A stretch of 64,000 nt of DNA from Rhodonellum psychrophilum GCM71 = DSM 17998 (GTDB lineage Bacteria > Bacteroidota > Bacteroidia > Cytophagales > Cyclobacteriaceae), in the NCBI RefSeq assembly GCF_000381545.1, contig NZ_KB906676.1, positions 1-64,000 of the forward strand, in the 5' to 3' direction. The position numbers and the translations under genes were made by a program. Below are positions 1-64,000 of the stretch, piece by piece. Below the pieces are notes generated by a model. It made no database searches and was not told the origin of the DNA. It saw only the letters and a list, made by a program, of their open reading frames with translations. Numbering within the stretch: position 1 is the first letter of the stretch; each line of letters opens with the position of its first letter.

Positions 1-926
1 TGTTTCTTTCCCTGGCAAACCGTCTGCTCAGACTGGACAAGCAACTGACCGAACCGGAAAAGGCGAAATTCTCAGCCCTAACGGAAGGCAAAAGCTTGCA
101 GACAGTCGTCAAAGACCTCCTGAATGCCTACAATCCGGATGTAATTGAGGGCATTGAAACACAGGTTCGAAATGAAAAACTTGGTGATGCACCTGATGAA
201 ATATCAAAATCAATCGCTGAGGAAATCGAGAAACTTCGAACTTCTGCAGCCAAAGTTTTTACCGGAGAACTGAATGAGTACGTGGAGAATGTCCGAAAAG
301 CCCATGATCAGATCATCGATACGGTCAATCAGGATACCGTCACCAAATCTGAATGGGACAGGTTCACCACTGAAAAAGCCCAGCAAGTAATCCAGGACTT
401 TACCACATACATCGAGCAACATAAGGATGAAATCATTGCGCTCAGCATATTCTATGATCAGCCTTATCGAATACGTGAACTGACCTTCAAGATGATTCAG
501 GAGGTGATGGAAACGCTGAAACTGGAAAGACCAACCCTCGCCCCAAACTATGTCTGGGAAGCGTACAAACAGCTGGATCAAGTCAAAGAAAACAGTCCCA
601 AGAACGAACTGGTCTCCTTGGTTTCTCTGATCCGGAAAGTATCAGGAATTGATCAACAGCTGATTCCTTATGACAGGACCGTCAATGAGAATTTCCAAAA
701 ATGGATTTTCCGACAGAATGCCGGACAGCACAACAAATTCACCGAGGACCAAATGTCCTGGCTCCGGATGATCAAAGATCATATGGCAACCAGTTTCCAC
801 TTGGAAATGGAAGATCTCGACTTTACCCCATTTGATTCTCAGGGAGGAAGAGGAAAAATGTGGAATCTTTTTGGGACAGATATGTTCTCAATTATTGATG
901 AAATGAATATTAATCTGGCATCATAA
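1..926 (+). CDS. hsdR: Type I restriction endonuclease subunit R, C-terminal part (island A)
   Basis: The frame is open from base 3 and has no start inside the window, so this is the C-terminal third of HsdR cut by the window edge. It aligns almost residue for residue with the end of the complete HsdR at 10158-12956, from the FLSLANRLLRLD stretch onward. The extreme C-terminus differs: after MFGTD-like sequence the last ~15 residues are unrelated in the two copies, so the homology block ends inside the 3' end of hsdR. HsdR is the translocating, cleaving subunit of a type I R-M complex. The part seen is the C-terminal helical region that contacts HsdM/HsdS; the nuclease and helicase motifs lie upstream of the window. 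Confidence 0.93.
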   Translation, partial: FLSLANRLLRLDKQLTEPEKAKFSALTEGKSLQTVVKDLLNAYNPDVIEGIETQVRNEKLGDAPDEISKSIAEEIEKLRTSAAKVFTGELNEYVENVRKAHDQIIDTVNQDTVTKSEWDRFTTEKAQQVIQDFTTYIEQHKDEIIALSIFYDQPYRIRELTFKMIQEVMETLKLERPTLAPNYVWEAYKQLDQVKENSPKNELVSLVSLIRKVSGIDQQLIPYDRTVNENFQKWIFRQNAGQHNKFTEDQMSWLRMIKDHMATSFHLEMEDLDFTPFDSQGGRGKMWNLFGTDMFSIIDEMNINLAS

Positions 927-949
927 CTGTTACTTTTACAACTTAAACC

Positions 950-1624
950 ATGATTGCATTCGAAAATAAACCAGAAATAGGAAAAGGGATTTATACCCTT
1001 AAGGATGTGGCGACTATCCTTCATCTACCTTATGCTAAGGTACATCGTTGGGTATGCACCTATTGGGATGGGAAGTTGGGTAAAGAATTCCAGCTCCAAT
1101 ATTCTTGGGAAAGAGATGGCTCAAGAGCAGTTAGTTTTCATACTGTGGTAGAGCTTTATATTATGATTCAGCTCGCAGAGAAAGGAGTAAAAACCTCTGA
1201 TGTTTTGAAAGCTCATCAAAGACTTTCTGAAATCTATCTTACACCATTTCCATTTGCACAAAAGGAAGTGCTTGAGGAAATTAATACGGATGGCACGACG
1301 ATCTTTTGGAAAAATGGAGAGAATCTGGTTTCATTGAATGGATCGAATCAATTCAACTTAAATATTATTAAGTTTTTCTTTAAGAAGTTAGAGTTTGATG
1401 GTGAAGTAGTTTCCAAACTCTGGCCGATGGGGAAGGATCATTCTATTGTAATTGATCCACTTCGAAAATTTGGTCATCCCATCATAGAAGGAAAAAATAT
1501 TTATCCGGAAACGATTTACGGACATTTTAAAGCAGGAGATCCGCTGAATTACATATCGTATATTTATCAAATCACGGAGAAAGAAGCTGAGGATGCTATC
1601 AATTATTGTAAGCAGGTAGCATGA
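950..1624 (+). CDS. DUF433-family antitoxin with N-terminal MerR-like helix-turn-helix
   Basis: This 224-aa protein starts with a MerR-like DNA-binding stretch (residues ~13-75, YTLKDVATILHLPYAKVHRW). It ends with a DUF433 domain (residues ~165-220) showing the family pattern IVIDP...G.P.I.G.NI, then a Y.IT..EAEDAI.YC helix. DUF433 proteins are antitoxins of PIN-like toxins (VapB45 type). The next gene overlaps the stop by ATGA (1621-1624), which supports translational coupling. It occupies the slot between hsdR and hsdS that in the second island holds an unrelated membrane protein, so it is cargo rather than part of the R-M machine. It probably represses its own promoter; that is inference. 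Confidence 0.8.
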   Translation: MIAFENKPEIGKGIYTLKDVATILHLPYAKVHRWVCTYWDGKLGKEFQLQYSWERDGSRAVSFHTVVELYIMIQLAEKGVKTSDVLKAHQRLSEIYLTPFPFAQKEVLEEINTDGTTIFWKNGENLVSLNGSNQFNLNIIKFFFKKLEFDGEVVSKLWPMGKDHSIVIDPLRKFGHPIIEGKNIYPETIYGHFKAGDPLNYISYIYQITEKEAEDAINYCKQVA

Positions 1625-2040
1625 TTATTTTTACGGATGAAAACATCCCTCCTCATCTGGCAAAAGGCTTCAATATTCTTCAGGCGCCCGAAAGTCTCAA
1701 ATCAGGAGTTCCAATAGAGGTAATTCATTGGCCTGAATTTTCTGCTTATAGCGAGAAGGATCACGAGTGGATGCCCAAAATTGCTGCTTTGAATGCATGC
1801 ATGATTACCCAGGATATCCATATCGCTAAGCGGAGGCATGAAATCGAACTTTTTAGAAAAAGCAACCTTGGGATATTTTTCCTGAAAGGAAAAAATAAAA
1901 AGCTCCAGCTTACCATTTGGGAAATGGTTGAAATCCTTGCTAAAGCATGGCCCGAAATATCCAAAATCGCAGTAAATGAGAAAAAGCCATTCGGATACGA
2001 CATATTATATAATGGGAAAATTCGAAAAGTAGCCTTATGA
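1621..2040 (+). CDS. PIN-like toxin (DUF5615/VapC45 type)
   Basis: This 139-aa protein begins FTDENIPPHLAKG, the acidic first motif of the Mut7-C/VapC45 PIN-like family. ITQDIHIAKRR at residues ~60-70 supplies the second acidic site, and the fold ends with the LTIWEMVEILAKAWPEI helix. These are expected to be metal-dependent RNases held in check by the DUF433 partner. It overlaps that antitoxin by 4 bp upstream (ATGA, 1621-1624) and hsdS by 4 bp downstream (ATGA, 2037-2040). The toxin-antitoxin pair is thus read through into the specificity gene. The family call rests on motif pattern; RNase activity is inferred. Confidence 0.78.
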   Translation: MIIFTDENIPPHLAKGFNILQAPESLKSGVPIEVIHWPEFSAYSEKDHEWMPKIAALNACMITQDIHIAKRRHEIELFRKSNLGIFFLKGKNKKLQLTIWEMVEILAKAWPEISKIAVNEKKPFGYDILYNGKIRKVAL

Positions 2041-3341
2041 GAGCAAATTGGATTGAAGTTGAATTGGGAGAAATTTTCGAAACTGTTACTGGGAATACTC
2101 CACCCAAAAATGATCCTCAAAATTATGGAGGTAAGATTCCTTTTGTGAAACCACCTGAAGTCACAAATAGACCAATTTCGAAGGCAGTAGAGTTCTTAAG
2201 TGAAAAAGGAGCCAAGAGATCTAGGCTTTTGCCAAAAGGTTCGATTTTAGTAACATGTATTGGTAATCTTGGAAGGGTCGGTCTTTCCAAAAATCAAGTA
2301 GCATTTAATCAACAGATAAATGCAATTAAGCCCTTAACCGGCATTGACTCATCATTTACATTTTACCAAGCACAATCTCCTAAGTTTAAAAACCAATTAG
2401 ATAAGCTATCCTCGGCTACGACTGTGCCGATTGTAAACAAAGGAAAGTTTAACACCATCCTGTTTCATATCGCCCCCCTTCCCGAACAGCGGGCCATAGT
2501 CGCCCAGATCGAGGAACTGTTTAGCGAACTGGATCACTCCATCTCAAACCTCAAATCCGCCCAAGCCAAACTCGAAATCTACCGCCAAGCAGTGCTGAAA
2601 AAGGCATTTGAGGGGGGATATTCCAAATCCAATCCCCAAGAAAATTTTGTGCGATTAGAAGAGGTAAGTGATGCAATTGGTGGATTTGCCTTTAAAAGTG
2701 GAGATTTTAAAAAGGAACGATTCAAATATCAAGTAATAAGAATAGGGAATATTAGGCCCGGAGTAATTAGATTAAATGAATCTCCAATATTCTTAGATAA
2801 GTTGGATTCAAAGACACTTTCAAAAGCCCAAATTCTAAAAGGCGATGTTCTAATAACTTTGACCGGAACTCGGAAAAAGAGGGATTATGGATTTACAGCT
2901 TTTGTTGAAGGCCATAATTTATTATTGAACCAAAGAGTGGCTGCATTAAGGTTTGGTGAGAAATATTATCCAAAATTCTTTCTCTATTTTTCCTGGACTG
3001 ACTTTTTCAAAGATCAATTTTTTGGATCGGAAACAGGAAATGTTGGACAAGGTAATGTTGGAATGAAATCGATAAGAGAGACACTAGTCCCTTTTTGTGG
3101 GATAGACGTACAAACCCAAATCGTCCAAGAAATTGAATCCCGGCTTTCGGTAGCGGATAAGATGGCTGAGACCATCCATACCAGTCTACAAAAAGCCGAA
3201 GCCCTGCGGCAAAGTATTTTGAAAAAAGCATTTGAAGGTAAGTTGCTTACGGAAGCTGAGTTGGAAGCTTGTCGCAAGGAAGCGGATTGGGAACCAGCGG
3301 AGAAGCTGTTGGAGAGGATTAAAAGTGAAAAGAAGAAATAA
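2037..3341 (+). CDS. hsdS: Type I restriction-modification specificity subunit (island A)
   Basis: HsdS of 434 aa in the usual order: TRD1 (~1-150), central conserved helix region (~152-195, APLPEQRAIVAQIEELFSEL), TRD2 (~200-365) and C-terminal conserved helices (~368-434, ending RIKSEKKK). It sets the DNA target of the HsdRMS complex. The central and C-terminal regions are nearly identical to those of the HsdS at 14219-15679, while both TRDs are unrelated, so the two systems should recognise different bipartite sites. The start overlaps the toxin gene by ATGA. Base composition is AT-rich in the TRDs and richer in GC in the conserved blocks, typical of TRD exchange. Confidence 0.93.
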   Translation: MRANWIEVELGEIFETVTGNTPPKNDPQNYGGKIPFVKPPEVTNRPISKAVEFLSEKGAKRSRLLPKGSILVTCIGNLGRVGLSKNQVAFNQQINAIKPLTGIDSSFTFYQAQSPKFKNQLDKLSSATTVPIVNKGKFNTILFHIAPLPEQRAIVAQIEELFSELDHSISNLKSAQAKLEIYRQAVLKKAFEGGYSKSNPQENFVRLEEVSDAIGGFAFKSGDFKKERFKYQVIRIGNIRPGVIRLNESPIFLDKLDSKTLSKAQILKGDVLITLTGTRKKRDYGFTAFVEGHNLLLNQRVAALRFGEKYYPKFFLYFSWTDFFKDQFFGSETGNVGQGNVGMKSIRETLVPFCGIDVQTQIVQEIESRLSVADKMAETIHTSLQKAEALRQSILKKAFEGKLLTEAELEACRKEADWEPAEKLLERIKSEKKK

Positions 3342-3343
3342 CT

Positions 3344-4411
3344 ATGGCTAAAGAAAAACAAATCGCTGCTCGTTTGATGCGATTGACCTGGAATAAATTC
3401 AATTGGCAGAAGCCTCAAGGACATAAATGGTCTAAAAGTAAGCAAGGAAATACTTCTGTTGCCTATGAACAGCAATTTGGATTTGGCCACGAAGAGTGGT
3501 TTTTAAATCCGGATTTTTATCATGAAGGATATCAGTACGGTTATATCCGTGGCGTTGATGGGATGCCCTATGAGGATTTATTTATTGACAAGGTTATTCT
3601 TTTCACAATACATGGGGAAACCAAGGTTAGGTATTTGGTTGGGGAATTGGCTCAAGTGGAAATAATTCCTGAACCAAAGAAGGCGAAGAAGTTTTTTAAA
3701 AAGGAATTAAAATCCATTGTTGATCAACTTAAAGAAGTAGGAGCGGACTATCGTGTACTTGAAGAGGAAGGCTTGGGATTTAATGTTCGATTTAAGCCAG
3801 AAAATGCTAATATCTATCCCGAATTGATTTTTTCTCCTTTTATCAATATCCATAAGTCAAAGTTTAGAAGGTTCCAACCTTTCAAACTTTCCACAGAAGA
3901 TTTGGGAAATCTTGGGATGGGGTTAATAGCAAGCCCATCATTTGATTTCCTGCCAGGTGAAATTCTCTTTAAGGAAAAATTTAAGAGAGTAAGGGAAGCT
4001 TCTGAAACTAATGTATCGAGAATTCATTCTCACATTACAAAAGATCTGTTTAAGTATCATAGAGATATTCTAGGTTTAAATGTGGTAAACCTTTCAGCTG
4101 AGAAAACCACAATTGGTCCAAGAGTCTTGGATTTCGTCATATTAGAAAACGATCAATTTTCCATTTTTGAAGTAAAGACAAGCCTATCTGGATTTTTAAA
4201 CTTTAGACAAGCCTTGGGGCAATTGTTTGAATACGCATATTTAGATTCAAGAGTAAATATTAAAAAACTGGTCATAGTAGGTCCTGTGAAACTTAATGAC
4301 TCAGAAAAAAGCTACTTCGAATCTATTAGAAAGCTAATATCTATTAAAATTGAATATTGGGCTTACGAGAAAAGTGAAAACGATTTAGGAAAAAAATTCT
4401 TGATTTATTGA
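3344..4411 (+). CDS. PD-(D/E)XK-like nuclease-fold protein embedded in the type I R-M operon
   Basis: This 355-aa protein has no family name I can give with certainty. The C-terminal third reads as a PD-(D/E)XK core: VLDFVIL (D263), a hairpin, FEVKT (E276, K278), then the RQALGQLFEYAY helix (~288-299) common in restriction-like nucleases of this superfamily. The N-terminal ~110 residues contain YEQQFGFGHEEWF and may be a separate reader domain. The gene lies 2 bp after hsdS and 10 bp before hsdM. It is kept at the same place in island B, where it carries a stop codon (15682-16749). It could be an accessory nuclease or a modification-sensing partner of the complex; no role is proven. Confidence 0.7.
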   Translation: MAKEKQIAARLMRLTWNKFNWQKPQGHKWSKSKQGNTSVAYEQQFGFGHEEWFLNPDFYHEGYQYGYIRGVDGMPYEDLFIDKVILFTIHGETKVRYLVGELAQVEIIPEPKKAKKFFKKELKSIVDQLKEVGADYRVLEEEGLGFNVRFKPENANIYPELIFSPFINIHKSKFRRFQPFKLSTEDLGNLGMGLIASPSFDFLPGEILFKEKFKRVREASETNVSRIHSHITKDLFKYHRDILGLNVVNLSAEKTTIGPRVLDFVILENDQFSIFEVKTSLSGFLNFRQALGQLFEYAYLDSRVNIKKLVIVGPVKLNDSEKSYFESIRKLISIKIEYWAYEKSENDLGKKFLIY

Positions 4412-4421
4412 TTTTAAAATT

Positions 4422-5951
4422 ATGACCGAATCTGCTCTAATATCGAAAGTCTGGAATTTTGCCAACGTACTCCGTGATGACGGAGTAGGCTACGGGGATT
4501 ACCTGGAGCAGATTACCTATTTGCTTTTCCTCAAGATGGCCGACGAAATGTCCAAGCCACCTTACAATAAGAATATCGGATTCCCGAGAATCAAGGATAC
4601 TGAAGGAAATGAGATTCCGAATGGTGAATTCTGTAGCTGGGAAACGCTCTCCAAAAAACGAGGAGCGGAATTGGAAGCGTTCTATACCCAGATGCTTCGC
4701 TCGCTGGGAACCGAAAAGGGAATCTTGGGTCAGATCTTCACCAAGTCCCAAAACAAAATTCAGGACCCGGCCAAGTTGCTCAAGGTGATTGATATGATCG
4801 GCAAAGAGCAATGGACTATGGTGGGGGCAGACATCAAAGGCGACATCTACGAAGGTTTGCTGGAAAAGAACGCTGCCGATACCAAGTCCGGTGCAGGGCA
4901 GTATTTTACTCCCCGTGCTTTGATCAAAGCCATGGTAGCCTGCCTGGATCCCCAACCGATGAAGTCCGTCCATGATCCAAGTTGCGGAACTGGAGGATTC
5001 TTCCTTGCCGCCTACGATCACATCATCAGAAACCATGATTTGGATCGGGATCAGAAGGTATTCCTCAAAAACAAAACCTTTTCCGGGAATGAGATTGTGG
5101 CCGGAACCCGCAGACTCTGTCTGATGAATATGTTCCTCCACAATATTGGAGAGATTGACGGCAATACATTCATTTCCCCAAATGATGCGCTAATAGCCGA
5201 TGAAGGATTCCGGGTGGATTACGTGCTTGCAAATCCGCCTTTCGGCAAGAAGAGCAGCATGACCATTACCAATGAAGAAGGCGATCAGGAAAGACAGGAT
5301 CTGAGCTATAACAGACAGGATTTTTGGGCCTCTACTTCGAACAAGCAATTGAACTTCCTTCAGCATATCCGAACTCTGCTGAAAGTGAACGGGGAGGCAG
5401 CAGTTGTTCTACCGGATAACGTGCTATTCGAAGGCGGAGCAGGGGAGACAGTTCGGAAGGAACTTCTCAAGACAACTGATCTCCATACCATTCTCCGACT
5501 GCCTACAGGGATATTCTATGCAAATGGAGTAAAGGCGAATGTGTTGTTTTTTGACAATAAACCTGCTGCAAGAGAAGCATGGACGGAGAATGTCTGGATT
5601 TACGATTACCGAACCAATATCCATCACACCCTGAAAAAGGGAACCATGCAGCTCGAAGATCTTCAAGACTTCATTGACTGCTACAATCCAAGCAACAGAC
5701 ATAGAAGAAATGAAACCTGGTCAGCGGAACTTGCTCCCGAGAATGGAACCGGACCCGAAGGCAGATGGCGCAAGTTCACCTATGAGGAGATCATTGCCCG
5801 TGACAAAACCAACCTGGATATTTTCTGGCTAAAAGATAAAAGCTTGGCAGACCTTGACAATCTCCCCGATCCTGATGTTTTGGCTCTGGAAATCATCGAA
5901 GATGTGGAGGCTGCTTTGGATGGGTTTAGGGGGGTCATTAAAACACTATAA
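4422..5951 (+). CDS. hsdM: Type I restriction-modification methyltransferase subunit (island A)
   Basis: HsdM of 509 aa. It has an N-terminal helical HsdM_N domain (~1-135), then the Rossmann methyltransferase domain with SAM motif I DPSCGTGGFF (185-194) and catalytic motif IV NPPFG (271-275). That motif is typical of N6-adenine methylation. The C-terminal tail (~450-509) makes contacts with HsdS. The length is standard. It differs from the island B copy (16760-18289) by only a handful of residues, so subunits of the two systems are probably interchangeable and either HsdS could work with either HsdM. Confidence 0.96.
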   Translation: MTESALISKVWNFANVLRDDGVGYGDYLEQITYLLFLKMADEMSKPPYNKNIGFPRIKDTEGNEIPNGEFCSWETLSKKRGAELEAFYTQMLRSLGTEKGILGQIFTKSQNKIQDPAKLLKVIDMIGKEQWTMVGADIKGDIYEGLLEKNAADTKSGAGQYFTPRALIKAMVACLDPQPMKSVHDPSCGTGGFFLAAYDHIIRNHDLDRDQKVFLKNKTFSGNEIVAGTRRLCLMNMFLHNIGEIDGNTFISPNDALIADEGFRVDYVLANPPFGKKSSMTITNEEGDQERQDLSYNRQDFWASTSNKQLNFLQHIRTLLKVNGEAAVVLPDNVLFEGGAGETVRKELLKTTDLHTILRLPTGIFYANGVKANVLFFDNKPAAREAWTENVWIYDYRTNIHHTLKKGTMQLEDLQDFIDCYNPSNRHRRNETWSAELAPENGTGPEGRWRKFTYEEIIARDKTNLDIFWLKDKSLADLDNLPDPDVLALEIIEDVEAALDGFRGVIKTL

Positions 5952-5961
5952 ATGACATAAA

Positions 5962-6315
5962 ATGGAAAATTTTGAATTTGAGAAATCCCTCAAAAAATTA
6001 GAGGAATTTATTAGCGAGGGCTTGGCATTGGAAGCAGGGATCCTTTATGATAGGATAAGAGAGAGCTTAGATCTTTATTCGGATGAGGATAAATATATTC
6101 AGCTTGAATCGTATTCTGAAAAAATTAATGACGCCAAACAGATCCGAAGGAGAAACGAGGTCCTTGGTGCTGCGACTGAAGAATTCTTTAACTCCGTGAT
6201 AAAAGAGCAAAAAAGGCAATTTGAGGTAATGACTGATATTAGGTGGTACCTAAAATTTTTCTTTTGGTTGGCTGTAATTGGACTTATTCTTATGGTTATA
6301 TCATGGCTGGTTTAG
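5962..6315 (+). CDS. Small membrane-anchored protein at the end of the R-M operon (island A)
   Basis: This 117-aa protein has an acidic/basic helical N-terminal part (~1-90, likely coiled coil: EFEKSLKKLEEFIS, LYDRIRESLDLY) and one C-terminal hydrophobic helix (WYLKFFFWLAVIGLILMVI). It would be a tail-anchored cytosolic protein. I do not recognise the family. It follows hsdM by 10 bp and is conserved in the same place in island B (18299-18652), so it travels with the operon. A tail-anchored partner of an R-M complex is unusual; an effector or a tether for the complex are both open. Confidence 0.72.
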   Translation: MENFEFEKSLKKLEEFISEGLALEAGILYDRIRESLDLYSDEDKYIQLESYSEKINDAKQIRRRNEVLGAATEEFFNSVIKEQKRQFEVMTDIRWYLKFFFWLAVIGLILMVISWLV

Positions 6316-6372
6316 GGGATGTATATGTAGAGAAAAGCTGTGGCATGTAATATGGAGGTAGAATTTTGGTAG

Positions 6373-6826
6373 TTGAGTTATCCCAATTCTTGGATTCCTG
6401 ATTCTGAAACCACCGATTTAACCAAATGTTACCAATTGACAAATGGTCAAAAAGAGGATATTGGAACTGTAGAAGGATTTGGAAATAAGTACGGGGAATT
6501 AGTAAGTGTTGTCAAAATTTTTCATCCCAATTATCAAAGAAATGGCTATGGTTTTGAAGCATTTGAAAAAATATTTAACGAAATAAACAATGTGGTTCCA
6601 ATTACTATCATTAAAGGTAGTAGGCACGCTGGTGAGGAGTTTCAAGATATTGAAGATAACATGTCTACTAATTTAAAAGTTTTCAAAGAAAACTTAAAAA
6701 ACCGAAACAAGAGAAACGAGGGCTTTTTTAACACCTACTGGAAAATGGGCAAAGGCCTTAGGATTTAATAATGTCAATATTAAGGCCTTTTATGAAGATG
6801 AGGTTTTAGTTGATTTCACCAAGTAA
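6373..6826 (+). pseudogene. Frameshifted copy of the GNAT-like right-end gene
   Basis: Residues from IPDSE to KENLK match the intact 148-aa protein at 25998-26444. An extra A in the A-run near 6690-6696 (six As here, five in the other copy) shifts the frame. The tail matching the end of the intact protein then continues in another frame to the TAA at 6824-6826. The native N-terminus is also lost: sequence before ~6394 comes from the region after the small membrane protein gene instead. The gene is therefore broken at both its start and middle. Confidence 0.85.
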
Positions 6827-6865
6827 ATTAAGCGACCTTGTTAAAAAATCGCAGCAACCTTTACA
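6394..6865 (+). repeat. Right-end direct repeat shared by islands A and B (copy 1)
   Basis: This 472-bp block is nearly identical to 26013-26483 (471 bp) in the same orientation. It covers the GNAT-like gene and ~40 bp after it. Identity stops abruptly at 6865, inside the truncated integrase frame read on the other strand. In island B the block ends ~107 bp before the attachment site, so it marks the ancestral right end of this island family. Confidence 0.9.
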
Positions 6866-7338
6866 TTCACCGCAGAAAACGGAAGTAATTTGGGATGAAA
6901 ACTTTTGATCTTCTTAAGGGTGTTGGTATGATTTTTTTTAGTTGTTTCAGAAATATCTTTTTTCCGATATCGCTTTTCAATAATGGATTCCATATAAGTG
7001 ATGTAATCCTTTTTCAGGTTGAATTGATAATATTCCTCCAAAAAGGTTTCCATTGATATTTCCTGATCCCGGAGCCTATACTGTACAAAAATCTCATTGC
7101 AGATCCCAATGGCCTGGGTAATTATCAACATGTTATCAGAATATTCCTTATCCCTGCCGGATCGCTTAATAATTTGTTGCTTTTCAAAATCAAAATGTGA
7201 TGCCGGCCAATAGATTTTTAAGGGGAGGTATTTTGTCTTTCGATTGAAGCTAACCGCAATATAAAGCCCCGTTAAACCTTCTTTGGTTGTGTTTTTTTTG
7301 TAAGCGTAAAGTTTTGCGATTTGCTTTTTTGCCTTCAT
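6841..7338 (-). pseudogene. Truncated tyrosine integrase (N-terminal part only)
   Basis: The 165-aa frame starts at 7338 and contains an arm-binding-like N-terminus (KLYAYKKNTTKEGLTGLYIAVSF) and part of a core-binding domain (SETTKKNHTNTLKKIKSFHP). It ends where it runs into the shared right-end block at 6865; the last ~8 codons come from that block. The catalytic domain with the R...HxxR...Y residues is absent. Its start lies ~140 bp from the 27-bp att copy at 7476-7502 and it points away from it, so it is a remnant of a separate island once integrated at the same tRNA. It is not a copy of the integrase at 7693-8958. Confidence 0.8.
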
Positions 7339-7434
7339 ATCTGCCGAACAAAGTGTTGAGTTTGGAAATTAAAAATTTCAAAAAGTGCGTTTCCAGCTAA
7401 AGGGGCAATATTTGTTGCCGAACATTTTTGCAAC

Positions 7435-7470
7435 AAAAAAGGGCCATACAGTTAAGTAAAGCCCTTTTTT
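7435..7470. terminator. Rho-independent terminator beside the left att copy
   Basis: The stem AAAAAAGGGC (7435-7444) pairs with GCCCTTTTTT (7461-7470) around a 16-nt loop, with T/A tracts on both sides. On the minus strand it follows the partial tRNA 3' end and would serve as the tRNA terminator if that side were joined to the tRNA. This suggests the original post-tRNA sequence of an earlier integration. Confidence 0.7.
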
Positions 7471-7475
7471 GATCA

Positions 7476-7502
7476 TTTGTGTACCCAGAGCCGGAGTCGA
7501 AC
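7476..7502. repeat. attL: Left attachment site of island B (27-bp copy of the tRNA-Leu 3' end)
   Basis: These 27 bases are identical to 26590-26616. They include the last 21 nt of the tRNA-Leu gene (acceptor 3' strand and half of the T-arm, minus strand) plus six bases beyond. Sequences outside the match diverge at once on both sides. The pair brackets the integrase and all island B genes, as expected for attL/attR of a tRNA-targeting tyrosine recombinase. Confidence 0.9.
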
Positions 7503-7692
7503 ATGTTGGATTTCATGATTTTTGAATTCTTGTCCTATTGTACAAATATTGCTATAAAAGTGGCCAAATAGACTATAATGACCACTTTTTGAAAGTTAAA
7601 CTTATAGTATGTAGTATCATGTTATTTAAAGAAATCCACTAAATGTTTGCCAATGGTTTGCCAAATATATAAATTTGGCAAACATCATTGAA
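7503..7692 (+). promoter_or_regulatory. Integrase upstream region with inverted repeat and putative arm-type sites
   Basis: There is an imperfect inverted repeat, AAAAGTGGCCA (7556-7566) against TGACCACTTTT (7579-7589), with one mismatch. A 26-bp segment at 7639-7664 containing two TTTGCCAA octamers recurs exactly at 26525-26550, just inside the other end of the island. A TTTGGCAAA sequence at 7673-7681 is the reverse of the same motif and touches the possible TTG start at 7675. Sites repeated at both ends inside the att cores are what integrase or Xis arm sites look like. Binding is inferred. Confidence 0.6.
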
Positions 7693-8958
7693 ATGGCGAC
7701 AATCAAATTTCAGCTCAGGAGCGAAGCAAACAAGGCTGTTCCAATTTACTTTTACCTTTCAATGGGGAGAGGTTCATTTTTTAGAATAAGAACAGGTTTT
7801 TCAATTCATCCTTCGAGCTGGAGTAAAGCGAAAGGATTCCCTAAACAAAATGATGAAGCCAATAAGAAAATTGCCACTAATCTGAAAGCACTAGAGAAGC
7901 ACTTGCTTGAATGTATAAATGATGCGCAGGCGAATGGAATAGAAATCAATACGGATTTCCTAGAAAAGAAAACTAATGGATGTTTCAATAGAGAAGAAAA
8001 GACCGACAATTCATTGGTGACGTATCAGATACAGTACATCATTGATCATGCTGATACCCGAAAGATTCAGGGGAAAAGCAAAATCGGTCTCGCTGCAAAC
8101 ACTGTAAAAAACTATCAAACCTTCAAGAATATCATCGAAGGGTTTGAAGTGGTTATTAAAAAGCCATTGCGATTCATTGATTTGTCACCAGAATTGGTAG
8201 AGAATTTCAAGAACTGGCTGCTAAAAAAGAAGGGGTATTCAGTCAATCATGCAGGAAAACAAATGGCTTTCCTCAAAAGCATTTCAAGGGATGCAGAAAA
8301 GTTAGGTGTAACCATACATACAAATGCTTTGAAGATTGAAACATTCACTGAATCCAATGAGGATCGATATATTGTAACGCTATCATTTAATGAGTTGGAC
8401 CAAATTGAAAAAGCAGAATTGAAGCGAGAAGCATTGATCAATGCCAGAAAATGGCTGTTGTTGGGTTGTGAAATAGGACAAAGGGGTGAGGATTTGATAG
8501 AGATTCGGCCAAATGATTTTCGGCATACCCAAGATGGTGCGTTTGTGGATGTGTTTCAGAAAAAAGGGAAAAAACATGTCTCAATTCCAATTACACCAAG
8601 AGCTAAAAGAGTATTGGATAAAGGGTTTCCTGAAAGTATCTCTCTTCAGAATTTTAACGACTACATTAAAGATTTGTGCAAAGAAGCAGGCTTAAATGAA
8701 TTGACCGAGGGGAAAAAAATGGATCCTGAAACTGGTCGGAAGGTTCTTGGAAAATTTCCTAAGCATGAGTTAATCGTTTCCCATGGGTGCCGGAGGTCTT
8801 TTTGTACCAATTACTACAAAATAATTCCTACAACGGTAATTATGGGGGTCACAGGGCATTCCAAGGAAAGCACCTTCCTTCAATACATCAACAAGCCAAA
8901 GGATAGGGATGATAATGCAAAATTGTTTTTAAAATATTTTTCAGAAAATGGGAATTGA
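7693..8958 (+). CDS. int: Tyrosine recombinase / phage-type integrase of island B
   Basis: Full-length recombinase with an arm-binding N-domain (MATIKFQLRS...), a SAM-like core-binding domain (~120-215) and a catalytic domain. Counting from an upstream TTG at 7675, the catalytic set is R270 (GQRGEDL), H370-x-x-R373 (SHGCRR), H395 (TGHSK) and Y404 (FLQYINK), all present. The ATG at 7693 is preferred because the TTG lies inside a repeated TTGGCAAAC motif. It begins 190 bp from the att copy and reads into the island. It should catalyse integration and excision at tRNA-Leu. It is unrelated in detail to the truncated integrase at 6841-7338. Confidence 0.94.
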   Translation: MATIKFQLRSEANKAVPIYFYLSMGRGSFFRIRTGFSIHPSSWSKAKGFPKQNDEANKKIATNLKALEKHLLECINDAQANGIEINTDFLEKKTNGCFNREEKTDNSLVTYQIQYIIDHADTRKIQGKSKIGLAANTVKNYQTFKNIIEGFEVVIKKPLRFIDLSPELVENFKNWLLKKKGYSVNHAGKQMAFLKSISRDAEKLGVTIHTNALKIETFTESNEDRYIVTLSFNELDQIEKAELKREALINARKWLLLGCEIGQRGEDLIEIRPNDFRHTQDGAFVDVFQKKGKKHVSIPITPRAKRVLDKGFPESISLQNFNDYIKDLCKEAGLNELTEGKKMDPETGRKVLGKFPKHELIVSHGCRRSFCTNYYKIIPTTVIMGVTGHSKESTFLQYINKPKDRDDNAKLFLKYFSENGN

Positions 8959-9679
8959 TGAAATCCTCGACAATCCTTATTACAAGGAGTGTTTTGAACG
9001 AGCAAGTATTATTTTAAATAGAGAGATTGATTGTTTTTTGGAAAATGGTAAAAAGGGGGAAGAGATATTGCCTGAAGATGATGCTCAAACCCTAGATGAA
9101 TTTAATTTTCTTACTAGGCTAGTGAACCATTTGGAAGACCTTACAAAAATATCAAATCTATTTATTCAATATGAACCACAACACTGGTTGAGTAAAGATG
9201 AAGTTTCAGATTTAGATACTATCCGGCTCTTTACCGAGATGACCCTAAATAAAATTTTTGTTGTTAGAGATACGATGGTTCAAATTATAAATAAAGCCTA
9301 TCAAATTGGATTGCCTGAAAAGAAGCTTAAATGGTTTTTGGTGGAAAAAAATGTAAGCTTTAAAACATCAAAGTCTTATGAAATAATCGAAAATTTCTAT
9401 AAGGAGTTTGAAAGCCTATTTGAGGTTCGAAACTATTTTACTCATCAAGGCGATTATTTGGATTCCGATTATGACGGAATAAATGGAGTTTACTTCATTA
9501 TTAAGCATTCGTATAATTCTAAGGGTGGGTTGGATGAAAGCCTAAAAGGAAGTTTAGCAGGATCCAAGATTAAAATAGATAAACTAAAATTACACAGACA
9601 TGGTCTATTTGTTGATTGGGAAGAGAAAGTTTTTAATCATGTATATCTGTTTTTAAAATCTTTGCCAATCAAGCAATAA
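8948..9679 (+). CDS. HEPN-like protein next to the integrase
   Basis: This 243-aa, all-helical-looking protein overlaps the end of int by 11 bp. Near its C-terminal half EVRNYFTHQGDY gives R161-N-x3-H166, the RNxxxH signature of HEPN nucleases, placed after a long helix (SYEIIENFYKEFESLF) as in HEPN folds. HEPN proteins are commonly RNases in toxin-antitoxin, abortive infection and CRISPR systems. I do not recognise a precise family. No obvious antitoxin (MNT-type nucleotidyltransferase) sits next to it. A toxin-like defence gene is the most likely role, but the motif is short. Confidence 0.55.
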   Translation: MGIDEILDNPYYKECFERASIILNREIDCFLENGKKGEEILPEDDAQTLDEFNFLTRLVNHLEDLTKISNLFIQYEPQHWLSKDEVSDLDTIRLFTEMTLNKIFVVRDTMVQIINKAYQIGLPEKKLKWFLVEKNVSFKTSKSYEIIENFYKEFESLFEVRNYFTHQGDYLDSDYDGINGVYFIIKHSYNSKGGLDESLKGSLAGSKIKIDKLKLHRHGLFVDWEEKVFNHVYLFLKSLPIKQ

Positions 9680-10157
9680 TCACCCAAAAAAATATTCCTT
9701 TAACTTTACTATCCCTGGATGCTAACAAATGCTAACATTTTTTTACTTCAAGGGCTATTCAAAACTTGTCTAAACTACACATTCCATTTTTGGTTTGAAA
9801 AACCCTGTTTGATAAAAACAGCCTTTTTAACTATCTGAGCATTGTAATTTTCATTTCCAGTAAATATTCCACCCCAATGTTAGCCATCTAATTTATTAAG
9901 TCCCTATTTTAGAAGGGCTGTTTAGCCACACCCACTCAATTGTTTCACTGCACCCACTCAATTCCCAATTTGATTTTTAACCCAAGCCATTAAATGTCCT
10001 TCCAAAAAACAGGTATTATGGCTGTTGATGCCAGTAAGAAAACCGTTACGAATGCAGGAACTAATCGAAAATCATTGATAAATAGGACTCCAAGTAATTA
10101 TCTTTTTTTTTATTTCAAATTAAATTTCTAATTTGAAACTCGAACCAGCACTTTTTA
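9680..10157. promoter_or_regulatory. 478-bp gap upstream of hsdR with candidate operator
   Basis: I see no convincing gene. A perfect inverted repeat, TTTCAAATTA (10113-10122) and TAATTTGAAA (10129-10138) separated by 6 bp, lies 19 bp before the hsdR start and could be an operator or overlap the promoter. Further up, CACCCACTCAATT occurs twice (9929-9941, 9951-9963). Two copies only and no array, so it is not a CRISPR. Confidence 0.5.
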
Positions 10158-12956
10158 ATGACGCCCACTACAAACCAAAACCCGGAACAACTTGCAAGAG
10201 ACCTGATCGATAGCATGCTAATGGCAGCAGGATGGTTGATTCAATCCAAATCCGAGGTTAACTTATCCGCCGCTAGGGGAATTGCTGTACGGGAATATCA
10301 AACAACTGTTGGTCCGGCTGATTATGTGTTGTTTCTTGACCGAAAACCTGTCGGAGTGATTGAAGCTAAACGAGAGGAAGAAGGAGAGAGACTGACTACG
10401 GTGGAGGATCAGTCCAGAGAATATGCAAGCAGCAAGCTCAAATACCTTCAAAATGGTCCATTGCCATTCGTCTATGAAAGCACGGGTACACTCACCCGGT
10501 TCACTGACTACAGAGATCCCAAACCAAGATCAAGGCCTGTTTTTCATTTCCACAAACCCGAAACCTTGGGAGAATGGATAAAGGAAGTTGACACCGTTCG
10601 GGCAAGGCTGAGAGAGATTCCCGTTTTGGATGAATACGGCTTACGACCTGCCCAAAAGATGGCCATCAAAAACCTGGAAGTGTCCTTCAAAGACAATCGA
10701 CCGAAAGCCTTGATTCAAATGGCTACAGGCGCAGGAAAGACATTCACGGCTTGCACGTTTGTATATCGGCTTCTCAAGTTTGCAAAGGCCAAACGAATCC
10801 TGTTTTTGGTAGATACCAGAAACCTGGGAGAGCAGGCCGAACAGGAATTTCTGAAATATCAACCCACAGACGACAACCGGAAATTCACAGAGCTGTACAA
10901 CGTACAGCGATTGAGTTCGAGCTACATTGCTTCGGATAGTCAGGTTTGTATTTCCACCATTCAGCGATTGTATGCCCTGCTGCAAGGCAAGGAATTAGAA
11001 GACTCGGCAGAGGAGGAAAACCCGAATGAATCTTCCTGGAGCTGGCAGAAAAAAGACCCTTTGCCAGTCGCCTACAATCCTAAAAACCCAATCGAACAGT
11101 TTGATTTCATCATCATTGACGAATGCCACCGCTCCATCTACAACCTTTGGAAACAGGTTTTGGACTATTACGATGCCTTCCTGATCGGGCTCACGGCCAC
11201 ACCGGATAAGCGAACCTTTGGGTTTTTCAATGAAAACGTCGTCAGCGAATACACTTATGAAGAATCTGTTTTGGATGGGGTAAATGTTCCCTATGACGTT
11301 TACACAATCGAAACTGAGATTACACAAGCTGGTGCCAAAATCAAGGCTAAGGAGTTTGTGGACAAAAGAGAAAAGCTATCCCGAAAGAAAAGATGGGAAC
11401 AGCTGGACTCAGACTTGGATTACACCGCTAATCAACTGGATAAGGATGTAGTCAATCCCAGCCAAATACGAAATATCATCCGTGCCTTCAAGGAAGCACT
11501 TCCGACTATTTTCCCCGATCGGATTGATGAAGCTGGGGAATTTGAAGTACCCAAGACGCTGGTTTTTGCCAAGACAGACAGCCATGCAGACGATATCATT
11601 CAAATCATTCGGGAGGAATTCAACGAAGGAAACGACTTCTGCAAGAAGGTTACCTATAAGATAGAGGAAGACCCAAAGTCTGTTTTAAATCGCTTTCGAA
11701 ACTCCTGGGCGCCTCGAATTACAGTGACTGTCGATATGATTGCAACAGGTACGGATGTGAAGCCTTTGGAAGTCTTGCTCTTTATGCGGGACGTGAAAAG
11801 TGCCAATTACTTCGAGCAGATGAAAGGCCGGGGAACCCGAACCATCAATTTTGATGATTTGCTAAAGGTCTCCCGAACAGCAAAACATACCAAAACCCAC
11901 TTTGTAATAGTGGATGCAATCGGGGCGATCAAGTCCAAAAAGACGGATAGCAGACCTCTGGAACGCCAACCCACTATTCCGCTAAAAGACTTGTTAGGCG
12001 CTGTGAAAATGGGCGCTCAGGATGAGGATTTGTTTCTTTCCCTGGCAAACCGTCTGCTCAGACTGGACAAGCAACTGACCGAACCGGAAAAGGCGAAATT
12101 CTCAGCCCTAACGGAAGGCAAAAGCATGCAGACAGTCGTCAAAGAACTCTTGAATGCCTACAATCCGGATGTCATCGAAAGCATCGAAGCGCAGGTTCGA
12201 AATGAAAAACTTGGTGATGCACCTGATGAAATATCAAAATCAATCGCTGAGGAAATCGAAAAACTTCGATCTTCTGCTGCCAAAGTTTTTACCGGAGAAT
12301 TGAATGAGTACGTGGAGAATGTCCGAAAAGCCCATGATCAGATCATCGATACAGTCAATCAGGATAAGGTCACCAAATCTGAATGGGACACGTTCACCAC
12401 TGAAAAGGCTCAGCAAGTAATTCAGGACTTTACCACCTACATCGAGGAGCACAAGGATGAAATCATTGCGCTCAGCATCTTCTATGATCAGCCTTACCGA
12501 AGACGTGAACTGACTTTCAAGATGATTCAGGAGGTGATGGAGACTCTGAAACTGGAAAGACCAACCCTTGTCCCAAACTATGTCTGGGAAGCGTACAAAC
12601 AGTTGAGTCAAGTCAAGGAGAACAGTCCCAAGAATGAATTGGTAGCCTTGGTTTCTCTGATCCGTAAAGTATCAGGAATCGATCAACAGCTGACTCCTTA
12701 TGATAGAACGGTCAATGAGAATTTTCAAAAATGGATCTTCCGACAGAATGCCGGACAGCACAACAAATTTACTGAAGATCAAATGGCTTGGCTCCGAATG
12801 ATCAAAGATCATATGGCAACCAGTTTCCACTTGGAAATGGAAGATTTGGACTTTACCCCGTTTGATTCCCAAGGTGGAAGAGGAAGAATGTGGAAGCTAT
12901 TTGGTACGGATATGGAACAGGTAATTATTAACTTAAACGAAGCTTTATCAGCTTAA
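10158..12956 (+). CDS. hsdR: Type I restriction endonuclease subunit R (island B)
   Basis: Complete HsdR of 932 aa. The N-terminal PD-(D/E)XK nuclease has D55 (PADYVLF) and E69-x-K71 (IEAKRE). The SF2 translocase has Walker A MATGAGKT (188-195), DECH (321-324), the TATPDKR motif III and a late RGTRT-type arginine motif, followed by a helical C-terminal domain. It cuts unmodified DNA after ATP-driven translocation. It heads the operon hsdR, membrane protein, hsdS, broken nuclease-like gene, hsdM, small membrane protein. The C-terminal part is nearly the same as the fragment at 1-926 apart from the final ~15 residues. Confidence 0.96.
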   Translation: MTPTTNQNPEQLARDLIDSMLMAAGWLIQSKSEVNLSAARGIAVREYQTTVGPADYVLFLDRKPVGVIEAKREEEGERLTTVEDQSREYASSKLKYLQNGPLPFVYESTGTLTRFTDYRDPKPRSRPVFHFHKPETLGEWIKEVDTVRARLREIPVLDEYGLRPAQKMAIKNLEVSFKDNRPKALIQMATGAGKTFTACTFVYRLLKFAKAKRILFLVDTRNLGEQAEQEFLKYQPTDDNRKFTELYNVQRLSSSYIASDSQVCISTIQRLYALLQGKELEDSAEEENPNESSWSWQKKDPLPVAYNPKNPIEQFDFIIIDECHRSIYNLWKQVLDYYDAFLIGLTATPDKRTFGFFNENVVSEYTYEESVLDGVNVPYDVYTIETEITQAGAKIKAKEFVDKREKLSRKKRWEQLDSDLDYTANQLDKDVVNPSQIRNIIRAFKEALPTIFPDRIDEAGEFEVPKTLVFAKTDSHADDIIQIIREEFNEGNDFCKKVTYKIEEDPKSVLNRFRNSWAPRITVTVDMIATGTDVKPLEVLLFMRDVKSANYFEQMKGRGTRTINFDDLLKVSRTAKHTKTHFVIVDAIGAIKSKKTDSRPLERQPTIPLKDLLGAVKMGAQDEDLFLSLANRLLRLDKQLTEPEKAKFSALTEGKSMQTVVKELLNAYNPDVIESIEAQVRNEKLGDAPDEISKSIAEEIEKLRSSAAKVFTGELNEYVENVRKAHDQIIDTVNQDKVTKSEWDTFTTEKAQQVIQDFTTYIEEHKDEIIALSIFYDQPYRRRELTFKMIQEVMETLKLERPTLVPNYVWEAYKQLSQVKENSPKNELVALVSLIRKVSGIDQQLTPYDRTVNENFQKWIFRQNAGQHNKFTEDQMAWLRMIKDHMATSFHLEMEDLDFTPFDSQGGRGRMWKLFGTDMEQVIINLNEALSA

Positions 12957-12962
12957 TTTTTC

Positions 12963-14219
12963 ATGACATTAAAAGAAATAAGAGTTATAATTTCTGAATC
13001 TATTGAAGTTGATCATTTCAAAAATATTGAAATATCAATTCCAATTATTAACTCTGACAGTCCAAAAACCTCAAAAGGAATGGCTTCTTTTTTTGAGTTT
13101 CTTTTAGAACAAAAAAAAGGATATGCAGGTATTCCAGAAAGTTTGCCTTCAGAAATACAGGAATCAAAGAATCAGATTGAAATTTTAATTAAAAAGGTTG
13201 AGGAGTTTGTACAAACAAAATTGAAAGCAAATAATTCTCCAATTCATTATTGGGATAGAGAAGCACGAAATCTTAATAGGCAGCCATGGTTTTTGATAGA
13301 GATGCTAGAAACGAGGTTTTTAATAAATCTTTTTAATGCAAATGCTAAGTATTATGATGGTGCGTTAGCATTTGTTTTGGACAACATAGATCAAAATAGA
13401 ATAAGGCAAAGAGATTATTTTATAGGTTCAATTCTGGCATATGAGTTTCACATAAAAGATGACGAATCAAAAATAACAAAACGTTTTGACCTCGAGAAAG
13501 CAACTTTAACTCGACTTAGAAATCATTACGATGATATTATTTCGGAAACCCAGCTCGAATTAGTGTCTCACTTAAAATCATCAAAAGAAGTATTTGATTT
13601 ACACTCAGATGAAATCACCAAACTCAAAGAAGAAAAGGAACAGGTTTTTAGTGAATGGTATACTAGTGTTCAAAATGATCTAAAAACTTTTAATAAGGAA
13701 GCTCTAGATCAAATTAAGGATCTTGAAGTTCTGTATCGTGAAAAACTGAAACTTGAAGCACCTGCTCAATACTGGAATTTAAGAGCAACAAAATTAAGGA
13801 AGGAGGGATACCTTTGGTTAGGAGGTTTAATTTTGTCCATATTAGGTGGAGTTGGAATATTTATTTATGCCTTGCAACTCCTAGCAGATGGTACCATGAA
13901 AGAAATTTTTGATGACACTGCTACTGCCATTAAATATTCGATAACATTTATTACTCTGGTTTCATTTTTAGCATTTCTAATAAAAACTTTATCTAAGATG
14001 ACCTTTAGTACTTTTCACTTAGTACGTGATGCAGAAGAAAGAGAACAATTGACATTTGTGTTTTTAGCAATGCAGAAGGAAAAGGCTATTGATCCGACCG
14101 AGAGACATTTGATCATGCAATCCCTTTTCAGTAGAGCGGATACAGGGCTTTTGAAAGACGATGGTTCTCCTACCATGCCGGGAAATATTTTTGACAAAAT
14201 AGTAGCAAGCGGAAAATAA
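12963..14219 (+). CDS. DUF6161-like membrane protein in the hsdR-hsdS slot
   Basis: This 418-aa protein has a soluble N-terminal part containing IHYWDREARNL (~94-104), a probable coiled coil (~205-262), an AQYWNLRATKLRKEG repeat of that motif (~268-282), and two membrane helices (~284-306 and ~325-343). It ends in a conserved-looking tail with TERHLIMQSLFSRADTGLLKDDG. The pattern fits DUF6161, a family of unknown function. It sits 6 bp after hsdR and overlaps hsdS by 1 bp, the position filled by a toxin-antitoxin pair in island A. A two-TM protein with a cytosolic sensor arm is compatible with a membrane-acting defence effector; that is inference. Confidence 0.65.
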   Translation: MTLKEIRVIISESIEVDHFKNIEISIPIINSDSPKTSKGMASFFEFLLEQKKGYAGIPESLPSEIQESKNQIEILIKKVEEFVQTKLKANNSPIHYWDREARNLNRQPWFLIEMLETRFLINLFNANAKYYDGALAFVLDNIDQNRIRQRDYFIGSILAYEFHIKDDESKITKRFDLEKATLTRLRNHYDDIISETQLELVSHLKSSKEVFDLHSDEITKLKEEKEQVFSEWYTSVQNDLKTFNKEALDQIKDLEVLYREKLKLEAPAQYWNLRATKLRKEGYLWLGGLILSILGGVGIFIYALQLLADGTMKEIFDDTATAIKYSITFITLVSFLAFLIKTLSKMTFSTFHLVRDAEEREQLTFVFLAMQKEKAIDPTERHLIMQSLFSRADTGLLKDDGSPTMPGNIFDKIVASGK

Positions 14220-15679
14220 TGAATAAATATTGGATTGAATTGAAGTTAGGAGAAGTTCTTAAAACCACTAGTGGAGGTACTCCTAGCAGAAGTAATTCTA
14301 ATTACTATACAGGTTCAATTCCATGGGTTAAATCAGGTGAATTGAACCAGAATACTATTCTAGAAACAGAGGAGCATATTTCCGAGGAGGCAGTCAAAAA
14401 CTCAAGTGCAAAAATCTTCCCAAAAGGGACTTTACTTATTGCTCTTTATGGTGCAACTATTGGAAAACTTGCATTCCTTGGAATAAATGCGGCGACTAAT
14501 CAAGCGGTATGTGGGATTTTCAAGAATGAAGGAATTGAATCAAAATTCCTATACTACTTCCTTTTTCATAATAGAAGAAAACTTGTAGAAAAAGGGGCAG
14601 GTGGAGCTCAACCAAATATTAGTCAGACAATTCTTAAAAATCTTCCAATTGTTATAGCCCCCCTCCCCGAACAGCGGGCCATAGTCGCCCGGATCGAGGA
14701 ACTGTTTAGCGAACTGGATCACTCCATCTCCAACCTCAATTCCGCTCAAGCGAAACTCGAAATCTACCGCCAAGCCGTGCTGAAAAAGGCGTTTGAGGGG
14801 GGATTTACTGAGGAGTGGAGAAAAACTAATTCATCTATTTCTGGTGAAGAAATTATAGGTCAAATTAAAATTGAACAGAAAAAATGGATTGATATAGAAA
14901 CAATAAAAGGTAATTCAGAAGCAAAAAGATTGAAAAGTAAGCTAAATAAGGTAAAATCAACTTTTTCCGAGTTCAAAGAATTACCCCCTAGCTGGACTTG
15001 GACTACAATTTTGGAGTCCTCTAATCTAGTCGTTGATTGCCACAATAAGACTGCACCTTATGAAAAGGATGGTGTTTTTTTAATAAGAACCACAAACGTT
15101 AAGAATGGCAGATTGAATTTGTTATCTGGTATTAGGTTCGTTTCCCAGAAAACATTTGATTATTGGTCAAGAAGATGTGTTCCCGAATCAGGTGATCTCT
15201 TGTTTACAAGAGAAGCTCCAATGGGAGAAATTGCAATAATACCTGAAAATACGCAGGTATGTCTCGGACAGAGAATGATGCTTTTTAGAGTTTTTAATGA
15301 TTTTTTGGAAAAAAGATATCTCTATTATGCAATCCAAGATCCTCTTTTTCAAGAAAGAATGGATAAAAGTGCCATTGGAACAGGTGTCAAGCATTTAAGG
15401 GTAGGTGATGTTGAGAATTTGAGTTTCCCAATTTGCTCGCCGAGTGAACAAATCCAAATCGTCCAAGAAATAGAATCCCGGCTTTCAGTAGCGGATAAGA
15501 TGGCTGAGACCATTCGGACCAGTCTGCAAAAAGCAGAAGCTTTGCGGCAGAGTATTTTGAAAAAGGCATTTGAGGGAAAGCTGCTCACTGAAGCAGAACT
15601 TGAAGCTTGTCGCAAGGAGGCTGATTGGGAACCTGCGGAGAAGTTGTTTGAGAGGATTAAGAGTGAAAGGAAGAAATAA
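14219..15679 (+). CDS. hsdS: Type I restriction-modification specificity subunit (island B)
   Basis: HsdS of 486 aa. TRD1 (~1-148, WIELKLGEVLKTTSGGTPSR) is followed by a central conserved block (~149-197, PLPEQRAIVARIEELFSEL), a longer TRD2 (~198-410) and C-terminal conserved helices ending RIKSERKK. The central and C-terminal blocks match the island A HsdS almost exactly and the TRDs do not. A charged insert (KIEQKKWIDIETIK) opens TRD2 and accounts for the extra ~50 residues. The ATG overlaps the last base of the preceding stop, so translation is coupled to the membrane protein gene. Confidence 0.94.
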   Translation: MNKYWIELKLGEVLKTTSGGTPSRSNSNYYTGSIPWVKSGELNQNTILETEEHISEEAVKNSSAKIFPKGTLLIALYGATIGKLAFLGINAATNQAVCGIFKNEGIESKFLYYFLFHNRRKLVEKGAGGAQPNISQTILKNLPIVIAPLPEQRAIVARIEELFSELDHSISNLNSAQAKLEIYRQAVLKKAFEGGFTEEWRKTNSSISGEEIIGQIKIEQKKWIDIETIKGNSEAKRLKSKLNKVKSTFSEFKELPPSWTWTTILESSNLVVDCHNKTAPYEKDGVFLIRTTNVKNGRLNLLSGIRFVSQKTFDYWSRRCVPESGDLLFTREAPMGEIAIIPENTQVCLGQRMMLFRVFNDFLEKRYLYYAIQDPLFQERMDKSAIGTGVKHLRVGDVENLSFPICSPSEQIQIVQEIESRLSVADKMAETIRTSLQKAEALRQSILKKAFEGKLLTEAELEACRKEADWEPAEKLFERIKSERKK

Positions 15680-15681
15680 CT

Positions 15682-16749
15682 ATGGCTAAAGAAAAACAAA
15701 TCGCTGCTCGTTTGATGCGATTGACCTGGAATAAATTCAATTGGCAGAAGCCTCAAGGACATAAATGGTCTAAGAGTAAGCAGGGAAATACTTCTGTTGC
15801 CTATGAACAGCAATTTGGATTTGGTCACGAAGAGTGGTTTTTAAATCCGGATTTTTATCATGAAGGATATCAGTACGGTTATATCCGTGGCGTTGATGGG
15901 ATGCCCTATGAGGATTTATTTATTGACAAGATTATTCTTTTCACAATACATGGGGAAACCAAGGTTAGGTATTTGGTTGGGGAATTGGCTCAAGTGGAAA
16001 TAATTCCTGAACCAAAGAAGCCGAAGAACATGCAGAAAAAGGAATAAAAATCCAAACATGAACAACATAAAGAAGTAGGAGCGGACTATCGTGTACTTCA
16101 AGAGGAAGGCCTAGGATTTAATGTTCGATTTAAGCCAGAAAATGCTAAAATCTATCCCGAATTGATTTTTTCTCCTTTTATCAATATCCATAAGTCAAAG
16201 TTTAGAAGGTTCCAGCCTTTCAAACTTTCCACAGAAGATTTGGGAAATCTTGGGATGGGGTTAATATCAAGCCCATCATTTGATTTCCTGCCAGGTGAAA
16301 TTCTTTTTAAAGAAAAATTTAAGAGAGTAAGGGAGGCTTCTGAAACTAATGTGGCGAGAATTCATTCTCACATTACAAAAGACCTGTTTAAGTATCATAG
16401 AGATATTCTAGGTTTAAATGTGGTAAACCTTTCAGCTGAGAAAACTACAATTGGTCCAAGAGTCTTGGATTTCGTCATATTAGAAAACGATCAATTTTCC
16501 ATTTTTGAAGTAAAGACAAGCCTATCTGGATTTTTAAACTTTAGACAAGCCTTGGGGCAATTGTTTGAATACGCATATTTAGATTCAAGAGTAAATATTA
16601 AAAAACTGGTCATAGTAGGTCCTGTGAAACTTAATGACTCAGAAAAAAGCTACTTCGAATCAATTAGAAAGCTAATATCTATTAAAATTGAATATTGGGC
16701 TTACGAGAAGAGTGAAAACGATTTAGGAAAAAAATTCTTGATTTATTGA
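15682..16749 (+). pseudogene. PD-(D/E)XK-like gene interrupted by one nonsense codon (island B)
   Basis: This is the equivalent of 3344-4411, with exactly the same length (1068 bp) and no net frameshift. TTA (Leu) has become TAA at 16045-16047. Differences from the island A copy are concentrated in about 50 bases around the stop (16020-16072), while flanking sequence is nearly identical. The downstream part (16162-16749) keeps the D...E-V-K core and could be translated from an internal ATG at 16162 as a 195-aa protein carrying the nuclease fold. Loss of the N-terminal domain only, rather than complete loss, is therefore possible. Confidence 0.88.
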
Positions 16750-16759
16750 TTTTAAAATT

Positions 16760-18289
16760 ATGACCGAATCTGCCCTAATATCAAAAGTCTGGAATTTTGC
16801 CAATGTACTGCGTGATGACGGAGTAGGCTATGGGGATTACCTGGAGCAGATTACCTATTTGCTCTTCTTGAAGATGGCAGATGAGATGTCCAAGCCACCT
16901 TACAACAAGAACATCGGATTCCCGAGAATCAAGGATACTGAAGGCAATGAGATTCCGAATGGTGAATTCTGTAGCTGGGAAACGCTGTCCAAAAAACGGG
17001 GAGCAGAATTGGAAGCTTTCTACACCCAGATGCTTCGCTCGCTGGGAACCGAAAAGGGAATCTTGGGTCAGATCTTTACCAAGTCCCAAAACAAGATTCA
17101 GGACCCGGCCAAGTTGCTGAAGGTGATCGATATGATCGGTAAAGAGCAGTGGACCATGGTTGGTGCTGACATCAAAGGGGATATCTATGAAGGTTTGCTG
17201 GAAAAGAACGCTGCCGATACCAAATCCGGTGCAGGGCAGTATTTTACTCCCCGTGCCTTGATCAAAGCCATGGTAGCCTGTCTTGATCCACAACCGATGA
17301 AGTCCATTCATGATCCAAGTTGCGGTACCGGTGGTTTCTTCCTTGCAGCATACGATCACATCATCAGAAATCATGATTTGGATCGGGATCAGAAAGCATT
17401 CCTCAAAAACAAAACCTTCTCAGGCAATGAGATTGTGGCTGGAACCCGCAGACTCTGTCTGATGAATATGTTCCTCCACAACATTGGAGAGATAGACGGG
17501 AATACATTCATTTCTCCAAATGATGCGCTTATAGCTGATGAAGGATTCCGGGTGGATTATGTGCTTGCAAATCCGCCTTTCGGCAAGAAGAGCAGCATGA
17601 CCATCACCAACGAAGAAGGCGATCAGGAAAGACAGGATTTGAGCTATAACAGACAGGATTTTTGGGCCTCTACTTCCAACAAGCAGTTGAACTTCCTTCA
17701 GCATATCCGAACTCTGCTGAAAGTGAACGGGGAAGCAGCAGTAGTTCTACCGGATAACGTCCTATTCGAAGGCGGAGCAGGGGAAACGGTTCGGAAAGAA
17801 CTTCTCAAAACAACAGACCTCCATACCATTCTCCGACTGCCAACAGGGATATTCTATGCAAATGGAGTAAAGGCGAATGTCTTGTTTTTTGACAATAAAC
17901 CTGCTGCAAGAGAAGCATGGACGGAGAATGTCTGGATTTACGACTACCGAACCAATATCCATCACACCCTGAAAAAGGGAACCATGCAGCTCGAAGATCT
18001 TCAAGACTTCATTGATTGCTACAATCCAAGCAATAGACACAGAAGAAATGAAACTTGGTCAGCGGAGCTTTCTCCCGAAAATGGAATTGGTCTCGAAGGC
18101 AGATGGCGCAAGTTCACCTATGAGGAGATCATTGCCCGTGACAAAACCAACCTGGATATTTTCTGGCTAAAGGACAAAAGCTTGGCAGACCTTGACAATC
18201 TCCCCGATCCTGATGTTTTGGCTCTGGAAATCGTCGAAGATGTGGAGGCTGCTTTGGATGGGTTTAGGGGGATAATTAAAACACTATAA
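16760..18289 (+). CDS. hsdM: Type I restriction-modification methyltransferase subunit (island B)
   Basis: HsdM of 509 aa with the HsdM_N helical domain, SAM motif DPSCGTGGFF (185-194) and NPPFG (271-275). It is nearly identical in protein to the island A copy (a few changes such as V183I, V213A and P to S near the C-terminus). At DNA level it carries many silent changes, so the two copies diverged under selection and are not a recent duplication. It is 10 bp after the broken nuclease-like gene and followed directly by the small membrane protein gene. Confidence 0.96.
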   Translation: MTESALISKVWNFANVLRDDGVGYGDYLEQITYLLFLKMADEMSKPPYNKNIGFPRIKDTEGNEIPNGEFCSWETLSKKRGAELEAFYTQMLRSLGTEKGILGQIFTKSQNKIQDPAKLLKVIDMIGKEQWTMVGADIKGDIYEGLLEKNAADTKSGAGQYFTPRALIKAMVACLDPQPMKSIHDPSCGTGGFFLAAYDHIIRNHDLDRDQKAFLKNKTFSGNEIVAGTRRLCLMNMFLHNIGEIDGNTFISPNDALIADEGFRVDYVLANPPFGKKSSMTITNEEGDQERQDLSYNRQDFWASTSNKQLNFLQHIRTLLKVNGEAAVVLPDNVLFEGGAGETVRKELLKTTDLHTILRLPTGIFYANGVKANVLFFDNKPAAREAWTENVWIYDYRTNIHHTLKKGTMQLEDLQDFIDCYNPSNRHRRNETWSAELSPENGIGLEGRWRKFTYEEIIARDKTNLDIFWLKDKSLADLDNLPDPDVLALEIVEDVEAALDGFRGIIKTL

Positions 18290-18298
18290 ATGACTAAA

Positions 18299-18652
18299 AT
18301 GGAAATTTATGAATTTGAGAAATCCCTTAAAAAATTAGATGAATTTATTAGCGAGGGCTTGGCATTGGAAGCAGGTATCCTTTATGATAGGATAAGAGAG
18401 AGCTTAGATCTTTATTCGGATGAGGATAAATATATTCAGCTTGAATCTTATTCTGAAAAAATTAATGCCGCCAAACAGATTCGAAAGAGAAACGAGGTCC
18501 TTGGTGCTGCGACTGAAGAATTCTTTAACTCCGTGATAAAAGAGCAAAAAAGGCAATTCGAGGTAATGACTGATATTAGGTGGTACCTAAAATTTTTCTT
18601 TTGGTTGGCTGTAATTGGTCTTATTCTTATGGTTATATCATGGCTGGTTTAG
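18299..18652 (+). CDS. Small membrane-anchored protein at the end of the R-M operon (island B)
   Basis: Copy of the 117-aa protein at 5962-6315 with few substitutions. The ATG at 18299 corresponds to the only start available in island A, so it is preferred over the in-frame ATG at 18290. Helical charged N-terminal part, then one C-terminal membrane helix (FFFWLAVIGLILMVISWLV). Selection has kept the reading frame in both islands even though the neighbouring nuclease-like gene broke in this one, which argues that it is functional in its own right. Confidence 0.72.
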   Translation: MEIYEFEKSLKKLDEFISEGLALEAGILYDRIRESLDLYSDEDKYIQLESYSEKINAAKQIRKRNEVLGAATEEFFNSVIKEQKRQFEVMTDIRWYLKFFFWLAVIGLILMVISWLV

Positions 18653-18739
18653 GGGGTGTATATGTAGAGAAAAGCTGTGGCAGGTAATATGGAGGTAGAA
18701 TTTTGGTAGTTGAGTTATCCCAATTTAAAATAAACTAAT

Positions 18740-19007
18740 TTGGGATATTTACTTATTTGGTTGGGATTTGTGGTCGAAAGTGCCATGATCGCTAGTAGCT
18801 AAGCAAAATAGAGGTTGAGGCTGGTTTTTGATGGGCGTATTGTTAGGTCCAATTGGCCTGTTGATGTCATTTTTGACCTCTGATAATGACCAGGAAAAGA
18901 ACTTTCGAAAAGGGGATACAAAAAGATGTCCTTATTGTGCGGAGTATTTGAAGAAAGAGGCAATTGTTTGTAAACACGGTGGAAAAAGTCTTGGTCCTGG
19001 AGATTAA
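18740..19007 (+). pseudogene. Broken small TM plus zinc-ribbon protein
   Basis: An upstream frame reads YLLIWLGFVVESAMIASS and then breaks: an extra T at 18800 shifts the frame and a TGA follows at 18816. After that the frame runs GWFLMGVLLGPIGLLMSFL and a short zinc-ribbon tail CPYC...VCKH to the TAA at 19005. The fourth metal ligand is also lost (CKHG where CKHC is usual). A 58-aa product from the ATG at 18831 is possible but would have one TM helix and three cysteines. The parent family is the small superinfection-immunity-like TM/zinc-ribbon proteins; that name is from memory of the pattern. Confidence 0.65.
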
Positions 19008-19036
19008 GATTTGATATATATTGAGCAAATTAAGAT

Positions 19037-20788
19037 ATGGCAACACTTTTTAAAGAAGTAAACTACAATCTGGCATCCTTGATCCAGCAGATTGATTTGG
19101 GATTAATTGGTCTTCCAGATATTCAGCGTCCATTTGTATGGAAGGACATCAAGGTGCGGGATCTTTTTGACAGTATGTACAAAGGCTATCCGGTGGGTTA
19201 CTTTCTGTTTTGGGCAAATGCCAATATCGAAGGCACCAAAGGAATCGGAACAGTAGCTAAACAGAAACACCCTTCCTTATTGATTGTCGATGGTCAGCAG
19301 CGATTAACATCATTGTATGCAGTAATTAAAGGACAGGAAGTGATTAGGGAGAATTACGAGAAGGCAAATATCATTATTTCATTCAATCCTTTAGAAGAGA
19401 AGTTTGAGATCCCTGATGCCACTATTAGAAAGAATCCAAGATACTTCCAAAATATCTCCAAAGTATGGAGGCCTGACGCAGATATATTCGAAATAACAGA
19501 TGAGTTTATAGAGCGATTAAGCCTGGTAAAGGAATTAGAAAAGGAAGAAATCAAAAAGATTAGAAAATCTTTTAATAACCTTAAAAATCTAGAGAATTAT
19601 CCATTCTCTGCGCTTGAGCTTTCTTCAGAAATAGACGAAGAGCAGGTTGCAGATGTGTTCGTTCGAATCAATTCGCAAGGAAAGAAATTGAATCAAGCTG
19701 ACTTCATTCTTACGCTTATGAGTGTGTTTTGGGAGGATGGAAGAAGGGGGTTGGAAGAATTTTGCAGACTTTGCCGACTACCAAGCAAAGAGTCTGCATC
19801 GCCCTTTAATTACTTGATTGATCCAGATCCAGATCAAATGTTGCGTGTTGGAGTAGGACTAGCATTCAGGAGAGCTCGGCTTCAGTATGTTTACAGCATT
19901 CTAAGAGGGAAAGACTTGGATACGGGAGAATTTAGCACGGACCGGCGAGCATTGCAATTTGGCAAGCTTCAAGAGGCTCAAAGCAAAGTTTTAAATGTCG
20001 TAAACTGGCATGAATTTATCAAAGCAATCAAACAGGCCGGATTTGCCCGTAAGGACTACATCAGTTCTTCAAACAATCTGCTTTATTCTTACATCTTCTT
20101 TTTGATTGGCCGAGAGGATTTTAAAATGGATCTATATGAGTTAAAAAACTTAATAGCGAAATGGTTTTTCATGTCTTCAATTACTCAGCGGTACACTGGC
20201 TCTCCTGAAACAGTAATGGAGATTGATTTAGCAAAGTTGAGAGGTTTTGAAACAGCTGCTGAATTCAAACAGATATTGGAGAGCATAATAGAAGCACAGC
20301 TAACAGATGATTTTTGGGAAATCAGACTTCCGTTAGATTTGGCGACATCTTCCTCCACCTCACCATCTCTTTATGGATTTTATGCTGCTCAGTACGTACT
20401 TGGGGCATTAGGCTTATTTAGCAAGTTGAAGACTTCGGATTTGTTGCAGGAGGGCTTACGTAGCAAAAAATCAGCTTTGGAACGTCATCATTTATTCCCG
20501 AAATCGTGGTTGGAGAAGAATGGATTTACAGATCAGACGGTGCGGAATCAGATTGCGAATTATGCTTTGGTGGAATGGAGTGATAATATCAATATATCGG
20601 CAAAGCATCCAAGAGAATATCTTCCTTCCTATCTGGAAAGATTAAAATCCGGAGAAAAGCAACAATTGTATTACTGGCATGCACTTCCAGAGGAATGGGA
20701 AGAAATGGTGTATTTGGATTTTCTGGAAGAGCGAAGAAAGTTAATAGCCAAGGTAATTCGTGATGCGTATTTTGTGATTAAAAATTGA
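19037..20788 (+). CDS. DUF262/DUF1524 protein (GmrSD-like restriction enzyme)
   Basis: This 583-aa protein has an N-terminal DUF262 ParB-like NTPase domain with the VDGQQRLTSLY motif (84-94) and IQRPFVW (29-35). The C-terminal DUF1524 HNH-type domain has RHHLFPKSWL (H483/H484), NYALVEWSDN and NISAKHP (N517 region). This domain pair is that of GmrSD, BrxU and SspE type IV-like restriction enzymes that attack modified phage DNA, with NTP hydrolysis in DUF262 and cleavage by HNH. It starts after the zinc-ribbon remnant and is followed 4 bp later by a HEPN gene, so the two probably form an operon. Its target is unknown. Confidence 0.85.
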   Translation: MATLFKEVNYNLASLIQQIDLGLIGLPDIQRPFVWKDIKVRDLFDSMYKGYPVGYFLFWANANIEGTKGIGTVAKQKHPSLLIVDGQQRLTSLYAVIKGQEVIRENYEKANIIISFNPLEEKFEIPDATIRKNPRYFQNISKVWRPDADIFEITDEFIERLSLVKELEKEEIKKIRKSFNNLKNLENYPFSALELSSEIDEEQVADVFVRINSQGKKLNQADFILTLMSVFWEDGRRGLEEFCRLCRLPSKESASPFNYLIDPDPDQMLRVGVGLAFRRARLQYVYSILRGKDLDTGEFSTDRRALQFGKLQEAQSKVLNVVNWHEFIKAIKQAGFARKDYISSSNNLLYSYIFFLIGREDFKMDLYELKNLIAKWFFMSSITQRYTGSPETVMEIDLAKLRGFETAAEFKQILESIIEAQLTDDFWEIRLPLDLATSSSTSPSLYGFYAAQYVLGALGLFSKLKTSDLLQEGLRSKKSALERHHLFPKSWLEKNGFTDQTVRNQIANYALVEWSDNINISAKHPREYLPSYLERLKSGEKQQLYYWHALPEEWEEMVYLDFLEERRKLIAKVIRDAYFVIKN

Positions 20789-20792
20789 GTAT

Positions 20793-22070
20793 ATGAAGTT
20801 GAAATTTGAATTTTGGGTAGAAACTGTAAATTCTATTAATGATGATGCAAAAGTACTTTTTGTGGAGTCAATCGTTTGCTATAAAGCGGGAGCCTATAGA
20901 GCTTCTTTATTATTATCGTACTTAGCTTTTGCAACTAGCCTCAAACATAGAGTTTTGACTGCTGACAAGCCAATCATTTTTCCCCAAGGACTATGGGATT
21001 CACATTTGAAAAAAGTCAGAAATGAAGATGTATGGGAGTCTGCTATTTTTGATTTAACGCAATTAAGAGTAGTTATAAATCAAGATGAGTCTATCCAAAG
21101 ATCTCCAGTTTTCACAATTCCGAATTCTCTCAGAGATGAAATAAAATACTGGAAAGATAGAAGGAATGAATGTGCTCATAATAAAGGTAGTTTGATTTTA
21201 CAGTCTCACGTTGAAGTCTTTTGGGCGTTCCTTCAGTCAAATTTGGGAAAAATCACCGTAGAGGGAGGTATAATGTCTTTAATTCAAAAGATTCAAAAGC
21301 ATTACGATGTAAATTTCACTCCTAAAGGAAAAGATGTAACTCCGCTGATAAATGAAATTGAATCAGTAGTACCAAAAGATGATATTCGGGACTTTTTAAT
21401 GAGGTCATTTGCAGTAATCCATGATTCTTATCAGTATCTATTTTTAAATAATGAGATATTGGATTATATCGATAAACTCCTGATAAGCGGAAATCAACAA
21501 TTAATTACAACTTTTTCTGATTTTATTAAAAATGAAGAGTCTTTCCTCCAAGAATATTTGAAGCATAATCCAAATTTTGTAAATTGGCTTGGTTTGACTG
21601 CAGAAGATGTTCGTAATTTTTGGAAAACTAGACTTAGTAAATATTCAAATCCATTAGAAGTCTATGCTGCTTTGTTAAGAAATTCGCTAATACCTAAAGA
21701 TGAGATAGGTGAATCGAACCTTTCTATAATAAGTTTTTTAAAGCATTTTGAATTAAACGAGGAAACTTATATTCCTTTGAAAAGGAATAGGTTTTATGAT
21801 TGTCTAAGTGACTATCTTTTTTCATCCATTGAGGAAAAGAGCTTTAATTGGATAAATAGTAATTCATTTCTTTTCAAGAGTTATTTTCAAACTGAAGGAT
21901 TTGATGAGTCATCTGTAAATTTCGTTTCTGGAGTACTTAGGCGTGATTATTCTCCGTTTTCCCTGGAGAATAGATTAGAAGAGTTGTTCAGCGAAAGAGA
22001 TGATTTAAAAGAATCCTTTTTGGGAATATGTTCTAAATTAGGTATTGAGGTTCCTTCACAGTTTCAATAA
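20793..22070 (+). CDS. HEPN protein coupled to the DUF262/HNH gene
   Basis: This 425-aa protein has an N-terminal HEPN-like helical domain (~1-150) with the motif DRRNECAHNKG, giving R124-N-x3-H129, preceded by helices of the type AYRASLLLSYLAFA. The remaining ~270 residues are helical with repeats of charged, aromatic-rich sequence and no motif I can name. It is 4 bp after the DUF262/HNH gene. HEPN nucleases often act as RNA-cutting effectors in defence modules; here the partner may provide DNA sensing or cutting. Whether the two work together is an inference from spacing. Confidence 0.65.
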   Translation: MKLKFEFWVETVNSINDDAKVLFVESIVCYKAGAYRASLLLSYLAFATSLKHRVLTADKPIIFPQGLWDSHLKKVRNEDVWESAIFDLTQLRVVINQDESIQRSPVFTIPNSLRDEIKYWKDRRNECAHNKGSLILQSHVEVFWAFLQSNLGKITVEGGIMSLIQKIQKHYDVNFTPKGKDVTPLINEIESVVPKDDIRDFLMRSFAVIHDSYQYLFLNNEILDYIDKLLISGNQQLITTFSDFIKNEESFLQEYLKHNPNFVNWLGLTAEDVRNFWKTRLSKYSNPLEVYAALLRNSLIPKDEIGESNLSIISFLKHFELNEETYIPLKRNRFYDCLSDYLFSSIEEKSFNWINSNSFLFKSYFQTEGFDESSVNFVSGVLRRDYSPFSLENRLEELFSERDDLKESFLGICSKLGIEVPSQFQ

Positions 22071-22080
22071 AGATTGACAT

Positions 22081-22495
22081 ATGACACCAAAAGAAATCTC
22101 TTTCGCCGAAAACTACCTCTGTACCTTCAATGCAACTGAAGCAGCAAAAGCAGCACTATACAGTGGGTGTTCTGCACGGTAAATTGGTCACGAAAATTTG
22201 ACAAAACCTCACATTCAAGCATACATTCAGGATAAGACGAATTCTAATTTGGAGAAACTTGGGGTTACTCAGGAAAGAGTTTTAAGAGAATTAGCAAACA
22301 TAGCCTTCTCGAATGAGACGGATTAATTTTGAGGACGATTGGGCTCTGAAAGAATTGAAAGATATACCCAAATCAAAATCAGCAGGTATTATAACGCTTA
22401 AGAAAACCAAAACAGGAGTGATGATAATTATGCATGATCGACTTGGTGCTTTATTGAAACTATGGGAGTTGGTAAAAGAAAAGGTAACTATGTAA
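22081..22495 (+). pseudogene. Broken small-terminase-like gene
   Basis: Begins MTPKEISFAENYL and NATEAAKAALYSG, the N-terminal HTH pattern of Terminase_2 small subunits. It meets TAA at 22180-22182, continues in frame through ENLTKPHIQAYIQ and GVTQERVLRELANIAF, meets TAA at 22324, and resumes one frame over (INFEDDWALKELK...LLKLWELVKE) to 22495. Each segment aligns in order with the intact protein at 25504-25965. At least one nonsense change and one frameshift make it dead. Confidence 0.8.
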
Positions 22496-22507
22496 ATCTG
22501 ACTTTTT

Positions 22508-23461
22508 ATGGTAGAAAAGCATGTAAACAAATTTCTTGAGGAGGTTCAAAAACATTCTGATAAATCCATCCAAAATGAAATAAATGAATTAAGGACTAAG
22601 GCGGTTGAGATACTTGAAGCATTTATTTTTAAGAATTTGAAACTTCAGAACCCTAGGACCTATTCCTTGATTTTTTTGAACAATTCCATACCAATCGAAT
22701 TGCAATCTTTGCATCAAGTCAAATGTGCTCTTGTAATGCTTTTGAATTTGATCGATGATGGGGAATTTTTGGACCTGCCTAACTCAAGGGAAGCAAATTC
22801 GGTAATTTTTTATTCTAAAACTGAAAAGATTATCAGGGAGTCATTTGATGTGTTTGAAGAGCTTTTTAGTAATTACCCTGGTCAAATGGATGCAATAGTT
22901 AAGGATTTGAATAGATATTCCCAGATCCTCTCAGAAGAAGGTTTGTCAGAACGGCTCAATAAGTTAGGAGCAGGGTTAGAAGATGAAATAGAGTATTTAA
23001 AAAATATATTAGAAGATGTTTTGACTTGGGATGACTTTCGGCTCTACTATGGAAATGATGCCGCTGTTATGATCGCTACTTTGCAGAGATTGATTGCTTC
23101 AAAAATTGCAAAGCGTGAACTTCTGGGTGTTACAGGCGAAATCAAAAAGAACCTTGAAGATGAGAATTATCGCCTTGATATTTTTTCACCCAATGGCTTT
23201 AGGTTGTTTGATTATTTGATGAAAAATCATCTAACGACTGGAACCGGCTGGCAATCAGATATTGCTTTTTTTTACCGAATGATGAAAGAGATGGAGAAGA
23301 ATCCGTTTATTCATGTAACTCAAAAATCCTTCAATTTATTTTTGGCCGATAAGTATCCAGAACTTGAAGCTATGGGAAAATACAAAGTATGGTTTGATGT
23401 CGATACTGTGAAGCGACAACAAGCTTATTCTGCCGCAAAAAGTGCTATAGGATTGAAATAG
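22508..23461 (+). CDS. Uncharacterised island protein upstream of the Xis/Rep genes
   Basis: This 317-aa protein is predicted to be soluble and mostly helical, with no signal peptide and no motif I recognise. Features seen are an N-terminal amphipathic region (EEVQKHSDKSIQNEINEL), a charged middle (GLSERLNKLGAGLEDEIEYL) and a C-terminal KSFNLFLADKYPELEAM segment. It stands between the broken terminase-like gene and the excisionase-type HTH gene, in the block that looks like a replication/excision module. It could be a core island gene, or a toxin or defence factor; nothing in the sequence decides this. Confidence 0.6.
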   Translation: MVEKHVNKFLEEVQKHSDKSIQNEINELRTKAVEILEAFIFKNLKLQNPRTYSLIFLNNSIPIELQSLHQVKCALVMLLNLIDDGEFLDLPNSREANSVIFYSKTEKIIRESFDVFEELFSNYPGQMDAIVKDLNRYSQILSEEGLSERLNKLGAGLEDEIEYLKNILEDVLTWDDFRLYYGNDAAVMIATLQRLIASKIAKRELLGVTGEIKKNLEDENYRLDIFSPNGFRLFDYLMKNHLTTGTGWQSDIAFFYRMMKEMEKNPFIHVTQKSFNLFLADKYPELEAMGKYKVWFDVDTVKRQQAYSAAKSAIGLK

Positions 23462-23486
23462 CAAAATTTTATTTGATCTTTTGAAA

Positions 23487-23506
23487 AAGGTACGATTTCG
23501 TACCTT
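23487..23506. promoter_or_regulatory. Palindromic operator-like site before the Xis/Rep operon
   Basis: Perfect inverted repeat AAGGTACGA (23487-23495), TT, TCGTACCTT (23498-23506), followed by a third partial GGGTACGGACGA copy. It lies ~50 bp before the HTH gene start. The site is a good candidate for autoregulation or for a phage-derived inducer; binding is inferred. Confidence 0.55.
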
Positions 23507-23554
23507 GAAGGGTACGGACGAATTGAGACTTTGCATGAGCTAAATAATAAAGAC

Positions 23555-23851
23555 ATGCAAATGCAAACAATTCAAATCACTCAATTATCTCCAGAGCAGT
23601 TCGAGGAAGCGATCATAAAGGCGCTTAAATCCCAGCTTGATTCTATAAAAAAGGAAATCGCTCCTGTATTACCAAAGGAAGAATATCTCTCCAGAAAAGA
23701 GGTGGCAGAACTTCTGAAGATTGAATTAAGCACGTTGCACAATTGGTGCAAGAAAGGAAAGCTTCAGCCCTATGGCATTGGGAACCGTGTTTATTTTCTT
23801 CGTTCTGACATTGAGAAGGCTATGAAGCCATTAAACGGATCCGGGATATGA
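23555..23851 (+). CDS. Excisionase-type helix-turn-helix protein
   Basis: About 98 aa from ATG 23555; an in-frame TTG at 23531 is less likely. The C-terminal MerR/Xis-like winged helix reads YLSRKEVAELLKIELSTLHN, then GIGNRVYFLRSDIEKAM, the classical HTH_17 excisionase pattern in Bacteroidota mobile elements. The N-terminal part is helical (SPEQFEEAIIKALKSQLDSI). It opens a three-gene operon with ATGA overlaps (23848-23851 and 24246-24249) leading to a replication-initiator-like gene. Its likely roles are directing integrase toward excision and/or controlling the operon. Confidence 0.85.
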   Translation: MQMQTIQITQLSPEQFEEAIIKALKSQLDSIKKEIAPVLPKEEYLSRKEVAELLKIELSTLHNWCKKGKLQPYGIGNRVYFLRSDIEKAMKPLNGSGI

Positions 23852-24249
23852 AAAATAAGATCCATCCCCATTTTATGGTTCACTACCATAGATGTAATTC
23901 TTCCCTCGATGAATTCTGTTTAAAGGACTGGGCTTCCTGTAAGGCTGATGTGCTATGGGTTGCCGCTTTACTTGATAATCTCCCAAATAAAATTGTTTTT
24001 AAAAAAGTACAATTTTCAGCAATCGGGTTGATTCACAGTAAGAACATTGATTCCGGTTATTTTTTGGCTTCAATTCATGAAATGAGTCGGCACGGCTGGG
24101 AAGAGATCCCATTAAACCCTTTTCTTACAAGTTCTGGTCTTCATAAAATAAAAGTCTTCGGAAAGCTAAGTGAGAGAACCATAGCTTTCCGGTTTGATTT
24201 TCCCAAAGAAGGATATCTCAAAGAACCACAAAAAGCTAGTGGGAAATGA
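23848..24249 (+). CDS. Uncharacterised protein between Xis and Rep
   Basis: This 133-aa soluble protein is rich in aromatic residues and has no recognised domain. It contains HYHRCNSSLDEF near the N-terminus and RFDFPKEGYLKEP near the end. ATGA overlaps on both sides tie it to the excisionase-type gene and the Rep-like gene, so it belongs to the replication/excision module. A role as Rep cofactor or regulator is only a guess from position. Confidence 0.6.
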   Translation: MKNKIHPHFMVHYHRCNSSLDEFCLKDWASCKADVLWVAALLDNLPNKIVFKKVQFSAIGLIHSKNIDSGYFLASIHEMSRHGWEEIPLNPFLTSSGLHKIKVFGKLSERTIAFRFDFPKEGYLKEPQKASGK

Positions 24250-25160
24250 TAGATGATATTAAGTTTGAAATACCGTTTGACCCACCTTTGGAATTCAGAC
24301 AAAAAATCACCCATCCATTTGAGTGGAATGGTATGGTTTTCAGTCCTGAATTTAACAAAAACGGGGATGTGACTAGCTATACCGGAGAGCTAAAAAACCT
24401 TTACCTGAAAATGATCTCAGGGAAAATCATAGTGGTAAACTCTCTGCATAAGTTTTACCACGGGAACAATTATTCTGAATTTACAGAGTGGGAAATTAAG
24501 CAGTGCATGGAGACTTTGAGTGCTGTTTTTGGTGATGTGTTTTGGGAATCCAGAATCACCAAGTTGACAGTTGCCATCAATTTAGAGTGTGATCCGAAGC
24601 GGATTATTGAAAGGTTGATTTCTTTCAAAGGAAATCCAATGGAGCCGATGAGACCCAGGAACAGTCGGACTGTTTATGGGAAGAGGTATCCAAGTACACA
24701 TTATAATATCAAAATTTATGATAAACAGTTTGAGGTTAAAAAATGTGATCGATTGGACATTGTTCCAACTCTTAGGATAGAAATCGAAATGAACATGGCT
24801 TATTTTCAGAAGAGAAGGCTGAATCCTATTCTGATATTTAATCCAAGGGACCTTTGGAGCCAAAGCGCTGCTGCATTTCTGACTTTTGAATTGTATGAAG
24901 TCATTTCTTCATTAGGTTTTGATTATGGTTTAGATCCTGAGCAAGCCAGAGATTTTCATGATGCTTCGGTTATTATCTTTATGAGCAATCCATTGTTTAA
25001 AAAGGTCTTGAAGAAGAAATCAAACTATAGGACCTACAAAGGTTATGAGCGAAGATTGGAGGAGTTGCGCCAGGAGTTTAAAGGGGAGGACTATAACCAA
25101 ATGCTAGAAAAATTACTTGAAAAAAAACTAAAGTTCTTGAATTCAATTCCAGTAGCATAA
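24246..25160 (+). CDS. Replication-initiator-like protein
   Basis: This 304-aa protein has a central segment TVYGKRYPSTHYNIKIYDK followed by RLDIVPTLRIEIEM. This fits the tYxGsr...iriYDKxxE...RiE pattern of rolling-circle initiators of the Phage_CRI/Rep_trans group (gene II/X type), where the conserved acidic and tyrosine residues act in nicking. The C-terminus is a charged helix (YERRLEELRQEFKGE). It is the last gene of the Xis operon (ATGA overlap). Such a gene would let the excised circle replicate. Family assignment is by pattern only; the nicking tyrosine is not fixed. Confidence 0.6.
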   Translation: MIDDIKFEIPFDPPLEFRQKITHPFEWNGMVFSPEFNKNGDVTSYTGELKNLYLKMISGKIIVVNSLHKFYHGNNYSEFTEWEIKQCMETLSAVFGDVFWESRITKLTVAINLECDPKRIIERLISFKGNPMEPMRPRNSRTVYGKRYPSTHYNIKIYDKQFEVKKCDRLDIVPTLRIEIEMNMAYFQKRRLNPILIFNPRDLWSQSAAAFLTFELYEVISSLGFDYGLDPEQARDFHDASVIIFMSNPLFKKVLKKKSNYRTYKGYERRLEELRQEFKGEDYNQMLEKLLEKKLKFLNSIPVA

Positions 25161-25503
25161 AAAGTATGCATTTTATACATAGAATGTTTAATGAAAATTG
25201 CCTGTATTTAATGCAAGGTTTTTCACGAAAGGTTAAAAAAGCGAAAACCAAGATAGTTTGACATGTAGTATAGCAGAAAAAGGTTGTATTTAATGTTGTG
25301 ATAAGCTTGAATCAAAGGGATGCAAATTAGGGGTTGAATTATGTTTGTGTCAGGACTATTGGGAAACCCAGACAACCTATAAAAATTTTCAGGTTTATTC
25401 AGGTCCAAATCACCCAAAGAGCCTAAATGCTGCCATAATTTTGATTTCCATACAAGTAGGCATGAAATAGTTAATAATCAGTAGATCAATAGAGGGATAA
25501 ACA
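25161..25503. promoter_or_regulatory. 343-bp intergenic region between Rep-like and TerS-like genes
   Basis: AT-rich with no convincing ORF on either strand. It could hold the double-strand origin for the Rep-like protein and the promoter for the terminase-like gene, but I see no clear nick-site hairpin. Confidence 0.3.
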
Positions 25504-25965
25504 ATGAAAACAGAAATCGACCTTGGAAACGAAAAATTGTTTTTAACAGACAAAGAGCTTCACTTTGTTGGCCACTATTTGGGTGGTGCAAGAATGAATG
25601 CAACAAAAGCAGCGAAACTTGCAGGGTACAGTGCGCATACAGCAAGACAGCAGGGTTATGAAAACCTTACAAAACCTTACATCAAAAAATATATTCAAGC
25701 GAAATCATCTGACATCCTTGAAAAAATTGGGGTAACACAGGAAAAGGTTTTAGAAGAGTTAGCAAAGATCGCTTTTGCGGATGTCACCGATTTTTTTAAC
25801 GAGGATTGGTCTTTTAAATCCCTTAGTGAAGTTGATCCCAAAAAAACAGGGGCAATCAAATCTTTTAAGAAAACTGAAACTGGATATTCAATCCAATCCC
25901 ATGACAAAATGAAAGCGTTGATGATGCTGTGGGAACTGGTGAAAAATGATCATCCTTTAGAATAA
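25504..25965 (+). CDS. terS: Small terminase subunit-like protein
   Basis: This 153-aa protein shows the Terminase_2 (PF03592) pattern from start to end: LTDKELHFVGHYL, then NATKAAKLAGYSAHTARQQG (HTH), NLTKPYIKKYI, and GVTQEKVLEELAKIAFADVTDFF. In phages TerS binds the packaging site and recruits TerL. Here there is no TerL, portal, capsid or tail gene in the island. A lone TerS in an island with Int, Xis and Rep is the hallmark of satellites that redirect a helper phage's packaging. It is intact, while a second copy at 22081-22495 is broken. Confidence 0.82.
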   Translation: MKTEIDLGNEKLFLTDKELHFVGHYLGGARMNATKAAKLAGYSAHTARQQGYENLTKPYIKKYIQAKSSDILEKIGVTQEKVLEELAKIAFADVTDFFNEDWSFKSLSEVDPKKTGAIKSFKKTETGYSIQSHDKMKALMMLWELVKNDHPLE

Positions 25966-25997
25966 ACTGTAAACTACCAATAATTGAAAATCGACCT

Positions 25998-26444
25998 ATG
26001 AAGATAATTTATATTCCTGATTCTGAAAATACCGATTTAACCAAATGTTACCAATTGACAAATGGTCAAAATGAGGATATTGGAACTGTAGAAGGATTTG
26101 GAAATAAGTACGGGGAATTAGTAAGTGTTGTCAAAATTTTTCATCCCAATTATCAAAGAAATGGCTATGGTTTTGAAGCATTTGAAAAAATATTTAACGA
26201 AATAAACAATGTGGTTCCAATTACTATCATTAAAGGTAGTTGGCACGCTGGTGAAGAGTTTCAAGATTTTGAAGATAACATGTCTACAAATTTAAAAATT
26301 TTCAAAGAAAACTTAAAAACCGAAACAATAGAAACGAGTGCTTTTTTAACACCTACTGGAAAATGGGCAAAAGCCTTAGGATTTAATAATGTCAATATTA
26401 AGGCCTTTTATGAAGATGAGGTTTTAGTTGATTTCACCAAGTAA
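25998..26444 (+). CDS. GNAT-like protein at the right end of island B
   Basis: This 148-aa protein has VVKIFHPNYQRNGYGFEAFEK (~45-65), resembling the acetyl-CoA loop (Q/RxxGxG) of GNAT acetyltransferases, with a preceding strand as expected. The C-terminal WAKALGFNNVNIKAFYEDE also resembles a GNAT end. It is the last gene before the att site and is conserved, though frameshifted, in island A (6373-6826), so it belongs to the shared right-end backbone. Substrate and role are unknown. An acetyltransferase toxin or an anti-host modifier are possibilities. Confidence 0.6.
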   Translation: MKIIYIPDSENTDLTKCYQLTNGQNEDIGTVEGFGNKYGELVSVVKIFHPNYQRNGYGFEAFEKIFNEINNVVPITIIKGSWHAGEEFQDFEDNMSTNLKIFKENLKTETIETSAFLTPTGKWAKALGFNNVNIKAFYEDEVLVDFTK

Positions 26445-26483
26445 ATTAAGCGACCTTGTTAAAAAATCGCAGCAACCTTTACA
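26013..26483 (+). repeat. Right-end direct repeat shared by islands A and B (copy 2)
   Basis: Matches 6394-6865 apart from scattered substitutions and one A fewer. It contains nearly all of the GNAT-like gene and ~40 bp downstream. Confidence 0.9.
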
Positions 26484-26524
26484 ATGAATGTTTATTATTT
26501 TCCAGACTAAAAAAACCGAATTCT

Positions 26525-26550
26525 CTAAATGTTTGCCAATGGTTTGCCAA
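26525..26550. promoter_or_regulatory. Right arm-type site with two TTTGCCAA motifs
   Basis: 26-bp exact direct repeat of 7639-7664, 40 bp inside the right att core. The two octamers are spaced 11 bp start to start, about one helical turn. This is consistent with side-by-side protein binding. Confidence 0.6.
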
Positions 26551-26557
26551 TAAAAGC

Positions 26558-26592
26558 AAAAACCCCTTCAGAATCGCTTCTAAAGGGGTTTT
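26558..26592 (-). terminator. Terminator of tRNA-Leu
   Basis: Read on the minus strand, AAAACCCCTTT-type and AAGGGGTTTT arms form a hairpin followed by a T-rich run directly after the tRNA 3' end. Its outer edge touches the att core, so the island supplies this terminator. Confidence 0.6.
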
Positions 26593-26616
26593 GTGTACCC
26601 AGAGCCGGAGTCGAAC
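26590..26616. repeat. attR: Right attachment site of island B, inside tRNA-Leu
   Basis: 27 bp identical to 7476-7502; the tRNA continues intact to 26679 on this side. Crossing over here leaves the tRNA functional because the repeat restores its 3' end. Confidence 0.9.
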
Positions 26617-26679
26617 CGGCACGAGTGTAACCTCATTGGTGTTTGAGACCAACGCGTCTACCAATTCCGCCACCTGGGC
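26596..26679 (-). tRNA. tRNA-Leu (anticodon CAA)
   Basis: The 84-nt minus-strand gene starts GCCCAGGTGGCGGAATTGG. It has a D-loop GGTAGAC, anticodon stem-loop TTGGT-CTCAAAC-ACCAA (anticodon CAA, reading UUG), a long class II variable arm, T-arm GGTTCGACTCC and acceptor strand TCTGGGT with discriminator A. CCA is not encoded. It is the integration target of the islands on its 3' side. Confidence 0.95.
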
Positions 26680-26769
26680 ATGCAATTTCAAATTCTGGTA
26701 AGAAACTTGACCCGTTCCTTTCTGATCGGGATGCAAAGATGAATAAAGATTTTATTCCATGCAAGTCCT

Positions 26770-27066
26770 TTAGGGCAGTTCCAGGATTTTTTTTGAGCTG
26801 AAAGCGATTGGCTTTTCCGAAAAAAGGGGCTTCGTAGCACCCCAGACGGATTTAAAGAGCTCGGAATCACGATATTGATCCAAGGCTTCCTCGTTTTCCC
26901 AATGGCTAAAAGTCATGAAAATATTTTTCTGGTTTTCGTCCTGCCAGAGTTCCAGATGGTGACAACCTCGGAATCCCCGGATTTTTTCCTTGATGGCGTG
27001 GAAATTGGAAAGAAATTCCTCCACCGCATTTTCCCTAAAGGTCATCCTGACTACTCGTATCAGCAT
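26770..27066 (-). CDS. Antibiotic-biosynthesis-monooxygenase-fold protein
   Basis: This 98-aa protein starts MLIRVVRMTFRE and has the ABM ferredoxin-like pattern: FLSNFHAIKEKIRGFRGC, HLELWQDE, FMTFSHWENEEALDQYRDS. Small dimeric ABM-fold proteins include quinol monooxygenases and heme-degrading enzymes; here it is probably a generic stress or redox enzyme. It sits 1 bp from the SAM hydrolase gene upstream on the same strand, so the two are likely cotranscribed. This is the first chromosomal gene beyond the tRNA. Confidence 0.85.
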   Translation of the reverse strand: MLIRVVRMTFRENAVEEFLSNFHAIKEKIRGFRGCHHLELWQDENQKNIFMTFSHWENEEALDQYRDSELFKSVWGATKPLFSEKPIAFSSKKILELP

Positions 27067-27067
27067 A

Positions 27068-27847
27068 TCAAGCCTCCTCGGGGAAAAAATTAATGAAAAC
27101 AGGACTGTCCAGCCTCAGGCCGAGCAAATCCGCACCATGCCCATGGTTGATGCCAATTTCCAATAGCTCCAAACTGTTGAAGATCGCAAAGCAATCGCCC
27201 GGCTCGACATGGTCGTAGGTCTTGTTGAGTTTGGTCAGGGATTCCCGGCTAAATTCGATGGTGAACTTTCCTGGATTGAGCTTATCGAAGATTTCCTTGC
27301 TGATGTTGGTCAGCAGATTGCCATAATTGTCCACCCGCACGACATGGCCGATGATTTGTTTCCGGGTGGCCTTGAACTGCCTGGGGATCATTTTTTTCAT
27401 CTGCATCAAAGGGCCTCCAAAATCATGGATGGCTGCGCCGGAGGCAACTTTTGCGGCGATGGGTGCCAAAATGTCCTTGGCAGGAAAAGTGCTGTCCTTC
27501 AGGTGGATATCCGCAAACTGTACGATGATGCCGGGGTCATGGTCCGACAATAAGCTCAAAACCCCATTGTTGGGGCCAACAAAAATATGGTCTTCCAGTT
27601 TAATACCAATAAAACCATCGGTCATGTTGCTGGTGCCATTCAGGGCCATCAAGTGGATGGTTCCTTTGGGGAAATCCTTGTAAACCGCCCTCAAGATGAA
27701 GGCCGCATGGGCAATGTCGTAGGTGTCTACACTGTGTGAAATATCAATAATGTTCAATTGGGGATTGATCGATAACATCTTCGCCTTAACCGCCGGGGCA
27801 TAATAATCCCCGTCTCCAAAATCTGATGTGAATGTTATCAGTGCCAT
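27068..27847 (-). CDS. SAM hydrolase (DUF62, S-adenosyl-L-methionine hydroxide adenosyltransferase)
   Basis: This 259-aa protein begins ALITFTSDFGDGDYYAPAVKA, the hallmark of the DUF62/SAM chlorinase-fluorinase family. It has IIDISHSVDTYDIAHAAF and GPNNGVLSLL further in. Members lacking the halide site hydrolyse SAM to adenosine and methionine; the DH-type residues fit the hydrolase group. The C-terminal barrel (~165-259) ends with a LRLDSPVFI strand. It is transcribed divergently from phoH across a ~100-bp promoter region. Confidence 0.9.
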   Translation of the reverse strand: MALITFTSDFGDGDYYAPAVKAKMLSINPQLNIIDISHSVDTYDIAHAAFILRAVYKDFPKGTIHLMALNGTSNMTDGFIGIKLEDHIFVGPNNGVLSLLSDHDPGIIVQFADIHLKDSTFPAKDILAPIAAKVASGAAIHDFGGPLMQMKKMIPRQFKATRKQIIGHVVRVDNYGNLLTNISKEIFDKLNPGKFTIEFSRESLTKLNKTYDHVEPGDCFAIFNSLELLEIGINHGHGADLLGLRLDSPVFINFFPEEA

Positions 27848-27951
27848 ATGAGCAAGTCTATTAAAATTTTGTATTTTTGTGATAGGTCAAACAAAAGTAG
27901 AAATTTTATTCTTTAACCTTTACCAGAATCCTTTAAATCAAAACAAATCGA

Positions 27952-28953
27952 TTGGTAGAAAAAGTAATTACCTTAGAAAACATTCCGTTACTGGACTTTT
28001 TGGGCTCAGAAAACGAGAATATCCGTCAGATTGCCGCCGCATTTCCGGAAAGCAAAATTGTTTCCCGAGGCAATGAAATTCGGATCCAGGGTCGTGCACC
28101 CGAGATTTTAAGAATCAACGATGTCCTCAACATGCTCCTTCAGCACTTCGAAAGATTCGGACGGATCACCGCCGATAATGTCAAGGAGTATATCTCTCTG
28201 GAGGGGGTTCCGTTTGAAGAAAACATCAAAAACGATGTCATCCTTTACGGAAACAAAGGCGTCGTGGTCAAACCCAAATCCGAAAATCAACGCAAATTGG
28301 TAGAATCCGCCTCCAAAAATGACTTGGTCTTTGCACTGGGTCCAGCTGGAACGGGCAAAACTTACATCGCCGTGGCTTTGGCCGTCAGAGCATTGAAGAA
28401 TCGGGAGGTCAAACGCATCATCATTACCCGCCCTGCAGTCGAGGCAGGAGAAAACCTCGGGTTTTTGCCAGGGGATTTGCAGGAGAAACTCGATCCATAT
28501 CTGAGACCTATTTATGATGCTCTGAGCGATATGGTTCCTTCCGAAAAACTCAAATTCTATCAGGAAACCAGGGTGATCGAGATTGCTCCTTTGGCTTATA
28601 TGAGGGGGAGAACTTTGCACGATGCTTTTGTATTGTTGGACGAAGCACAAAACACCACCAACGAACAGATCAAAATGTTTCTCACAAGAATGGGCCCCAA
28701 CTCCAAGGTGATCATCACCGGAGATCAGACCCAAGTGGATCTCCCGACCAAACAAAAATCAGGGCTTCGTGAAGCATTGGCTGTACTCAAGGACATCAAG
28801 GGAATCGGCGTGGTGACACTCAGCGGAAAGGATGTGATTCGACACCGATTGGTGAAATCCATCATTGAAGCTTATGAAAAAGACGATGCCAAAAAAGAAC
28901 AAAAAAGAGATGAATATATCAGTAGAAAAAGTCCAGACGGAGGAGCAGCTTAA
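27952..28953 (+). CDS. phoH: PhoH-family ATPase
   Basis: 333 aa from a TTG start. N-terminal KH-like PhoH domain (~1-110, GNEIRIQGRAPE) and P-loop ATPase with Walker A GPAGTGKTYIA (~130-140), ITRPAVEAGENLGFLPGDLQEK and Walker B LLDEAQNTT. PhoH/PhoL proteins couple ATPase activity to RNA metabolism and ribosome maturation. The C-terminal tail is charged. A TATTTTTG at 27872-27879 fits the Bacteroidota -7 consensus TAnnTTTG, though no clear -33 element is seen. It overlaps the next gene. Confidence 0.93.
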   Translation: MVEKVITLENIPLLDFLGSENENIRQIAAAFPESKIVSRGNEIRIQGRAPEILRINDVLNMLLQHFERFGRITADNVKEYISLEGVPFEENIKNDVILYGNKGVVVKPKSENQRKLVESASKNDLVFALGPAGTGKTYIAVALAVRALKNREVKRIIITRPAVEAGENLGFLPGDLQEKLDPYLRPIYDALSDMVPSEKLKFYQETRVIEIAPLAYMRGRTLHDAFVLLDEAQNTTNEQIKMFLTRMGPNSKVIITGDQTQVDLPTKQKSGLREALAVLKDIKGIGVVTLSGKDVIRHRLVKSIIEAYEKDDAKKEQKRDEYISRKSPDGGAA

Positions 28954-29347
28954 TACCATTTTCAAAATCAGGGAGGATGTTTTCGTTGTGGAGCAGGAAG
29001 TGGATCCGGCTGAGGAATACGACGAATTCGAGAATACTTCGACGCATTTCCTTGCCAAAATAGAAGGGGAGCCTGCGGGAACCGCCCGCTGGAGGTTCAC
29101 CCAAAACGGAGTCAAACTGGAAAGATTCGCCGTATTGAAACCCATGCGGGGGAAGGCCGTTGGACAGGCTTTGGTAAAGGCCGTCGTGGAAGACATTGCT
29201 TCCCATGAATCGGCAAAAGGGAAACTGTTGTACATGCACGCCCAACTTACTGCCATTCCTTTGTACGAGAAATTTGGTTTCAAAAAAACCGGCCCCATGT
29301 TCGAGGAATGTAATATCCAGCATTTCAAAATGGAACTGTATTTGTAG
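28910..29347 (+). CDS. GNAT-family N-acetyltransferase (ElaA-like)
   Basis: 145 aa from ATG 28910, chosen because the frame upstream overlaps phoH more deeply. The pattern is IREDVFVVEQEVDPAEEYDEFE, then THFLAKIEGEPAGTARWR, ERFAVLKPMRGKAVGQALV (acetyl-CoA loop) and MHAQLTAIPLYEKFGFKKTG. This is the ElaA/YjcF type of small acetyltransferases, with unknown substrate. Overlap of 44 bp with phoH suggests cotranscription. Confidence 0.88.
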   Translation: MNISVEKVQTEEQLNTIFKIREDVFVVEQEVDPAEEYDEFENTSTHFLAKIEGEPAGTARWRFTQNGVKLERFAVLKPMRGKAVGQALVKAVVEDIASHESAKGKLLYMHAQLTAIPLYEKFGFKKTGPMFEECNIQHFKMELYL

Positions 29348-29390
29348 AAGGGTTTTTCCCTAACTTTGTTGATAATTTAATTTTATAAAA

Positions 29391-29957
29391 ATGAAAAAAT
29401 CCATTTTTGGCTTCTTGGCCATATTCCTGATCAGTTTTTCCATCTACGCACAGACTGACATGCAGCCTGCTGTCAAAATGGAAAAGGACCACAGTACCGG
29501 CGAGATAAAACTGAATTTTCTCAACACCATTATTTTGGGATCCATTGAGTTGGGCTATGAACAGTTTCTTTCCCGTGAACAATCCATCGGCGTAGAGCTA
29601 CACCTCAATGATAGATTTGGCTACAATTCTCAAAAGGGGAATAGGGATTTCGATGCCAGCTCGGTGCTCGTTTCCTATAATTTCTATTTTGATGGGAATC
29701 AGGATGCAAAACTTTATCTCTTTCCTTTCTTCAAATACAGATTTGGGGAATTCACCGAAGCCATTGACGGAATCACCACGGTGACCAATCTGAACTCTGG
29801 TTACCTTGGCCTTGGGGCAGGTTACAAATGGGTTTTCAATGACAAGTTTGCCTTTGGGCCTTATGCCAACATCGCCCGCGGATTCAGTTCCGAGGTCAAT
29901 GACCGCTTTTCTGCAGTGGAATTCAAAGCTGGATTTTCTGTAGGATTTCGATTTTGA
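29391..29957 (+). CDS. Outer-membrane beta-barrel protein (OmpA-like/DUF3575 type)
   Basis: 188 aa. A signal peptide of 20 residues (KKSIFGFLAIFLISFSIYAQ) is followed by alternating strands: IGVELHLNDRFGYN, SVLVSYNFYF, LYLFPFFKYRFG, YLGLGAGYKWVFNDKFAFG, and a C-terminal FKAGFSVGFRF ending in phenylalanine, the outer-membrane insertion signal. It is probably a small eight-stranded barrel of unknown function. Single gene, followed by a terminator at 29981-30004. Confidence 0.8.
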   Translation: MKKSIFGFLAIFLISFSIYAQTDMQPAVKMEKDHSTGEIKLNFLNTIILGSIELGYEQFLSREQSIGVELHLNDRFGYNSQKGNRDFDASSVLVSYNFYFDGNQDAKLYLFPFFKYRFGEFTEAIDGITTVTNLNSGYLGLGAGYKWVFNDKFAFGPYANIARGFSSEVNDRFSAVEFKAGFSVGFRF

Positions 29958-29980
29958 AATTAGTCGTTTAATTTATAGTG

Positions 29981-30004
29981 AAAGGAGCCCAAAGGGGTTC
30001 CTTT
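29981..30004 (+). terminator. Rho-independent terminator
   Basis: AAAGGAGCCC-AAAG-GGGTTCCTTT hairpin followed by a T run, just after the barrel protein gene. Confidence 0.75.
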
Positions 30005-30014
30005 TTTTGTTTTA

Positions 30015-32003
30015 ATGCCTAGATTAATGGAAAATTCCTTGCCGATGAGATTCAGTGAGTTTCCATTTTTAAGATATATTCTTTTTTTCGTGTTGGGGAT
30101 TCTGTTGTACCCCCTTCTGGATTCTTTTTCTCCACAATTCTATTTGGGGTTTTTGGTTTCCTTGTTTCTTGCCTATGTTCTGCTTTTGGTTGTGCAGGAA
30201 AAATGGAATCGATTTTTGGTAAGGCCTTGGCTGTCGGTTCTGGCCTATGCCCAATTGCTCTTAACCGGCGCTTTTTTCAGCCATCTGACAGACAGTCAAA
30301 ACCATCCTCAGCATATACTCCATCGGGAAAAACCACTGACAGGATATGTTGCTGTGGTCCTTGGCAATGATGAACAAAAGCCCAACTCGATTGCCAACAG
30401 ACTTTTGCTTAAATCCGGCTTTGAGGGGAAGGATCATTTTCCCCTTCAGGGGGAAATCCTCATTTACCATCGCGGAGATGCCGGATTGCAGCCAGGCGAT
30501 TTGTTATGGGTGAAGGGAATGCCGCAGGAGATTTCCCCACCGGATAACCCAAAGGAATTCAACTACCGGAAGTTTTTGCAGCGGCAGCAAATCTCCCACC
30601 AGCACTTCATCGGCAATCGGTTCCGTAAGTTGGGAACTGTCAATGAGCAACCTGTGGAAGATTTGTTCCTGAAAATCCGATCGGGAATCCTTCGGGAAAT
30701 GGATCTGAAAATCATCGATTACCAAGCCAATCAGGTCGCGAAAGCGCTGCTCCTTGGCCAAAAGAAAAACATGCAGAAAGACCTCAGCGAAGCCTATGCG
30801 AGTACGGGTGCCATGCATATTTTGGCAGTGTCGGGGCTTCATGTGGGGATCGTTTATGGATTCTTCTTTCTTTTTGTCAAACCCTTTCGCCTTTCCCTAG
30901 GCAAAAGAATCCTATACCTTTCCTTTCTTATCCTGATTATTTGGGGCTATGCCTTGTTGACGGGAATGTCACCTTCGGTGATGCGGGCCGCGACGATGTT
31001 TTCCTTGATGGCCCTCGCCCAAATGAAATCCAGAAGCCCCTCCATTTTCAACGCCATAGCGCTTTCTGCACTCATTCTGTTGGCTTTTGACCCCTTTCTG
31101 ATCTATGCGGTAGGGTTTCAGCTTTCTTACATGGCGCTTTTGGGGATCTTGCTTTTCCAACCCTTGATCGTGGGGATTTGGTTGCCCAAAAATAGATTCT
31201 TGGAATATGCATGGCAGATTTCTTCGGTGGGTATCGCCGCCCAATTGGCCACTTTTCCCATCTCGGTTTATTATTTCCACATGTTCCCCACCTATTTTAT
31301 CCTGTCCAATCTCATCGCGATTCCCGGCGCTTTTTTGATCATGTCCGTTGGGGTGCCATTCATGGTATTGGCCAAGGTCCCCTATGTTTCGGAAGGGCTG
31401 GGCTGGGTGGTGGAGAAATTGATTCTGCTGCTGAACCAATTGATTTTTGCTGTCCAGGGTTTGCCCATGGCCAAAATCTCCAATCTCCATATCGATCCTG
31501 TTTCCATTTGGATGTATTGGTTTGTCTTGGCGATGTTGCTCCTCCTTTGGGTGATGCCCATGAAATGGCAGTTATACACGGGAATGCTTGCGCTTTTGGT
31601 TTTTGGAGCCTTTCATTTCTCCAAATTTGTCTTTCCTTCCGATGACAAGGAATTGCTCCTCTATGCCTCAGGGGGTGGATTTGCGATGGATTACCGGCAA
31701 AATGGAGCGGTATTTTATTGGGAGGAGAGTGTGGAAGAAGCAGACCTCTCTTATAAAGTACTTCCCAACAGGGGGAGTTCCGGTGAAATCTTGAAACTTC
31801 CAGCCTTCGGTTTGGAAAACAATCTGAAGGTTTGGCTTCCCAAAGGAAATGGAACGGTTACCTTTACGGGTGCCCATTTGGTTGTTTCGCCGGTGGCAAC
31901 AGTGAAAGCCGTCCACCACTGGAAAAATGAGCAGTGGATGCCGCTGGATTTCAAGGATACGATTCCGGTAGGCACAAATGCGATAAAGATCAACCTAAAC
32001 TAG
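30015..32003 (+). CDS. comEC: ComEC/Rec2-type DNA uptake channel
   Basis: This 662-aa polytopic membrane protein has an N-terminal DUF4131-like region with two to three TM helices and a soluble OB-like part. The ComEC channel domain follows with ALLLGQKKNMQKDLSEAYASTGAMHILAVSGLHVG as signature (LAVSGLHVG). The competence metallo-beta-lactamase domain at the C-terminus of longer ComEC proteins is absent, as in many Bacteroidota. It would transport single-stranded DNA through the inner membrane. Start ambiguity: ATG 30015 or the internal ATG at 30045 just before FSEFPFLRYILFF. Confidence 0.9.
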   Translation: MPRLMENSLPMRFSEFPFLRYILFFVLGILLYPLLDSFSPQFYLGFLVSLFLAYVLLLVVQEKWNRFLVRPWLSVLAYAQLLLTGAFFSHLTDSQNHPQHILHREKPLTGYVAVVLGNDEQKPNSIANRLLLKSGFEGKDHFPLQGEILIYHRGDAGLQPGDLLWVKGMPQEISPPDNPKEFNYRKFLQRQQISHQHFIGNRFRKLGTVNEQPVEDLFLKIRSGILREMDLKIIDYQANQVAKALLLGQKKNMQKDLSEAYASTGAMHILAVSGLHVGIVYGFFFLFVKPFRLSLGKRILYLSFLILIIWGYALLTGMSPSVMRAATMFSLMALAQMKSRSPSIFNAIALSALILLAFDPFLIYAVGFQLSYMALLGILLFQPLIVGIWLPKNRFLEYAWQISSVGIAAQLATFPISVYYFHMFPTYFILSNLIAIPGAFLIMSVGVPFMVLAKVPYVSEGLGWVVEKLILLLNQLIFAVQGLPMAKISNLHIDPVSIWMYWFVLAMLLLLWVMPMKWQLYTGMLALLVFGAFHFSKFVFPSDDKELLLYASGGGFAMDYRQNGAVFYWEESVEEADLSYKVLPNRGSSGEILKLPAFGLENNLKVWLPKGNGTVTFTGAHLVVSPVATVKAVHHWKNEQWMPLDFKDTIPVGTNAIKINLN

Positions 32004-32097
32004 TCTTGAATTTTGGAAGGGAGCAACTTGTGGTTATATTTCCCTTTGTAGTCCTTTCCCCACAGAATCAATGTGGGATCAAAAAAATTAAAAAAAT

Positions 32098-32874
32098 ATG
32101 AGCGATTATCTCAGTGTAAACATAAAAGACCGGATTGGATATTTGGAATTGAACCGACCCGAAAAGCGGAATGCGCTGAATGCCGAAATGGTCGAGGCGC
32201 TGAAGGAGGCCTTGACGGATTTGGGGATAAATCCTGATGTGAAAATCATCGTCATCAAGGCTGCCGGAAAGGTGTTTTGCTCCGGGGCGGATTTGGAATA
32301 CCTCCATTCCCTTCAAACCAATACCTTTGAAGAAAATCTTGCCGACAGCAGGAATCTAAAAGCACTTTTCCACCTGATTTACACTTCTCCCAAAGTGATT
32401 ATTTCCCAGGTTCAGGGGCATGCATTGGCGGGAGGTTGTGGGCTGGCATCGGTTTGTGATTTTTCCTTTGCCGTTCCCGAAGCCAAATTTGGCTATACGG
32501 AGGTCAAGATTGGGTTCATTCCGGCAATTGTAAAGGTTTTTCTGCTGCGCAAAATCGGGGAAGGAAAAGCCCGCCAATTGCTTTTGGATGCCGATCCGAT
32601 TTCTGCGGAGGAAGCCAAAAACATCGGACTCATCAATTGGGTGGTGAATGCTGATCAACTTGACGAAATCGTCTATGATTATGCCCAGAAATTGATCAAA
32701 CAAAACTCAGGTAGCGCCATGGCCCTGACCAAAGAAATGATTGCAAGAATCCAAGAACGGACACTCGAAGAAGGGTTGGAATATGCAGCCGCCATGAATG
32801 CCAAAGCCCGCGGTACCAGTGATTGCAAAAAAGGGATTGATGCATTTTTGAACAAAAAACCCATTACCTGGTAA
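32098..32874 (+). CDS. Enoyl-CoA hydratase/isomerase family protein
   Basis: 258 aa with crotonase-fold landmarks: LELNRPEKRNALNAEM near the N-terminus, CSGADLEYL, the oxyanion-hole segment HALAGGCGLASVCDFSFA, and FGYTEVKIGFIPA. The catalytic-type glutamate in the EVKIGF segment is present. It acts in fatty-acid or branched-chain acyl-CoA degradation. It ends 1 bp before recQ. Confidence 0.92.
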   Translation: MSDYLSVNIKDRIGYLELNRPEKRNALNAEMVEALKEALTDLGINPDVKIIVIKAAGKVFCSGADLEYLHSLQTNTFEENLADSRNLKALFHLIYTSPKVIISQVQGHALAGGCGLASVCDFSFAVPEAKFGYTEVKIGFIPAIVKVFLLRKIGEGKARQLLLDADPISAEEAKNIGLINWVVNADQLDEIVYDYAQKLIKQNSGSAMALTKEMIARIQERTLEEGLEYAAAMNAKARGTSDCKKGIDAFLNKKPITW

Positions 32875-32875
32875 T

Positions 32876-34792
32876 TTGAAAACCCAGGCCTTACATATTC
32901 TCCAGACAATTTTTGGATTCGAAGACTTTCGTCCCATCCAGTTGGAAATCGTGCTTTCTGCGATGGAAGGGAAGGATTGTTTGGCATTGCTGCCGACGGG
33001 AGGAGGAAAATCCATCTGTTTTCAAGTGCCGGCTTTGGCGCAGGAAGGGATCTGTCTGGTCGTGAGCCCACTGATAGCCCTGATGAAAGACCAGGTGGAC
33101 AATCTCAGGAAAAAAGGGGTTTTGGCCGCCGCGATTCACTCCGGAATGCATTTCCGGGAGATCGATACGGTTTTGGACAATTGTATTTATGGCAATTATA
33201 AATTCCTCTACGTTTCACCCGAGCGCTTGAAAACGGAGATTTTCATCGAGCGTTTCAAGCAGATGAAAGTCAACCTGATCGCGGTCGATGAGGCACATTG
33301 TATTTCCCAATGGGGATATGATTTCAGGCCATCCTACCTGGAAATCGCGAATATCCGGGAATTCCATCCGAAAGTGCCTTTTATGGCGCTCACGGCTTCG
33401 GCCACTTTGGTCGTCAAAAAGGACATCATCGAGAAGCTGGAGTTGAAGAAGCCTGAGGTATTTGTGCGCTCTTTCAGCCGAAAAAACCTCAGTTATTCGG
33501 TGAGAATAGTGGAAAACAAGCTGGAAAAAGCCATAGACATCCTCAAGCGGGTACCGGGATCCTCCATTGTGTATATTCGAAACCGAAAAGGGACCAAGCA
33601 CATCGCCAACGTCCTCAACCAAATGGGGATTTCCGCCACATTCTACCATGCAGGTGTGGATGGGGCATCCAGGGAATCCCGGCAGCAGGATTGGAAATCT
33701 AACAAAATCAGGGTGATGGTGGCCACCAATGCTTTTGGGATGGGAATCGATAAGCCTGATGTGAGGACGGTGATCCATTTGGACTTGCCCGAAAACCTGG
33801 AAAACTATTATCAGGAAGCCGGTCGGGCAGGAAGGGATGAAATCAAGGCATTTGGCATTTTGCTGACCAATGCGCAGGACATGATTGCGCTGACGGAGAG
33901 GGCCGCAATTGCCTATCCTCCGACTGAATTTCTCAAGAAAGTGTACCAAAGTCTGGCCAATCAGTACCGGATTGCGGTGGGAAGTAGCTTGTTTGTGAGT
34001 TATGATTTTGACCTGGCGGATTTTGCAAAGACCTATAGGCTGGATGTACTTTCCACCTACAACGCGCTTAAGGTTCTTCAGGAAGAGGATTTGGTGGATT
34101 TGAATGAGAGTTTTTTTGTCCCTTCTTCCATCCATTTGCTGGTGGATCCGGGAAAGCTCTATGAATTCCAGATTTCCAATGCAAAACTCGATCCCCTGGT
34201 CAAAGCCCTTTTGCGGACATTTGGAGGGGAGCTTTTTGTCGAATATCTGAAAATCCAAGAATCCAAACTCGCCAAATCCATCAATTTGCCCGAATCCGAA
34301 TTGATCAACCAACTTGAACAATTGGACAAGTTCGGGATATTGGCATACAACAAAAGGAAAGACAAACCTCAGGTGACTTTTCTCTCTCCCAGGTATGATG
34401 CGGGAAAACTCCCGCTGAACGCCAGAAGGATTGACGAAAGGAGGGAAAACACCAAGGTAAAGGCGGCCTCGATGATAGCCTATATCCATAACCAGACACT
34501 TTGTCGGGCCAATCAGATTTCCCAATACTTTGGGGAAGAGGGGGATTTCTTTTGCGGAATCTGTGATACCTGCATCGCCAATAAAAAGGCAGGGATGCTG
34601 GATAAGGTAAATATAGACCTTCGGCAAAAGATCCTTCAAACTTTATCCGATGGAAAAGCGTTTTCTATTCATACGCTACAAGAAACACCAGGCCTGAAAA
34701 ATGACAATTTGACACTTGGTGTGCTCAGAGAAATGGAAGAGGAGGGATTGATTCACTCCGAAGCCAATGGAAACTATAAAATCAAAGCCTGA
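32876..34792 (+). CDS. recQ: ATP-dependent DNA helicase RecQ
   Basis: 638 aa from a TTG start. Walker A LLPTGGGKSICFQVP, DEAHCISQWGYDFRPSY (motif II and aromatic loop), TASATL, GMGIDKPDVRTV and QEAGRAGRD (motif VI). The RecQ zinc-binding region has CGICDTC, and C-terminal winged-helix/HRDC-like sequence follows. 3'-5' helicase in recombination repair. The start lies 1 bp after the hydratase gene, and its TGA overlaps the next ATG, so these genes form an operon. Confidence 0.95.
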   Translation: MKTQALHILQTIFGFEDFRPIQLEIVLSAMEGKDCLALLPTGGGKSICFQVPALAQEGICLVVSPLIALMKDQVDNLRKKGVLAAAIHSGMHFREIDTVLDNCIYGNYKFLYVSPERLKTEIFIERFKQMKVNLIAVDEAHCISQWGYDFRPSYLEIANIREFHPKVPFMALTASATLVVKKDIIEKLELKKPEVFVRSFSRKNLSYSVRIVENKLEKAIDILKRVPGSSIVYIRNRKGTKHIANVLNQMGISATFYHAGVDGASRESRQQDWKSNKIRVMVATNAFGMGIDKPDVRTVIHLDLPENLENYYQEAGRAGRDEIKAFGILLTNAQDMIALTERAAIAYPPTEFLKKVYQSLANQYRIAVGSSLFVSYDFDLADFAKTYRLDVLSTYNALKVLQEEDLVDLNESFFVPSSIHLLVDPGKLYEFQISNAKLDPLVKALLRTFGGELFVEYLKIQESKLAKSINLPESELINQLEQLDKFGILAYNKRKDKPQVTFLSPRYDAGKLPLNARRIDERRENTKVKAASMIAYIHNQTLCRANQISQYFGEEGDFFCGICDTCIANKKAGMLDKVNIDLRQKILQTLSDGKAFSIHTLQETPGLKNDNLTLGVLREMEEEGLIHSEANGNYKIKA

Positions 34793-35382
34793 TGCCCTCA
34801 TTTATCGACGAAATAATTGGAAAATTATTTCCCCAAAAAAAGACACCGATTTCAATCAAAGAAAATTTTGTGCAGTCGGAAACGTCCAAAGCCGATACTG
34901 AGAAATGGTTTGGGTCCGATGAAGGCAAGAAAATCTTGGCATTGGTCCATAAAAACTACCATTACAAAACAGCAGGCATCAACGATTCCCCGGAAATCCA
35001 CATTCTCAAATCCCCCTATGCGAATGGTTTTGCGATCAGTTATGAACATCCCTTCGATGAGAAAACTTTTTCGATGCTTTTCTTTGCATTTGGAAGGCGA
35101 ATGTTAGATTTGGGTTATAATCAAGTTAGTCTGGATAGAAAAATCGAAGAAATCAATGACGATGTCCGCACAATCGAGAAACAATATTTCAAACCGCCCC
35201 TGAGCAGTGCGGATCTGATAGAGCAGAAAATCGATCAGCTCTATGGAAATATCAGCGTAGAAAAAACGAGCATCAACGATAAAGCAAGTTTTCTTAAAAT
35301 ACTAGTTACCGTATATTCGGATCACCTATATCAAAAGGCACGTCCATTTGACCTGTTTATTGATGATTTGTTTCAAATTTAA
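34792..35382 (+). CDS. Uncharacterised protein following recQ
   Basis: This 196-aa soluble protein has no motif I recognise. It has a central region with alternating aromatic and charged residues (HILKSPYANGFAISYEHPFDEKTF) and a C-terminal helical part (SSADLIEQKIDQLYG). It overlaps recQ by 1 bp. Nothing indicates transfer; codon use is like its neighbours. Confidence 0.7.
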   Translation: MPSFIDEIIGKLFPQKKTPISIKENFVQSETSKADTEKWFGSDEGKKILALVHKNYHYKTAGINDSPEIHILKSPYANGFAISYEHPFDEKTFSMLFFAFGRRMLDLGYNQVSLDRKIEEINDDVRTIEKQYFKPPLSSADLIEQKIDQLYGNISVEKTSINDKASFLKILVTVYSDHLYQKARPFDLFIDDLFQI

Positions 35383-35388
35383 AATATT

Positions 35389-35940
35389 ATGAATAGAATT
35401 TCCCTAAGAGAAAACCTTCAAAATTACCGCACACCTTATGAAGAGGAAGCAGATTTTACTTCCGAATTTCTAGAATTGACATTTGATGACCTGGCCTTCA
35501 AAAGGGAAAGACTCGAGGGTCATTTTACCGCATCTGCCTGGATCGTAAACAAAAGGAGGACACATTCCCTTCTGACTTTGCATGGCAAATTGAACCGCTG
35601 GCTACAGTTGGGGGGACATGCCGATGGCAATGAAAACCTATTGGAAGTTGCCATGACAGAAGCGCGCGAAGAAAGCGGCCTCACCTCCCTGAGATTGGTA
35701 GACAGGCGGATTTTTGATATAGACAAGCATATCATTCCCCAAAGGGGCGATGTGCCGGAGCATTTTCACTTTGATGTCAGGTACCTGATCGAAGCGGAAT
35801 TGGATGAGCCATTGATCATCAGCAAAGAAAGCAATGACTTGGCATGGATCAATTTTGATTCTATAGAAGACATGATTGGTTTCAATCCCTCCATTGTGAG
35901 AATGTTGGAAAAGACGAACAAATCGGAAATATTGATCTGA
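35389..35940 (+). CDS. Nudix hydrolase
   Basis: 183 aa with the Nudix box GHADGNENLLEVAMTEAREESGL split as G-x5-E-x7-TE-A-x-EE-x-GL: threonine replaces the usual first arginine of REUxEE, while both metal-binding EE residues remain. It probably hydrolyses a nucleoside diphosphate derivative. The C-terminal half has HFHFDVRYLIEAEL, typical of ADP-ribose/NUDIX-like proteins. It is followed without gap by a thioesterase gene (TGATG overlap). Confidence 0.88.
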   Translation: MNRISLRENLQNYRTPYEEEADFTSEFLELTFDDLAFKRERLEGHFTASAWIVNKRRTHSLLTLHGKLNRWLQLGGHADGNENLLEVAMTEAREESGLTSLRLVDRRIFDIDKHIIPQRGDVPEHFHFDVRYLIEAELDEPLIISKESNDLAWINFDSIEDMIGFNPSIVRMLEKTNKSEILI

Positions 35941-36392
35941 TGGTAAAAAAATATACCGTAGAGGAGGTAAAATCCTCCTTTGTTTTTTCAATCCCCATCC
36001 AAATCAGGTACTCCGATATAGATGGGTACATGCATGTGAACAATGGGATCTATTTCAATTATTTTGAACATGCCCGTGCCCAATATCTTTTCCGGGTCTG
36101 TGATTGGGATATTTTGGAAATAGGTACCGTTGTCGCCAATATCAATCTTGATTTTTTCAGACCCATGCACGTTCTGGATCTCCCTATTGCCTATGTGCGC
36201 TGCCTGGAAGTCGGTAAATCTTCTTTTGTTTTGGAACAGGTGCTGATGGGTTTGACGGCTAATGGGGAAGAAAAAGTCTTTGCTTCAGCCATGACCACCA
36301 TGGTATCCGTGGATATGAAATCCATGAGGCCAACACCGGTTCCTTCCGAATACGTATCAAAAATGCTGGTCGGTACTTTTGGCAAGGCATAA
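35940..36392 (+). CDS. Acyl-CoA thioesterase (4HBT hot-dog fold)
   Basis: 150 aa with the 4HBT signature IRYSDIDGYMHVNNGIYFNYFEHARAQYLF. D in the SDID segment and the HVNN asparagine motif define the FcbC/YbgC-type active site. Hydrolyses acyl-CoA thioesters. Starts on the stop of the Nudix gene. Substrate not deducible. Confidence 0.9.
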   Translation: MVKKYTVEEVKSSFVFSIPIQIRYSDIDGYMHVNNGIYFNYFEHARAQYLFRVCDWDILEIGTVVANINLDFFRPMHVLDLPIAYVRCLEVGKSSFVLEQVLMGLTANGEEKVFASAMTTMVSVDMKSMRPTPVPSEYVSKMLVGTFGKA

Positions 36393-36421
36393 ATCCCTAT
36401 CTTTGCCCAAAATTCAACCAC

Positions 36422-37132
36422 GTGAAAAGATCAATTATTTTGCTGAGTGCCCTATTTCTCATGTTCTCGTGCTCACCCTCAGAACAAGAGCTGTTTGACG
36501 AAGGAATCAAATTGATGGAGTCCGGACAATTGGATAAATCAATCGGGTTTTTTGACCGGGCAATTGAAAAAAATACAGAATTTATCGCTGCGCACAATGC
36601 GAAAGGAGTCGCCTACTTCCAACAGGAAGCGTACGACAGTGCAATCGCCTCCTTTACTGCGGCGATCCGATTGGATTCCACTTCCTATAAGTCATTCTTC
36701 AACCGGGGCAATGCCCATTTGGAGAAAAAATCCTACAAAGAAGCCTTAATTGATTACAATTATGCCAATGGTTTGGACCTCCAGCAAGTTGATGTCTATT
36801 ACAACAGAGGTTTGGCGCTGCTGGGCATGGAAGCTTACGAAGATGCCCTGTTGGATTTTGACATGGCGCTTCAGGCAAATCCAAACCAACCTTTGGCCTT
36901 GTTCAACAAAGCAAAAGCCCAATTGGGGAACAATGATCCTCTTGGAGCCTTGGAGACTTTGGCCGCCACTGTGGAGGTCGATAACCGAAACGGAGCCGCT
37001 TTTTATCTTTTGGGAGTGACCCAAATGAGTGCTTTGGGGATGAAAGAAGAGGGTTGCGCCAACTTGAAGATGTCCTTGAGTTTGGGTTATACCGAAGCCA
37101 AAACTTGGATCAACGATTTTTGCCAAGAGTAA
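36422..37132 (+). CDS. TPR-repeat lipoprotein
   Basis: 236 aa from a GTG start. The lipoprotein signal IILLSALFLMFSC gives a lipidated Cys ~17. At least five TPR units follow, each ~34 aa with AxxxxGxxxxxxGxxxxAIxxF-type patterns (e.g. AHNAKGVAYFQQEAYDSAIA, YYNRGLALLGMEAYEDALLD). It probably acts as a scaffold in the outer-membrane inner leaflet. Its TAA overlaps the next start. Confidence 0.88.
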   Translation: MKRSIILLSALFLMFSCSPSEQELFDEGIKLMESGQLDKSIGFFDRAIEKNTEFIAAHNAKGVAYFQQEAYDSAIASFTAAIRLDSTSYKSFFNRGNAHLEKKSYKEALIDYNYANGLDLQQVDVYYNRGLALLGMEAYEDALLDFDMALQANPNQPLALFNKAKAQLGNNDPLGALETLAATVEVDNRNGAAFYLLGVTQMSALGMKEEGCANLKMSLSLGYTEAKTWINDFCQE

Positions 37133-38121
37133 TGGCTGCGATAGGGAAGGATATTACCACAGCCAAGGGTTTGCTGGAATCCGGCGAGTTGGTTGGGATT
37201 CCAACGGAAACCGTCTATGGTTTGGCGGGAAATGCCTTTGATCCCGATGCCGTAGCCAAAATCTTCGCAGTCAAAGACAGGCCAAGTTTTGACCCACTGA
37301 TCATTCATACGGCATCCTTGCACCAAGTTTCCGATTTCACGACCCATATTCCAGATTCACTTTTTCTATTGGCAAAAAAATATTGGCCTGGACCATTGAC
37401 GCTTTTATTGGAGAGAAAACCCAATATTTCTGACTTGGTCACGAGTGGTTTGGACACCGTGGCGGTGAGGGTTCCCCAACACCCTTTGGCACTTTCTCTG
37501 CTGGCATCTTTGGATTTTCCCTTGGCTGCTCCGAGTGCAAATCCTTTTGGATACATCAGTCCTACCCAAGCGGACCATGTAAATGCCCAGCTGGGTGACA
37601 AAATACCCTATATTTTGGATGGTGGGGATTGTAAAGTAGGATTGGAAAGCACCATAGTGGGCATGGAGAATGGCCAAGTGACTGTCTACCGTTTGGGTGG
37701 ATTGGATATCGATGCCATCGAGTCGGTTGTTGGCCGGGTTGTTGTAAAGACCCATTCCAGCAGCAATCCAAAATCTCCGGGAATGCTCAAAAGCCATTAC
37801 GCACCGAAAAAACCATTTGTTTTAGGCAATCTAAAAGAGTTGGTCAATTCATGTATAAGCGAGAAAAAAACCTTCGCGGTATTGTCTTTCAAAAAGCACT
37901 TTGCCGAAATCCCAGAGACCCAACAACTGGATTTAAGTCCTACGGGAGATTTGGACGAGGCGGCAAAAAATCTTTTTGCCGCGATGAGGGCTTTGGATAG
38001 CATGGATGTTTCTGTAATTTTAGCAGAACTTTTGCCCGAAGAAGGTTTGGGCAGGGCAATCAACGACAGGCTGAGGAGAGCCGCGGCCGATAATAAACAG
38101 GGATTGCATCATTCTAGCTGA
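37132..38121 (+). CDS. sua5: L-threonylcarbamoyladenylate synthase, Sua5 type
   Basis: 329 aa from ATG 37132. YrdC domain with GIPTETVYGLAGNAFDPDAV and FDPLIIHTASL, AAPSANPFGYISPT, then a Sua5 C-terminal domain (~230-329). It makes threonylcarbamoyl-AMP for t6A37 tRNA modification. The longer frame from 37054 would overlap the TPR gene deeply, so the ATG coupled to the TAA is preferred. This is the second tRNA-linked gene in the window but is unrelated to the island. Confidence 0.93.
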   Translation: MAAIGKDITTAKGLLESGELVGIPTETVYGLAGNAFDPDAVAKIFAVKDRPSFDPLIIHTASLHQVSDFTTHIPDSLFLLAKKYWPGPLTLLLERKPNISDLVTSGLDTVAVRVPQHPLALSLLASLDFPLAAPSANPFGYISPTQADHVNAQLGDKIPYILDGGDCKVGLESTIVGMENGQVTVYRLGGLDIDAIESVVGRVVVKTHSSSNPKSPGMLKSHYAPKKPFVLGNLKELVNSCISEKKTFAVLSFKKHFAEIPETQQLDLSPTGDLDEAAKNLFAAMRALDSMDVSVILAELLPEEGLGRAINDRLRRAAADNKQGLHHSS

Positions 38122-38221
38122 AAAGAGGGAGGATTTAAAATCTTGTCTTTTTCCGGTTCTGTAAAAAAATAATTAAATAAGCTTCGGATTTCCGACTTTC
38201 AACCATTAACCAACAATAAAC

Positions 38222-39424
38222 ATGAAAAACAGAGTTAAAAATATGGATAACCTTGACTTTAAAGGTAAAAAAGCCTTGGTCAGGGTAGATTTCAATGTCC
38301 CTTTGGATGACCATTTGAATGTTACCGACGATTCTAGGATCAGCGCGGCCATTCCAACCATTGAGAAAATACTCGAAGATGGGGGTTCTGTAATTTTGAT
38401 GTCACATCTGGGAAGGCCTAAAGATGGCCCCACGGATAAATATTCATTAAAACACGTGATCAACCACCTTCAAAAATTGGTAGGACGTTCCGTGAAGTTC
38501 GCTCCGGATTGTATTGGTTCAGAAGCGAAGCAGTTGGCCGCGGGGCTGCAGCCAGGAGAGATCCTTTTATTGGAAAATCTAAGATTTTACAAAGAAGAAG
38601 AAAAAGGAGACGAGGAATTTGCGAAAAAACTGGCTTCTCTTGGAGATGTCTATGTCAATGATGCCTTTGGAACCGCTCATCGAGCACATGCTTCCACGGC
38701 TGTGATTGCCAAGTTTTTTGATACCAAAGTAAGTGGGTATTTGATGCAATCCGAGTTGGAGAATGCAGACAAAGTCCTTGAAAATCCGGAAAGGCCTTAC
38801 ACTGCCATCATGGGCGGTGCCAAGATTTCGGATAAAATCATGATCATCGAGCGCTTGTTGGACAAAGTGGACAACTTGATCATCGGTGGCGGAATGTCAT
38901 ATACTTTCGCAAAGGCTCAAGGAGGCACCATCGGGGACTCACTTTGCGAGGAAGATAAATTGGATTTTGTATTGGAATTGCTGGAAAAGGCAAGGGCCAA
39001 AGGTGTGAAAATCATCCTTCCGGAAGATTCCATTACGTCCAAGGCTTTCGCAAATGATGCGGAGCAAGGCGTGGCCAATAAGGGCGAAATCCCTGATGGC
39101 TGGATGGGATTGGACATTGGACCAAAGAGCCGGGAGATATTTGCAGAAGTGATCAAAGCCTCCAAAACCATTCTTTGGAATGGTCCAATGGGCGTATTTG
39201 AGATGGACAGTTTCGACAAAGGAACCAAAGCCGTGGCAGATGCTGTGGTGGAGGCGACCAAAAGCGGAGCATTCTCCCTGATCGGTGGCGGAGATTCCGC
39301 AGCTGCGGTGAATAAGTTTGGTTACGGAGATAAGGTCTCCTACGTGTCCACCGGTGGTGGTGCTTTGCTAGAGCACATGGAAGGCAGAGTGCTTCCTGGT
39401 GTTGAGGCCTTGCAGCCAAAATAA
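38222..39424 (+). CDS. pgk: Phosphoglycerate kinase
   Basis: 400 aa with PGK signatures [13 protein letters not shown] near the N-terminus, [45 protein letters not shown] and GGGDSAAAV. Standard length. Glycolytic 1,3-BPG/ADP reaction. An in-frame ATG at 38243 could also be the start; 38222 gives seven additional residues. A terminator follows at 39457-39485. Confidence 0.97.
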
Positions 39425-39456
39425 AAAAGTGTTGAAATTTCAGTGTATACAAATAC

Positions 39457-39485
39457 AAAAAAGACCGATCCAATCGGTCTTTTTT
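39457..39485. terminator. Bidirectional terminator after pgk
   Basis: AAAAAAGACCGAT (39457-39469) pairs with ATCGGTCTTTTTT (39473-39485) around a 3-nt loop. Confidence 0.85.
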
Positions 39486-39668
39486 GCTTTAAAGATGTTT
39501 AACCTTATGTGTTTTTCCGATAATGGTGTATATTCCCTCGCTTAGCTACCGATGTATCTTTTTTCCCATGAGGGAGATATCATTGAAAACAATATCTTTC
39601 CGGATATAAGGTTGGTAAAGTTTTAAACTTTACTTTTGGTCGGTAATGGGTATGAAATTGTTAGAAGT

Positions 39669-39935
39669 ATGAAAAAGGGTTTGGCTTCCTGTTTTTTATT
39701 GTTGGGGCTATTGGCTTGTATGGATATTCAGGAAATCAAAGATCCCTGCATGGTCTATCTCAAGGACGGCACCTCCTTTGAAATTATGGAGGATATCAGG
39801 AGAAGCAAAGAAACAGGCGTTTTCACCTATCGGGATGAGGACGGCAAGTTGTGGTCGCTAGACATCAAGAACGAACAAAGTGAGATCGACAGTGTGGTTT
39901 GCGTGAATCGTGTTTACAAAAAGAAAGTTGAATAG
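39669..39935 (+). CDS. Small uncharacterised lipoprotein
   Basis: 88 aa from ATG 39669; an in-frame upstream ATG exists at 39636. Signal KKGLASCFLLLGLLACMD with lipobox LLAC, then a short mature domain (MVYLKDGTSFEIMEDIRRSK, FTYRDEDGKLWSLDI) likely to form beta strands. Family unknown. It stands alone between the pgk terminator and a long gap. Confidence 0.65.
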   Translation: MKKGLASCFLLLGLLACMDIQEIKDPCMVYLKDGTSFEIMEDIRRSKETGVFTYRDEDGKLWSLDIKNEQSEIDSVVCVNRVYKKKVE

Positions 39936-40511
39936 CCGTACGTTTGGATTTGCTTCCCCAAAGGGTTTTGTTGTTTTTTGATCCGTTAAGCATTATTTTT
40001 TCCAGATTCAGAAAAAAAGTAGTTGCCCAAAATCCGATCCGGATCCTTTTTTAGCCCTGTGGTTTTCAATTCAACGCTTGTGATGCATGACAATTACAAT
40101 CTGGGATTGTAATTCACTGATGATCAAATAGCTGTTGGCTATTTTTGACTTCACCCTATTGGTGTCAGAAATTAGTCTCCCAATGATCTGATTTTCTTGC
40201 AATTTCGATAACCTTAAGAAGTCTAATGCATATTTCCATCTAACTAACCTCAAGTTATCTGCTTTCCGTTACTTTTCCGCTGTCTTAGAATTCTGGTTCA
40301 ATGGCCTTGGGAAACCGTGATTTGCCCAGCATGTAAAAAGTACACATTGAAGCGTTTTTTATCTAAATATTATTTGTAAATTTCACGCTTTGTCAATTCA
40401 AAATGTATTTATCATTTCGTTTTCTCCACTTCAACCCATTATTCCCCATTCAAAAATCAACTTTGAGTTGATCTGTAAAAAATATTTATATTTCCTGCAA
40501 AACAATACCCT
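39936..40511. other. 576-bp intergenic region
   Basis: No convincing gene. The last ~130 bases are AT-rich and hold a weak Bacteroidota-like promoter (TTG near 40475, TATATTTC near 40489) before the large ThuA-PQQ gene. Nothing else is seen. Confidence 0.3.
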
Positions 40512-43500
40512 ATGATAACCCAAACCTATTTGAAAAAAAGCCTATTGCTATTGGCTTGTACGCTTATCCTTTTTTCCTCCTGCAACAAGCGATCGGGCGA
40601 TCCCAAAGTCCTTGTCTTCAGCAAAACGGCAGGATTTCACCATGAATCCATCGCCAGTGGCATTGCCGCCATCCAGAAATTGGGCGCCGAGAATGGTTTT
40701 GCCGTGGACACCACCACCAATTCGGATAATTTCAACGAAGAAAATCTCAGCCAATATTCAACGGTCATTTGGTTGAGCACCACAGGAGAAGTACTGAATC
40801 ATTATCAGGAAGCCGACTTTGAACGCTACATCCAAGCGGGTGGAGGATTTGTCGGTGTCCATGCCGCTACCGACACGGAATACCACTGGGGTTGGTACAA
40901 CCGACTTGTAGGCGCTTATTTCCTAGATCACCCAGGGATCAATGATCCACATCCAAATGTGCAGGATGGAACAATCAATGTCACCGACCGCAGCCATTCC
41001 ACCACCAAGTTTCTTCCCGAAATCTGGAACAGAAAAGACGAATGGTACAGTTTCAAAAAATTGAATCCTGAGGTAAATGTCCTCATGAATCTGGATGAAA
41101 GCAGCTACCAAGGTGGTGTCAAAATGGGAGAGCATCCTGTCGCCTGGTACCATGAATACGATGGGGGAAGGGCTTTTTACACCGCAGGTGGCCATACCAA
41201 TGAATCCTATACCGAAGATCTTTTCCTCCAGCACCTACTCGCAGGCATCCAGTATGCCATTGGAGACAACAAGAAGCTGGACTATTCCAAAGCCAAAACC
41301 CAAAGGATTCCTGAGGAAAATCGTTTTGAAAAAACAGATCTGGTGAAAGGCGTCTTTACCGAACCTACGGAAATGACTGTTCTTCCCAATCTTGACATCT
41401 TGATCGCACAGCGAAGAGGAGAAGTGATGTTTTATAAAAGCGGGGATTCCACAGCAAATGAAATCGCCAAGTTGGATGTGTACTGGAAAACAGAAACCCC
41501 TGGCGTGAATGCCGAGGAAGGCCTGATGGGTATCCAAAAAGACCCGAATTATGCCAAAAACGGCCATGTTTTCGTTTTTTATAGCCCTATTGACAAGGAA
41601 GTCAACAGGTTGTCCAGGTTTACCTTTAAAAACGACACTTGGGACATGGCTTCCGAAAAAATCGTATTGGAATTCTATTCACAAAGAAATATCTGTTGCC
41701 ATACAGGCGGCTCCATTGCCTTTGACAAGGATGGGTTGTTGTATGTGTCTACAGGAGATAACTCGACGCCTTTTGATGAGGCAGGTCAAAAATTCCAAAC
41801 CAAAGGATACGCGCCCGTGGATGGCAGACCAGGTCATGAGCAATTTGATGCCAGAAGGAGTTCAGGAAATTCCAATGACCTGAGGGGTAAAATCCTTCGG
41901 ATCAAAGTCAAAGAGGACGGTACTTATGAAATTCCCGAAGGCAATCTGTATCCAAAAGGAACGGAGGGCACCCGACCGGAAATCTACGTCCAAGGAAACA
42001 GAAATCCTTACAGGATTAGTATAGATCAGAAAAACGGATTCCTTTATTGGGGAGAAGTTGGGCCGGATGCCAATATGGACAGTTTGGACAACAGGGGCCC
42101 ACGTGGCTACGATGAAGTCAACCAGGCAAGAAAAGCCGGGAATTTTGGCTGGCCGTACTTTGTGGGAGACAATTACGGTTATTTTGATTACGATTATGAA
42201 ACCGGAACATCCACCAAGGCTTTCGATCCTGCAAAACCTGTCAACACCTCACTGAACAATACCGGTATCAAAGATTTGCCAAAGGCAGAACCTGCATTTA
42301 TCTGGTATCCTTATGGTGCTTCAGAAGAATTCCCACAACTGGGCACAGGCGGAAGAAACGCCATGGCAGGTCCGGTGTATTACACCGATATGTTTCCCAA
42401 AGAAACCCGATATCCGGACTACTACAATGGAAAATTCTTTATGTATGATTGGATAAGGGGTTGGATCAAAGTAGTCACCATGCAGCCAAATGGCGATTTC
42501 GACAAGATGGATCCCTTTATGTCCACCACCAAATTCAATGCATTGATGGACATGGAAGTTGGCTCGGACGGAAAAATCTACGTCTTGGAATATGGCAATG
42601 GTTGGTTTACCAAAAATGCGGATTCCGGGCTCTCCAGAATTGATTTCAACGATGGAAACAGAACTCCGGTGGTACAGAAAATAACCGTGGACAAAACCTC
42701 AGGTGCCTTGCCTTTTACGGCGGTCTTCAAGGTGGACGCCAGCGATCCTGAGAATGATCCCCTGACTTTTGTCTGGGACTTGGGCAATGGCGAAACGGTC
42801 ACGACTTCCGAACCCGAATTGAAACATACCTTCAATGCACTTGGGGATTACGATGTACAGGTGCAGGTAAGCGATCCAGGAAAGCTATCTGCAAAGAGCA
42901 ATCTGGTTTCAGTCTATGCGGGCAACATTGCTCCAATTGTCAATATCCAGGTTGAAGGCAACCAAACCTTTTATTTCGCCAACAAACCAGTTTCCTACAC
43001 CATCACGGTCACGGATCCGGATGATGCAGAGGTTGGGAAAGATCTTTCCTCCTTGTTTGTATCTGCGGATTACATCTCGGGAGTGGACATGGCAGAAGCT
43101 TCCCAAGGCCATCTCATCATGACCGAAGCGATGACAGGCAAAAGCCTGATGGGTTCACTGACCTGCAAGACTTGCCACAAAGACGACGAGGCTTCCATAG
43201 GGCCCTCCTTCACAGAAGTGGCCAGAAAATACAGAAGAAACCCAAATGCGGTGGATTATCTCGTCAATAAAATCCAAAAAGGAGGCGGAGGGATCTGGGG
43301 AGAAACTGTCATGCCAGCCAACCCGGAATTGAAAAATGATGACGGCCGTAAGATCGCTGCTTACATCCTTTCCTTGGGCAGAAGGGGAGAAACTCTCCCA
43401 TCTTTGCCAGCCAAAGGAACCGTAAAACCAACCCTGGACAAAGCGCCAAGCGACAATGGCGTGTTGATCCTTTCTGCCAGCTTTACCGATCGAGGTGGGG

Positions 43501-43955
43501 AAAACATCAAGCCACTGACCGGAAACAGTTCACTGGGTCTGAGAAACAGCAAGATGGGAATGGACCAAGCCAGCAAGATGGAAGGATATTCCGCAATGTC
43601 CTACAATGGACAGACTTTGTTGCTGGTTCCGGCACAAGAGGCGCATTTTGGCCTACCTGCCATGGACCTTACTTCGGTTTCCTCAATAGACATCATAGGT
43701 GGAGGTCAGAAGCCGACCGAGCATGGTTTTGTGGTCGAATTGAGACTGGATACGCCTGATGGCAAAAAAATCGGGGAATCTCTATTCAAAGTTGGTGGCC
43801 CAGGAGCTGGCGGCTTTTTTGGCGGAATGGCATCCATTGCCATTGAGCCGATAACAGATGGGAAAAAGCATGAACTTTTCGTGGTGACCCGACCTGCCAA
43901 TGCGCAGGAAACCGGAACTGCAGCGCTGATGTCAGTGGAACTGAAAGCAAAGTAA
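40512..43955 (+). CDS. Multidomain ThuA / PQQ-type sugar dehydrogenase / PKD / cytochrome c lipoprotein
   Basis: 1147 aa. Lipoprotein signal (LLLACTLILFSSC). ThuA-like domain (~30-255; VLVFSKTAGFHHESI, GGGFVGVHAATDTEYHWGWY). Glucose/sorbosone dehydrogenase-type beta-propeller (~270-715; RGEVMFYKSGD, NICCHTGGSIAFDKDGLLYVSTGDN, VQGNRNPYRIS). PKD domain (~720-800; TFVWDLGNGETV). Cytochrome c domain with CKTCHK (~880). A C-terminal lectin-like module closes the protein. It is an exported oxidase for a sugar derivative, attached to the outer membrane. Such ThuA fusions are frequent in this phylum and the substrate is not known. Confidence 0.9.
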   Translation: MITQTYLKKSLLLLACTLILFSSCNKRSGDPKVLVFSKTAGFHHESIASGIAAIQKLGAENGFAVDTTTNSDNFNEENLSQYSTVIWLSTTGEVLNHYQEADFERYIQAGGGFVGVHAATDTEYHWGWYNRLVGAYFLDHPGINDPHPNVQDGTINVTDRSHSTTKFLPEIWNRKDEWYSFKKLNPEVNVLMNLDESSYQGGVKMGEHPVAWYHEYDGGRAFYTAGGHTNESYTEDLFLQHLLAGIQYAIGDNKKLDYSKAKTQRIPEENRFEKTDLVKGVFTEPTEMTVLPNLDILIAQRRGEVMFYKSGDSTANEIAKLDVYWKTETPGVNAEEGLMGIQKDPNYAKNGHVFVFYSPIDKEVNRLSRFTFKNDTWDMASEKIVLEFYSQRNICCHTGGSIAFDKDGLLYVSTGDNSTPFDEAGQKFQTKGYAPVDGRPGHEQFDARRSSGNSNDLRGKILRIKVKEDGTYEIPEGNLYPKGTEGTRPEIYVQGNRNPYRISIDQKNGFLYWGEVGPDANMDSLDNRGPRGYDEVNQARKAGNFGWPYFVGDNYGYFDYDYETGTSTKAFDPAKPVNTSLNNTGIKDLPKAEPAFIWYPYGASEEFPQLGTGGRNAMAGPVYYTDMFPKETRYPDYYNGKFFMYDWIRGWIKVVTMQPNGDFDKMDPFMSTTKFNALMDMEVGSDGKIYVLEYGNGWFTKNADSGLSRIDFNDGNRTPVVQKITVDKTSGALPFTAVFKVDASDPENDPLTFVWDLGNGETVTTSEPELKHTFNALGDYDVQVQVSDPGKLSAKSNLVSVYAGNIAPIVNIQVEGNQTFYFANKPVSYTITVTDPDDAEVGKDLSSLFVSADYISGVDMAEASQGHLIMTEAMTGKSLMGSLTCKTCHKDDEASIGPSFTEVARKYRRNPNAVDYLVNKIQKGGGGIWGETVMPANPELKNDDGRKIAAYILSLGRRGETLPSLPAKGTVKPTLDKAPSDNGVLILSASFTDRGGENIKPLTGNSSLGLRNSKMGMDQASKMEGYSAMSYNGQTLLLVPAQEAHFGLPAMDLTSVSSIDIIGGGQKPTEHGFVVELRLDTPDGKKIGESLFKVGGPGAGGFFGGMASIAIEPITDGKKHELFVVTRPANAQETGTAALMSVELKAK

Positions 43956-44019
43956 GATTCCCCCGATAAATGCCTCCAAACGACGTATTTATCAGGAATT
44001 TGTCAATAGATTGTATATA

Positions 44020-44055
44020 AGAAAAGCCCCACCGATAAGTCGGTGGGGCTTTTCT
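44020..44055. terminator. Bidirectional terminator between convergent genes
   Basis: A perfect 16-bp stem (44020-44035 with 44040-44055), loop TAAG, GC-rich core CCCCACCGA and A/T flanks. It serves the ThuA gene from the left and the NIPSNAP gene from the right. Confidence 0.88.
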
Positions 44056-44239
44056 GCTTTGGAGTGTTTGGTTCTCATCGTTGTAACTCCCGAAATGGTG
44101 ATCGGGGGATTTGAAAATCTGCTGGCCTGTAAAGGTGGCGACTATTTTGAAAGCCCGATCTAATCTTTACGCCCAAAGGATTGGCACTTTTCGAGCTGAA
44201 AACAATTGGGTTTTAAGCTCGGTTTTACCGGCAGAATTC

Positions 44240-44989
44240 CTAGCGAAGGGGTGAGAAAGGAAGTGCTTTCAGGTAAACCGATTCCACTTTTTCGACGATC
44301 TTTCCGTTTTCCTCAGAGGCATCCCTGACCCTGATCCATTCCGGATCGCTACCAAAGGCGGTAAAGGATGCTTTGGCAGCAGCCTCATCTTTATGGGCAA
44401 GGAGATAGACCAGTTTGGCTTGTGCGCCATCCTTCTCCACGGTGTACCAGTAGATTACATTGAGCATCCCGTGTTTTTCGAACAGCTCTCGGGTATGGTC
44501 CCTGAATCTGGCATTGATCGCGTCCAACTTTCCCGGCAAGCAATGGTAGGTTCTCAGTTCAAATATTTTTGGTGCCTGAGGGGAGAGTTTGCTGATTTCA
44601 GTTGAGAGTTCCGAAGCATCCGACATGAATACTTGATCCACTTTTGTCACCAAAGGACCATTGGCTTCTGAGGCTTTATAGGCTTTTTGCCATTCGGGAT
44701 CATTGGCAAACTTGTTCCACAAAACGTCTCTGGATTCCTGGTTGGGATAGGCCAGGATAAAGGTTAGCGTGTAGTTATTTTGGTCCGTAGGAATAAAATA
44801 ACCGACATTTTCTATTCCGTTTTTGGCGAACAATTTCAATGTATGGTCCTGAAAGCGTTTGATCAGGTCCGGCCTTTTGCCCTCGGGGGAATGATAGGTC
44901 CGCATTTCATAGTAGCGCGATTGCTGGGCTTCTGCGGTGAAGGCAAAGGCCAAAAGGCAAAATAGGAACAATAGGGAAAGCTTTTTCAT
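44240..44989 (-). CDS. NIPSNAP-family secreted protein
   Basis: 249 aa with an N-terminal signal peptide (LSLLFLFCLLAFAFTAEAQ). Two NIPSNAP units follow: YYEMRTYHSPEGKRPDLIKRF...GIENVGYF and IFELRTYHCLPGKLDAINARF...GMLNVIYW. Dimeric alpha+beta barrel fold; function of secreted members is unclear. It is followed on the same strand by a TMEM220-type gene upstream at 45022-45399, possibly an operon. Confidence 0.88.
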   Translation of the reverse strand: MKKLSLLFLFCLLAFAFTAEAQQSRYYEMRTYHSPEGKRPDLIKRFQDHTLKLFAKNGIENVGYFIPTDQNNYTLTFILAYPNQESRDVLWNKFANDPEWQKAYKASEANGPLVTKVDQVFMSDASELSTEISKLSPQAPKIFELRTYHCLPGKLDAINARFRDHTRELFEKHGMLNVIYWYTVEKDGAQAKLVYLLAHKDEAAAKASFTAFGSDPEWIRVRDASEENGKIVEKVESVYLKALPFSPLR

Positions 44990-45021
44990 TTAATAGGGGT
45001 TAGTTTGAGTAGATGGTTTAA

Positions 45022-45399
45022 TTAGAAATGTCGTTTTTCCCGCCATCCCAAAAAGGCGGAATACCCAAGTACCACCGCAATGATCAAAAGACCGAAGGTT
45101 TCCCGGGCTTCCTCCATTTGGGGTGTTTTCATGGTGAGGTCTTTCTGTTCCAATTCCTGGCTGATCCATCCTGAAACAGATTCCGGGAAATAGTAAAGCG
45201 CACCAATAATACAGGCCAGGATAGCGATGGAAAGGGGAATGAGGGGATGCTTTCCACGGACAGCAAGTCCTGTAAATACCATGGCCGCCACATAAATGCT
45301 CACCCAGATTTCGGGGTCCGGATCATTGAGTTGGAAGTAGGCGAAGAGCAGGAAGATCAGGGTCCAAAAAATAAAGAAGTATTTTGGGAAGGCATGCAT
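45022..45399 (-). CDS. TMEM220-family transmembrane protein
   Basis: 125 aa with four TM helices (YFFIFWTLIFLLFAYFQLND, VSIYVAAMVFTGLAV, LIPLSIAILACIIGALYYF, TFGLLIIAVVLGYSAFLGW). FQLNDPDPEIW at the end of TM1 is the family hallmark. Unknown function. Precedes the NIPSNAP gene on the same strand by ~30 bp. Confidence 0.85.
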   Translation of the reverse strand: MHAFPKYFFIFWTLIFLLFAYFQLNDPDPEIWVSIYVAAMVFTGLAVRGKHPLIPLSIAILACIIGALYYFPESVSGWISQELEQKDLTMKTPQMEEARETFGLLIIAVVLGYSAFLGWREKRHF

Positions 45400-45496
45400 G
45401 GGTTTTGGGCTTGGGTATGTATTACTGGCAAATTGATATGTATAAATCTGGGCGAAATCCCCGTATCAATCAAGGTTTTCTTTTCTGAATTTTCTG

Positions 45497-45796
45497 CTAT
45501 CTGTTTTTCCAAACGTCCGGATTTCGGAAAGTATTGAACACAGCGCTAACGATGATCAACTCCTTTTTTTGATCCACCGTGTAATGGATCATAAAGGGGA
45601 ACCTTTTCAAGGGCAGACATCTGGTTTGGTCGTATCTGATTTGGAAAAATGACAAGTATTTTAATTTTTCAAACCCATCTTTTACTTCAAGATGAAACTC
45701 TTTTCCAAGGCCTTTTCTCTGTTTATTGTACCAATCGACACCTTCTTGAATATCTTGGTAGGCTTCACTATTGATTTGAATTTTGAAATATTTCAT
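45497..45796 (-). CDS. parE: RelE/ParE-family toxin
   Basis: 99 aa with the ParE fold pattern: INSEAYQDIQEGVDWYNKQ, GLGKEFHLEVKDGFEKL, QIRYDQTRCLPLKRFPFMIHYTVD (last strands) and FNTFRNPDVW. Probable gyrase- or ribosome-directed toxin. The antitoxin gene lies directly upstream on the same strand and overlaps by 4 bp (ATGA, 45793-45796). This is the start of an AT-rich accessory stretch. Confidence 0.9.
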   Translation of the reverse strand: MKYFKIQINSEAYQDIQEGVDWYNKQRKGLGKEFHLEVKDGFEKLKYLSFFQIRYDQTRCLPLKRFPFMIHYTVDQKKELIIVSAVFNTFRNPDVWKNR

Positions 45797-45999
45797 TCCA
45801 ACTTAAAAGTATCTTTGACGTCTTCCCAATTCAATAGGATTTCCGGATTTTCTTCCGATTTTCTAATTCTCTCCCTTACAATCTCCTTATGCGCCTCAGG
45901 GATTTCGAAATCATCGGATTTTTCCAATCCCAACTGTTCAAACAGTTCCATAAAGAAATCATATTTGTCATCAGGGATTCTCAAGGTCACCTCTCTCAT
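45793..45999 (-). CDS. ParD-like antitoxin of the RelE/ParE pair
   Basis: 68 aa from the ATG at 45999; a longer frame opens at 46035. It reads REVTLRIPDDKYDFFMELFEQLG, an RHH-like N-terminus, then an acidic C-terminal tail (HKEIVRERIRKSEENPEILL) that would wrap the toxin. Family name not fixed, but short size, 4-bp overlap and position identify it as the antitoxin. Confidence 0.8.
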   Translation of the reverse strand: MREVTLRIPDDKYDFFMELFEQLGLEKSDDFEIPEAHKEIVRERIRKSEENPEILLNWEDVKDTFKLE

Positions 46000-46193
46000 G
46001 GCTTTGTTGGTTTGATCGAAGTACAAGATAAGCAAAAATTTGATTCAAAGGATTTGGGTGAGGAGCGATCACTTTGTTTTCAGCCCTAAAAGGTTTCAAT
46101 AAGATTGGAGGTTAAAATCCCTACATTTATGGTGATTTGAATCCAATAAAATCGGTTGAGAAGGTTTCATTTTCTGACCACTTAAAAAAAAAT

Positions 46194-46307
46194 CTAATTC
46201 CACCCAGCTTTAAATCCTTCAACAAAAGCCTCCCAATTACGGACTAGATAAGCCAAATAAAAGAACAATACTAGTCCAATAAAAATCAATAAATATTTTC
46301 TTTTCAT
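46194..46307 (-). CDS. 37-aa single-TM protein
   Basis: A small ORF with one N-terminal TM helix (YLLIFIGLVLFFYLAYLV) and a tail with NWEAFVEGFKAGW. The NWExFxxG pattern returns in the 45-aa protein at 46915-47052. It lies near the double-glycine peptide locus. It may be an accessory or immunity-type small protein, but it is too short for certainty. Confidence 0.45.
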   Translation of the reverse strand: MKRKYLLIFIGLVLFFYLAYLVRNWEAFVEGFKAGWN

Positions 46308-46673
46308 CTCTTTAATAATTGATAATCAAAATGGAATTTCTGCAACAGTGCAAATGATTTTGGGTTAAAAATCTCTGTATAGTGAGTTGCTATTTTATTT
46401 ATCGCATTCTAGTTTTATTTTCGATTACAAATTGTAGTCTTGATTTACTTGTAGGTGTGAATATCAAATAAACTGCAATAATAGATGCCAACCCAACATC
46501 GGAATCTGCCAACCCAAAATCAAAGAAATCCTGTCTATTTTGAAAAGGCGGGTAATGACTAGCGAGAAGAAACCCTGAGAAATATAAAGTCACAATTTTT
46601 AAATAATGTTAAAATATGGGCCCATATAATATCGTTTTGGACATGATGATTTTTCCTTAAATTTTTTTTATAT

Positions 46674-46720
46674 AAAGATTGATGCTTATCCTTATTTAAA
46701 TAAGGAAAGCATCAATCTTT
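46674..46720. terminator. Long perfect hairpin (bidirectional terminator)
   Basis: AAAGATTGATGCTT (46674-46687) pairs with AAGCATCAATCTTT (46707-46720). The intervening 18 bases (46689-46706) are themselves a perfect palindrome TCCTTATTT/AAATAAGGA. The result is a 23-bp stem with one bulge and A/T-rich ends. Confidence 0.7.
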
Positions 46721-46914
46721 TTGTTAAATCAACCCGTAGGCCTGGAATTTGGGCCGTGTAATGCCGATTCGTGTGCTGGGGTTGCATCCTAATTTCTCTC
46801 AATTGGTTTGTATCAGTTCTGAATCGCTCAAATTTTCTAAATTTTCCCCATTAATTCGTTCTGTTATCAGTTACTTTTTCAAATTCTCTGAGATAATTAA
46901 ATCAAAAATCAACC

Positions 46915-47136
46915 CTAATTATAAACTCCCTTTTTTTCAACAGGTGGCTTACCATGAATTCCTCTTTTAAAATTCTCCCAATCATTGAAGATCGATATTG
47001 AAATAAGTAAGGAAACTATGATTATTAAAAACGAGATGATTTTCTTATTCATGATAGATATGGTTAAAATTAACACTTTATTGAATCCCTTAATTCTTTC
47101 CTTTTCAAATTCATTCAAACCTATAAACTTTTCCAT
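46915..47136 (-). CDS. 45-aa single-TM protein preceded by a leader-like remnant
   Basis: Minus-strand frame from 47136. The first ~17 codons (MEKFIGLNEFEKERIKG) look like a decayed double-glycine leader, and the second part from the ATG at 47052 is a TM protein (KKIISFLIIIVSLLISISIF) with NDWENFKRG. A functional product most likely starts at 47052. The leader-like part lies just downstream of a repeat that also precedes an intact double-glycine peptide (49227-49400). So this looks like a duplicated and decayed copy of that locus. Confidence 0.5.
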   Translation of the reverse strand: MEKFIGLNEFEKERIKGFNKVLILTISIMNKKIISFLIIIVSLLISISIFNDWENFKRGIHGKPPVEKKGVYN

Positions 47137-47245
47137 AATCTAAACACATTTCCATTCTCCCCCAATCTTTTCCGGGCATCGGGTGCTTCCAATCTCGCTC
47201 TAGCAAAGCGAATTAGCTAGCGGGGTGATTTGTTTTTGGTTATAA
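47137..47245. repeat. Copy 1 of a ~95-bp repeat upstream of GG-leader genes
   Basis: Matches 49401-49510 with high identity over ~75 bp (cores 47156-47215 and 49421-49480) and weaker flanking identity. It contains the last ~12 codons of an HTH-gene copy in degenerate form, then the spacer up to a leader start. It shows that HTH-spacer-peptide was duplicated as a unit. Confidence 0.7.
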
Positions 47246-47257
47246 ACTATACCGCTT

Positions 47258-47489
47258 GTCCCTACGGGACTTTATGGCATGGTGGCTATCCCCTTGTCAT
47301 GGATTGAAATGCATGGACTAATATATCGATCAATCCTACGGAGCTGTTGGAGAATACACTATCTATCTTGATCTACACAATCTATCAAAGCGCTCGTGCC
47401 AAAGTGCCAGCGGCACGAATGATTTAGTAACGTTGGGTTTCAACCCAGCGATAGAGAAAACTGCGATTAAGCTAAAGTCCCGTAGGGAC
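47258..47489. repeat. REP-like palindrome cluster
   Basis: A 17-bp sequence GTCCCTACGGGACTTTA (47258-47274) occurs inverted at 47473-47489. Between them are GTGCCAGCGGCAC (47404-47416, also at 55217-55229) and a TGGGTTTCAACCCA-type hairpin (~47434-47447). Typical of short dispersed intergenic repeats in Bacteroidota. No coding content. Confidence 0.6.
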
Positions 47490-47505
47490 GGAAGATATCA
47501 ATTTC

Positions 47506-48153
47506 TCACACTTCATAAAAATATACAGCTGGGATGATCAAGATAGCGTTATAAACACCATGAAAGATAATACCCCATTTCATGCCATAGTTCAACCTGA
47601 CATAGCTTAGCACCAGTCCAATCAAACACTGGGCACCCACCATAAATGGCACCCAATAGAAATATTGTGCATAATCAAAGTCCGTGAAATTCATCAGATG
47701 GACTAATCCAAATAATACTGAAGAGATAAAAATACTATATTTCAAATTCGGCATCTCACCCTTGTTAACCTTATACAATAAGAAAAACAACCAAATCCAT
47801 AGCAAAGCTACCGGTATCCAAACTTCACTGATCAATAATAAAGAGAGCCCTAAACCCCACCAAATAGATGATTTTTTAAAATCTAGGTGCAACCTATAAA
47901 TCGGTTCTTCCAACAATGGGGCAATTACGATGGCAAGTACAGCGACAAGCCATTTATTCTTTTTCAACAGAAACTCCAGTTTATGGTCAAACTGATCCAT
48001 CCCTGCCAAATCCAAAATAAATGCATAAGGAATCACAATGGCAAAAGTGATCAAAAGCAAAAAGAAGAATTCTTTACCTCTTATGTTTTCATAAGATTCC
48101 TTGTGATATGGGGATTTGAGAAAGGATTTTAGTTTGGTAAATGTTTGTGTCAT
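47506..48153 (-). CDS. CPBP-family intramembrane protease (gene 1)
   Basis: 215 aa with several TM helices and the three CPBP motifs: EEPIYR (E82, E83, R87), FGLVHL with the second-motif histidine, and FHGVYN with the third. Bacterial members (Abi/CAAX-protease homologues) are often immunity proteins of bacteriocins. It lies in an array with a second CPBP gene and two double-glycine leader peptides. Peptide immunity or processing is the likeliest role here; that is from context. Confidence 0.85.
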   Translation of the reverse strand: MTQTFTKLKSFLKSPYHKESYENIRGKEFFFLLLITFAIVIPYAFILDLAGMDQFDHKLEFLLKKNKWLVAVLAIVIAPLLEEPIYRLHLDFKKSSIWWGLGLSLLLISEVWIPVALLWIWLFFLLYKVNKGEMPNLKYSIFISSVLFGLVHLMNFTDFDYAQYFYWVPFMVGAQCLIGLVLSYVRLNYGMKWGIIFHGVYNAILIIPAVYFYEV

Positions 48154-48244
48154 TTTATTAAGACTTTCGAATGGGAAATTTCATATAGTTTAGTTTTAAG
48201 CTCGTTGTGTAGTATATTATTATTCGATTTAAAAATCTATTAAG

Positions 48245-48892
48245 TCAAAAATCTACCATTTGGGTTCTTATAAAATACACTATAAAAGGAAAAAGATTCC
48301 AAAACATATGAAGAAGTATTGATAGTACGATTCCCTTTTTGAAAAACACATAACAAAATAGTAGTCCGCCAAAAAATCGGGGTAAAAAAATGAAAACCAA
48401 ATTCTCGATATTATCATAACTCTCAAAAAAAATCACATGTAAAATTGCAAACATAAAAGAAGATATATAAACTAACGCCAATCTTTTTATTTTAAAATCA
48501 AGCTTTAAAAGAGTGAGTAGAATCAAGAAATATGACAGGATTACAAAAAGAACTACTAAACTAATATGAAATAATGTAATTGATGCAAGTATGGAAAATA
48601 ATAGGTTTTTAAACCTTAAATCATTGTGATATCGAAAAACAATTTCCTCTAGTATAGGTGCCAGAAAAACAACATTGATAAAAATTTTAAAGTAATTGTC
48701 TCCAGTAAATACCGGGCTTCCATTGTTGTTTTTTAGGTTGAAAAATATTAATTGAAATATTATAAAGAACAAAAATAGAAACCATTTAAATGCATATGCA
48801 TTTAAAAAAAAGTTCTTTCTTGAAGAAACAAAATGATTTATAACCTGATCTTTGGTTATAAATTTATAAAATTCCTTGCTGAATGCTAACAT
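48245..48892 (-). CDS. CPBP-family intramembrane protease (gene 2)
   Basis: 215 aa, unlike its neighbour in most positions but with the same motif spacing: EEIVFR (E82, E83, R87), FAILHV and LLHMFWN. Extremely AT-rich coding (phenylalanine, isoleucine, lysine, asparagine). It stands between the two GG-leader peptide genes (upstream, same strand) and CPBP gene 1. It may give immunity to the adjacent peptides. Confidence 0.82.
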   Translation of the reverse strand: MLAFSKEFYKFITKDQVINHFVSSRKNFFLNAYAFKWFLFLFFIIFQLIFFNLKNNNGSPVFTGDNYFKIFINVVFLAPILEEIVFRYHNDLRFKNLLFSILASITLFHISLVVLFVILSYFLILLTLLKLDFKIKRLALVYISSFMFAILHVIFFESYDNIENLVFIFLPRFFGGLLFCYVFFKKGIVLSILLHMFWNLFPFIVYFIRTQMVDF

Positions 48893-49057
48893 TTATTATT
48901 GTATTGAAAATTTATATATTTCATATTTACTATATTGATTTTCTAAATATGAAATCACAAAAAAAATTTTTAATTTTCAACCATTTTTGTTTTAGAAAAC
49001 AATTCAAAAATTGGGACAATAAATCAATTTGTAGATCTAATGCCCCAATTTATAACA

Positions 49058-49219
49058 TCAAAATATTGTCTTTATTACGTCAACTGTACAATCTGCCAGC
49101 CAGACTACGCAAGCGGCAGTTACTGCAACAAATTCTGCTGCAAAATAACCAGCTTTTTTGGCAAAAGATACCTCGCCACCATTAATGCTAATTAATTCGA
49201 AATTGTTTAACTCTTTCAT
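49058..49219 (-). CDS. Double-glycine leader peptide (bacteriocin/pheromone-like), 53 aa
   Basis: The leader MKELNNFELISINGG ends in GG after 15 residues. The mature part begins EVSFAKKAGYFAAEF and is hydrophobic, with two cysteines (C37, C44) that could form a disulphide. This is the classical class II bacteriocin leader exported and cleaved by peptidase-containing ABC transporters. It starts 7 bp after the stop of the other peptide. No transporter is in this window. Confidence 0.8.
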   Translation of the reverse strand: MKELNNFELISINGGEVSFAKKAGYFAAEFVAVTAACVVWLADCTVDVIKTIF

Positions 49220-49226
49220 GTTTCTA

Positions 49227-49400
49227 TTAATTTTGGTATTTGATATTATTAAATGCTCGCTCGAAAGCTGGACCTATATTTTCCGCAAATCCACTACCAA
49301 ACTCATACACTGCTTCTGTTATCCATAGTGGTCCTGTTAAAATCCATCCCCCATCAACCTCCACCATCTCCTCAAAACTCAACTCTTTTAAATTATTCAT
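49227..49400 (-). CDS. Double-glycine leader peptide (bacteriocin/pheromone-like), 57 aa
   Basis: Leader MNNLKELSFEEMVEVDGG (GG at 17-18), mature part WILTGPLWITEAVYEF and on to a 57-residue end, hydrophobic with charged C-terminus. It is the first of two peptide genes read from the HTH gene side, so the pair could be a two-component bacteriocin or a signal pair. No cysteine is in this one. Confidence 0.8.
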   Translation of the reverse strand: MNNLKELSFEEMVEVDGGWILTGPLWITEAVYEFGSGFAENIGPAFERAFNNIKYQN

Positions 49401-49510
49401 AATCTAATTAAATTTTCATTCCCCCCCAATCTTTTCCGGGCATCGGGTGCTCCCAATCTCGCTCTAGCAAACCGAATTAGCTAGCATGTTGATTTGCTGA
49501 TTGATCATAA
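49401..49510. repeat. Copy 2 of the ~95-bp repeat upstream of GG-leader genes
   Basis: The spacer between the HTH stop and the peptide start (49401-49476) plus the HTH 3' end. Core identical or nearly so to 47156-47215. Its conservation in a decayed copy suggests it is either recent duplication or a controlled leader region. Confidence 0.7.
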
Positions 49511-49839
49511 ACCAAAGAAAAGATAGTTCCGTCTAATAATTTAGACGCTGGAAGATAATTTGAAATTTTTCCAGCGGAGATCTTTCGTATTTCATCTGAT
49601 CCAAGAACCTTTAGAGAAAACACCACAGATACACCATTACAATTTTCATAAACAAATGAATTTGATCGCTTTGAAAACCTAATCTCAACCCCCTCATCTC
49701 TCAATTCATCCAGCATCAAATACAACTTTGCTCTACTTACCCCCAACCTCTCTGCAAATTCTTCTGGACTTCCAGTTCGCTGTTCCTTTACCAATTTGTT
49801 CAGCAGCTGCAATCTCTCTATTTGTTTGATAAATTCCAT
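49477..49839 (-). CDS. HTH regulator upstream of the GG-peptide genes
   Basis: 120 aa. N-terminal HTH (LLNKLVKEQRTGSPEEFAE, then RLGVSRAKLYLMLDELRDEG, an HTH_11/DeoR-like pattern), followed by a ~60-aa C-terminal part (FSLKVLGSDEIRKI). It is 76 bp upstream of the peptide gene on the same strand. It probably controls the peptide operon. Comparable HTH-GG-peptide pairs are frequent in Bacteroidota genomes (known from pattern, not checked). Confidence 0.7.
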   Translation of the reverse strand: MEFIKQIERLQLLNKLVKEQRTGSPEEFAERLGVSRAKLYLMLDELRDEGVEIRFSKRSNSFVYENCNGVSVVFSLKVLGSDEIRKISAGKISNYLPASKLLDGTIFSLVYDQSANQHAS

Positions 49840-50612
49840 GGTCTAGTTAATTTAGTTATTGGTTGATCAGTTGAATTGGTTAAAAGGTTAGAAAATTGTA
49901 AGGTTAGAAGGTGAGGCTGACGAAGGCTGGCATTGTAGATAAATTTGGACTTCACACTTATCCTTGAATCATATACCTCGACAGTGTTTTGGATGATTGA
50001 AGCCGGGAAAATTTTGTCGCTCATAAAAAGTGAATTTTATAATTTTAAAAACCGATTAAATTTAAAAAGGAAAACCTTGAACTGTGATCAGGGCAATCAG
50101 GAAAAATTTGCTGTCCTAACCCAAATCGTAAATTGCCAAACAAACGGTTCCCCGCATGAGCCCCATTTCCAACCGTAAAGGGGGCGCAAATAATTTCCAA
50201 AGCACAGTCTGTCAGAAGTTCAGACAAATGCAGAGAACTAGGTTTAAATAATACTATAAATCAATAAAAAAGCTTAAGTCTAAATGCTTGGGTAAAAAAA
50301 TTATAATCCGAAAAAATTAATTTTCAAAATCCGCTTTCTTGGAAACCTAAGGAATTAAATGATATTGCGCTTTTTGGGGGTTGTTTTTCAGAATTTTATT
50401 TTAAAAAAGTAGTTCAAGCGGTGACTAAAAAAAATAATATTCGGTTTGCGTTCAAAAAATAGCGGGTTTCCCCTCTTTTTAAAATATTAAAAAATAGTTG
50501 AATACTTTATGTTCTTTTGAGATGGGACGCTGTTAAATAATGAGTTAAGTAAAAGCAACAGAAACATACCGAAACCGCTCCTTTCCCATCTCCGTATTCA
50601 AATCCCACTTGC
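49840..50612. other. 773-bp intergenic region
   Basis: No convincing gene on either strand. A few short frames of <80 codons lack any signal or start support. AT-rich toward the LutC end. Confidence 0.4.
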
Positions 50613-51176
50613 TCAGACCAATACCACCTTCAAGCTTCTCGCTCCTTGCGCACCGATGACCAGGGATTGCTCAATATCCGCCGTTTTGGAAGGGCCTGCG
50701 ATAAAGACGCCAAATCCCGAGTGGTTGTTGTCCATCCTTTCATAGGCGGCGTGCATGTTGCCCAGTAGGTTGTCGATGGACAAAACCACGATCAGGTGAT
50801 CCGTGATAAAGGGCAAAACCCGATGGATAAGATCTTCTTCCTCAAACCAAATCGCTCCGTTTTCGGCAACGCCAAATTGTCCCTGGACTATCGCAAGGTC
50901 CAAATCATTCAGCGCATGCGGATCTTGTGGAAGCTTAAAGGTGTTGAATTTTCGATAAGCCTCGATCGGGGAATATCTTTTTGGGAAATCAGCCGATGCC
51001 ATGATTTCCATAAAACCTTCCTGCGTCAGGATTTCACCTTTGTTGGAAAGGATGGCCTCGCAAAAAGTTTTCTTCAAATCTGCCGGATGTGCGAATTCAC
51101 CAATGGTGGGCAAGGGGATTTCAGTCCTTTTGACGGCCCTGATTTTCGAAAGGATATTGTCTTTGGAGTTGTTCAT
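50613..51176 (-). CDS. lutC: Lactate utilisation protein LutC
   Basis: 187 aa from the ATG overlapping the lutB stop (51176); a longer frame opens at 51197. LUD domain: FMEIMASADFPKRYSP near the N-terminus, VQGQFGVAENGAIWFEE and GPSKTADIEQSLVIGAQGARSL at the end. Third subunit of the LutABC L-lactate oxidation complex; last gene of the operon. Confidence 0.92.
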   Translation of the reverse strand: MNNSKDNILSKIRAVKRTEIPLPTIGEFAHPADLKKTFCEAILSNKGEILTQEGFMEIMASADFPKRYSPIEAYRKFNTFKLPQDPHALNDLDLAIVQGQFGVAENGAIWFEEEDLIHRVLPFITDHLIVVLSIDNLLGNMHAAYERMDNNHSGFGVFIAGPSKTADIEQSLVIGAQGARSLKVVLV

Positions 51177-52534
51177 TTTCTGTTTTTTTCGTACCAATTC
51201 CTAAAGGATTCCTTTGGCAATTCGGGTAAATCCCTTCCTTTTCCCCAAGTGTTCAGGCCACTGTAAGTCACGCTTTCAGGCAGGATCTTTAAGGCGCCCC
51301 GCATCATTGCCCCCGAAACGTGATAAGCAAATGGGACGGAAAAAATACCGTTGGCGATCTTCATCGCGATGCTCTTTCCATTTAAGGCAGACTGGGACTT
51401 GGTGATTTCCTGGCGCCACTCATAGAGTTGCTCGTGGATGTTGATCTTGACGGGGCATACATCGGTACAGCTGCCGCAAAGTGTCGAGGCAAAAGGCAGT
51501 GAGCTGTGTTTTTGCAGGTCGATGCCCGGGGAAAGTATGGATCCTATCGGTCCGGGAACCGTGCTTTTGTAACTGAAACCGCCACTTCGGCGGTAAATGG
51601 GGCAGGTATTCATACAGGCGCCACAGCGGATACATTTCAGGGAATTCCTGAATTTTTCCCGGCCGAGTTGTGCCGTCCGGCCATTGTCCACCAAGATGAG
51701 GTGGATTTCTTTTCCCACTGCAGGACTTCTGAAATGGGAATTGTAATTGGTGATGCTCTGTCCTGTGGCCGATCTGGCCAATAAGCGCAGGAATACGCCG
51801 AGATGTTCCCTTTTCGGAATGATTTTTTCAATGCCCATGCAGGCGATATGGACATCGGCCAAATGTACGCCCATATCCGCATTGCCTTCGTTGGTGCAGA
51901 CAACGAATTCACCTGTCTCGGCGACACCGAAATTCACCCCGGTGACCGCCACTTTGGCGCCTAAAAATTTTCCCCGAAGATGGACTCTCGCCGCTTGGGT
52001 CAAGTAAGTCGGATCGTCGTTTCCTTTTTCCGTTTGGAGTTTTTCATGGAAAATGTCCGATATCTGGCCTTTTTTAAGGTGAATGGCGGGGAGCACGATA
52101 TGGCTCGGGGCCTGGTTCAAAAACTGAACAATCCTTTCTCCCAAATCTGTATCCACGACTTCGACGCCGTTTTTTTCCAAAAAAGGATTCAAATGACATT
52201 CTTCGGTCAAAATCGATTTGCTTTTGACGATCGCTTTGCATTTTTTATTCTTCAGGATTTCCAAGACAATCTTGTTGTGCTCTTGAGCATCCTTCGCCCA
52301 ATGTACTTGGATGCCGTTTGCCACCGCATTTTTCTCAAATGCCTCCAAATATACTTCCAGTTGGGAAAGGACATTGTCCTTTATCTGGGAAGCCAATTCT
52401 CTCAGCTCTTCCCATTCAGGGACGGTTTTGGAGACTTTGTCGCGCTTGTCTCTCACAAACCAAAGGGTCTCGTCATGCCACTTGGAGGTGGCTTTGTCCT
52501 TGAGAAATGCTTCTGCTTCGACGGGATGGCTCAT
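51173..52534 (-). CDS. lutB: Lactate utilisation iron-sulfur protein LutB
   Basis: 453 aa: LUD domain (~60-300, with TGVNFGVAETGEFV), then ferredoxin-like clusters CIRCGACMNTCPIYRR and CGSCTDVCPVKI for two 4Fe-4S centres, then a C-terminal DUF3390-like tail. Central subunit of LutABC oxidising L-lactate to pyruvate. Overlaps lutA by ATGA (52531-52534) and lutC by ATGA. Confidence 0.95.
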   Translation of the reverse strand: MSHPVEAEAFLKDKATSKWHDETLWFVRDKRDKVSKTVPEWEELRELASQIKDNVLSQLEVYLEAFEKNAVANGIQVHWAKDAQEHNKIVLEILKNKKCKAIVKSKSILTEECHLNPFLEKNGVEVVDTDLGERIVQFLNQAPSHIVLPAIHLKKGQISDIFHEKLQTEKGNDDPTYLTQAARVHLRGKFLGAKVAVTGVNFGVAETGEFVVCTNEGNADMGVHLADVHIACMGIEKIIPKREHLGVFLRLLARSATGQSITNYNSHFRSPAVGKEIHLILVDNGRTAQLGREKFRNSLKCIRCGACMNTCPIYRRSGGFSYKSTVPGPIGSILSPGIDLQKHSSLPFASTLCGSCTDVCPVKINIHEQLYEWRQEITKSQSALNGKSIAMKIANGIFSVPFAYHVSGAMMRGALKILPESVTYSGLNTWGKGRDLPELPKESFRNWYEKNRK

Positions 52535-53286
52535 GATAAGGCTTCGTTTAGGATTTCACAAACGTGTTTGAATTGGAGATCTTGTTTGTTTCTTTTCGCA
52601 ATTCCCTGAAGATGCATCAGGCAGGACATATCCGCTCCAGCCATGATTTCGACGCGATGCCCAAGGTGATCGGCGATGCGGTCTTTTCCCATTTGGATGG
52701 ACAAGGCCTCTTCGGTGACGGCAAAAGTCCCGCCGAATCCACAGCACTCGTCCGGTCGGGTCAGTTCCACCCATTCGATGCCTTCAAGTTGCGTCAACAG
52801 CTGTTTTGCCTTCCCAAAAGGAGCTTCATTGAGCTCCGAGGAGGAGGAAAGTCTCAGGCCTCTTTGTCCATGACAACTGGAATGGTAACCGACCTTGTGG
52901 GGATATTTCCCTTCTATTTTGGGAATTTTCAGTACGTCCACGATAAATTGCGTCACTTCAAAAATCTTGTCATGCAGTTCCTTTTGATCCTTCTCCAAAC
53001 CAGGAACCTGGGGAGAATGTTCTTTGACATGCAGTACACAGCTGCCGGAAGGGGCCACGACATAATCATAATCTTTGAAGGTGCGGATAAAATGGGCAGT
53101 GGTGCCCAAAGTGTCTCTTTCAAAACCTGCATTGGCCATGGGTTGCCCACAACAGGTCTGTCCCATGGGATAGGTCACGTTGCAACCCAATTTTTCCAAT
53201 AGTTCCAAAGTCGAAATGGCTACCTGAGGATAGAATTGATCCACATAGCAGGGGATAAAAAGGGCGATTTTTTTATTTTGCACCAT
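52531..53286 (-). CDS. lutA: Lactate utilisation protein LutA
   Basis: 251 aa with two CCG domains: CCGQPMANAGF and CCGFGGTFAVTEEALS, plus CYVDQFYP and SCHGQRGLRLSS that complete heterodisulfide-reductase-like cysteine clusters. First gene of the LutABC operon. Confidence 0.95.
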   Translation of the reverse strand: MVQNKKIALFIPCYVDQFYPQVAISTLELLEKLGCNVTYPMGQTCCGQPMANAGFERDTLGTTAHFIRTFKDYDYVVAPSGSCVLHVKEHSPQVPGLEKDQKELHDKIFEVTQFIVDVLKIPKIEGKYPHKVGYHSSCHGQRGLRLSSSSELNEAPFGKAKQLLTQLEGIEWVELTRPDECCGFGGTFAVTEEALSIQMGKDRIADHLGHRVEIMAGADMSCLMHLQGIAKRNKQDLQFKHVCEILNEALS

Positions 53287-53599
53287 AAATTTTAGACAGA
53301 AGTCTGGAATAAATGAAATTGGTGGATATTGATGGTCAACGCATCCGCCGGCTTAGGTAAAGATGGATTGATCTTTTTCTGAAACCAAATATAGAAATCC
53401 AAATAGATCCCAATTCAAATGAATCAAAATGCCAGTCTTTGGGACTTCAGGTATAAAAATAAAGAAAACTAATTGAATGGATATCCTGTACTGTCATGTG
53501 TTTTTGGTTTGGGGATAATTAAGATTTGAAGTCAGCGTGGACGAATGTAGAATCCCGAAAATTGGTGGTTGGATCAGTAGGCTTTCATTCGGAATTATT
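53287..53599. other. 313-bp intergenic region before lutA
   Basis: Promoter region for lutABC and end of the neighbouring ATPase gene. No clear GntR/LutR box is identified and no gene is seen. Confidence 0.35.
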
Positions 53600-54733
53600 C
53601 TAGATTCCAACGAATCCCTCAAAATCCTTTTTGCTGACCACAGCCGTTTGGTGCTCCGAATAGGCTTGGAGAAAGGATGCGGGGAACCTCACTTTTTGCT
53701 CTTTCCACTTGATTGCGAAGGCATGAAGAATCCCATCCTCTTCTTCAATATAATCGATCTCGGCCCTGTCATGGGTTCTCCAAAAATGGGTATTGACAAA
53801 CCTTCCGTTATATTGGTTTTGTTTCAATCTTTCCGAAATCAGAAAATTCTCCCACAAAGCCCCTTTGTCCTGTCGCATTTCTGGTTGTGAGAAATTACTG
53901 ATCAGCACATTCCGGATTCCGTTATCATAGAAATAATACTTCTTACTCTTCTTGATTTCATTTCTCAGGTTGCGGCAGAATGCAGGAAGTTTGAAAATGA
54001 CAAAGGCTTTTTCCAACAAATCCAGGTATTTTTCCACCGTCAGGGTATCGATATTGCCGATAGTCTGGGCCAATTCATGGTAACTGACCTCACTGCCAAC
54101 CTGGAATGCCAGAGCACGCAAGAGTTTGTCGATATGGCTTGGTTTTCGGATGTTGTCCAACTGCAAAACATCCTTGTACAGATAGCTTTGTGCGATTTCT
54201 ACCAAGATTTCCTTTTCATTTCCAGGGTTATTGATGACTTCGGGATAGCACCCATAGATCAACCGTGTGTCCAATAGTCTTTTGGCTTCCATTATTGAGG
54301 TATGGTTTACTGTTTCTTTGAAGCTGATTGGATAAAGATGGAAAGTGTTTTTTCTACCGGTCAGCGGTTCTGCAGTTTGGTTTTGAAGGTCAAAAGCGGA
54401 AGATCCGGTAGCGATGATTTGAATGTCAGGCCAATTGTCAAAAATAAGTTTGAGCTTCTTTCCGATATCCGGAATCTGCTGCGCTTCGTCAATGATGACC
54501 AAATTGTGGTTGGCACCGATAAGCCGGATCAATTGGGTGCTGGTGGAAGCAGAAGAAAATGCCTCCAGAATATCCGCTTCATCGGCATTGAACCAAACGG
54601 AAGGCGTATTCAATTGCTTGACAGTTTCCTTAAGCAGTGTGGTTTTTCCAACTTGACGCGGACCCAAAAGCAGTATGGTTTTGCCCTTGAAGCAGGAAGA
54701 AACAAGCTTTTCCAAGATTGATTTTTGAATCAT
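53600..54733 (-). CDS. AAA ATPase with DUF4143 (ATPase/nuclease-like regulator)
   Basis: 377 aa: AAA_14 N-terminal domain with Walker A LLGPRQVGKTTLLKE (~22-36), LVIIDEAQQIPDIG (Walker B), TGSSAFDL; DUF4143 C-terminal domain (~200-377) with a PD-(D/E)XK-like RAEIDYIEEEDGILHAFAIKWK segment. Function of these common stand-alone ATPases is unsettled. It lies behind two palindromes (54765-54827), suggesting self-control. It is not linked in function to the rhamnose or Lut operons. Confidence 0.88.
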   Translation of the reverse strand: MIQKSILEKLVSSCFKGKTILLLGPRQVGKTTLLKETVKQLNTPSVWFNADEADILEAFSSASTSTQLIRLIGANHNLVIIDEAQQIPDIGKKLKLIFDNWPDIQIIATGSSAFDLQNQTAEPLTGRKNTFHLYPISFKETVNHTSIMEAKRLLDTRLIYGCYPEVINNPGNEKEILVEIAQSYLYKDVLQLDNIRKPSHIDKLLRALAFQVGSEVSYHELAQTIGNIDTLTVEKYLDLLEKAFVIFKLPAFCRNLRNEIKKSKKYYFYDNGIRNVLISNFSQPEMRQDKGALWENFLISERLKQNQYNGRFVNTHFWRTHDRAEIDYIEEEDGILHAFAIKWKEQKVRFPASFLQAYSEHQTAVVSKKDFEGFVGI

Positions 54734-54764
54734 CTTTTGCTTAATTTTGATTCAAGACACTGAA

Positions 54765-54827
54765 TTTTTAGATTGTAATCTAAAAAATAGGCCTAATATT
54801 TAGATCGTAATCTAAATATTAGGCCTA
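54765..54827. promoter_or_regulatory. Two tandem palindromes upstream of the AAA/DUF4143 gene
   Basis: First site 54765-54786: TTTTTAGATT-GT-AATCTAAAAA. Second 54788-54827: an 18-bp arm (54788-54805) with its exact reverse complement (54810-54827) around CGTA. Both share the core TTAGATyGTAATCTAA. They begin 32 bp upstream of the ATPase start on the minus strand; probable operators. Confidence 0.65.
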
Positions 54828-55399
54828 AAATTTTGATTTGGGATCGGTTTGACTCACCAACCCGAGTGAAGGTTTTGTCTATTTTGAAAAAAGATATGTC
54901 TGATTTATGAAGATTTTATTTTTGAGATAAATGTCTCTTATCTTTAAGTTTCTCAAGTATTTGCTTTAAAGCTGTTGAAAATAATTTTGTTAAGTCCGGA
55001 ATATTGGATTCCAAGAGAAAAATATTTGGCCCATCCCTATGGGATTTTACTAAAGAGTAACCCTAATTTCCGGGGATTTAAAATCCCGGGTTAAGATTTC
55101 TGGCATCGCTATGCGATTGAAAAAATGATACTTACCGACAAAAAGCCGTAGGCTTGAATCAACTCTTAACCCCACAATTCATTGTGGGGAGAGGAGAAAA
55201 CAATCTCTCAATAAAAGTGCCAGCGGCACGACAGAAATTCCCCCTAAAAGATCAATGTGAGAAGAGGCCATTGCAATCTCACCGTTTTCGAAAAGACAAA
55301 TAAACTTGCAGATAAATAAGTTGTTTTACCGTTTGGCGATACGGTTTAAAAACATATACATGCATAAAAGAGAATATCCATTTCAGGATAAATTCCCTC
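54828..55399. repeat. Intergenic region with REP-like palindromes
   Basis: Contains GTGCCAGCGGCAC (55217-55229), the hairpin CCCCACAAT-TC-ATTGTGGGG (55170-55189), a CCGGGGATTTAAAATCCCGG stem (~55070-55089) and ATCCCTATGGGAT (55034-55046). The same kind of cluster is at 47258-47489. No gene. Confidence 0.55.
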
Positions 55400-56737
55400 C
55401 TAAAATTCTATTCCCTTTTCGTCCACCAACATCGCCGCCCCTTGTGCCGATCCCAAAGCAAAATCCGTGGTTTCTATCTTGATTTCGGGGAGCTTGTCCC
55501 GCAGCATTTCCACAAAAATTTCATTTGCATTGAAGCCGCCATCGATGAAAAGTTTTTTGACATCGGAGCCTTTGAGGACGAGATTCAGCGAAGCGACCTG
55601 GAGATCGGTGAGTTCATGTAAAAAGCAATAATAGGCCTCTTCAAAATCCCCAAAAGTTTCCAATTGGGTTTGGCTTGCTTGGCTGATATCGAATAGCTCG
55701 GGTTTGAGATAGGCAAACTGAAACCTTTTCCCCGGATGGGATTTTGCTTTTTGATAGAGGTTTTTGTCAAAGGAAAGCTCCTTGTAATATCCTTTTTCCA
55801 AACCAAAATGCGCATAAAGCCATTCGATTTGCACCTTGTGTTCTTCCCCGATAAACAACCTGCTGATTTTAATGGCTTGTCCATTCATGCCGATAAAATG
55901 GAGGCAATCCTGCTTGAGTTCTTCCAGGGTGAGGGCTGACGAATTGAAAGGATTGATACTGATCGCCCAGGTTCCGGTGGAAATAAGGATAAAGGGTTCA
56001 TCATTGCTTTTTAAATAGGGAATAAGGGCAGCGGAGGAATCGTGCACGCCCACGCCAACGGTGACGGGATGATTCGCCATCTCGATCGAATAGGTGTGTG
56101 TCGTTTTCACCACTTCGGGCAGGACTTTCAAGATTTCCTCTTCCTTCAGCCAATGGTGGTAATCGTTTTTCGAAAAATCCCAAAGCGCCGTATGACAACC
56201 AATGCTGGTGTAATCCGAGATTGCTTTCCCGGTAAACAAATAGCTGAAATACTGGGGGAGATGGAGAGAATGCCGGATTTTCCCGAAAATTTCCGGTTTC
56301 CGGTATTTGAGCCAATACAGTTGCAGGCCGGAATTCAGCATTCCGAGAGAAGGGGAGGAGGTGGCGGTACAAAAGGCTTGTTTCCCCCCGTATTTTCTGT
56401 AAAATTCCGCCAATAAATCCTCGGGAAATTCTTTCAGATAATTGTACAAAGGGGCGACGGTTTTGCCACTTTCGTCCAAGTGAACCAAGGAGGCACCGTA
56501 TGCACTAAAATTCAGTTTTTGGATCAAAAACTCAGGTAGGGAAAGGGCATGTTCCAAAGTTTCCTTGACCCAGGAAGTCAGGGTTTCCAAAGGTTCACAG
56601 GGATCACCATCTTCGTCAGTTTCATATTCCAGACGGTGATAGACCCGGTAGACTTCCTTCAGGTTTTCATCGAAGAGAAAGAATTTCTTGTTCGTCTTCC
56701 CGATATCAAAAATGGCGGTGACTTTGGTTTTTCCCAT
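55400..56737 (-). CDS. FGGY-family sugar kinase (probable L-rhamnulokinase)
   Basis: 445 aa: N-terminal IFDIGKTNKKFFLFD phosphate loop, middle GVHDSSAALIPYL (catalytic Asp region), STGTWAISINPF, and LFIDGGFNANEIFVEML at the end. FGGY family; the substrate is inferred from the isomerase and rhamnulose-1-phosphate aldolase genes next to it. Starts 1 bp after the isomerase stop, so it is last in the operon. Confidence 0.85.
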   Translation of the reverse strand: MGKTKVTAIFDIGKTNKKFFLFDENLKEVYRVYHRLEYETDEDGDPCEPLETLTSWVKETLEHALSLPEFLIQKLNFSAYGASLVHLDESGKTVAPLYNYLKEFPEDLLAEFYRKYGGKQAFCTATSSPSLGMLNSGLQLYWLKYRKPEIFGKIRHSLHLPQYFSYLFTGKAISDYTSIGCHTALWDFSKNDYHHWLKEEEILKVLPEVVKTTHTYSIEMANHPVTVGVGVHDSSAALIPYLKSNDEPFILISTGTWAISINPFNSSALTLEELKQDCLHFIGMNGQAIKISRLFIGEEHKVQIEWLYAHFGLEKGYYKELSFDKNLYQKAKSHPGKRFQFAYLKPELFDISQASQTQLETFGDFEEAYYCFLHELTDLQVASLNLVLKGSDVKKLFIDGGFNANEIFVEMLRDKLPEIKIETTDFALGSAQGAAMLVDEKGIEF

Positions 56738-56738
56738 G

Positions 56739-58016
56739 TTACAAGCCCGTGGCTTTGGTTTTGGATCCCCTTTCTTTGATCAGCTGCTCGCGGATGCCCA
56801 ATTTTCGGTAAGCTTCCAGCGCGTTGATGGCGCCACCGGATTGTCGGATGGCCTCGTTCACCAAGGGGCGTACATCCGTGCGGAAGGCATCCTGTAGGAT
56901 TTCCTGTGCTGCGGCGACATCATGGTTTTCCTGTGCGGATTTCAGTTGTTCATTGTCCACCAACAAAGCTTGGGTAAATGACATTTTGATCGCTTGCACA
57001 GACTGGAGTAAATCCTCCATGGGATCTTTCAGGTTGTGGCTCGCATCGATCATCCAGGCTGGATTGGGATTTTGGGTTTCCGTAAATCCAGCAATCAATT
57101 CTGTGAAAATCAAAAACAGCTGATAAGGTTTGATGCTTCCTACGGTGAGGTCATCGTCGCCATACTTGGAATCATTGAAGTGAAATCCCCCCAGTTTTCC
57201 TTCGGTCATCAAAGTGGACACGATCTGTTCAATATTGGTATTGGGCAGATGATGGCCAAGGTCCACCAAGGTAAATGCCTTTGGCCCCAGTTTATTTGCC
57301 AAGAGAAAAGAAGTTCCCCAGTCCTGGATCACGGTACTGTAGAAATTGGGCTCGTAAGGTTTGTATTCGACCAGCATTTTCCAGTCTTCCGGCAAGCCTT
57401 TGTAGATTTCGCGGAGGGATTGAAAGGTGTTGTCCAGTGATTTTCTGAAACTGTTTTGGCCGGGGAAACTGCTGCCGTCGGCAAGCCAAACGGTGAGTGC
57501 TTTTGAGCCCAGCTTTTTTCCGATTTCGATCACTTCGAGATTGTGCTGGACGGCAAGTTCCCGAACTGCCAGCGTGTCATTGGCAAGGGAGCCAAATTTG
57601 TAGGATTGGGATTGTCCGTCTTGGTCTTGGAAGGTGTTCGAATTCACGGCGTCGAAGCCGATCCCAACCGACTGCGCCACTGCCTTTATCGCTTCGTAAT
57701 CTTCCGGAATATCCCAGGGAATGTGCAGGGAGACTGCATTGCTGGATTTGTTCAGTGCATGGATAATGCCTACATCCTGGATTTTTTGGGTCAGGGTGGC
57801 AGGTTCTCCTCCTCCCGAAAATCTCCCAAAACGGGTTCCTCCAGTCCCCAAAGCCCAACTGGGAATGGCGATCTGTAAATCCTGGATCTTTTGAAGGAGG
57901 GAAGGGACGTTCAATCCCTTTTTTTCCAGGCTTTCGGCCAAAAAATCAAACTGTCTTTTTTGCTCCTTTTCCAAGGGGGCATTGTAATCCTGTATGTGGT
58001 CGGAGCTTGTTTTCAT
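56739..58016 (-). CDS. L-rhamnose isomerase (RhaI type)
   Basis: 425 aa TIM barrel: AIPSWALGTGGTRFGRF N-terminal region, MLVEYKPYEPNFYS (metal Glu), FTLVDLGHHLP (Asp, His), GGFHFNDSKYGDDD (metal site). It matches the non-RhaA rhamnose/other-sugar isomerase group of Pseudomonas stutzeri type. Converts L-rhamnose to L-rhamnulose. C-terminal tail helical. Confidence 0.82.
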   Translation of the reverse strand: MKTSSDHIQDYNAPLEKEQKRQFDFLAESLEKKGLNVPSLLQKIQDLQIAIPSWALGTGGTRFGRFSGGGEPATLTQKIQDVGIIHALNKSSNAVSLHIPWDIPEDYEAIKAVAQSVGIGFDAVNSNTFQDQDGQSQSYKFGSLANDTLAVRELAVQHNLEVIEIGKKLGSKALTVWLADGSSFPGQNSFRKSLDNTFQSLREIYKGLPEDWKMLVEYKPYEPNFYSTVIQDWGTSFLLANKLGPKAFTLVDLGHHLPNTNIEQIVSTLMTEGKLGGFHFNDSKYGDDDLTVGSIKPYQLFLIFTELIAGFTETQNPNPAWMIDASHNLKDPMEDLLQSVQAIKMSFTQALLVDNEQLKSAQENHDVAAAQEILQDAFRTDVRPLVNEAIRQSGGAINALEAYRKLGIREQLIKERGSKTKATGL

Positions 58017-58257
58017 TTTTGGTTTTATTGTTTGTGATTCCCTGCAAGGCTTCCTGAAAATGGTTTAGTCCAATGGTAACTATCCGCATTTTTGGCCAGC
58101 GGGTTAAATTAAAGCTGTCTTCTATCCGGTTTTCTGATCAGTTCGGTCCAAGGGCTTAGAAAAAAACCTTCCAGGGGTTTGAATCAAACGATTTCAAATT
58201 GGAAATGTGTTTGAACCTGGAAGGTCTTCCGGTATGGAGGTTTAAGGATTTGAGCGA

Positions 58258-60366
58258 TTATCTTACAAATGCGGCGGCGACTCCGCCATCCACATTGAGT
58301 ATATTTCCGGTGCTTTTGGAAAGTGAGCCTCCCACAAAGGCAAACACACCATTGGCGATGTCTTCGGTGGAGATGATTTCATTGAGCAAGGTCCTTTTGG
58401 CATAATGTCCAGGCAATTCTTCGACTGAAATCCCGTAGGCTTTCGCTCTTCCGGCTGCCCATGTGCCTTCCCAAATTTTGGATCCTTCGATTACGGCATC
58501 TGGGTTGACCACGTTCACCCGGATTTTGTCAGGGCCCAATTCAGCGGCCAGCAATCTGGACATGTGTACCTGAGCGGCTTTGGCAGTTCCGTAGCCCACA
58601 TTGTTAGGTCCGGAAACCAAGGCGTTTTTGCTGGCGATGTTGATGATGTCCCCGCCCAATGCCTGGGCACGGAGGATTTTTACCCCTTCCTTGGAAACCA
58701 AGAATTGTCCTTTGACAAGGACATCGTTGAGAAGATCCCAGTCGGCTTCAGAGGTTTCCGGCAATGGCTTGCTGATCGCCAAACCCGCACAATTGATGAC
58801 GATATCGACTCCTCCAAAAGCTAAATTTGCAGCTTTGAATGCAGAGGCGATGGAGCTTTGGTCCAAGACATTCAATGGAGCCTGAATGGCGGTGTCTTTG
58901 CCGAAATCCTTCACGGATTCTTTCAGTCTGTCTGCATCCAAATCGGTCAAAACCACACAAGCACCCTCAGCAGCCAATTTGTCTGCGATGGCTTTCCCTA
59001 TTCCACCCGCGCTTCCGGTGATCAAAGCCACTTTTCTGGACATGGGTTTTTCTTTCGGCATTCTCTGCAGTTTTGCTTCTTCAAGCAACCAGTATTCGAT
59101 GTCAAATGCCTCTTGCAAAGGCAAAGGAACATACTCGGAAACGGCCTCTGCCCCGCGCATCACATTGATTGCATTGATGTAGAATTCGCTCGCAACCCGT
59201 GAAGTCTGTTTGTCCTTGGCATAGGAAAACAAGCCCACTCCCGGCCAAAGGATGATCACTGGATTGGCATCCCGAATCGCAGGGCTATTGTCTCTTTTGT
59301 GTGTTTCGTAGTATTCCTGATAAGACAATCTGTAATCATCGAAGAGTTTGCCGATGTGCAATTTCAGGGAACTGAGATCTGTCAAATCGTGGTCGGCAGA
59401 AATGTCCAGCACTAAAGGTCTGATTTTGGTTCTCAGGAAATGATCCGGGCAGCTGGTTCCCAAAGGAGCGAGTTTGTCAAGGTCATTGGAGTTGATAAAT
59501 TGCAGGACGGTTTCAGAATCACTGAACGTTCCGATCATCCTTTTGTAGCTCGAAGCCAAACCCCTCAACAAAGGGGCGATGGCCGCAGCTTGATCTTTTC
59601 TTTTTTCGGGTTCAAGCGAATCGATTTTCTGTCCTCCGAAAACCGGTCTTTTTTTACCGTAATTTTCTTCCAGATAAGTGGAGGCTTTTTCAATGACTTC
59701 GAGGCTGTTGACATAGCACTCATGGGCGGTGTCTCCCCAAGTGAACAAACCGTGGCCACCCAACATGATGCCTCGGATTCCCGGATTTTCATCCAATGCT
59801 GCTTTCAATTGGAGACCAAGGTCGAAACCCGGTTTTTGCCAAGGTACCCAGGCGATCTGGCCATCAAAAAGTTCTTGGGTGATTTTTTCTCCTTCTTTAG
59901 AGGCAGCAATCGCGATGGCTGCGTCTGGATGAAGGTGGTCAATATGCTTGAAGGGCAAGAAAGAATGCAAAGGCGTGTCAATGGAAGGTGCCTTGGAGTC
60001 CAAGTCATAGATACAATGATAAAAAAGGCCTACCATTTCATCTTCAAATTCGATGCCTCTATAGATGTTTTTCAGTGCCCTGAGTTTGTCTACATAGAGC
60101 CCCGCCAAACCGGATTTTGTCAAGGTGCCGATGTCGCCACCGGAGCCTTTCACCCACATGATTTCCACGTCCTGACCCGATAGGGGATCTTTTTCAATGG
60201 TTTTGCAGCTGGTATTTCCGCCACCATAATTGGTGATCCTAAGGTCTGCGCCCAGGATGTTGGATCTGTATATCAAAAGGGCAACTTGATCGTCGCCCAG
60301 AGAATTTGCTTTTTCGTCGTCCCATAGGTAAGAGACATGGTTATAGGTTTTGTTCAAAACTGCCAT
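58258..60366 (-). CDS. Bifunctional rhamnulose-1-phosphate aldolase / short-chain dehydrogenase
   Basis: 702 aa fusion: class II aldolase domain (~1-400; MLGGHGLFTWGDTAHECY with metal His residues, NYGGGNTSCKT) and SDR domain (~425-702; VALITGSAGGIGKAIADKL, NCAGLAIS, YGTAKAA with catalytic Tyr/Lys). Known in Bacteroidota as the RhaD-like bifunctional enzyme giving L-lactate from L-lactaldehyde. That links it to the LutABC operon ~5 kb away, which would oxidise the lactate. Confidence 0.88.
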   Translation of the reverse strand: MAVLNKTYNHVSYLWDDEKANSLGDDQVALLIYRSNILGADLRITNYGGGNTSCKTIEKDPLSGQDVEIMWVKGSGGDIGTLTKSGLAGLYVDKLRALKNIYRGIEFEDEMVGLFYHCIYDLDSKAPSIDTPLHSFLPFKHIDHLHPDAAIAIAASKEGEKITQELFDGQIAWVPWQKPGFDLGLQLKAALDENPGIRGIMLGGHGLFTWGDTAHECYVNSLEVIEKASTYLEENYGKKRPVFGGQKIDSLEPEKRKDQAAAIAPLLRGLASSYKRMIGTFSDSETVLQFINSNDLDKLAPLGTSCPDHFLRTKIRPLVLDISADHDLTDLSSLKLHIGKLFDDYRLSYQEYYETHKRDNSPAIRDANPVIILWPGVGLFSYAKDKQTSRVASEFYINAINVMRGAEAVSEYVPLPLQEAFDIEYWLLEEAKLQRMPKEKPMSRKVALITGSAGGIGKAIADKLAAEGACVVLTDLDADRLKESVKDFGKDTAIQAPLNVLDQSSIASAFKAANLAFGGVDIVINCAGLAISKPLPETSEADWDLLNDVLVKGQFLVSKEGVKILRAQALGGDIINIASKNALVSGPNNVGYGTAKAAQVHMSRLLAAELGPDKIRVNVVNPDAVIEGSKIWEGTWAAGRAKAYGISVEELPGHYAKRTLLNEIISTEDIANGVFAFVGGSLSKSTGNILNVDGGVAAAFVR

Positions 60367-60446
60367 AATTTAAAAGGTCTAATGATAAGGGGAAATTACA
60401 GAATTATTTATTTTGCACTGTCCTGTTCTGTACTGATCGTTTTGCG

Positions 60447-62915
60447 TCAGTTGGTGATTTTTAAAACTATTTTTTGAAGTGATTTTTTGCTGAAATTTAC
60501 CCAAAGCAGACTTTTTTCTTGGTCAAATGCCCATCCTTCAACACCTTGGGAAAGGTCTTCAACTGGGACGGTTTTCAATTCGTTGGCCAAATTGGAGGAT
60601 ATTGAGGTCGGGGCTTTTGCGACATGGATTTTAAGGATATATTTTCTGGTGGGAACCTGGAATTTTCCTTCGCTGGGATTAAGGGTGATTTCAGTTTCTT
60701 TTCCTTGGGTTGATTTTTCTATTTGGGTCAAAGAAAAATTTCCTTCCAAATAAGCTTCGGAAATCCCATCATCTTCATAAAGCCCGAAACCCTCATTTTC
60801 TCCCGGAAAAATTTCCAATGTGATAGTGCCATAGGGTTTTTTGTTGTCAAATGACACCTCATCCTGCATCGGGATAATGGCTCCTGATGGGACGAATATG
60901 GGTAATTTTTCAAGTGGGGTAACGATGTTGTGGTATTTTCCGCCTTCATATTTATCACCGTTCCAGTAATCAAACCAATCTCCAATGGGAAGATAAACTG
61001 TCCTTGTGCTGGCAGATTTGGTAATTACCGGACAGACGATCATTTGCTCCCCGAAATAATATTGGTCATCAATATTGTATGTATTGTAATCCTCCTGATG
61101 ATGGAGTGCCAGTGCCCGCATGATGGGCAATCCCTCTTGGTGCTGCTGAAAGGCAGTTGTATAAATATAAGGAATAAGTCGATAGCGAAGTTTGTCATAT
61201 TGGGAAAAAATTTCCAATGCCTTTTCACCATAGTTCCAAGGTTCTTTGTACCCGGGGTGATCCATGCCAAACAAATGTGCTATGGGACTAAACATGCCAA
61301 ATTGTACCCACCTGGAATAAAGTTCGGGGTCTGCGTCATGTTCAAATCCCCCCATATTGTGGGACCAGTAGCCTACTCCGGAAAGGCCCATATTGATACC
61401 CGCCTTGATGACGGGTGCGAAATACTGCCATTCGCTTGGCCAATCTCCCGCCCAAATAAAAGGATAGCGTTGGATACCCGCATATCCCTCACGGGTGTGG
61501 TTCATCCCTCTCATCTGATTATGCTTCTTGAATTTTTCAAATGGGGCTTTTGCGTAAGCAACTGGAAAAATATTGTGCAATTTTTGAGCAGATGCTCCCG
61601 TTGGGCCTGTCTTGGTGCTTTCATTGGCTTGCCGGCCAAAGGCACTGCCCTCATCGGTTTTCAGAAACATGGCACCTACGTCGGCTATTTTTTTAACTCC
61701 ATTTTCCCACCACCAGTCTACGGCTTTATTATCGAAAAAATTCACGAATTCTCCCTGATTGTTCTCTTCTGGATAAACATGGCCTGCGATCCTTGCCTGA
61801 TCCAGTAAATTCAATTGGTTTCCGTTGTCAAACCTTGGTCTGACATGAAGACCCACCATATTGATGTCTAGGGCATAGAGGCTGTCAAACATGCTTTTTG
61901 GATCAAGGAAGGTTTCTCGCCATTCAAACGTAGTGGCACCACTGCCTCCATTTTTCCCAAACATTCTCCAAGTGGAATCCAAATGAAGGACATCCAAAGG
62001 AATACCCATTTCCCTGAATTTCCGGACCAATTCCACCACATATTGTGTGGAAGTCAGGTCTTCATGACCCCATGTGCCACCACTATAAGTCCCCACATGC
62101 AGCCCATGGGCAAATCTGGGCAACAAGGGAGATCTTCCCGTAAGATCCGTGTAATGAAACAGTAAACTGGGAAAGTCAGGCCCGTATATAAAGAAATAGT
62201 CCAATTCCTGTCCCTGTGCTTGAAAAGAGTAGGTTTCAGGATCACTTTTCCCCAAATCCCAATCACTGGCATAGGGAGTGTGGAAGAAAATTCCATATCC
62301 TCCTGTACTCATAAAGAATGGAACAGGTGCATAGTTGGCCTCAAGTACATTGTAAGCTCCGATAATGTGTGGCTTGAGCAATCCCCGACCCACGTTGAGT
62401 TGAATGGATTTCCCCCGTTGATCCAGAAAGTCCATTCTTTCCCCAAAACCAAAAAAATGTTCATTTGGCTGGAGCTGCTTTCTTGTGCCGATTTTGTTGT
62501 CCACTGAATACATGCCACTTCCCACCTTTTCTTCCGTGGAAATCACCTCACCCTTCTTGTTGAACACAGTTATTTGTAGGGTTTCTTTGTTGATTTTGAC
62601 CCCGATTTTTTCAGTGTTGAAAATAAAATGATCGGAATGATCCTCCTTGGCGACAAAAAGGGTATTCCATTCCTGTTTTTCCAGCATAAGTGAAGATTCA
62701 TTTTCAAATTGGCCATTTAAACTGGTTCTGACTCTAAATAGGTCGGGTTTGTAAAACTCCAACCGCATCGTTTTTCCCAAGGATTGAAGCGTGTGAATGT
62801 TTTGAGGTTTGGTCTGGGCATTTGAATTCCCGTAAGAAAAAGCAAGAATAAAAAGTAGCGCAATAGATCGAATTGGATGCATCTTAAATTTTTGGATGGA
62901 ATTTAGGCTTAACAA
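60447..62915 (-). CDS. Glycoside hydrolase family 31
   Basis: 822 aa (an ATG at 62882 also gives a signal peptide start; IRSIALLFILAFSYGNSNAQ). GH31 N-domain, then a TIM barrel with nucleophile region FLKTDEGSAFG and acid/base region FIWAGDWPSEW, then LSGVGYWSHNMGGFE. Sequence style resembles the alpha-xylosidase/YicI branch. Exported; its product may feed the rhamnose operon or it may act on a mixed side chain. Substrate is not deducible. Confidence 0.9.
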   Translation of the reverse strand: MLSLNSIQKFKMHPIRSIALLFILAFSYGNSNAQTKPQNIHTLQSLGKTMRLEFYKPDLFRVRTSLNGQFENESSLMLEKQEWNTLFVAKEDHSDHFIFNTEKIGVKINKETLQITVFNKKGEVISTEEKVGSGMYSVDNKIGTRKQLQPNEHFFGFGERMDFLDQRGKSIQLNVGRGLLKPHIIGAYNVLEANYAPVPFFMSTGGYGIFFHTPYASDWDLGKSDPETYSFQAQGQELDYFFIYGPDFPSLLFHYTDLTGRSPLLPRFAHGLHVGTYSGGTWGHEDLTSTQYVVELVRKFREMGIPLDVLHLDSTWRMFGKNGGSGATTFEWRETFLDPKSMFDSLYALDINMVGLHVRPRFDNGNQLNLLDQARIAGHVYPEENNQGEFVNFFDNKAVDWWWENGVKKIADVGAMFLKTDEGSAFGRQANESTKTGPTGASAQKLHNIFPVAYAKAPFEKFKKHNQMRGMNHTREGYAGIQRYPFIWAGDWPSEWQYFAPVIKAGINMGLSGVGYWSHNMGGFEHDADPELYSRWVQFGMFSPIAHLFGMDHPGYKEPWNYGEKALEIFSQYDKLRYRLIPYIYTTAFQQHQEGLPIMRALALHHQEDYNTYNIDDQYYFGEQMIVCPVITKSASTRTVYLPIGDWFDYWNGDKYEGGKYHNIVTPLEKLPIFVPSGAIIPMQDEVSFDNKKPYGTITLEIFPGENEGFGLYEDDGISEAYLEGNFSLTQIEKSTQGKETEITLNPSEGKFQVPTRKYILKIHVAKAPTSISSNLANELKTVPVEDLSQGVEGWAFDQEKSLLWVNFSKKSLQKIVLKITN

Positions 62916-63005
62916 ATGGATGTCTATTGTCCTAAATTAATCAATGTGAATGTGAAGAGTGTCCTTTACTCTCCTGTACCGCTGGCAAGGTTCGGGATTT
63001 TTCTA

Positions 63006-63911
63006 TCAGTATAAATCCCGAATCCATTTCAGGCTCAATTCCATCCATGAGGCTGCATTGCCATGGACATCAGGATTTCCTTTTCCATATCCGTGTCCTC
63101 CTTTTTCGAAAAGGTGGAGTTCTGTTTTCACACCGAATTTATTCAGGTTTTTGGCATATCGAATGGAATTTTCCGCAGGGACAGCTTTGTCATCCCAGGA
63201 GTGCACCAAAAATGCGGGTGGGCTGTCGGAGTCAATTTGTTTTTCGGTTGAATAAAAATCCTCCAACGGAGAATCTAATTTTTCACCCAAAAGGGTTTTT
63301 CTCGAACCCTGATGTGTGATGGCGGTATCCATACTGATGACCGGATAAATCAAGATGCTGAAATCAGGTCTTTCGTTTTTATTGGAATCAACATTGTTTT
63401 TTCCATGGACCGACAGCGACGCGGCCAAATGTCCTCCAGCGGAAAAGCCCAATACACCCACCTTTTTGTCATCGATTTTCCAGTTTTTTGCATTTGCCCT
63501 CATTTTTTTAATGGCTGCTTTGGCGTCTTCCAGCGGGACATTCCAGTGTTCGTGCAACAATTCGGGATCCGGCAACCTGTATTTCAGCACCACTGCCAAG
63601 ATTCCATTGTCACTGTACCACTTTGCGATCTGATGGCCTTCATGCTGGATGGCGATAATGTAGTAGCCACCACCTGGGCAAATAAGAATGGCTTTCCCCG
63701 TCGCTTTTTCTGGATCGGGATGATAGACCGTCAGTTCGGGCAGGGCCACTTTTTGGATTCTTCCACCCTCACCGATTTGATCTTCGGAGATCAGATTTTT
63801 GGTAAAAGGGGCTTCATTGGGATATAGGGCAAGTGTTTCCACTTTTTGACCCAAAACAAGAAGTGGAGAAAGTGCCATGAGCAAGAGAACAAGCTGTTTT
63901 TTCATATCCAT
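63006..63911 (-). CDS. Secreted alpha/beta-hydrolase (acetyl-esterase-like)
   Basis: 301 aa with signal peptide (QLVLLLMALSPLLVLGQK). Catalytic nucleophile GFSAGGHLAAS (Ser), acid HSWDDKAVP (Asp), base GGHGYGKG (His); oxyanion motif ICPGGGYY. Of the BD-FAE/Axe-like esterases that deacetylate plant polysaccharides. Adjacent to GH31, thus probably part of a polysaccharide degradation set. Confidence 0.88.
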   Translation of the reverse strand: MDMKKQLVLLLMALSPLLVLGQKVETLALYPNEAPFTKNLISEDQIGEGGRIQKVALPELTVYHPDPEKATGKAILICPGGGYYIIAIQHEGHQIAKWYSDNGILAVVLKYRLPDPELLHEHWNVPLEDAKAAIKKMRANAKNWKIDDKKVGVLGFSAGGHLAASLSVHGKNNVDSNKNERPDFSILIYPVISMDTAITHQGSRKTLLGEKLDSPLEDFYSTEKQIDSDSPPAFLVHSWDDKAVPAENSIRYAKNLNKFGVKTELHLFEKGGHGYGKGNPDVHGNAASWMELSLKWIRDLY

Positions 63912-63926
63912 TGGTGTGTGATTCTT

Positions 63927-64000
63927 TTATTCTTCCAAAGTCTCCTCTTGTGATTTATTGAGCCATCTGGGAGCGGTCAGAAACCACAAAACGGTCCCGA
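63927..64000 (-). CDS. C-terminal end of a probable membrane transporter (partial)
   Basis: Minus-strand frame open to the window edge: GTVLWFLTAPRWLNKSQEE then TLEE and stop (TAA complement at 63927-63929). A hydrophobic helix followed by a charged tail, as at the end of sodium:solute or MFS transporters. Only ~23 codons are visible, so this is tentative. Confidence 0.4.
   Translation of the reverse strand, partial: GTVLWFLTAPRWLNKSQEETLEE

Follow-up and report, generated by a model that had tools for sequence, protein, structure and literature searches.

A likely exporter-less remnant of a double-glycine peptide operon in Rhodonellum psychrophilum and the leader-like C-terminus of its regulator

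The peptide locus that we analysed in Rhodonellum psychrophilum GCM71 = DSM 17998, within a stretch of 64,000 nucleotides referred to here as the window, is derived from an operon that relatives usually carry in the order hlyD, PCAT (the C39 peptidase transporter), HTH regulator, and cassettes that combine double-glycine (GG) peptides with membrane proteins, CPBP or other. The copy in the window looks like an exporter-less remnant, which may keep immunity. On balance we lean toward a reading in which it is what is left of a variable, class IIb-like GG-peptide operon of the Cyclobacteriaceae, where in intact relatives an HTH protein read by PCAT couples transcription to export.

Architecture of the locus

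All elements of the locus lie on the minus strand, and the gene content listed in the first-pass annotation, i.e., an HTH gene, two double-glycine peptides and two CPBP genes, was recovered in full by open reading frames and profile matches. The regulator, predicted from profile matches and AF2 fold to be a winged-helix (HTH_11/BirA-like) protein of 120 aa, is encoded at 49477..49839; its C-terminus holds a leader-like stretch, LKVLGSDEIRKISAG (residues 76-90, 49570..49614), marked by a [GA]G column and by leader spacing, followed by a tail of 30 aa past the AG site (49480..49569) that is set apart by its divergence in the family. Overlapping the HTH stop is the first copy of a conserved 5' element, delimited by alignment and covariation (49414..49485, candidate hairpin 49425-49447), and then come the GG peptides P2 (57 aa, 49227..49400; leader MNNLKELSFEEMVEVDGG, ...EEMVEVDGG) and P1 (53 aa, 49058..49219; leader MKELNNFELISINGG, ...FELISINGG), separated by seven bases. 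Two CPBP membrane protease homologues, CPBP1 (48245..48892) and CPBP2 (47506..48153), stand directly downstream of the peptides, as had been proposed, at positions outside the interval 49058-49839 to which the whole group had been assigned.

A second cassette starts with copy 2 of the 5' element (47150..47221, hairpin 47161-47183), recognized by its identity to copy 1, and continues with a decayed peptide gene (46915..47136) whose leader ends in KGF instead of GG and which resembles positions 5271-5396 of L037 (50% identity, E 3e-12), one of the loci of other genomes denoted here by L numbers. Further on, a 37-aa ORF at 46194..46307 (…NWEAFVEGFKAGWN), matched at 38% in L056 (E 6e-7), is a possible relic of a GG-type peptide. 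On the other side of the HTH gene, the first ~30 codons of hlyD are left at 49935..50024. Two adjoining small ORFs at 45497-46035 (99 and 80 aa) have, by eye, the look of a ParE/RelE-type toxin and its antitoxin, and the interval 47240-47500 is an intergenic repeat with short palindromes, whose matches in L037 (8073-9457) recur every ~254 bp.

Peptides and CPBP proteins

Both peptides have the profile of double-glycine substrates, each with a short N-terminal leader that ends in GG and has hydrophobic residues at -15, -12, -7 and -4 (P1 MKELNNFELISINGG, P2 LKELSFEEMVEVDGG), and they are adjacent, as in class IIb pairs. P2 scored above the cut-off of the NCBIfam class IIb bacteriocin model (TIGR03949, 24.0 vs. 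21.5) and P1 narrowly under that of the bacteriocin-signal model (TIGR01847, 15.5 vs. 15.7); a match to lactococcin G-beta, also class IIb (NF038034), was below its cut-off. Mature class IIb peptides are cationic and a net negative charge is unusual among them, whereas the predicted mature peptides of the window have net charges (K+R minus D+E) of -1 for P1 and -2 for P2. Cysteine is absent from P2 and occurs twice in P1.

Under a loose regular expression, a leader ORF appeared in 4 out of 405 random opposite-strand stretches of 1.3 kb from the relatives' loci, as compared to two within 350 bp in the window. Homologues of P2 and P1 are found in conserved order in L037, L038, L040, L043, and L055 (49-65% identity for P1), and dN/dS against the L038 pair was 0.27 for P2 and 0.11 for P1, rough values with dS >1. 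Taken together, the random stretches, the homologous pair in five relatives and the dN/dS values indicate that the two leader ORFs are more than a product of chance. CPBP1 and CPBP2 belong to the CPBP (Rce1-like) family according to Pfam (35.9 and 28.4 bits against a PF02517 cut-off of 22.4). A CPBP1 homologue lies 3' of the P2-P1 pair in L037, L038, L040, and L043, while CPBP2 is 89% identical to its L038 homologue, with a dN/dS of 0.058, and has further homologues (47-86%) in L037 (partial), L042, L043, L053, L054, and L056. The CPBP proteins, CPBP1 included, probably serve immunity.

The operon in relatives and the loss of the exporter

The HTH protein was detected in 144 of 390 family genomes (E<=1e-4); 60 loci from 59 of the 144, taken by search rank and leaving out a second copy in G259, made up the family sample, and a scan of named genomes gave 23 loci in Belliella, Algoriphagus, Cyclobacterium, Lunatimonas, Cecembia, Indibacter and other genera, which we take to be Cyclobacteriaceae. 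A PCAT gene or fragment stands upstream of the HTH gene in 53 of the 60 loci, ending 20-230 bp before it in 52, and is itself preceded by hlyD; the reference pair, from L098, comprises a Pfam HlyD_3 protein (48.6 bits) and a transporter with C39 and ABC domains. Right behind the HTH gene, many of the 60 loci have one or two GG-leader peptides, after which membrane proteins, of the CPBP type or other, follow in differing combinations; the CPBP gene comes first in some, L054 and L056 among them. L038, L039, and L052 have in common a near-identical 61-aa peptide with its 260-aa neighbor, and the PCATs of L038 and L052 are 98% identical with HTH domains only 63% identical. Modules therefore seem to be exchanged, and regulator alleles seem to have been swapped independently of the exporter.

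Other neighborhoods were recognized by eye. L092 and L096 combine a distant (29%) PCAT upstream, an HTH protein with a C-terminal GG and, ~3.4 kb on, a LanC-like protein of 409 aa, with a Cys-rich GG precursor also in L092, which suggests lanthipeptide clusters. In L062, L065, and L071 two M16-peptidase-like genes stand 0.8-2.1 kb behind a PCAT and a GG-tailed HTH protein, with a GG ORF in between only in L071.

The transporter census covered 44 of the 60 family loci, and hlyD and PCAT were both full-length in 36 and defective in 8. L037 is left with hlyD 1-109 and PCAT 332-716, L043 with hlyD 1-259 and PCAT 504-716; PCAT is in two pieces in L040 and L080 and a fragment in L055, and no exporter was found by the census in L039, L050, and L074. 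Of the exporter genes, the window retains only hlyD residues 1-30 (66% identical to L098 HlyD), with no PCAT match at E<=1e-4 and hence without the dedicated PCAT of a class IIb locus. Candidate PCAT remnants were rejected, the best tblastn E being 0.16, and two faint PCAT-like matches (E 0.45), collinear and close to the HTH gene on its upstream side, are likewise too weak to use. From 73 bp upstream of the HTH gene onward, the sequence is again homologous to L037. Gene content and order thus reveal a deletion from about hlyD codon 30 to near the HTH start, which took the exporter and left the regulator, the peptides and the CPBP genes.

A transporter elsewhere in the genome had been named in the first-pass annotation as the check on its proposal, a check that the proposal only half passes. 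A genome-wide PF03412 search pointed to two places, both on contig C18, which also account for all C39 matches at E<=0.001: a PCAT gene with its peptidase and ATPase parts in different frames, and a frame of 89 aa. Export of P1 and P2 from the source strain is therefore doubtful, their own hlyD-PCAT being deleted and the remaining C39 matches being a split gene and a short fragment. Contig C18 (L006, L007) also encodes six GG peptides, with leaders of another type ending in KITGG or NITGG, interleaved with proteins of ~380-420 aa; they adjoin the two-frame C39 transporter and an HlyD-like gene, all labels but that of C39 having been given by eye.

The conserved 5' element

The block GCTAGCTAA...GAGATTGGGAAAACCCAATGCCCGGAAAAGGTTGGG precedes the first peptides of cassettes, also of those that lie away from the HTH gene. 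In the window, the second block (47136-47221, HTH-end/5'-UTR) is 92% identical to copy 1, which matches nothing else in the genome at E<=1. The alignment (A3) included 29 of the 30 collected copies, L057 being left out. Here a 6-bp helix is 95.4% paired, with 10 double-change cells compared to 2.4 in shuffles (0/500), and the covariation of the hairpin was reached by 0/500 shuffles on three of five measures, with weaker results for pairs with a double change (24/500) and for pair types (96/500). An alternative hairpin, ATTGGG/CCCAAT, was discarded, as it is 84.6% paired with zero double change and shuffles score as high. No Rfam match was obtained within the element at E<=1, the one sub-threshold match lying elsewhere (47477-47500). 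The element may act as a regulatory RNA, as an operator or as a block of recombination.

The regulator and its C-terminal site

The HTH protein of the window scores 23.1 bits against PF08279 (HTH_11; cut-off 25), and 33 of 35 chosen family members match this model at E<=0.01. AF2 predicts a winged helix, with block pLDDT of 80-93 for residues 1-60 and of 85 and 69 for residues 61-80, and the best structural matches (TM1602, CggR, and NiaR) have middling Z scores of 7.1-7.6, a range below Z 8 in which maybe only a common arrangement is shared. Compared with L038 and L037, dN/dS is 0.012-0.015 over residues 1-78; for the whole protein it is 0.047-0.068 (vs. L037 and L038). The regulator is thus strongly constrained with respect to relatives though its PCAT is gone, implying that part of its role is independent of PCAT or that the loss is recent.

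C39 domains read positions -15, -12, -7, and -4 together with GG (PMC7018657), and the LahT co-crystal is described with L at -12, E at -8, hydrophobic residues at -7 and -4, then GG, the segment from -11 to -4 forming a short helix (PMC6363468). A similar stretch is found here, but at the C-terminus of a DNA-binding protein. One C-terminal column holds [GA]G in 53 of 61 HTH proteins (42 GG and 11 AG, the window having AG). Among the 61, unselected for the site, its Gly ranks 13th in column conservation, and none of the other 24 leading columns lies past window residue 62, while alignments A1 and A4 consist of [GA]G-bearing HTH proteins alone, so that their invariant Gly (G90, G89) is there by choice and is not evidence. 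Residues of the set LIVMFWYA occupy -15, -12, -7, and -4 in 49, 52, 32, and 52 of the 53 proteins and an acid occupies -8 in 44; positions between these key ones are rarely hydrophobic, -13 excepted, and the leader profile is largely present across the family, partially at -7 (32/53). Peptide leaders of the same loci gave 61, 60, 55, 59, and 55 of 65 at -15, -12, -7, -4, and -8, counts partly built in at -12, -8, -7, and -4, since the leaders, a few of which may be chance ORFs, were collected with a regular expression demanding residues near those positions, though not at -15. Part of the pattern in the HTH proteins may be driven by the fold, as the final strand of the winged helix includes -15 and -13.

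A position weight matrix (PWM) of the peptide leaders, which includes the GG itself, places its best site at the [GA]G column in 50 of 61 HTH proteins, only 26 of which 61 are clearly above the 99% shuffle level; the window, at 1.6 against a level of 1.7, is a weak example. A loose leader motif was present in 58 of 81 HTH proteins, as compared to 0.039 per 110 residues in 272 other ORFs, and the NCBIfam bacteriocin-signal model picked 1 of 35 (E 0.0056). Fuller matches occur in other Cytophagales, namely LSEDEMEKITGG, LSKDDMEKISGG, and LSLDEMANIKGG, some of them beside peptides with LSLNEMAAVNGG or LSLDQMAVVKGG. AF2 predicts a helix over residues 81-87 of the window protein (-10 to -4, block pLDDT 66) and a short one from -10 to -7 in the HTH protein of L166 (pLDDT <60).

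Past the Gly, the tail measures 2-41 residues and diverges faster than the rest of the protein over the family, with a median tail identity of 29% in 36 pairs whose N-parts are 80-90% identical. Between the window and L037, L038, L040, and L041, dS is 0.03-0.26 for the tail and at least 0.74 for the winged helix, with one saturated value; the low tail figures suggest constraint on, or exchange of, the DNA itself, which fits the overlap of the tail with the 5' element. A peptide gene nested in the HTH 3' end was considered and dropped, no internal start 12-24 residues before the Gly being shared: ATG, GTG or TTG occurs there in 37 of 53 HTH proteins, 60 times in total (1.13 per protein vs. 1.02 expected) and at no position in more than 17 of 53. 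The HTH proteins of L076, L077, and L078 end before the GG site, and yet all three loci keep PCAT and leader ORFs.

Across 106 loci, 63 of 69 HTH genes with the site and 9 of 37 without it had a PCAT directly upstream or a GG-leader ORF directly downstream (Fisher 2e-12), L050 being counted as site-less though it carries ISAG. By tier, the proportions with and without the site were 51/52 vs. 6/9 in the family, 6/9 vs. 2/11 in the order (20 of the 43 non-family genomes, each represented by a single locus) and 6/8 vs. 1/17 in the class (25 of 49, L225 and L233 being left out as family genomes). The samples were drawn by search rank and kinship was handled through identity clusters rather than a tree; majority scoring gave 30/33 vs. 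7/32 in 65 clusters at 70% identity and 15/17 vs. 5/26 in 43 clusters at 50% identity (p = 1e-5). Before the motif was widened and PCAT adjacency was added, a stricter version that scored only leader ORFs had given 41/58 vs. 7/23.

Discussion

The locus has its closest likeness in class IIb systems of the lactobin A/cerein 7B type (TIGR03949), with which it shares two adjacent small GG-leader genes and, in relatives, PCAT and HlyD, while it departs from them in its Gram-negative host, net negative peptides, several cassettes per locus, winged-helix regulator and deleted exporter. Of the two-peptide bacteriocin with CPBP immunity suggested in the first-pass annotation, the paired GG peptides, the adjoining membrane proteins, the cassettes varying among relatives and the PCAT in the gene row of most of them are borne out; the lost exporter and the negative charge of both predicted mature peptides speak against it for the window itself. 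Nothing in these data favors the contact signal that the same annotation offered as an alternative, and the leader-like C-terminus of the HTH protein and the decayed second cassette were not part of that annotation. In the pneumococcal blp locus, too, variable bacteriocin and immunity genes have a PCAT as neighbor, and some of the strains carry it in broken form (PMC12150690). Here, in contrast, the regulator is of another type, a repeated 5' element marks cassette starts, and no second ComAB-like exporter is shown. Bacteroidetocins, GG peptides of Bacteroidota with PCAT and at least two Cys, are described in four-gene regions with a TM protein and a thiol oxidoreductase and no obvious immunity gene (PMC6671954), as opposed to the HTH and CPBP cassettes of our locus, where no such TM protein or thiol oxidoreductase neighbor was recognized by eye among the ORFs at 45000-55000. 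A survey of Bacteroidales RiPPs reports an HTH gene in a cluster without PCAT (PMC10352776), and among the titles and abstract openings listed for open-licence papers none mentions a regulator that bears a GG leader, which is weak evidence of absence.

In the mechanism that we propose, the HTH regulator of intact relatives would control the cassettes, and its C-terminal leader-like segment would be bound, and perhaps cut, by the C39 peptidase of the neighboring PCAT. An idle PCAT may hold or process the regulator, and a PCAT busy with peptide leaders may release it, so that transcription would follow export capacity. The source cell, on the other hand, probably keeps immunity and does not export the peptides.

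Other explanations of the leader-like site were weighed. The HTH protein may be a precursor, cut by PCAT after the GG so that its tail is exported to act as a signal or toxin and the DNA-binding part remains inside like a leader, and in this respect the tails are indeed more variable than the N-part, as cores are with respect to leaders, L062, L063, L065-L067, L069, and L070 have PCAT and HTH with no leader ORF within 1.3 kb, and a split-substrate model has been put forward, in general form, in a paper on HetC (PMC10986499). Nonetheless, tail lengths from 2 to 41 residues, the persistence of PCAT and leader ORFs where the HTH protein stops before the site (L076-L078), and the low dS of tail DNA in the window and near relatives, which overlaps the 5' element and whose sequence may follow a DNA constraint, make a precursor decidedly unlikely. 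The GG may instead be a structural turn of an ordinary regulator, with a coincidental or vestigial leader likeness that PCAT never touches, as the winged-helix fold with its low-confidence tail, the HTH_11 matches and the weak PWM score of the window would have it. This we consider rather unlikely, given that the spacing matches at -12, -8, -4, -2, and -1 and that the site tracks the PCAT/GG-peptide neighborhood outside the family as well (6/9 vs. 2/11 in the order and 6/8 vs. 1/17 in the class).

Regarding the state of the locus, an exporter deletion, a decayed second cassette and exporter defects in 8 of 44 relatives are what would be expected of decaying debris with no present function, but dN/dS is 0.047-0.068 for the HTH protein (vs. 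L037 and L038) and 0.058 for CPBP2 (vs. L038), and we hold plain debris to be improbable on these values, in pairs that include time before the deletion. The peptides might also still be active and leave the cell through another ABC transporter of the genome, where further ABC exporters are present (the best 33% identical to the PCAT query), much as pneumococcal BlpAB-negative strains still use ComAB (PMC12150690); with the two-frame gene and the 89-aa frame as the only C39 matches in the genome (E<=0.001), such a route appears very unlikely. An exporter-less remnant, with a PCAT-read regulator in intact relatives, is the reading toward which we lean. Its extension to a winged-helix regulator family across Bacteroidia, bearing a C-terminal double-glycine leader read by the adjacent peptidase-transporter, with the peptidase as the sensor that sets bacteriocin transcription, is possible but tentative.

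Cells that export peptides need synthesis matched to export capacity and, if the proposal is true, a regulator carrying the export tag of the cargo directly links transporter load to transcription. Repeated loss of the exporter, with the regulator, the peptides and the likely immunity genes kept, would parallel, in Gram-negative bacteria, the polymorphic exporter of pneumococcal blp loci.
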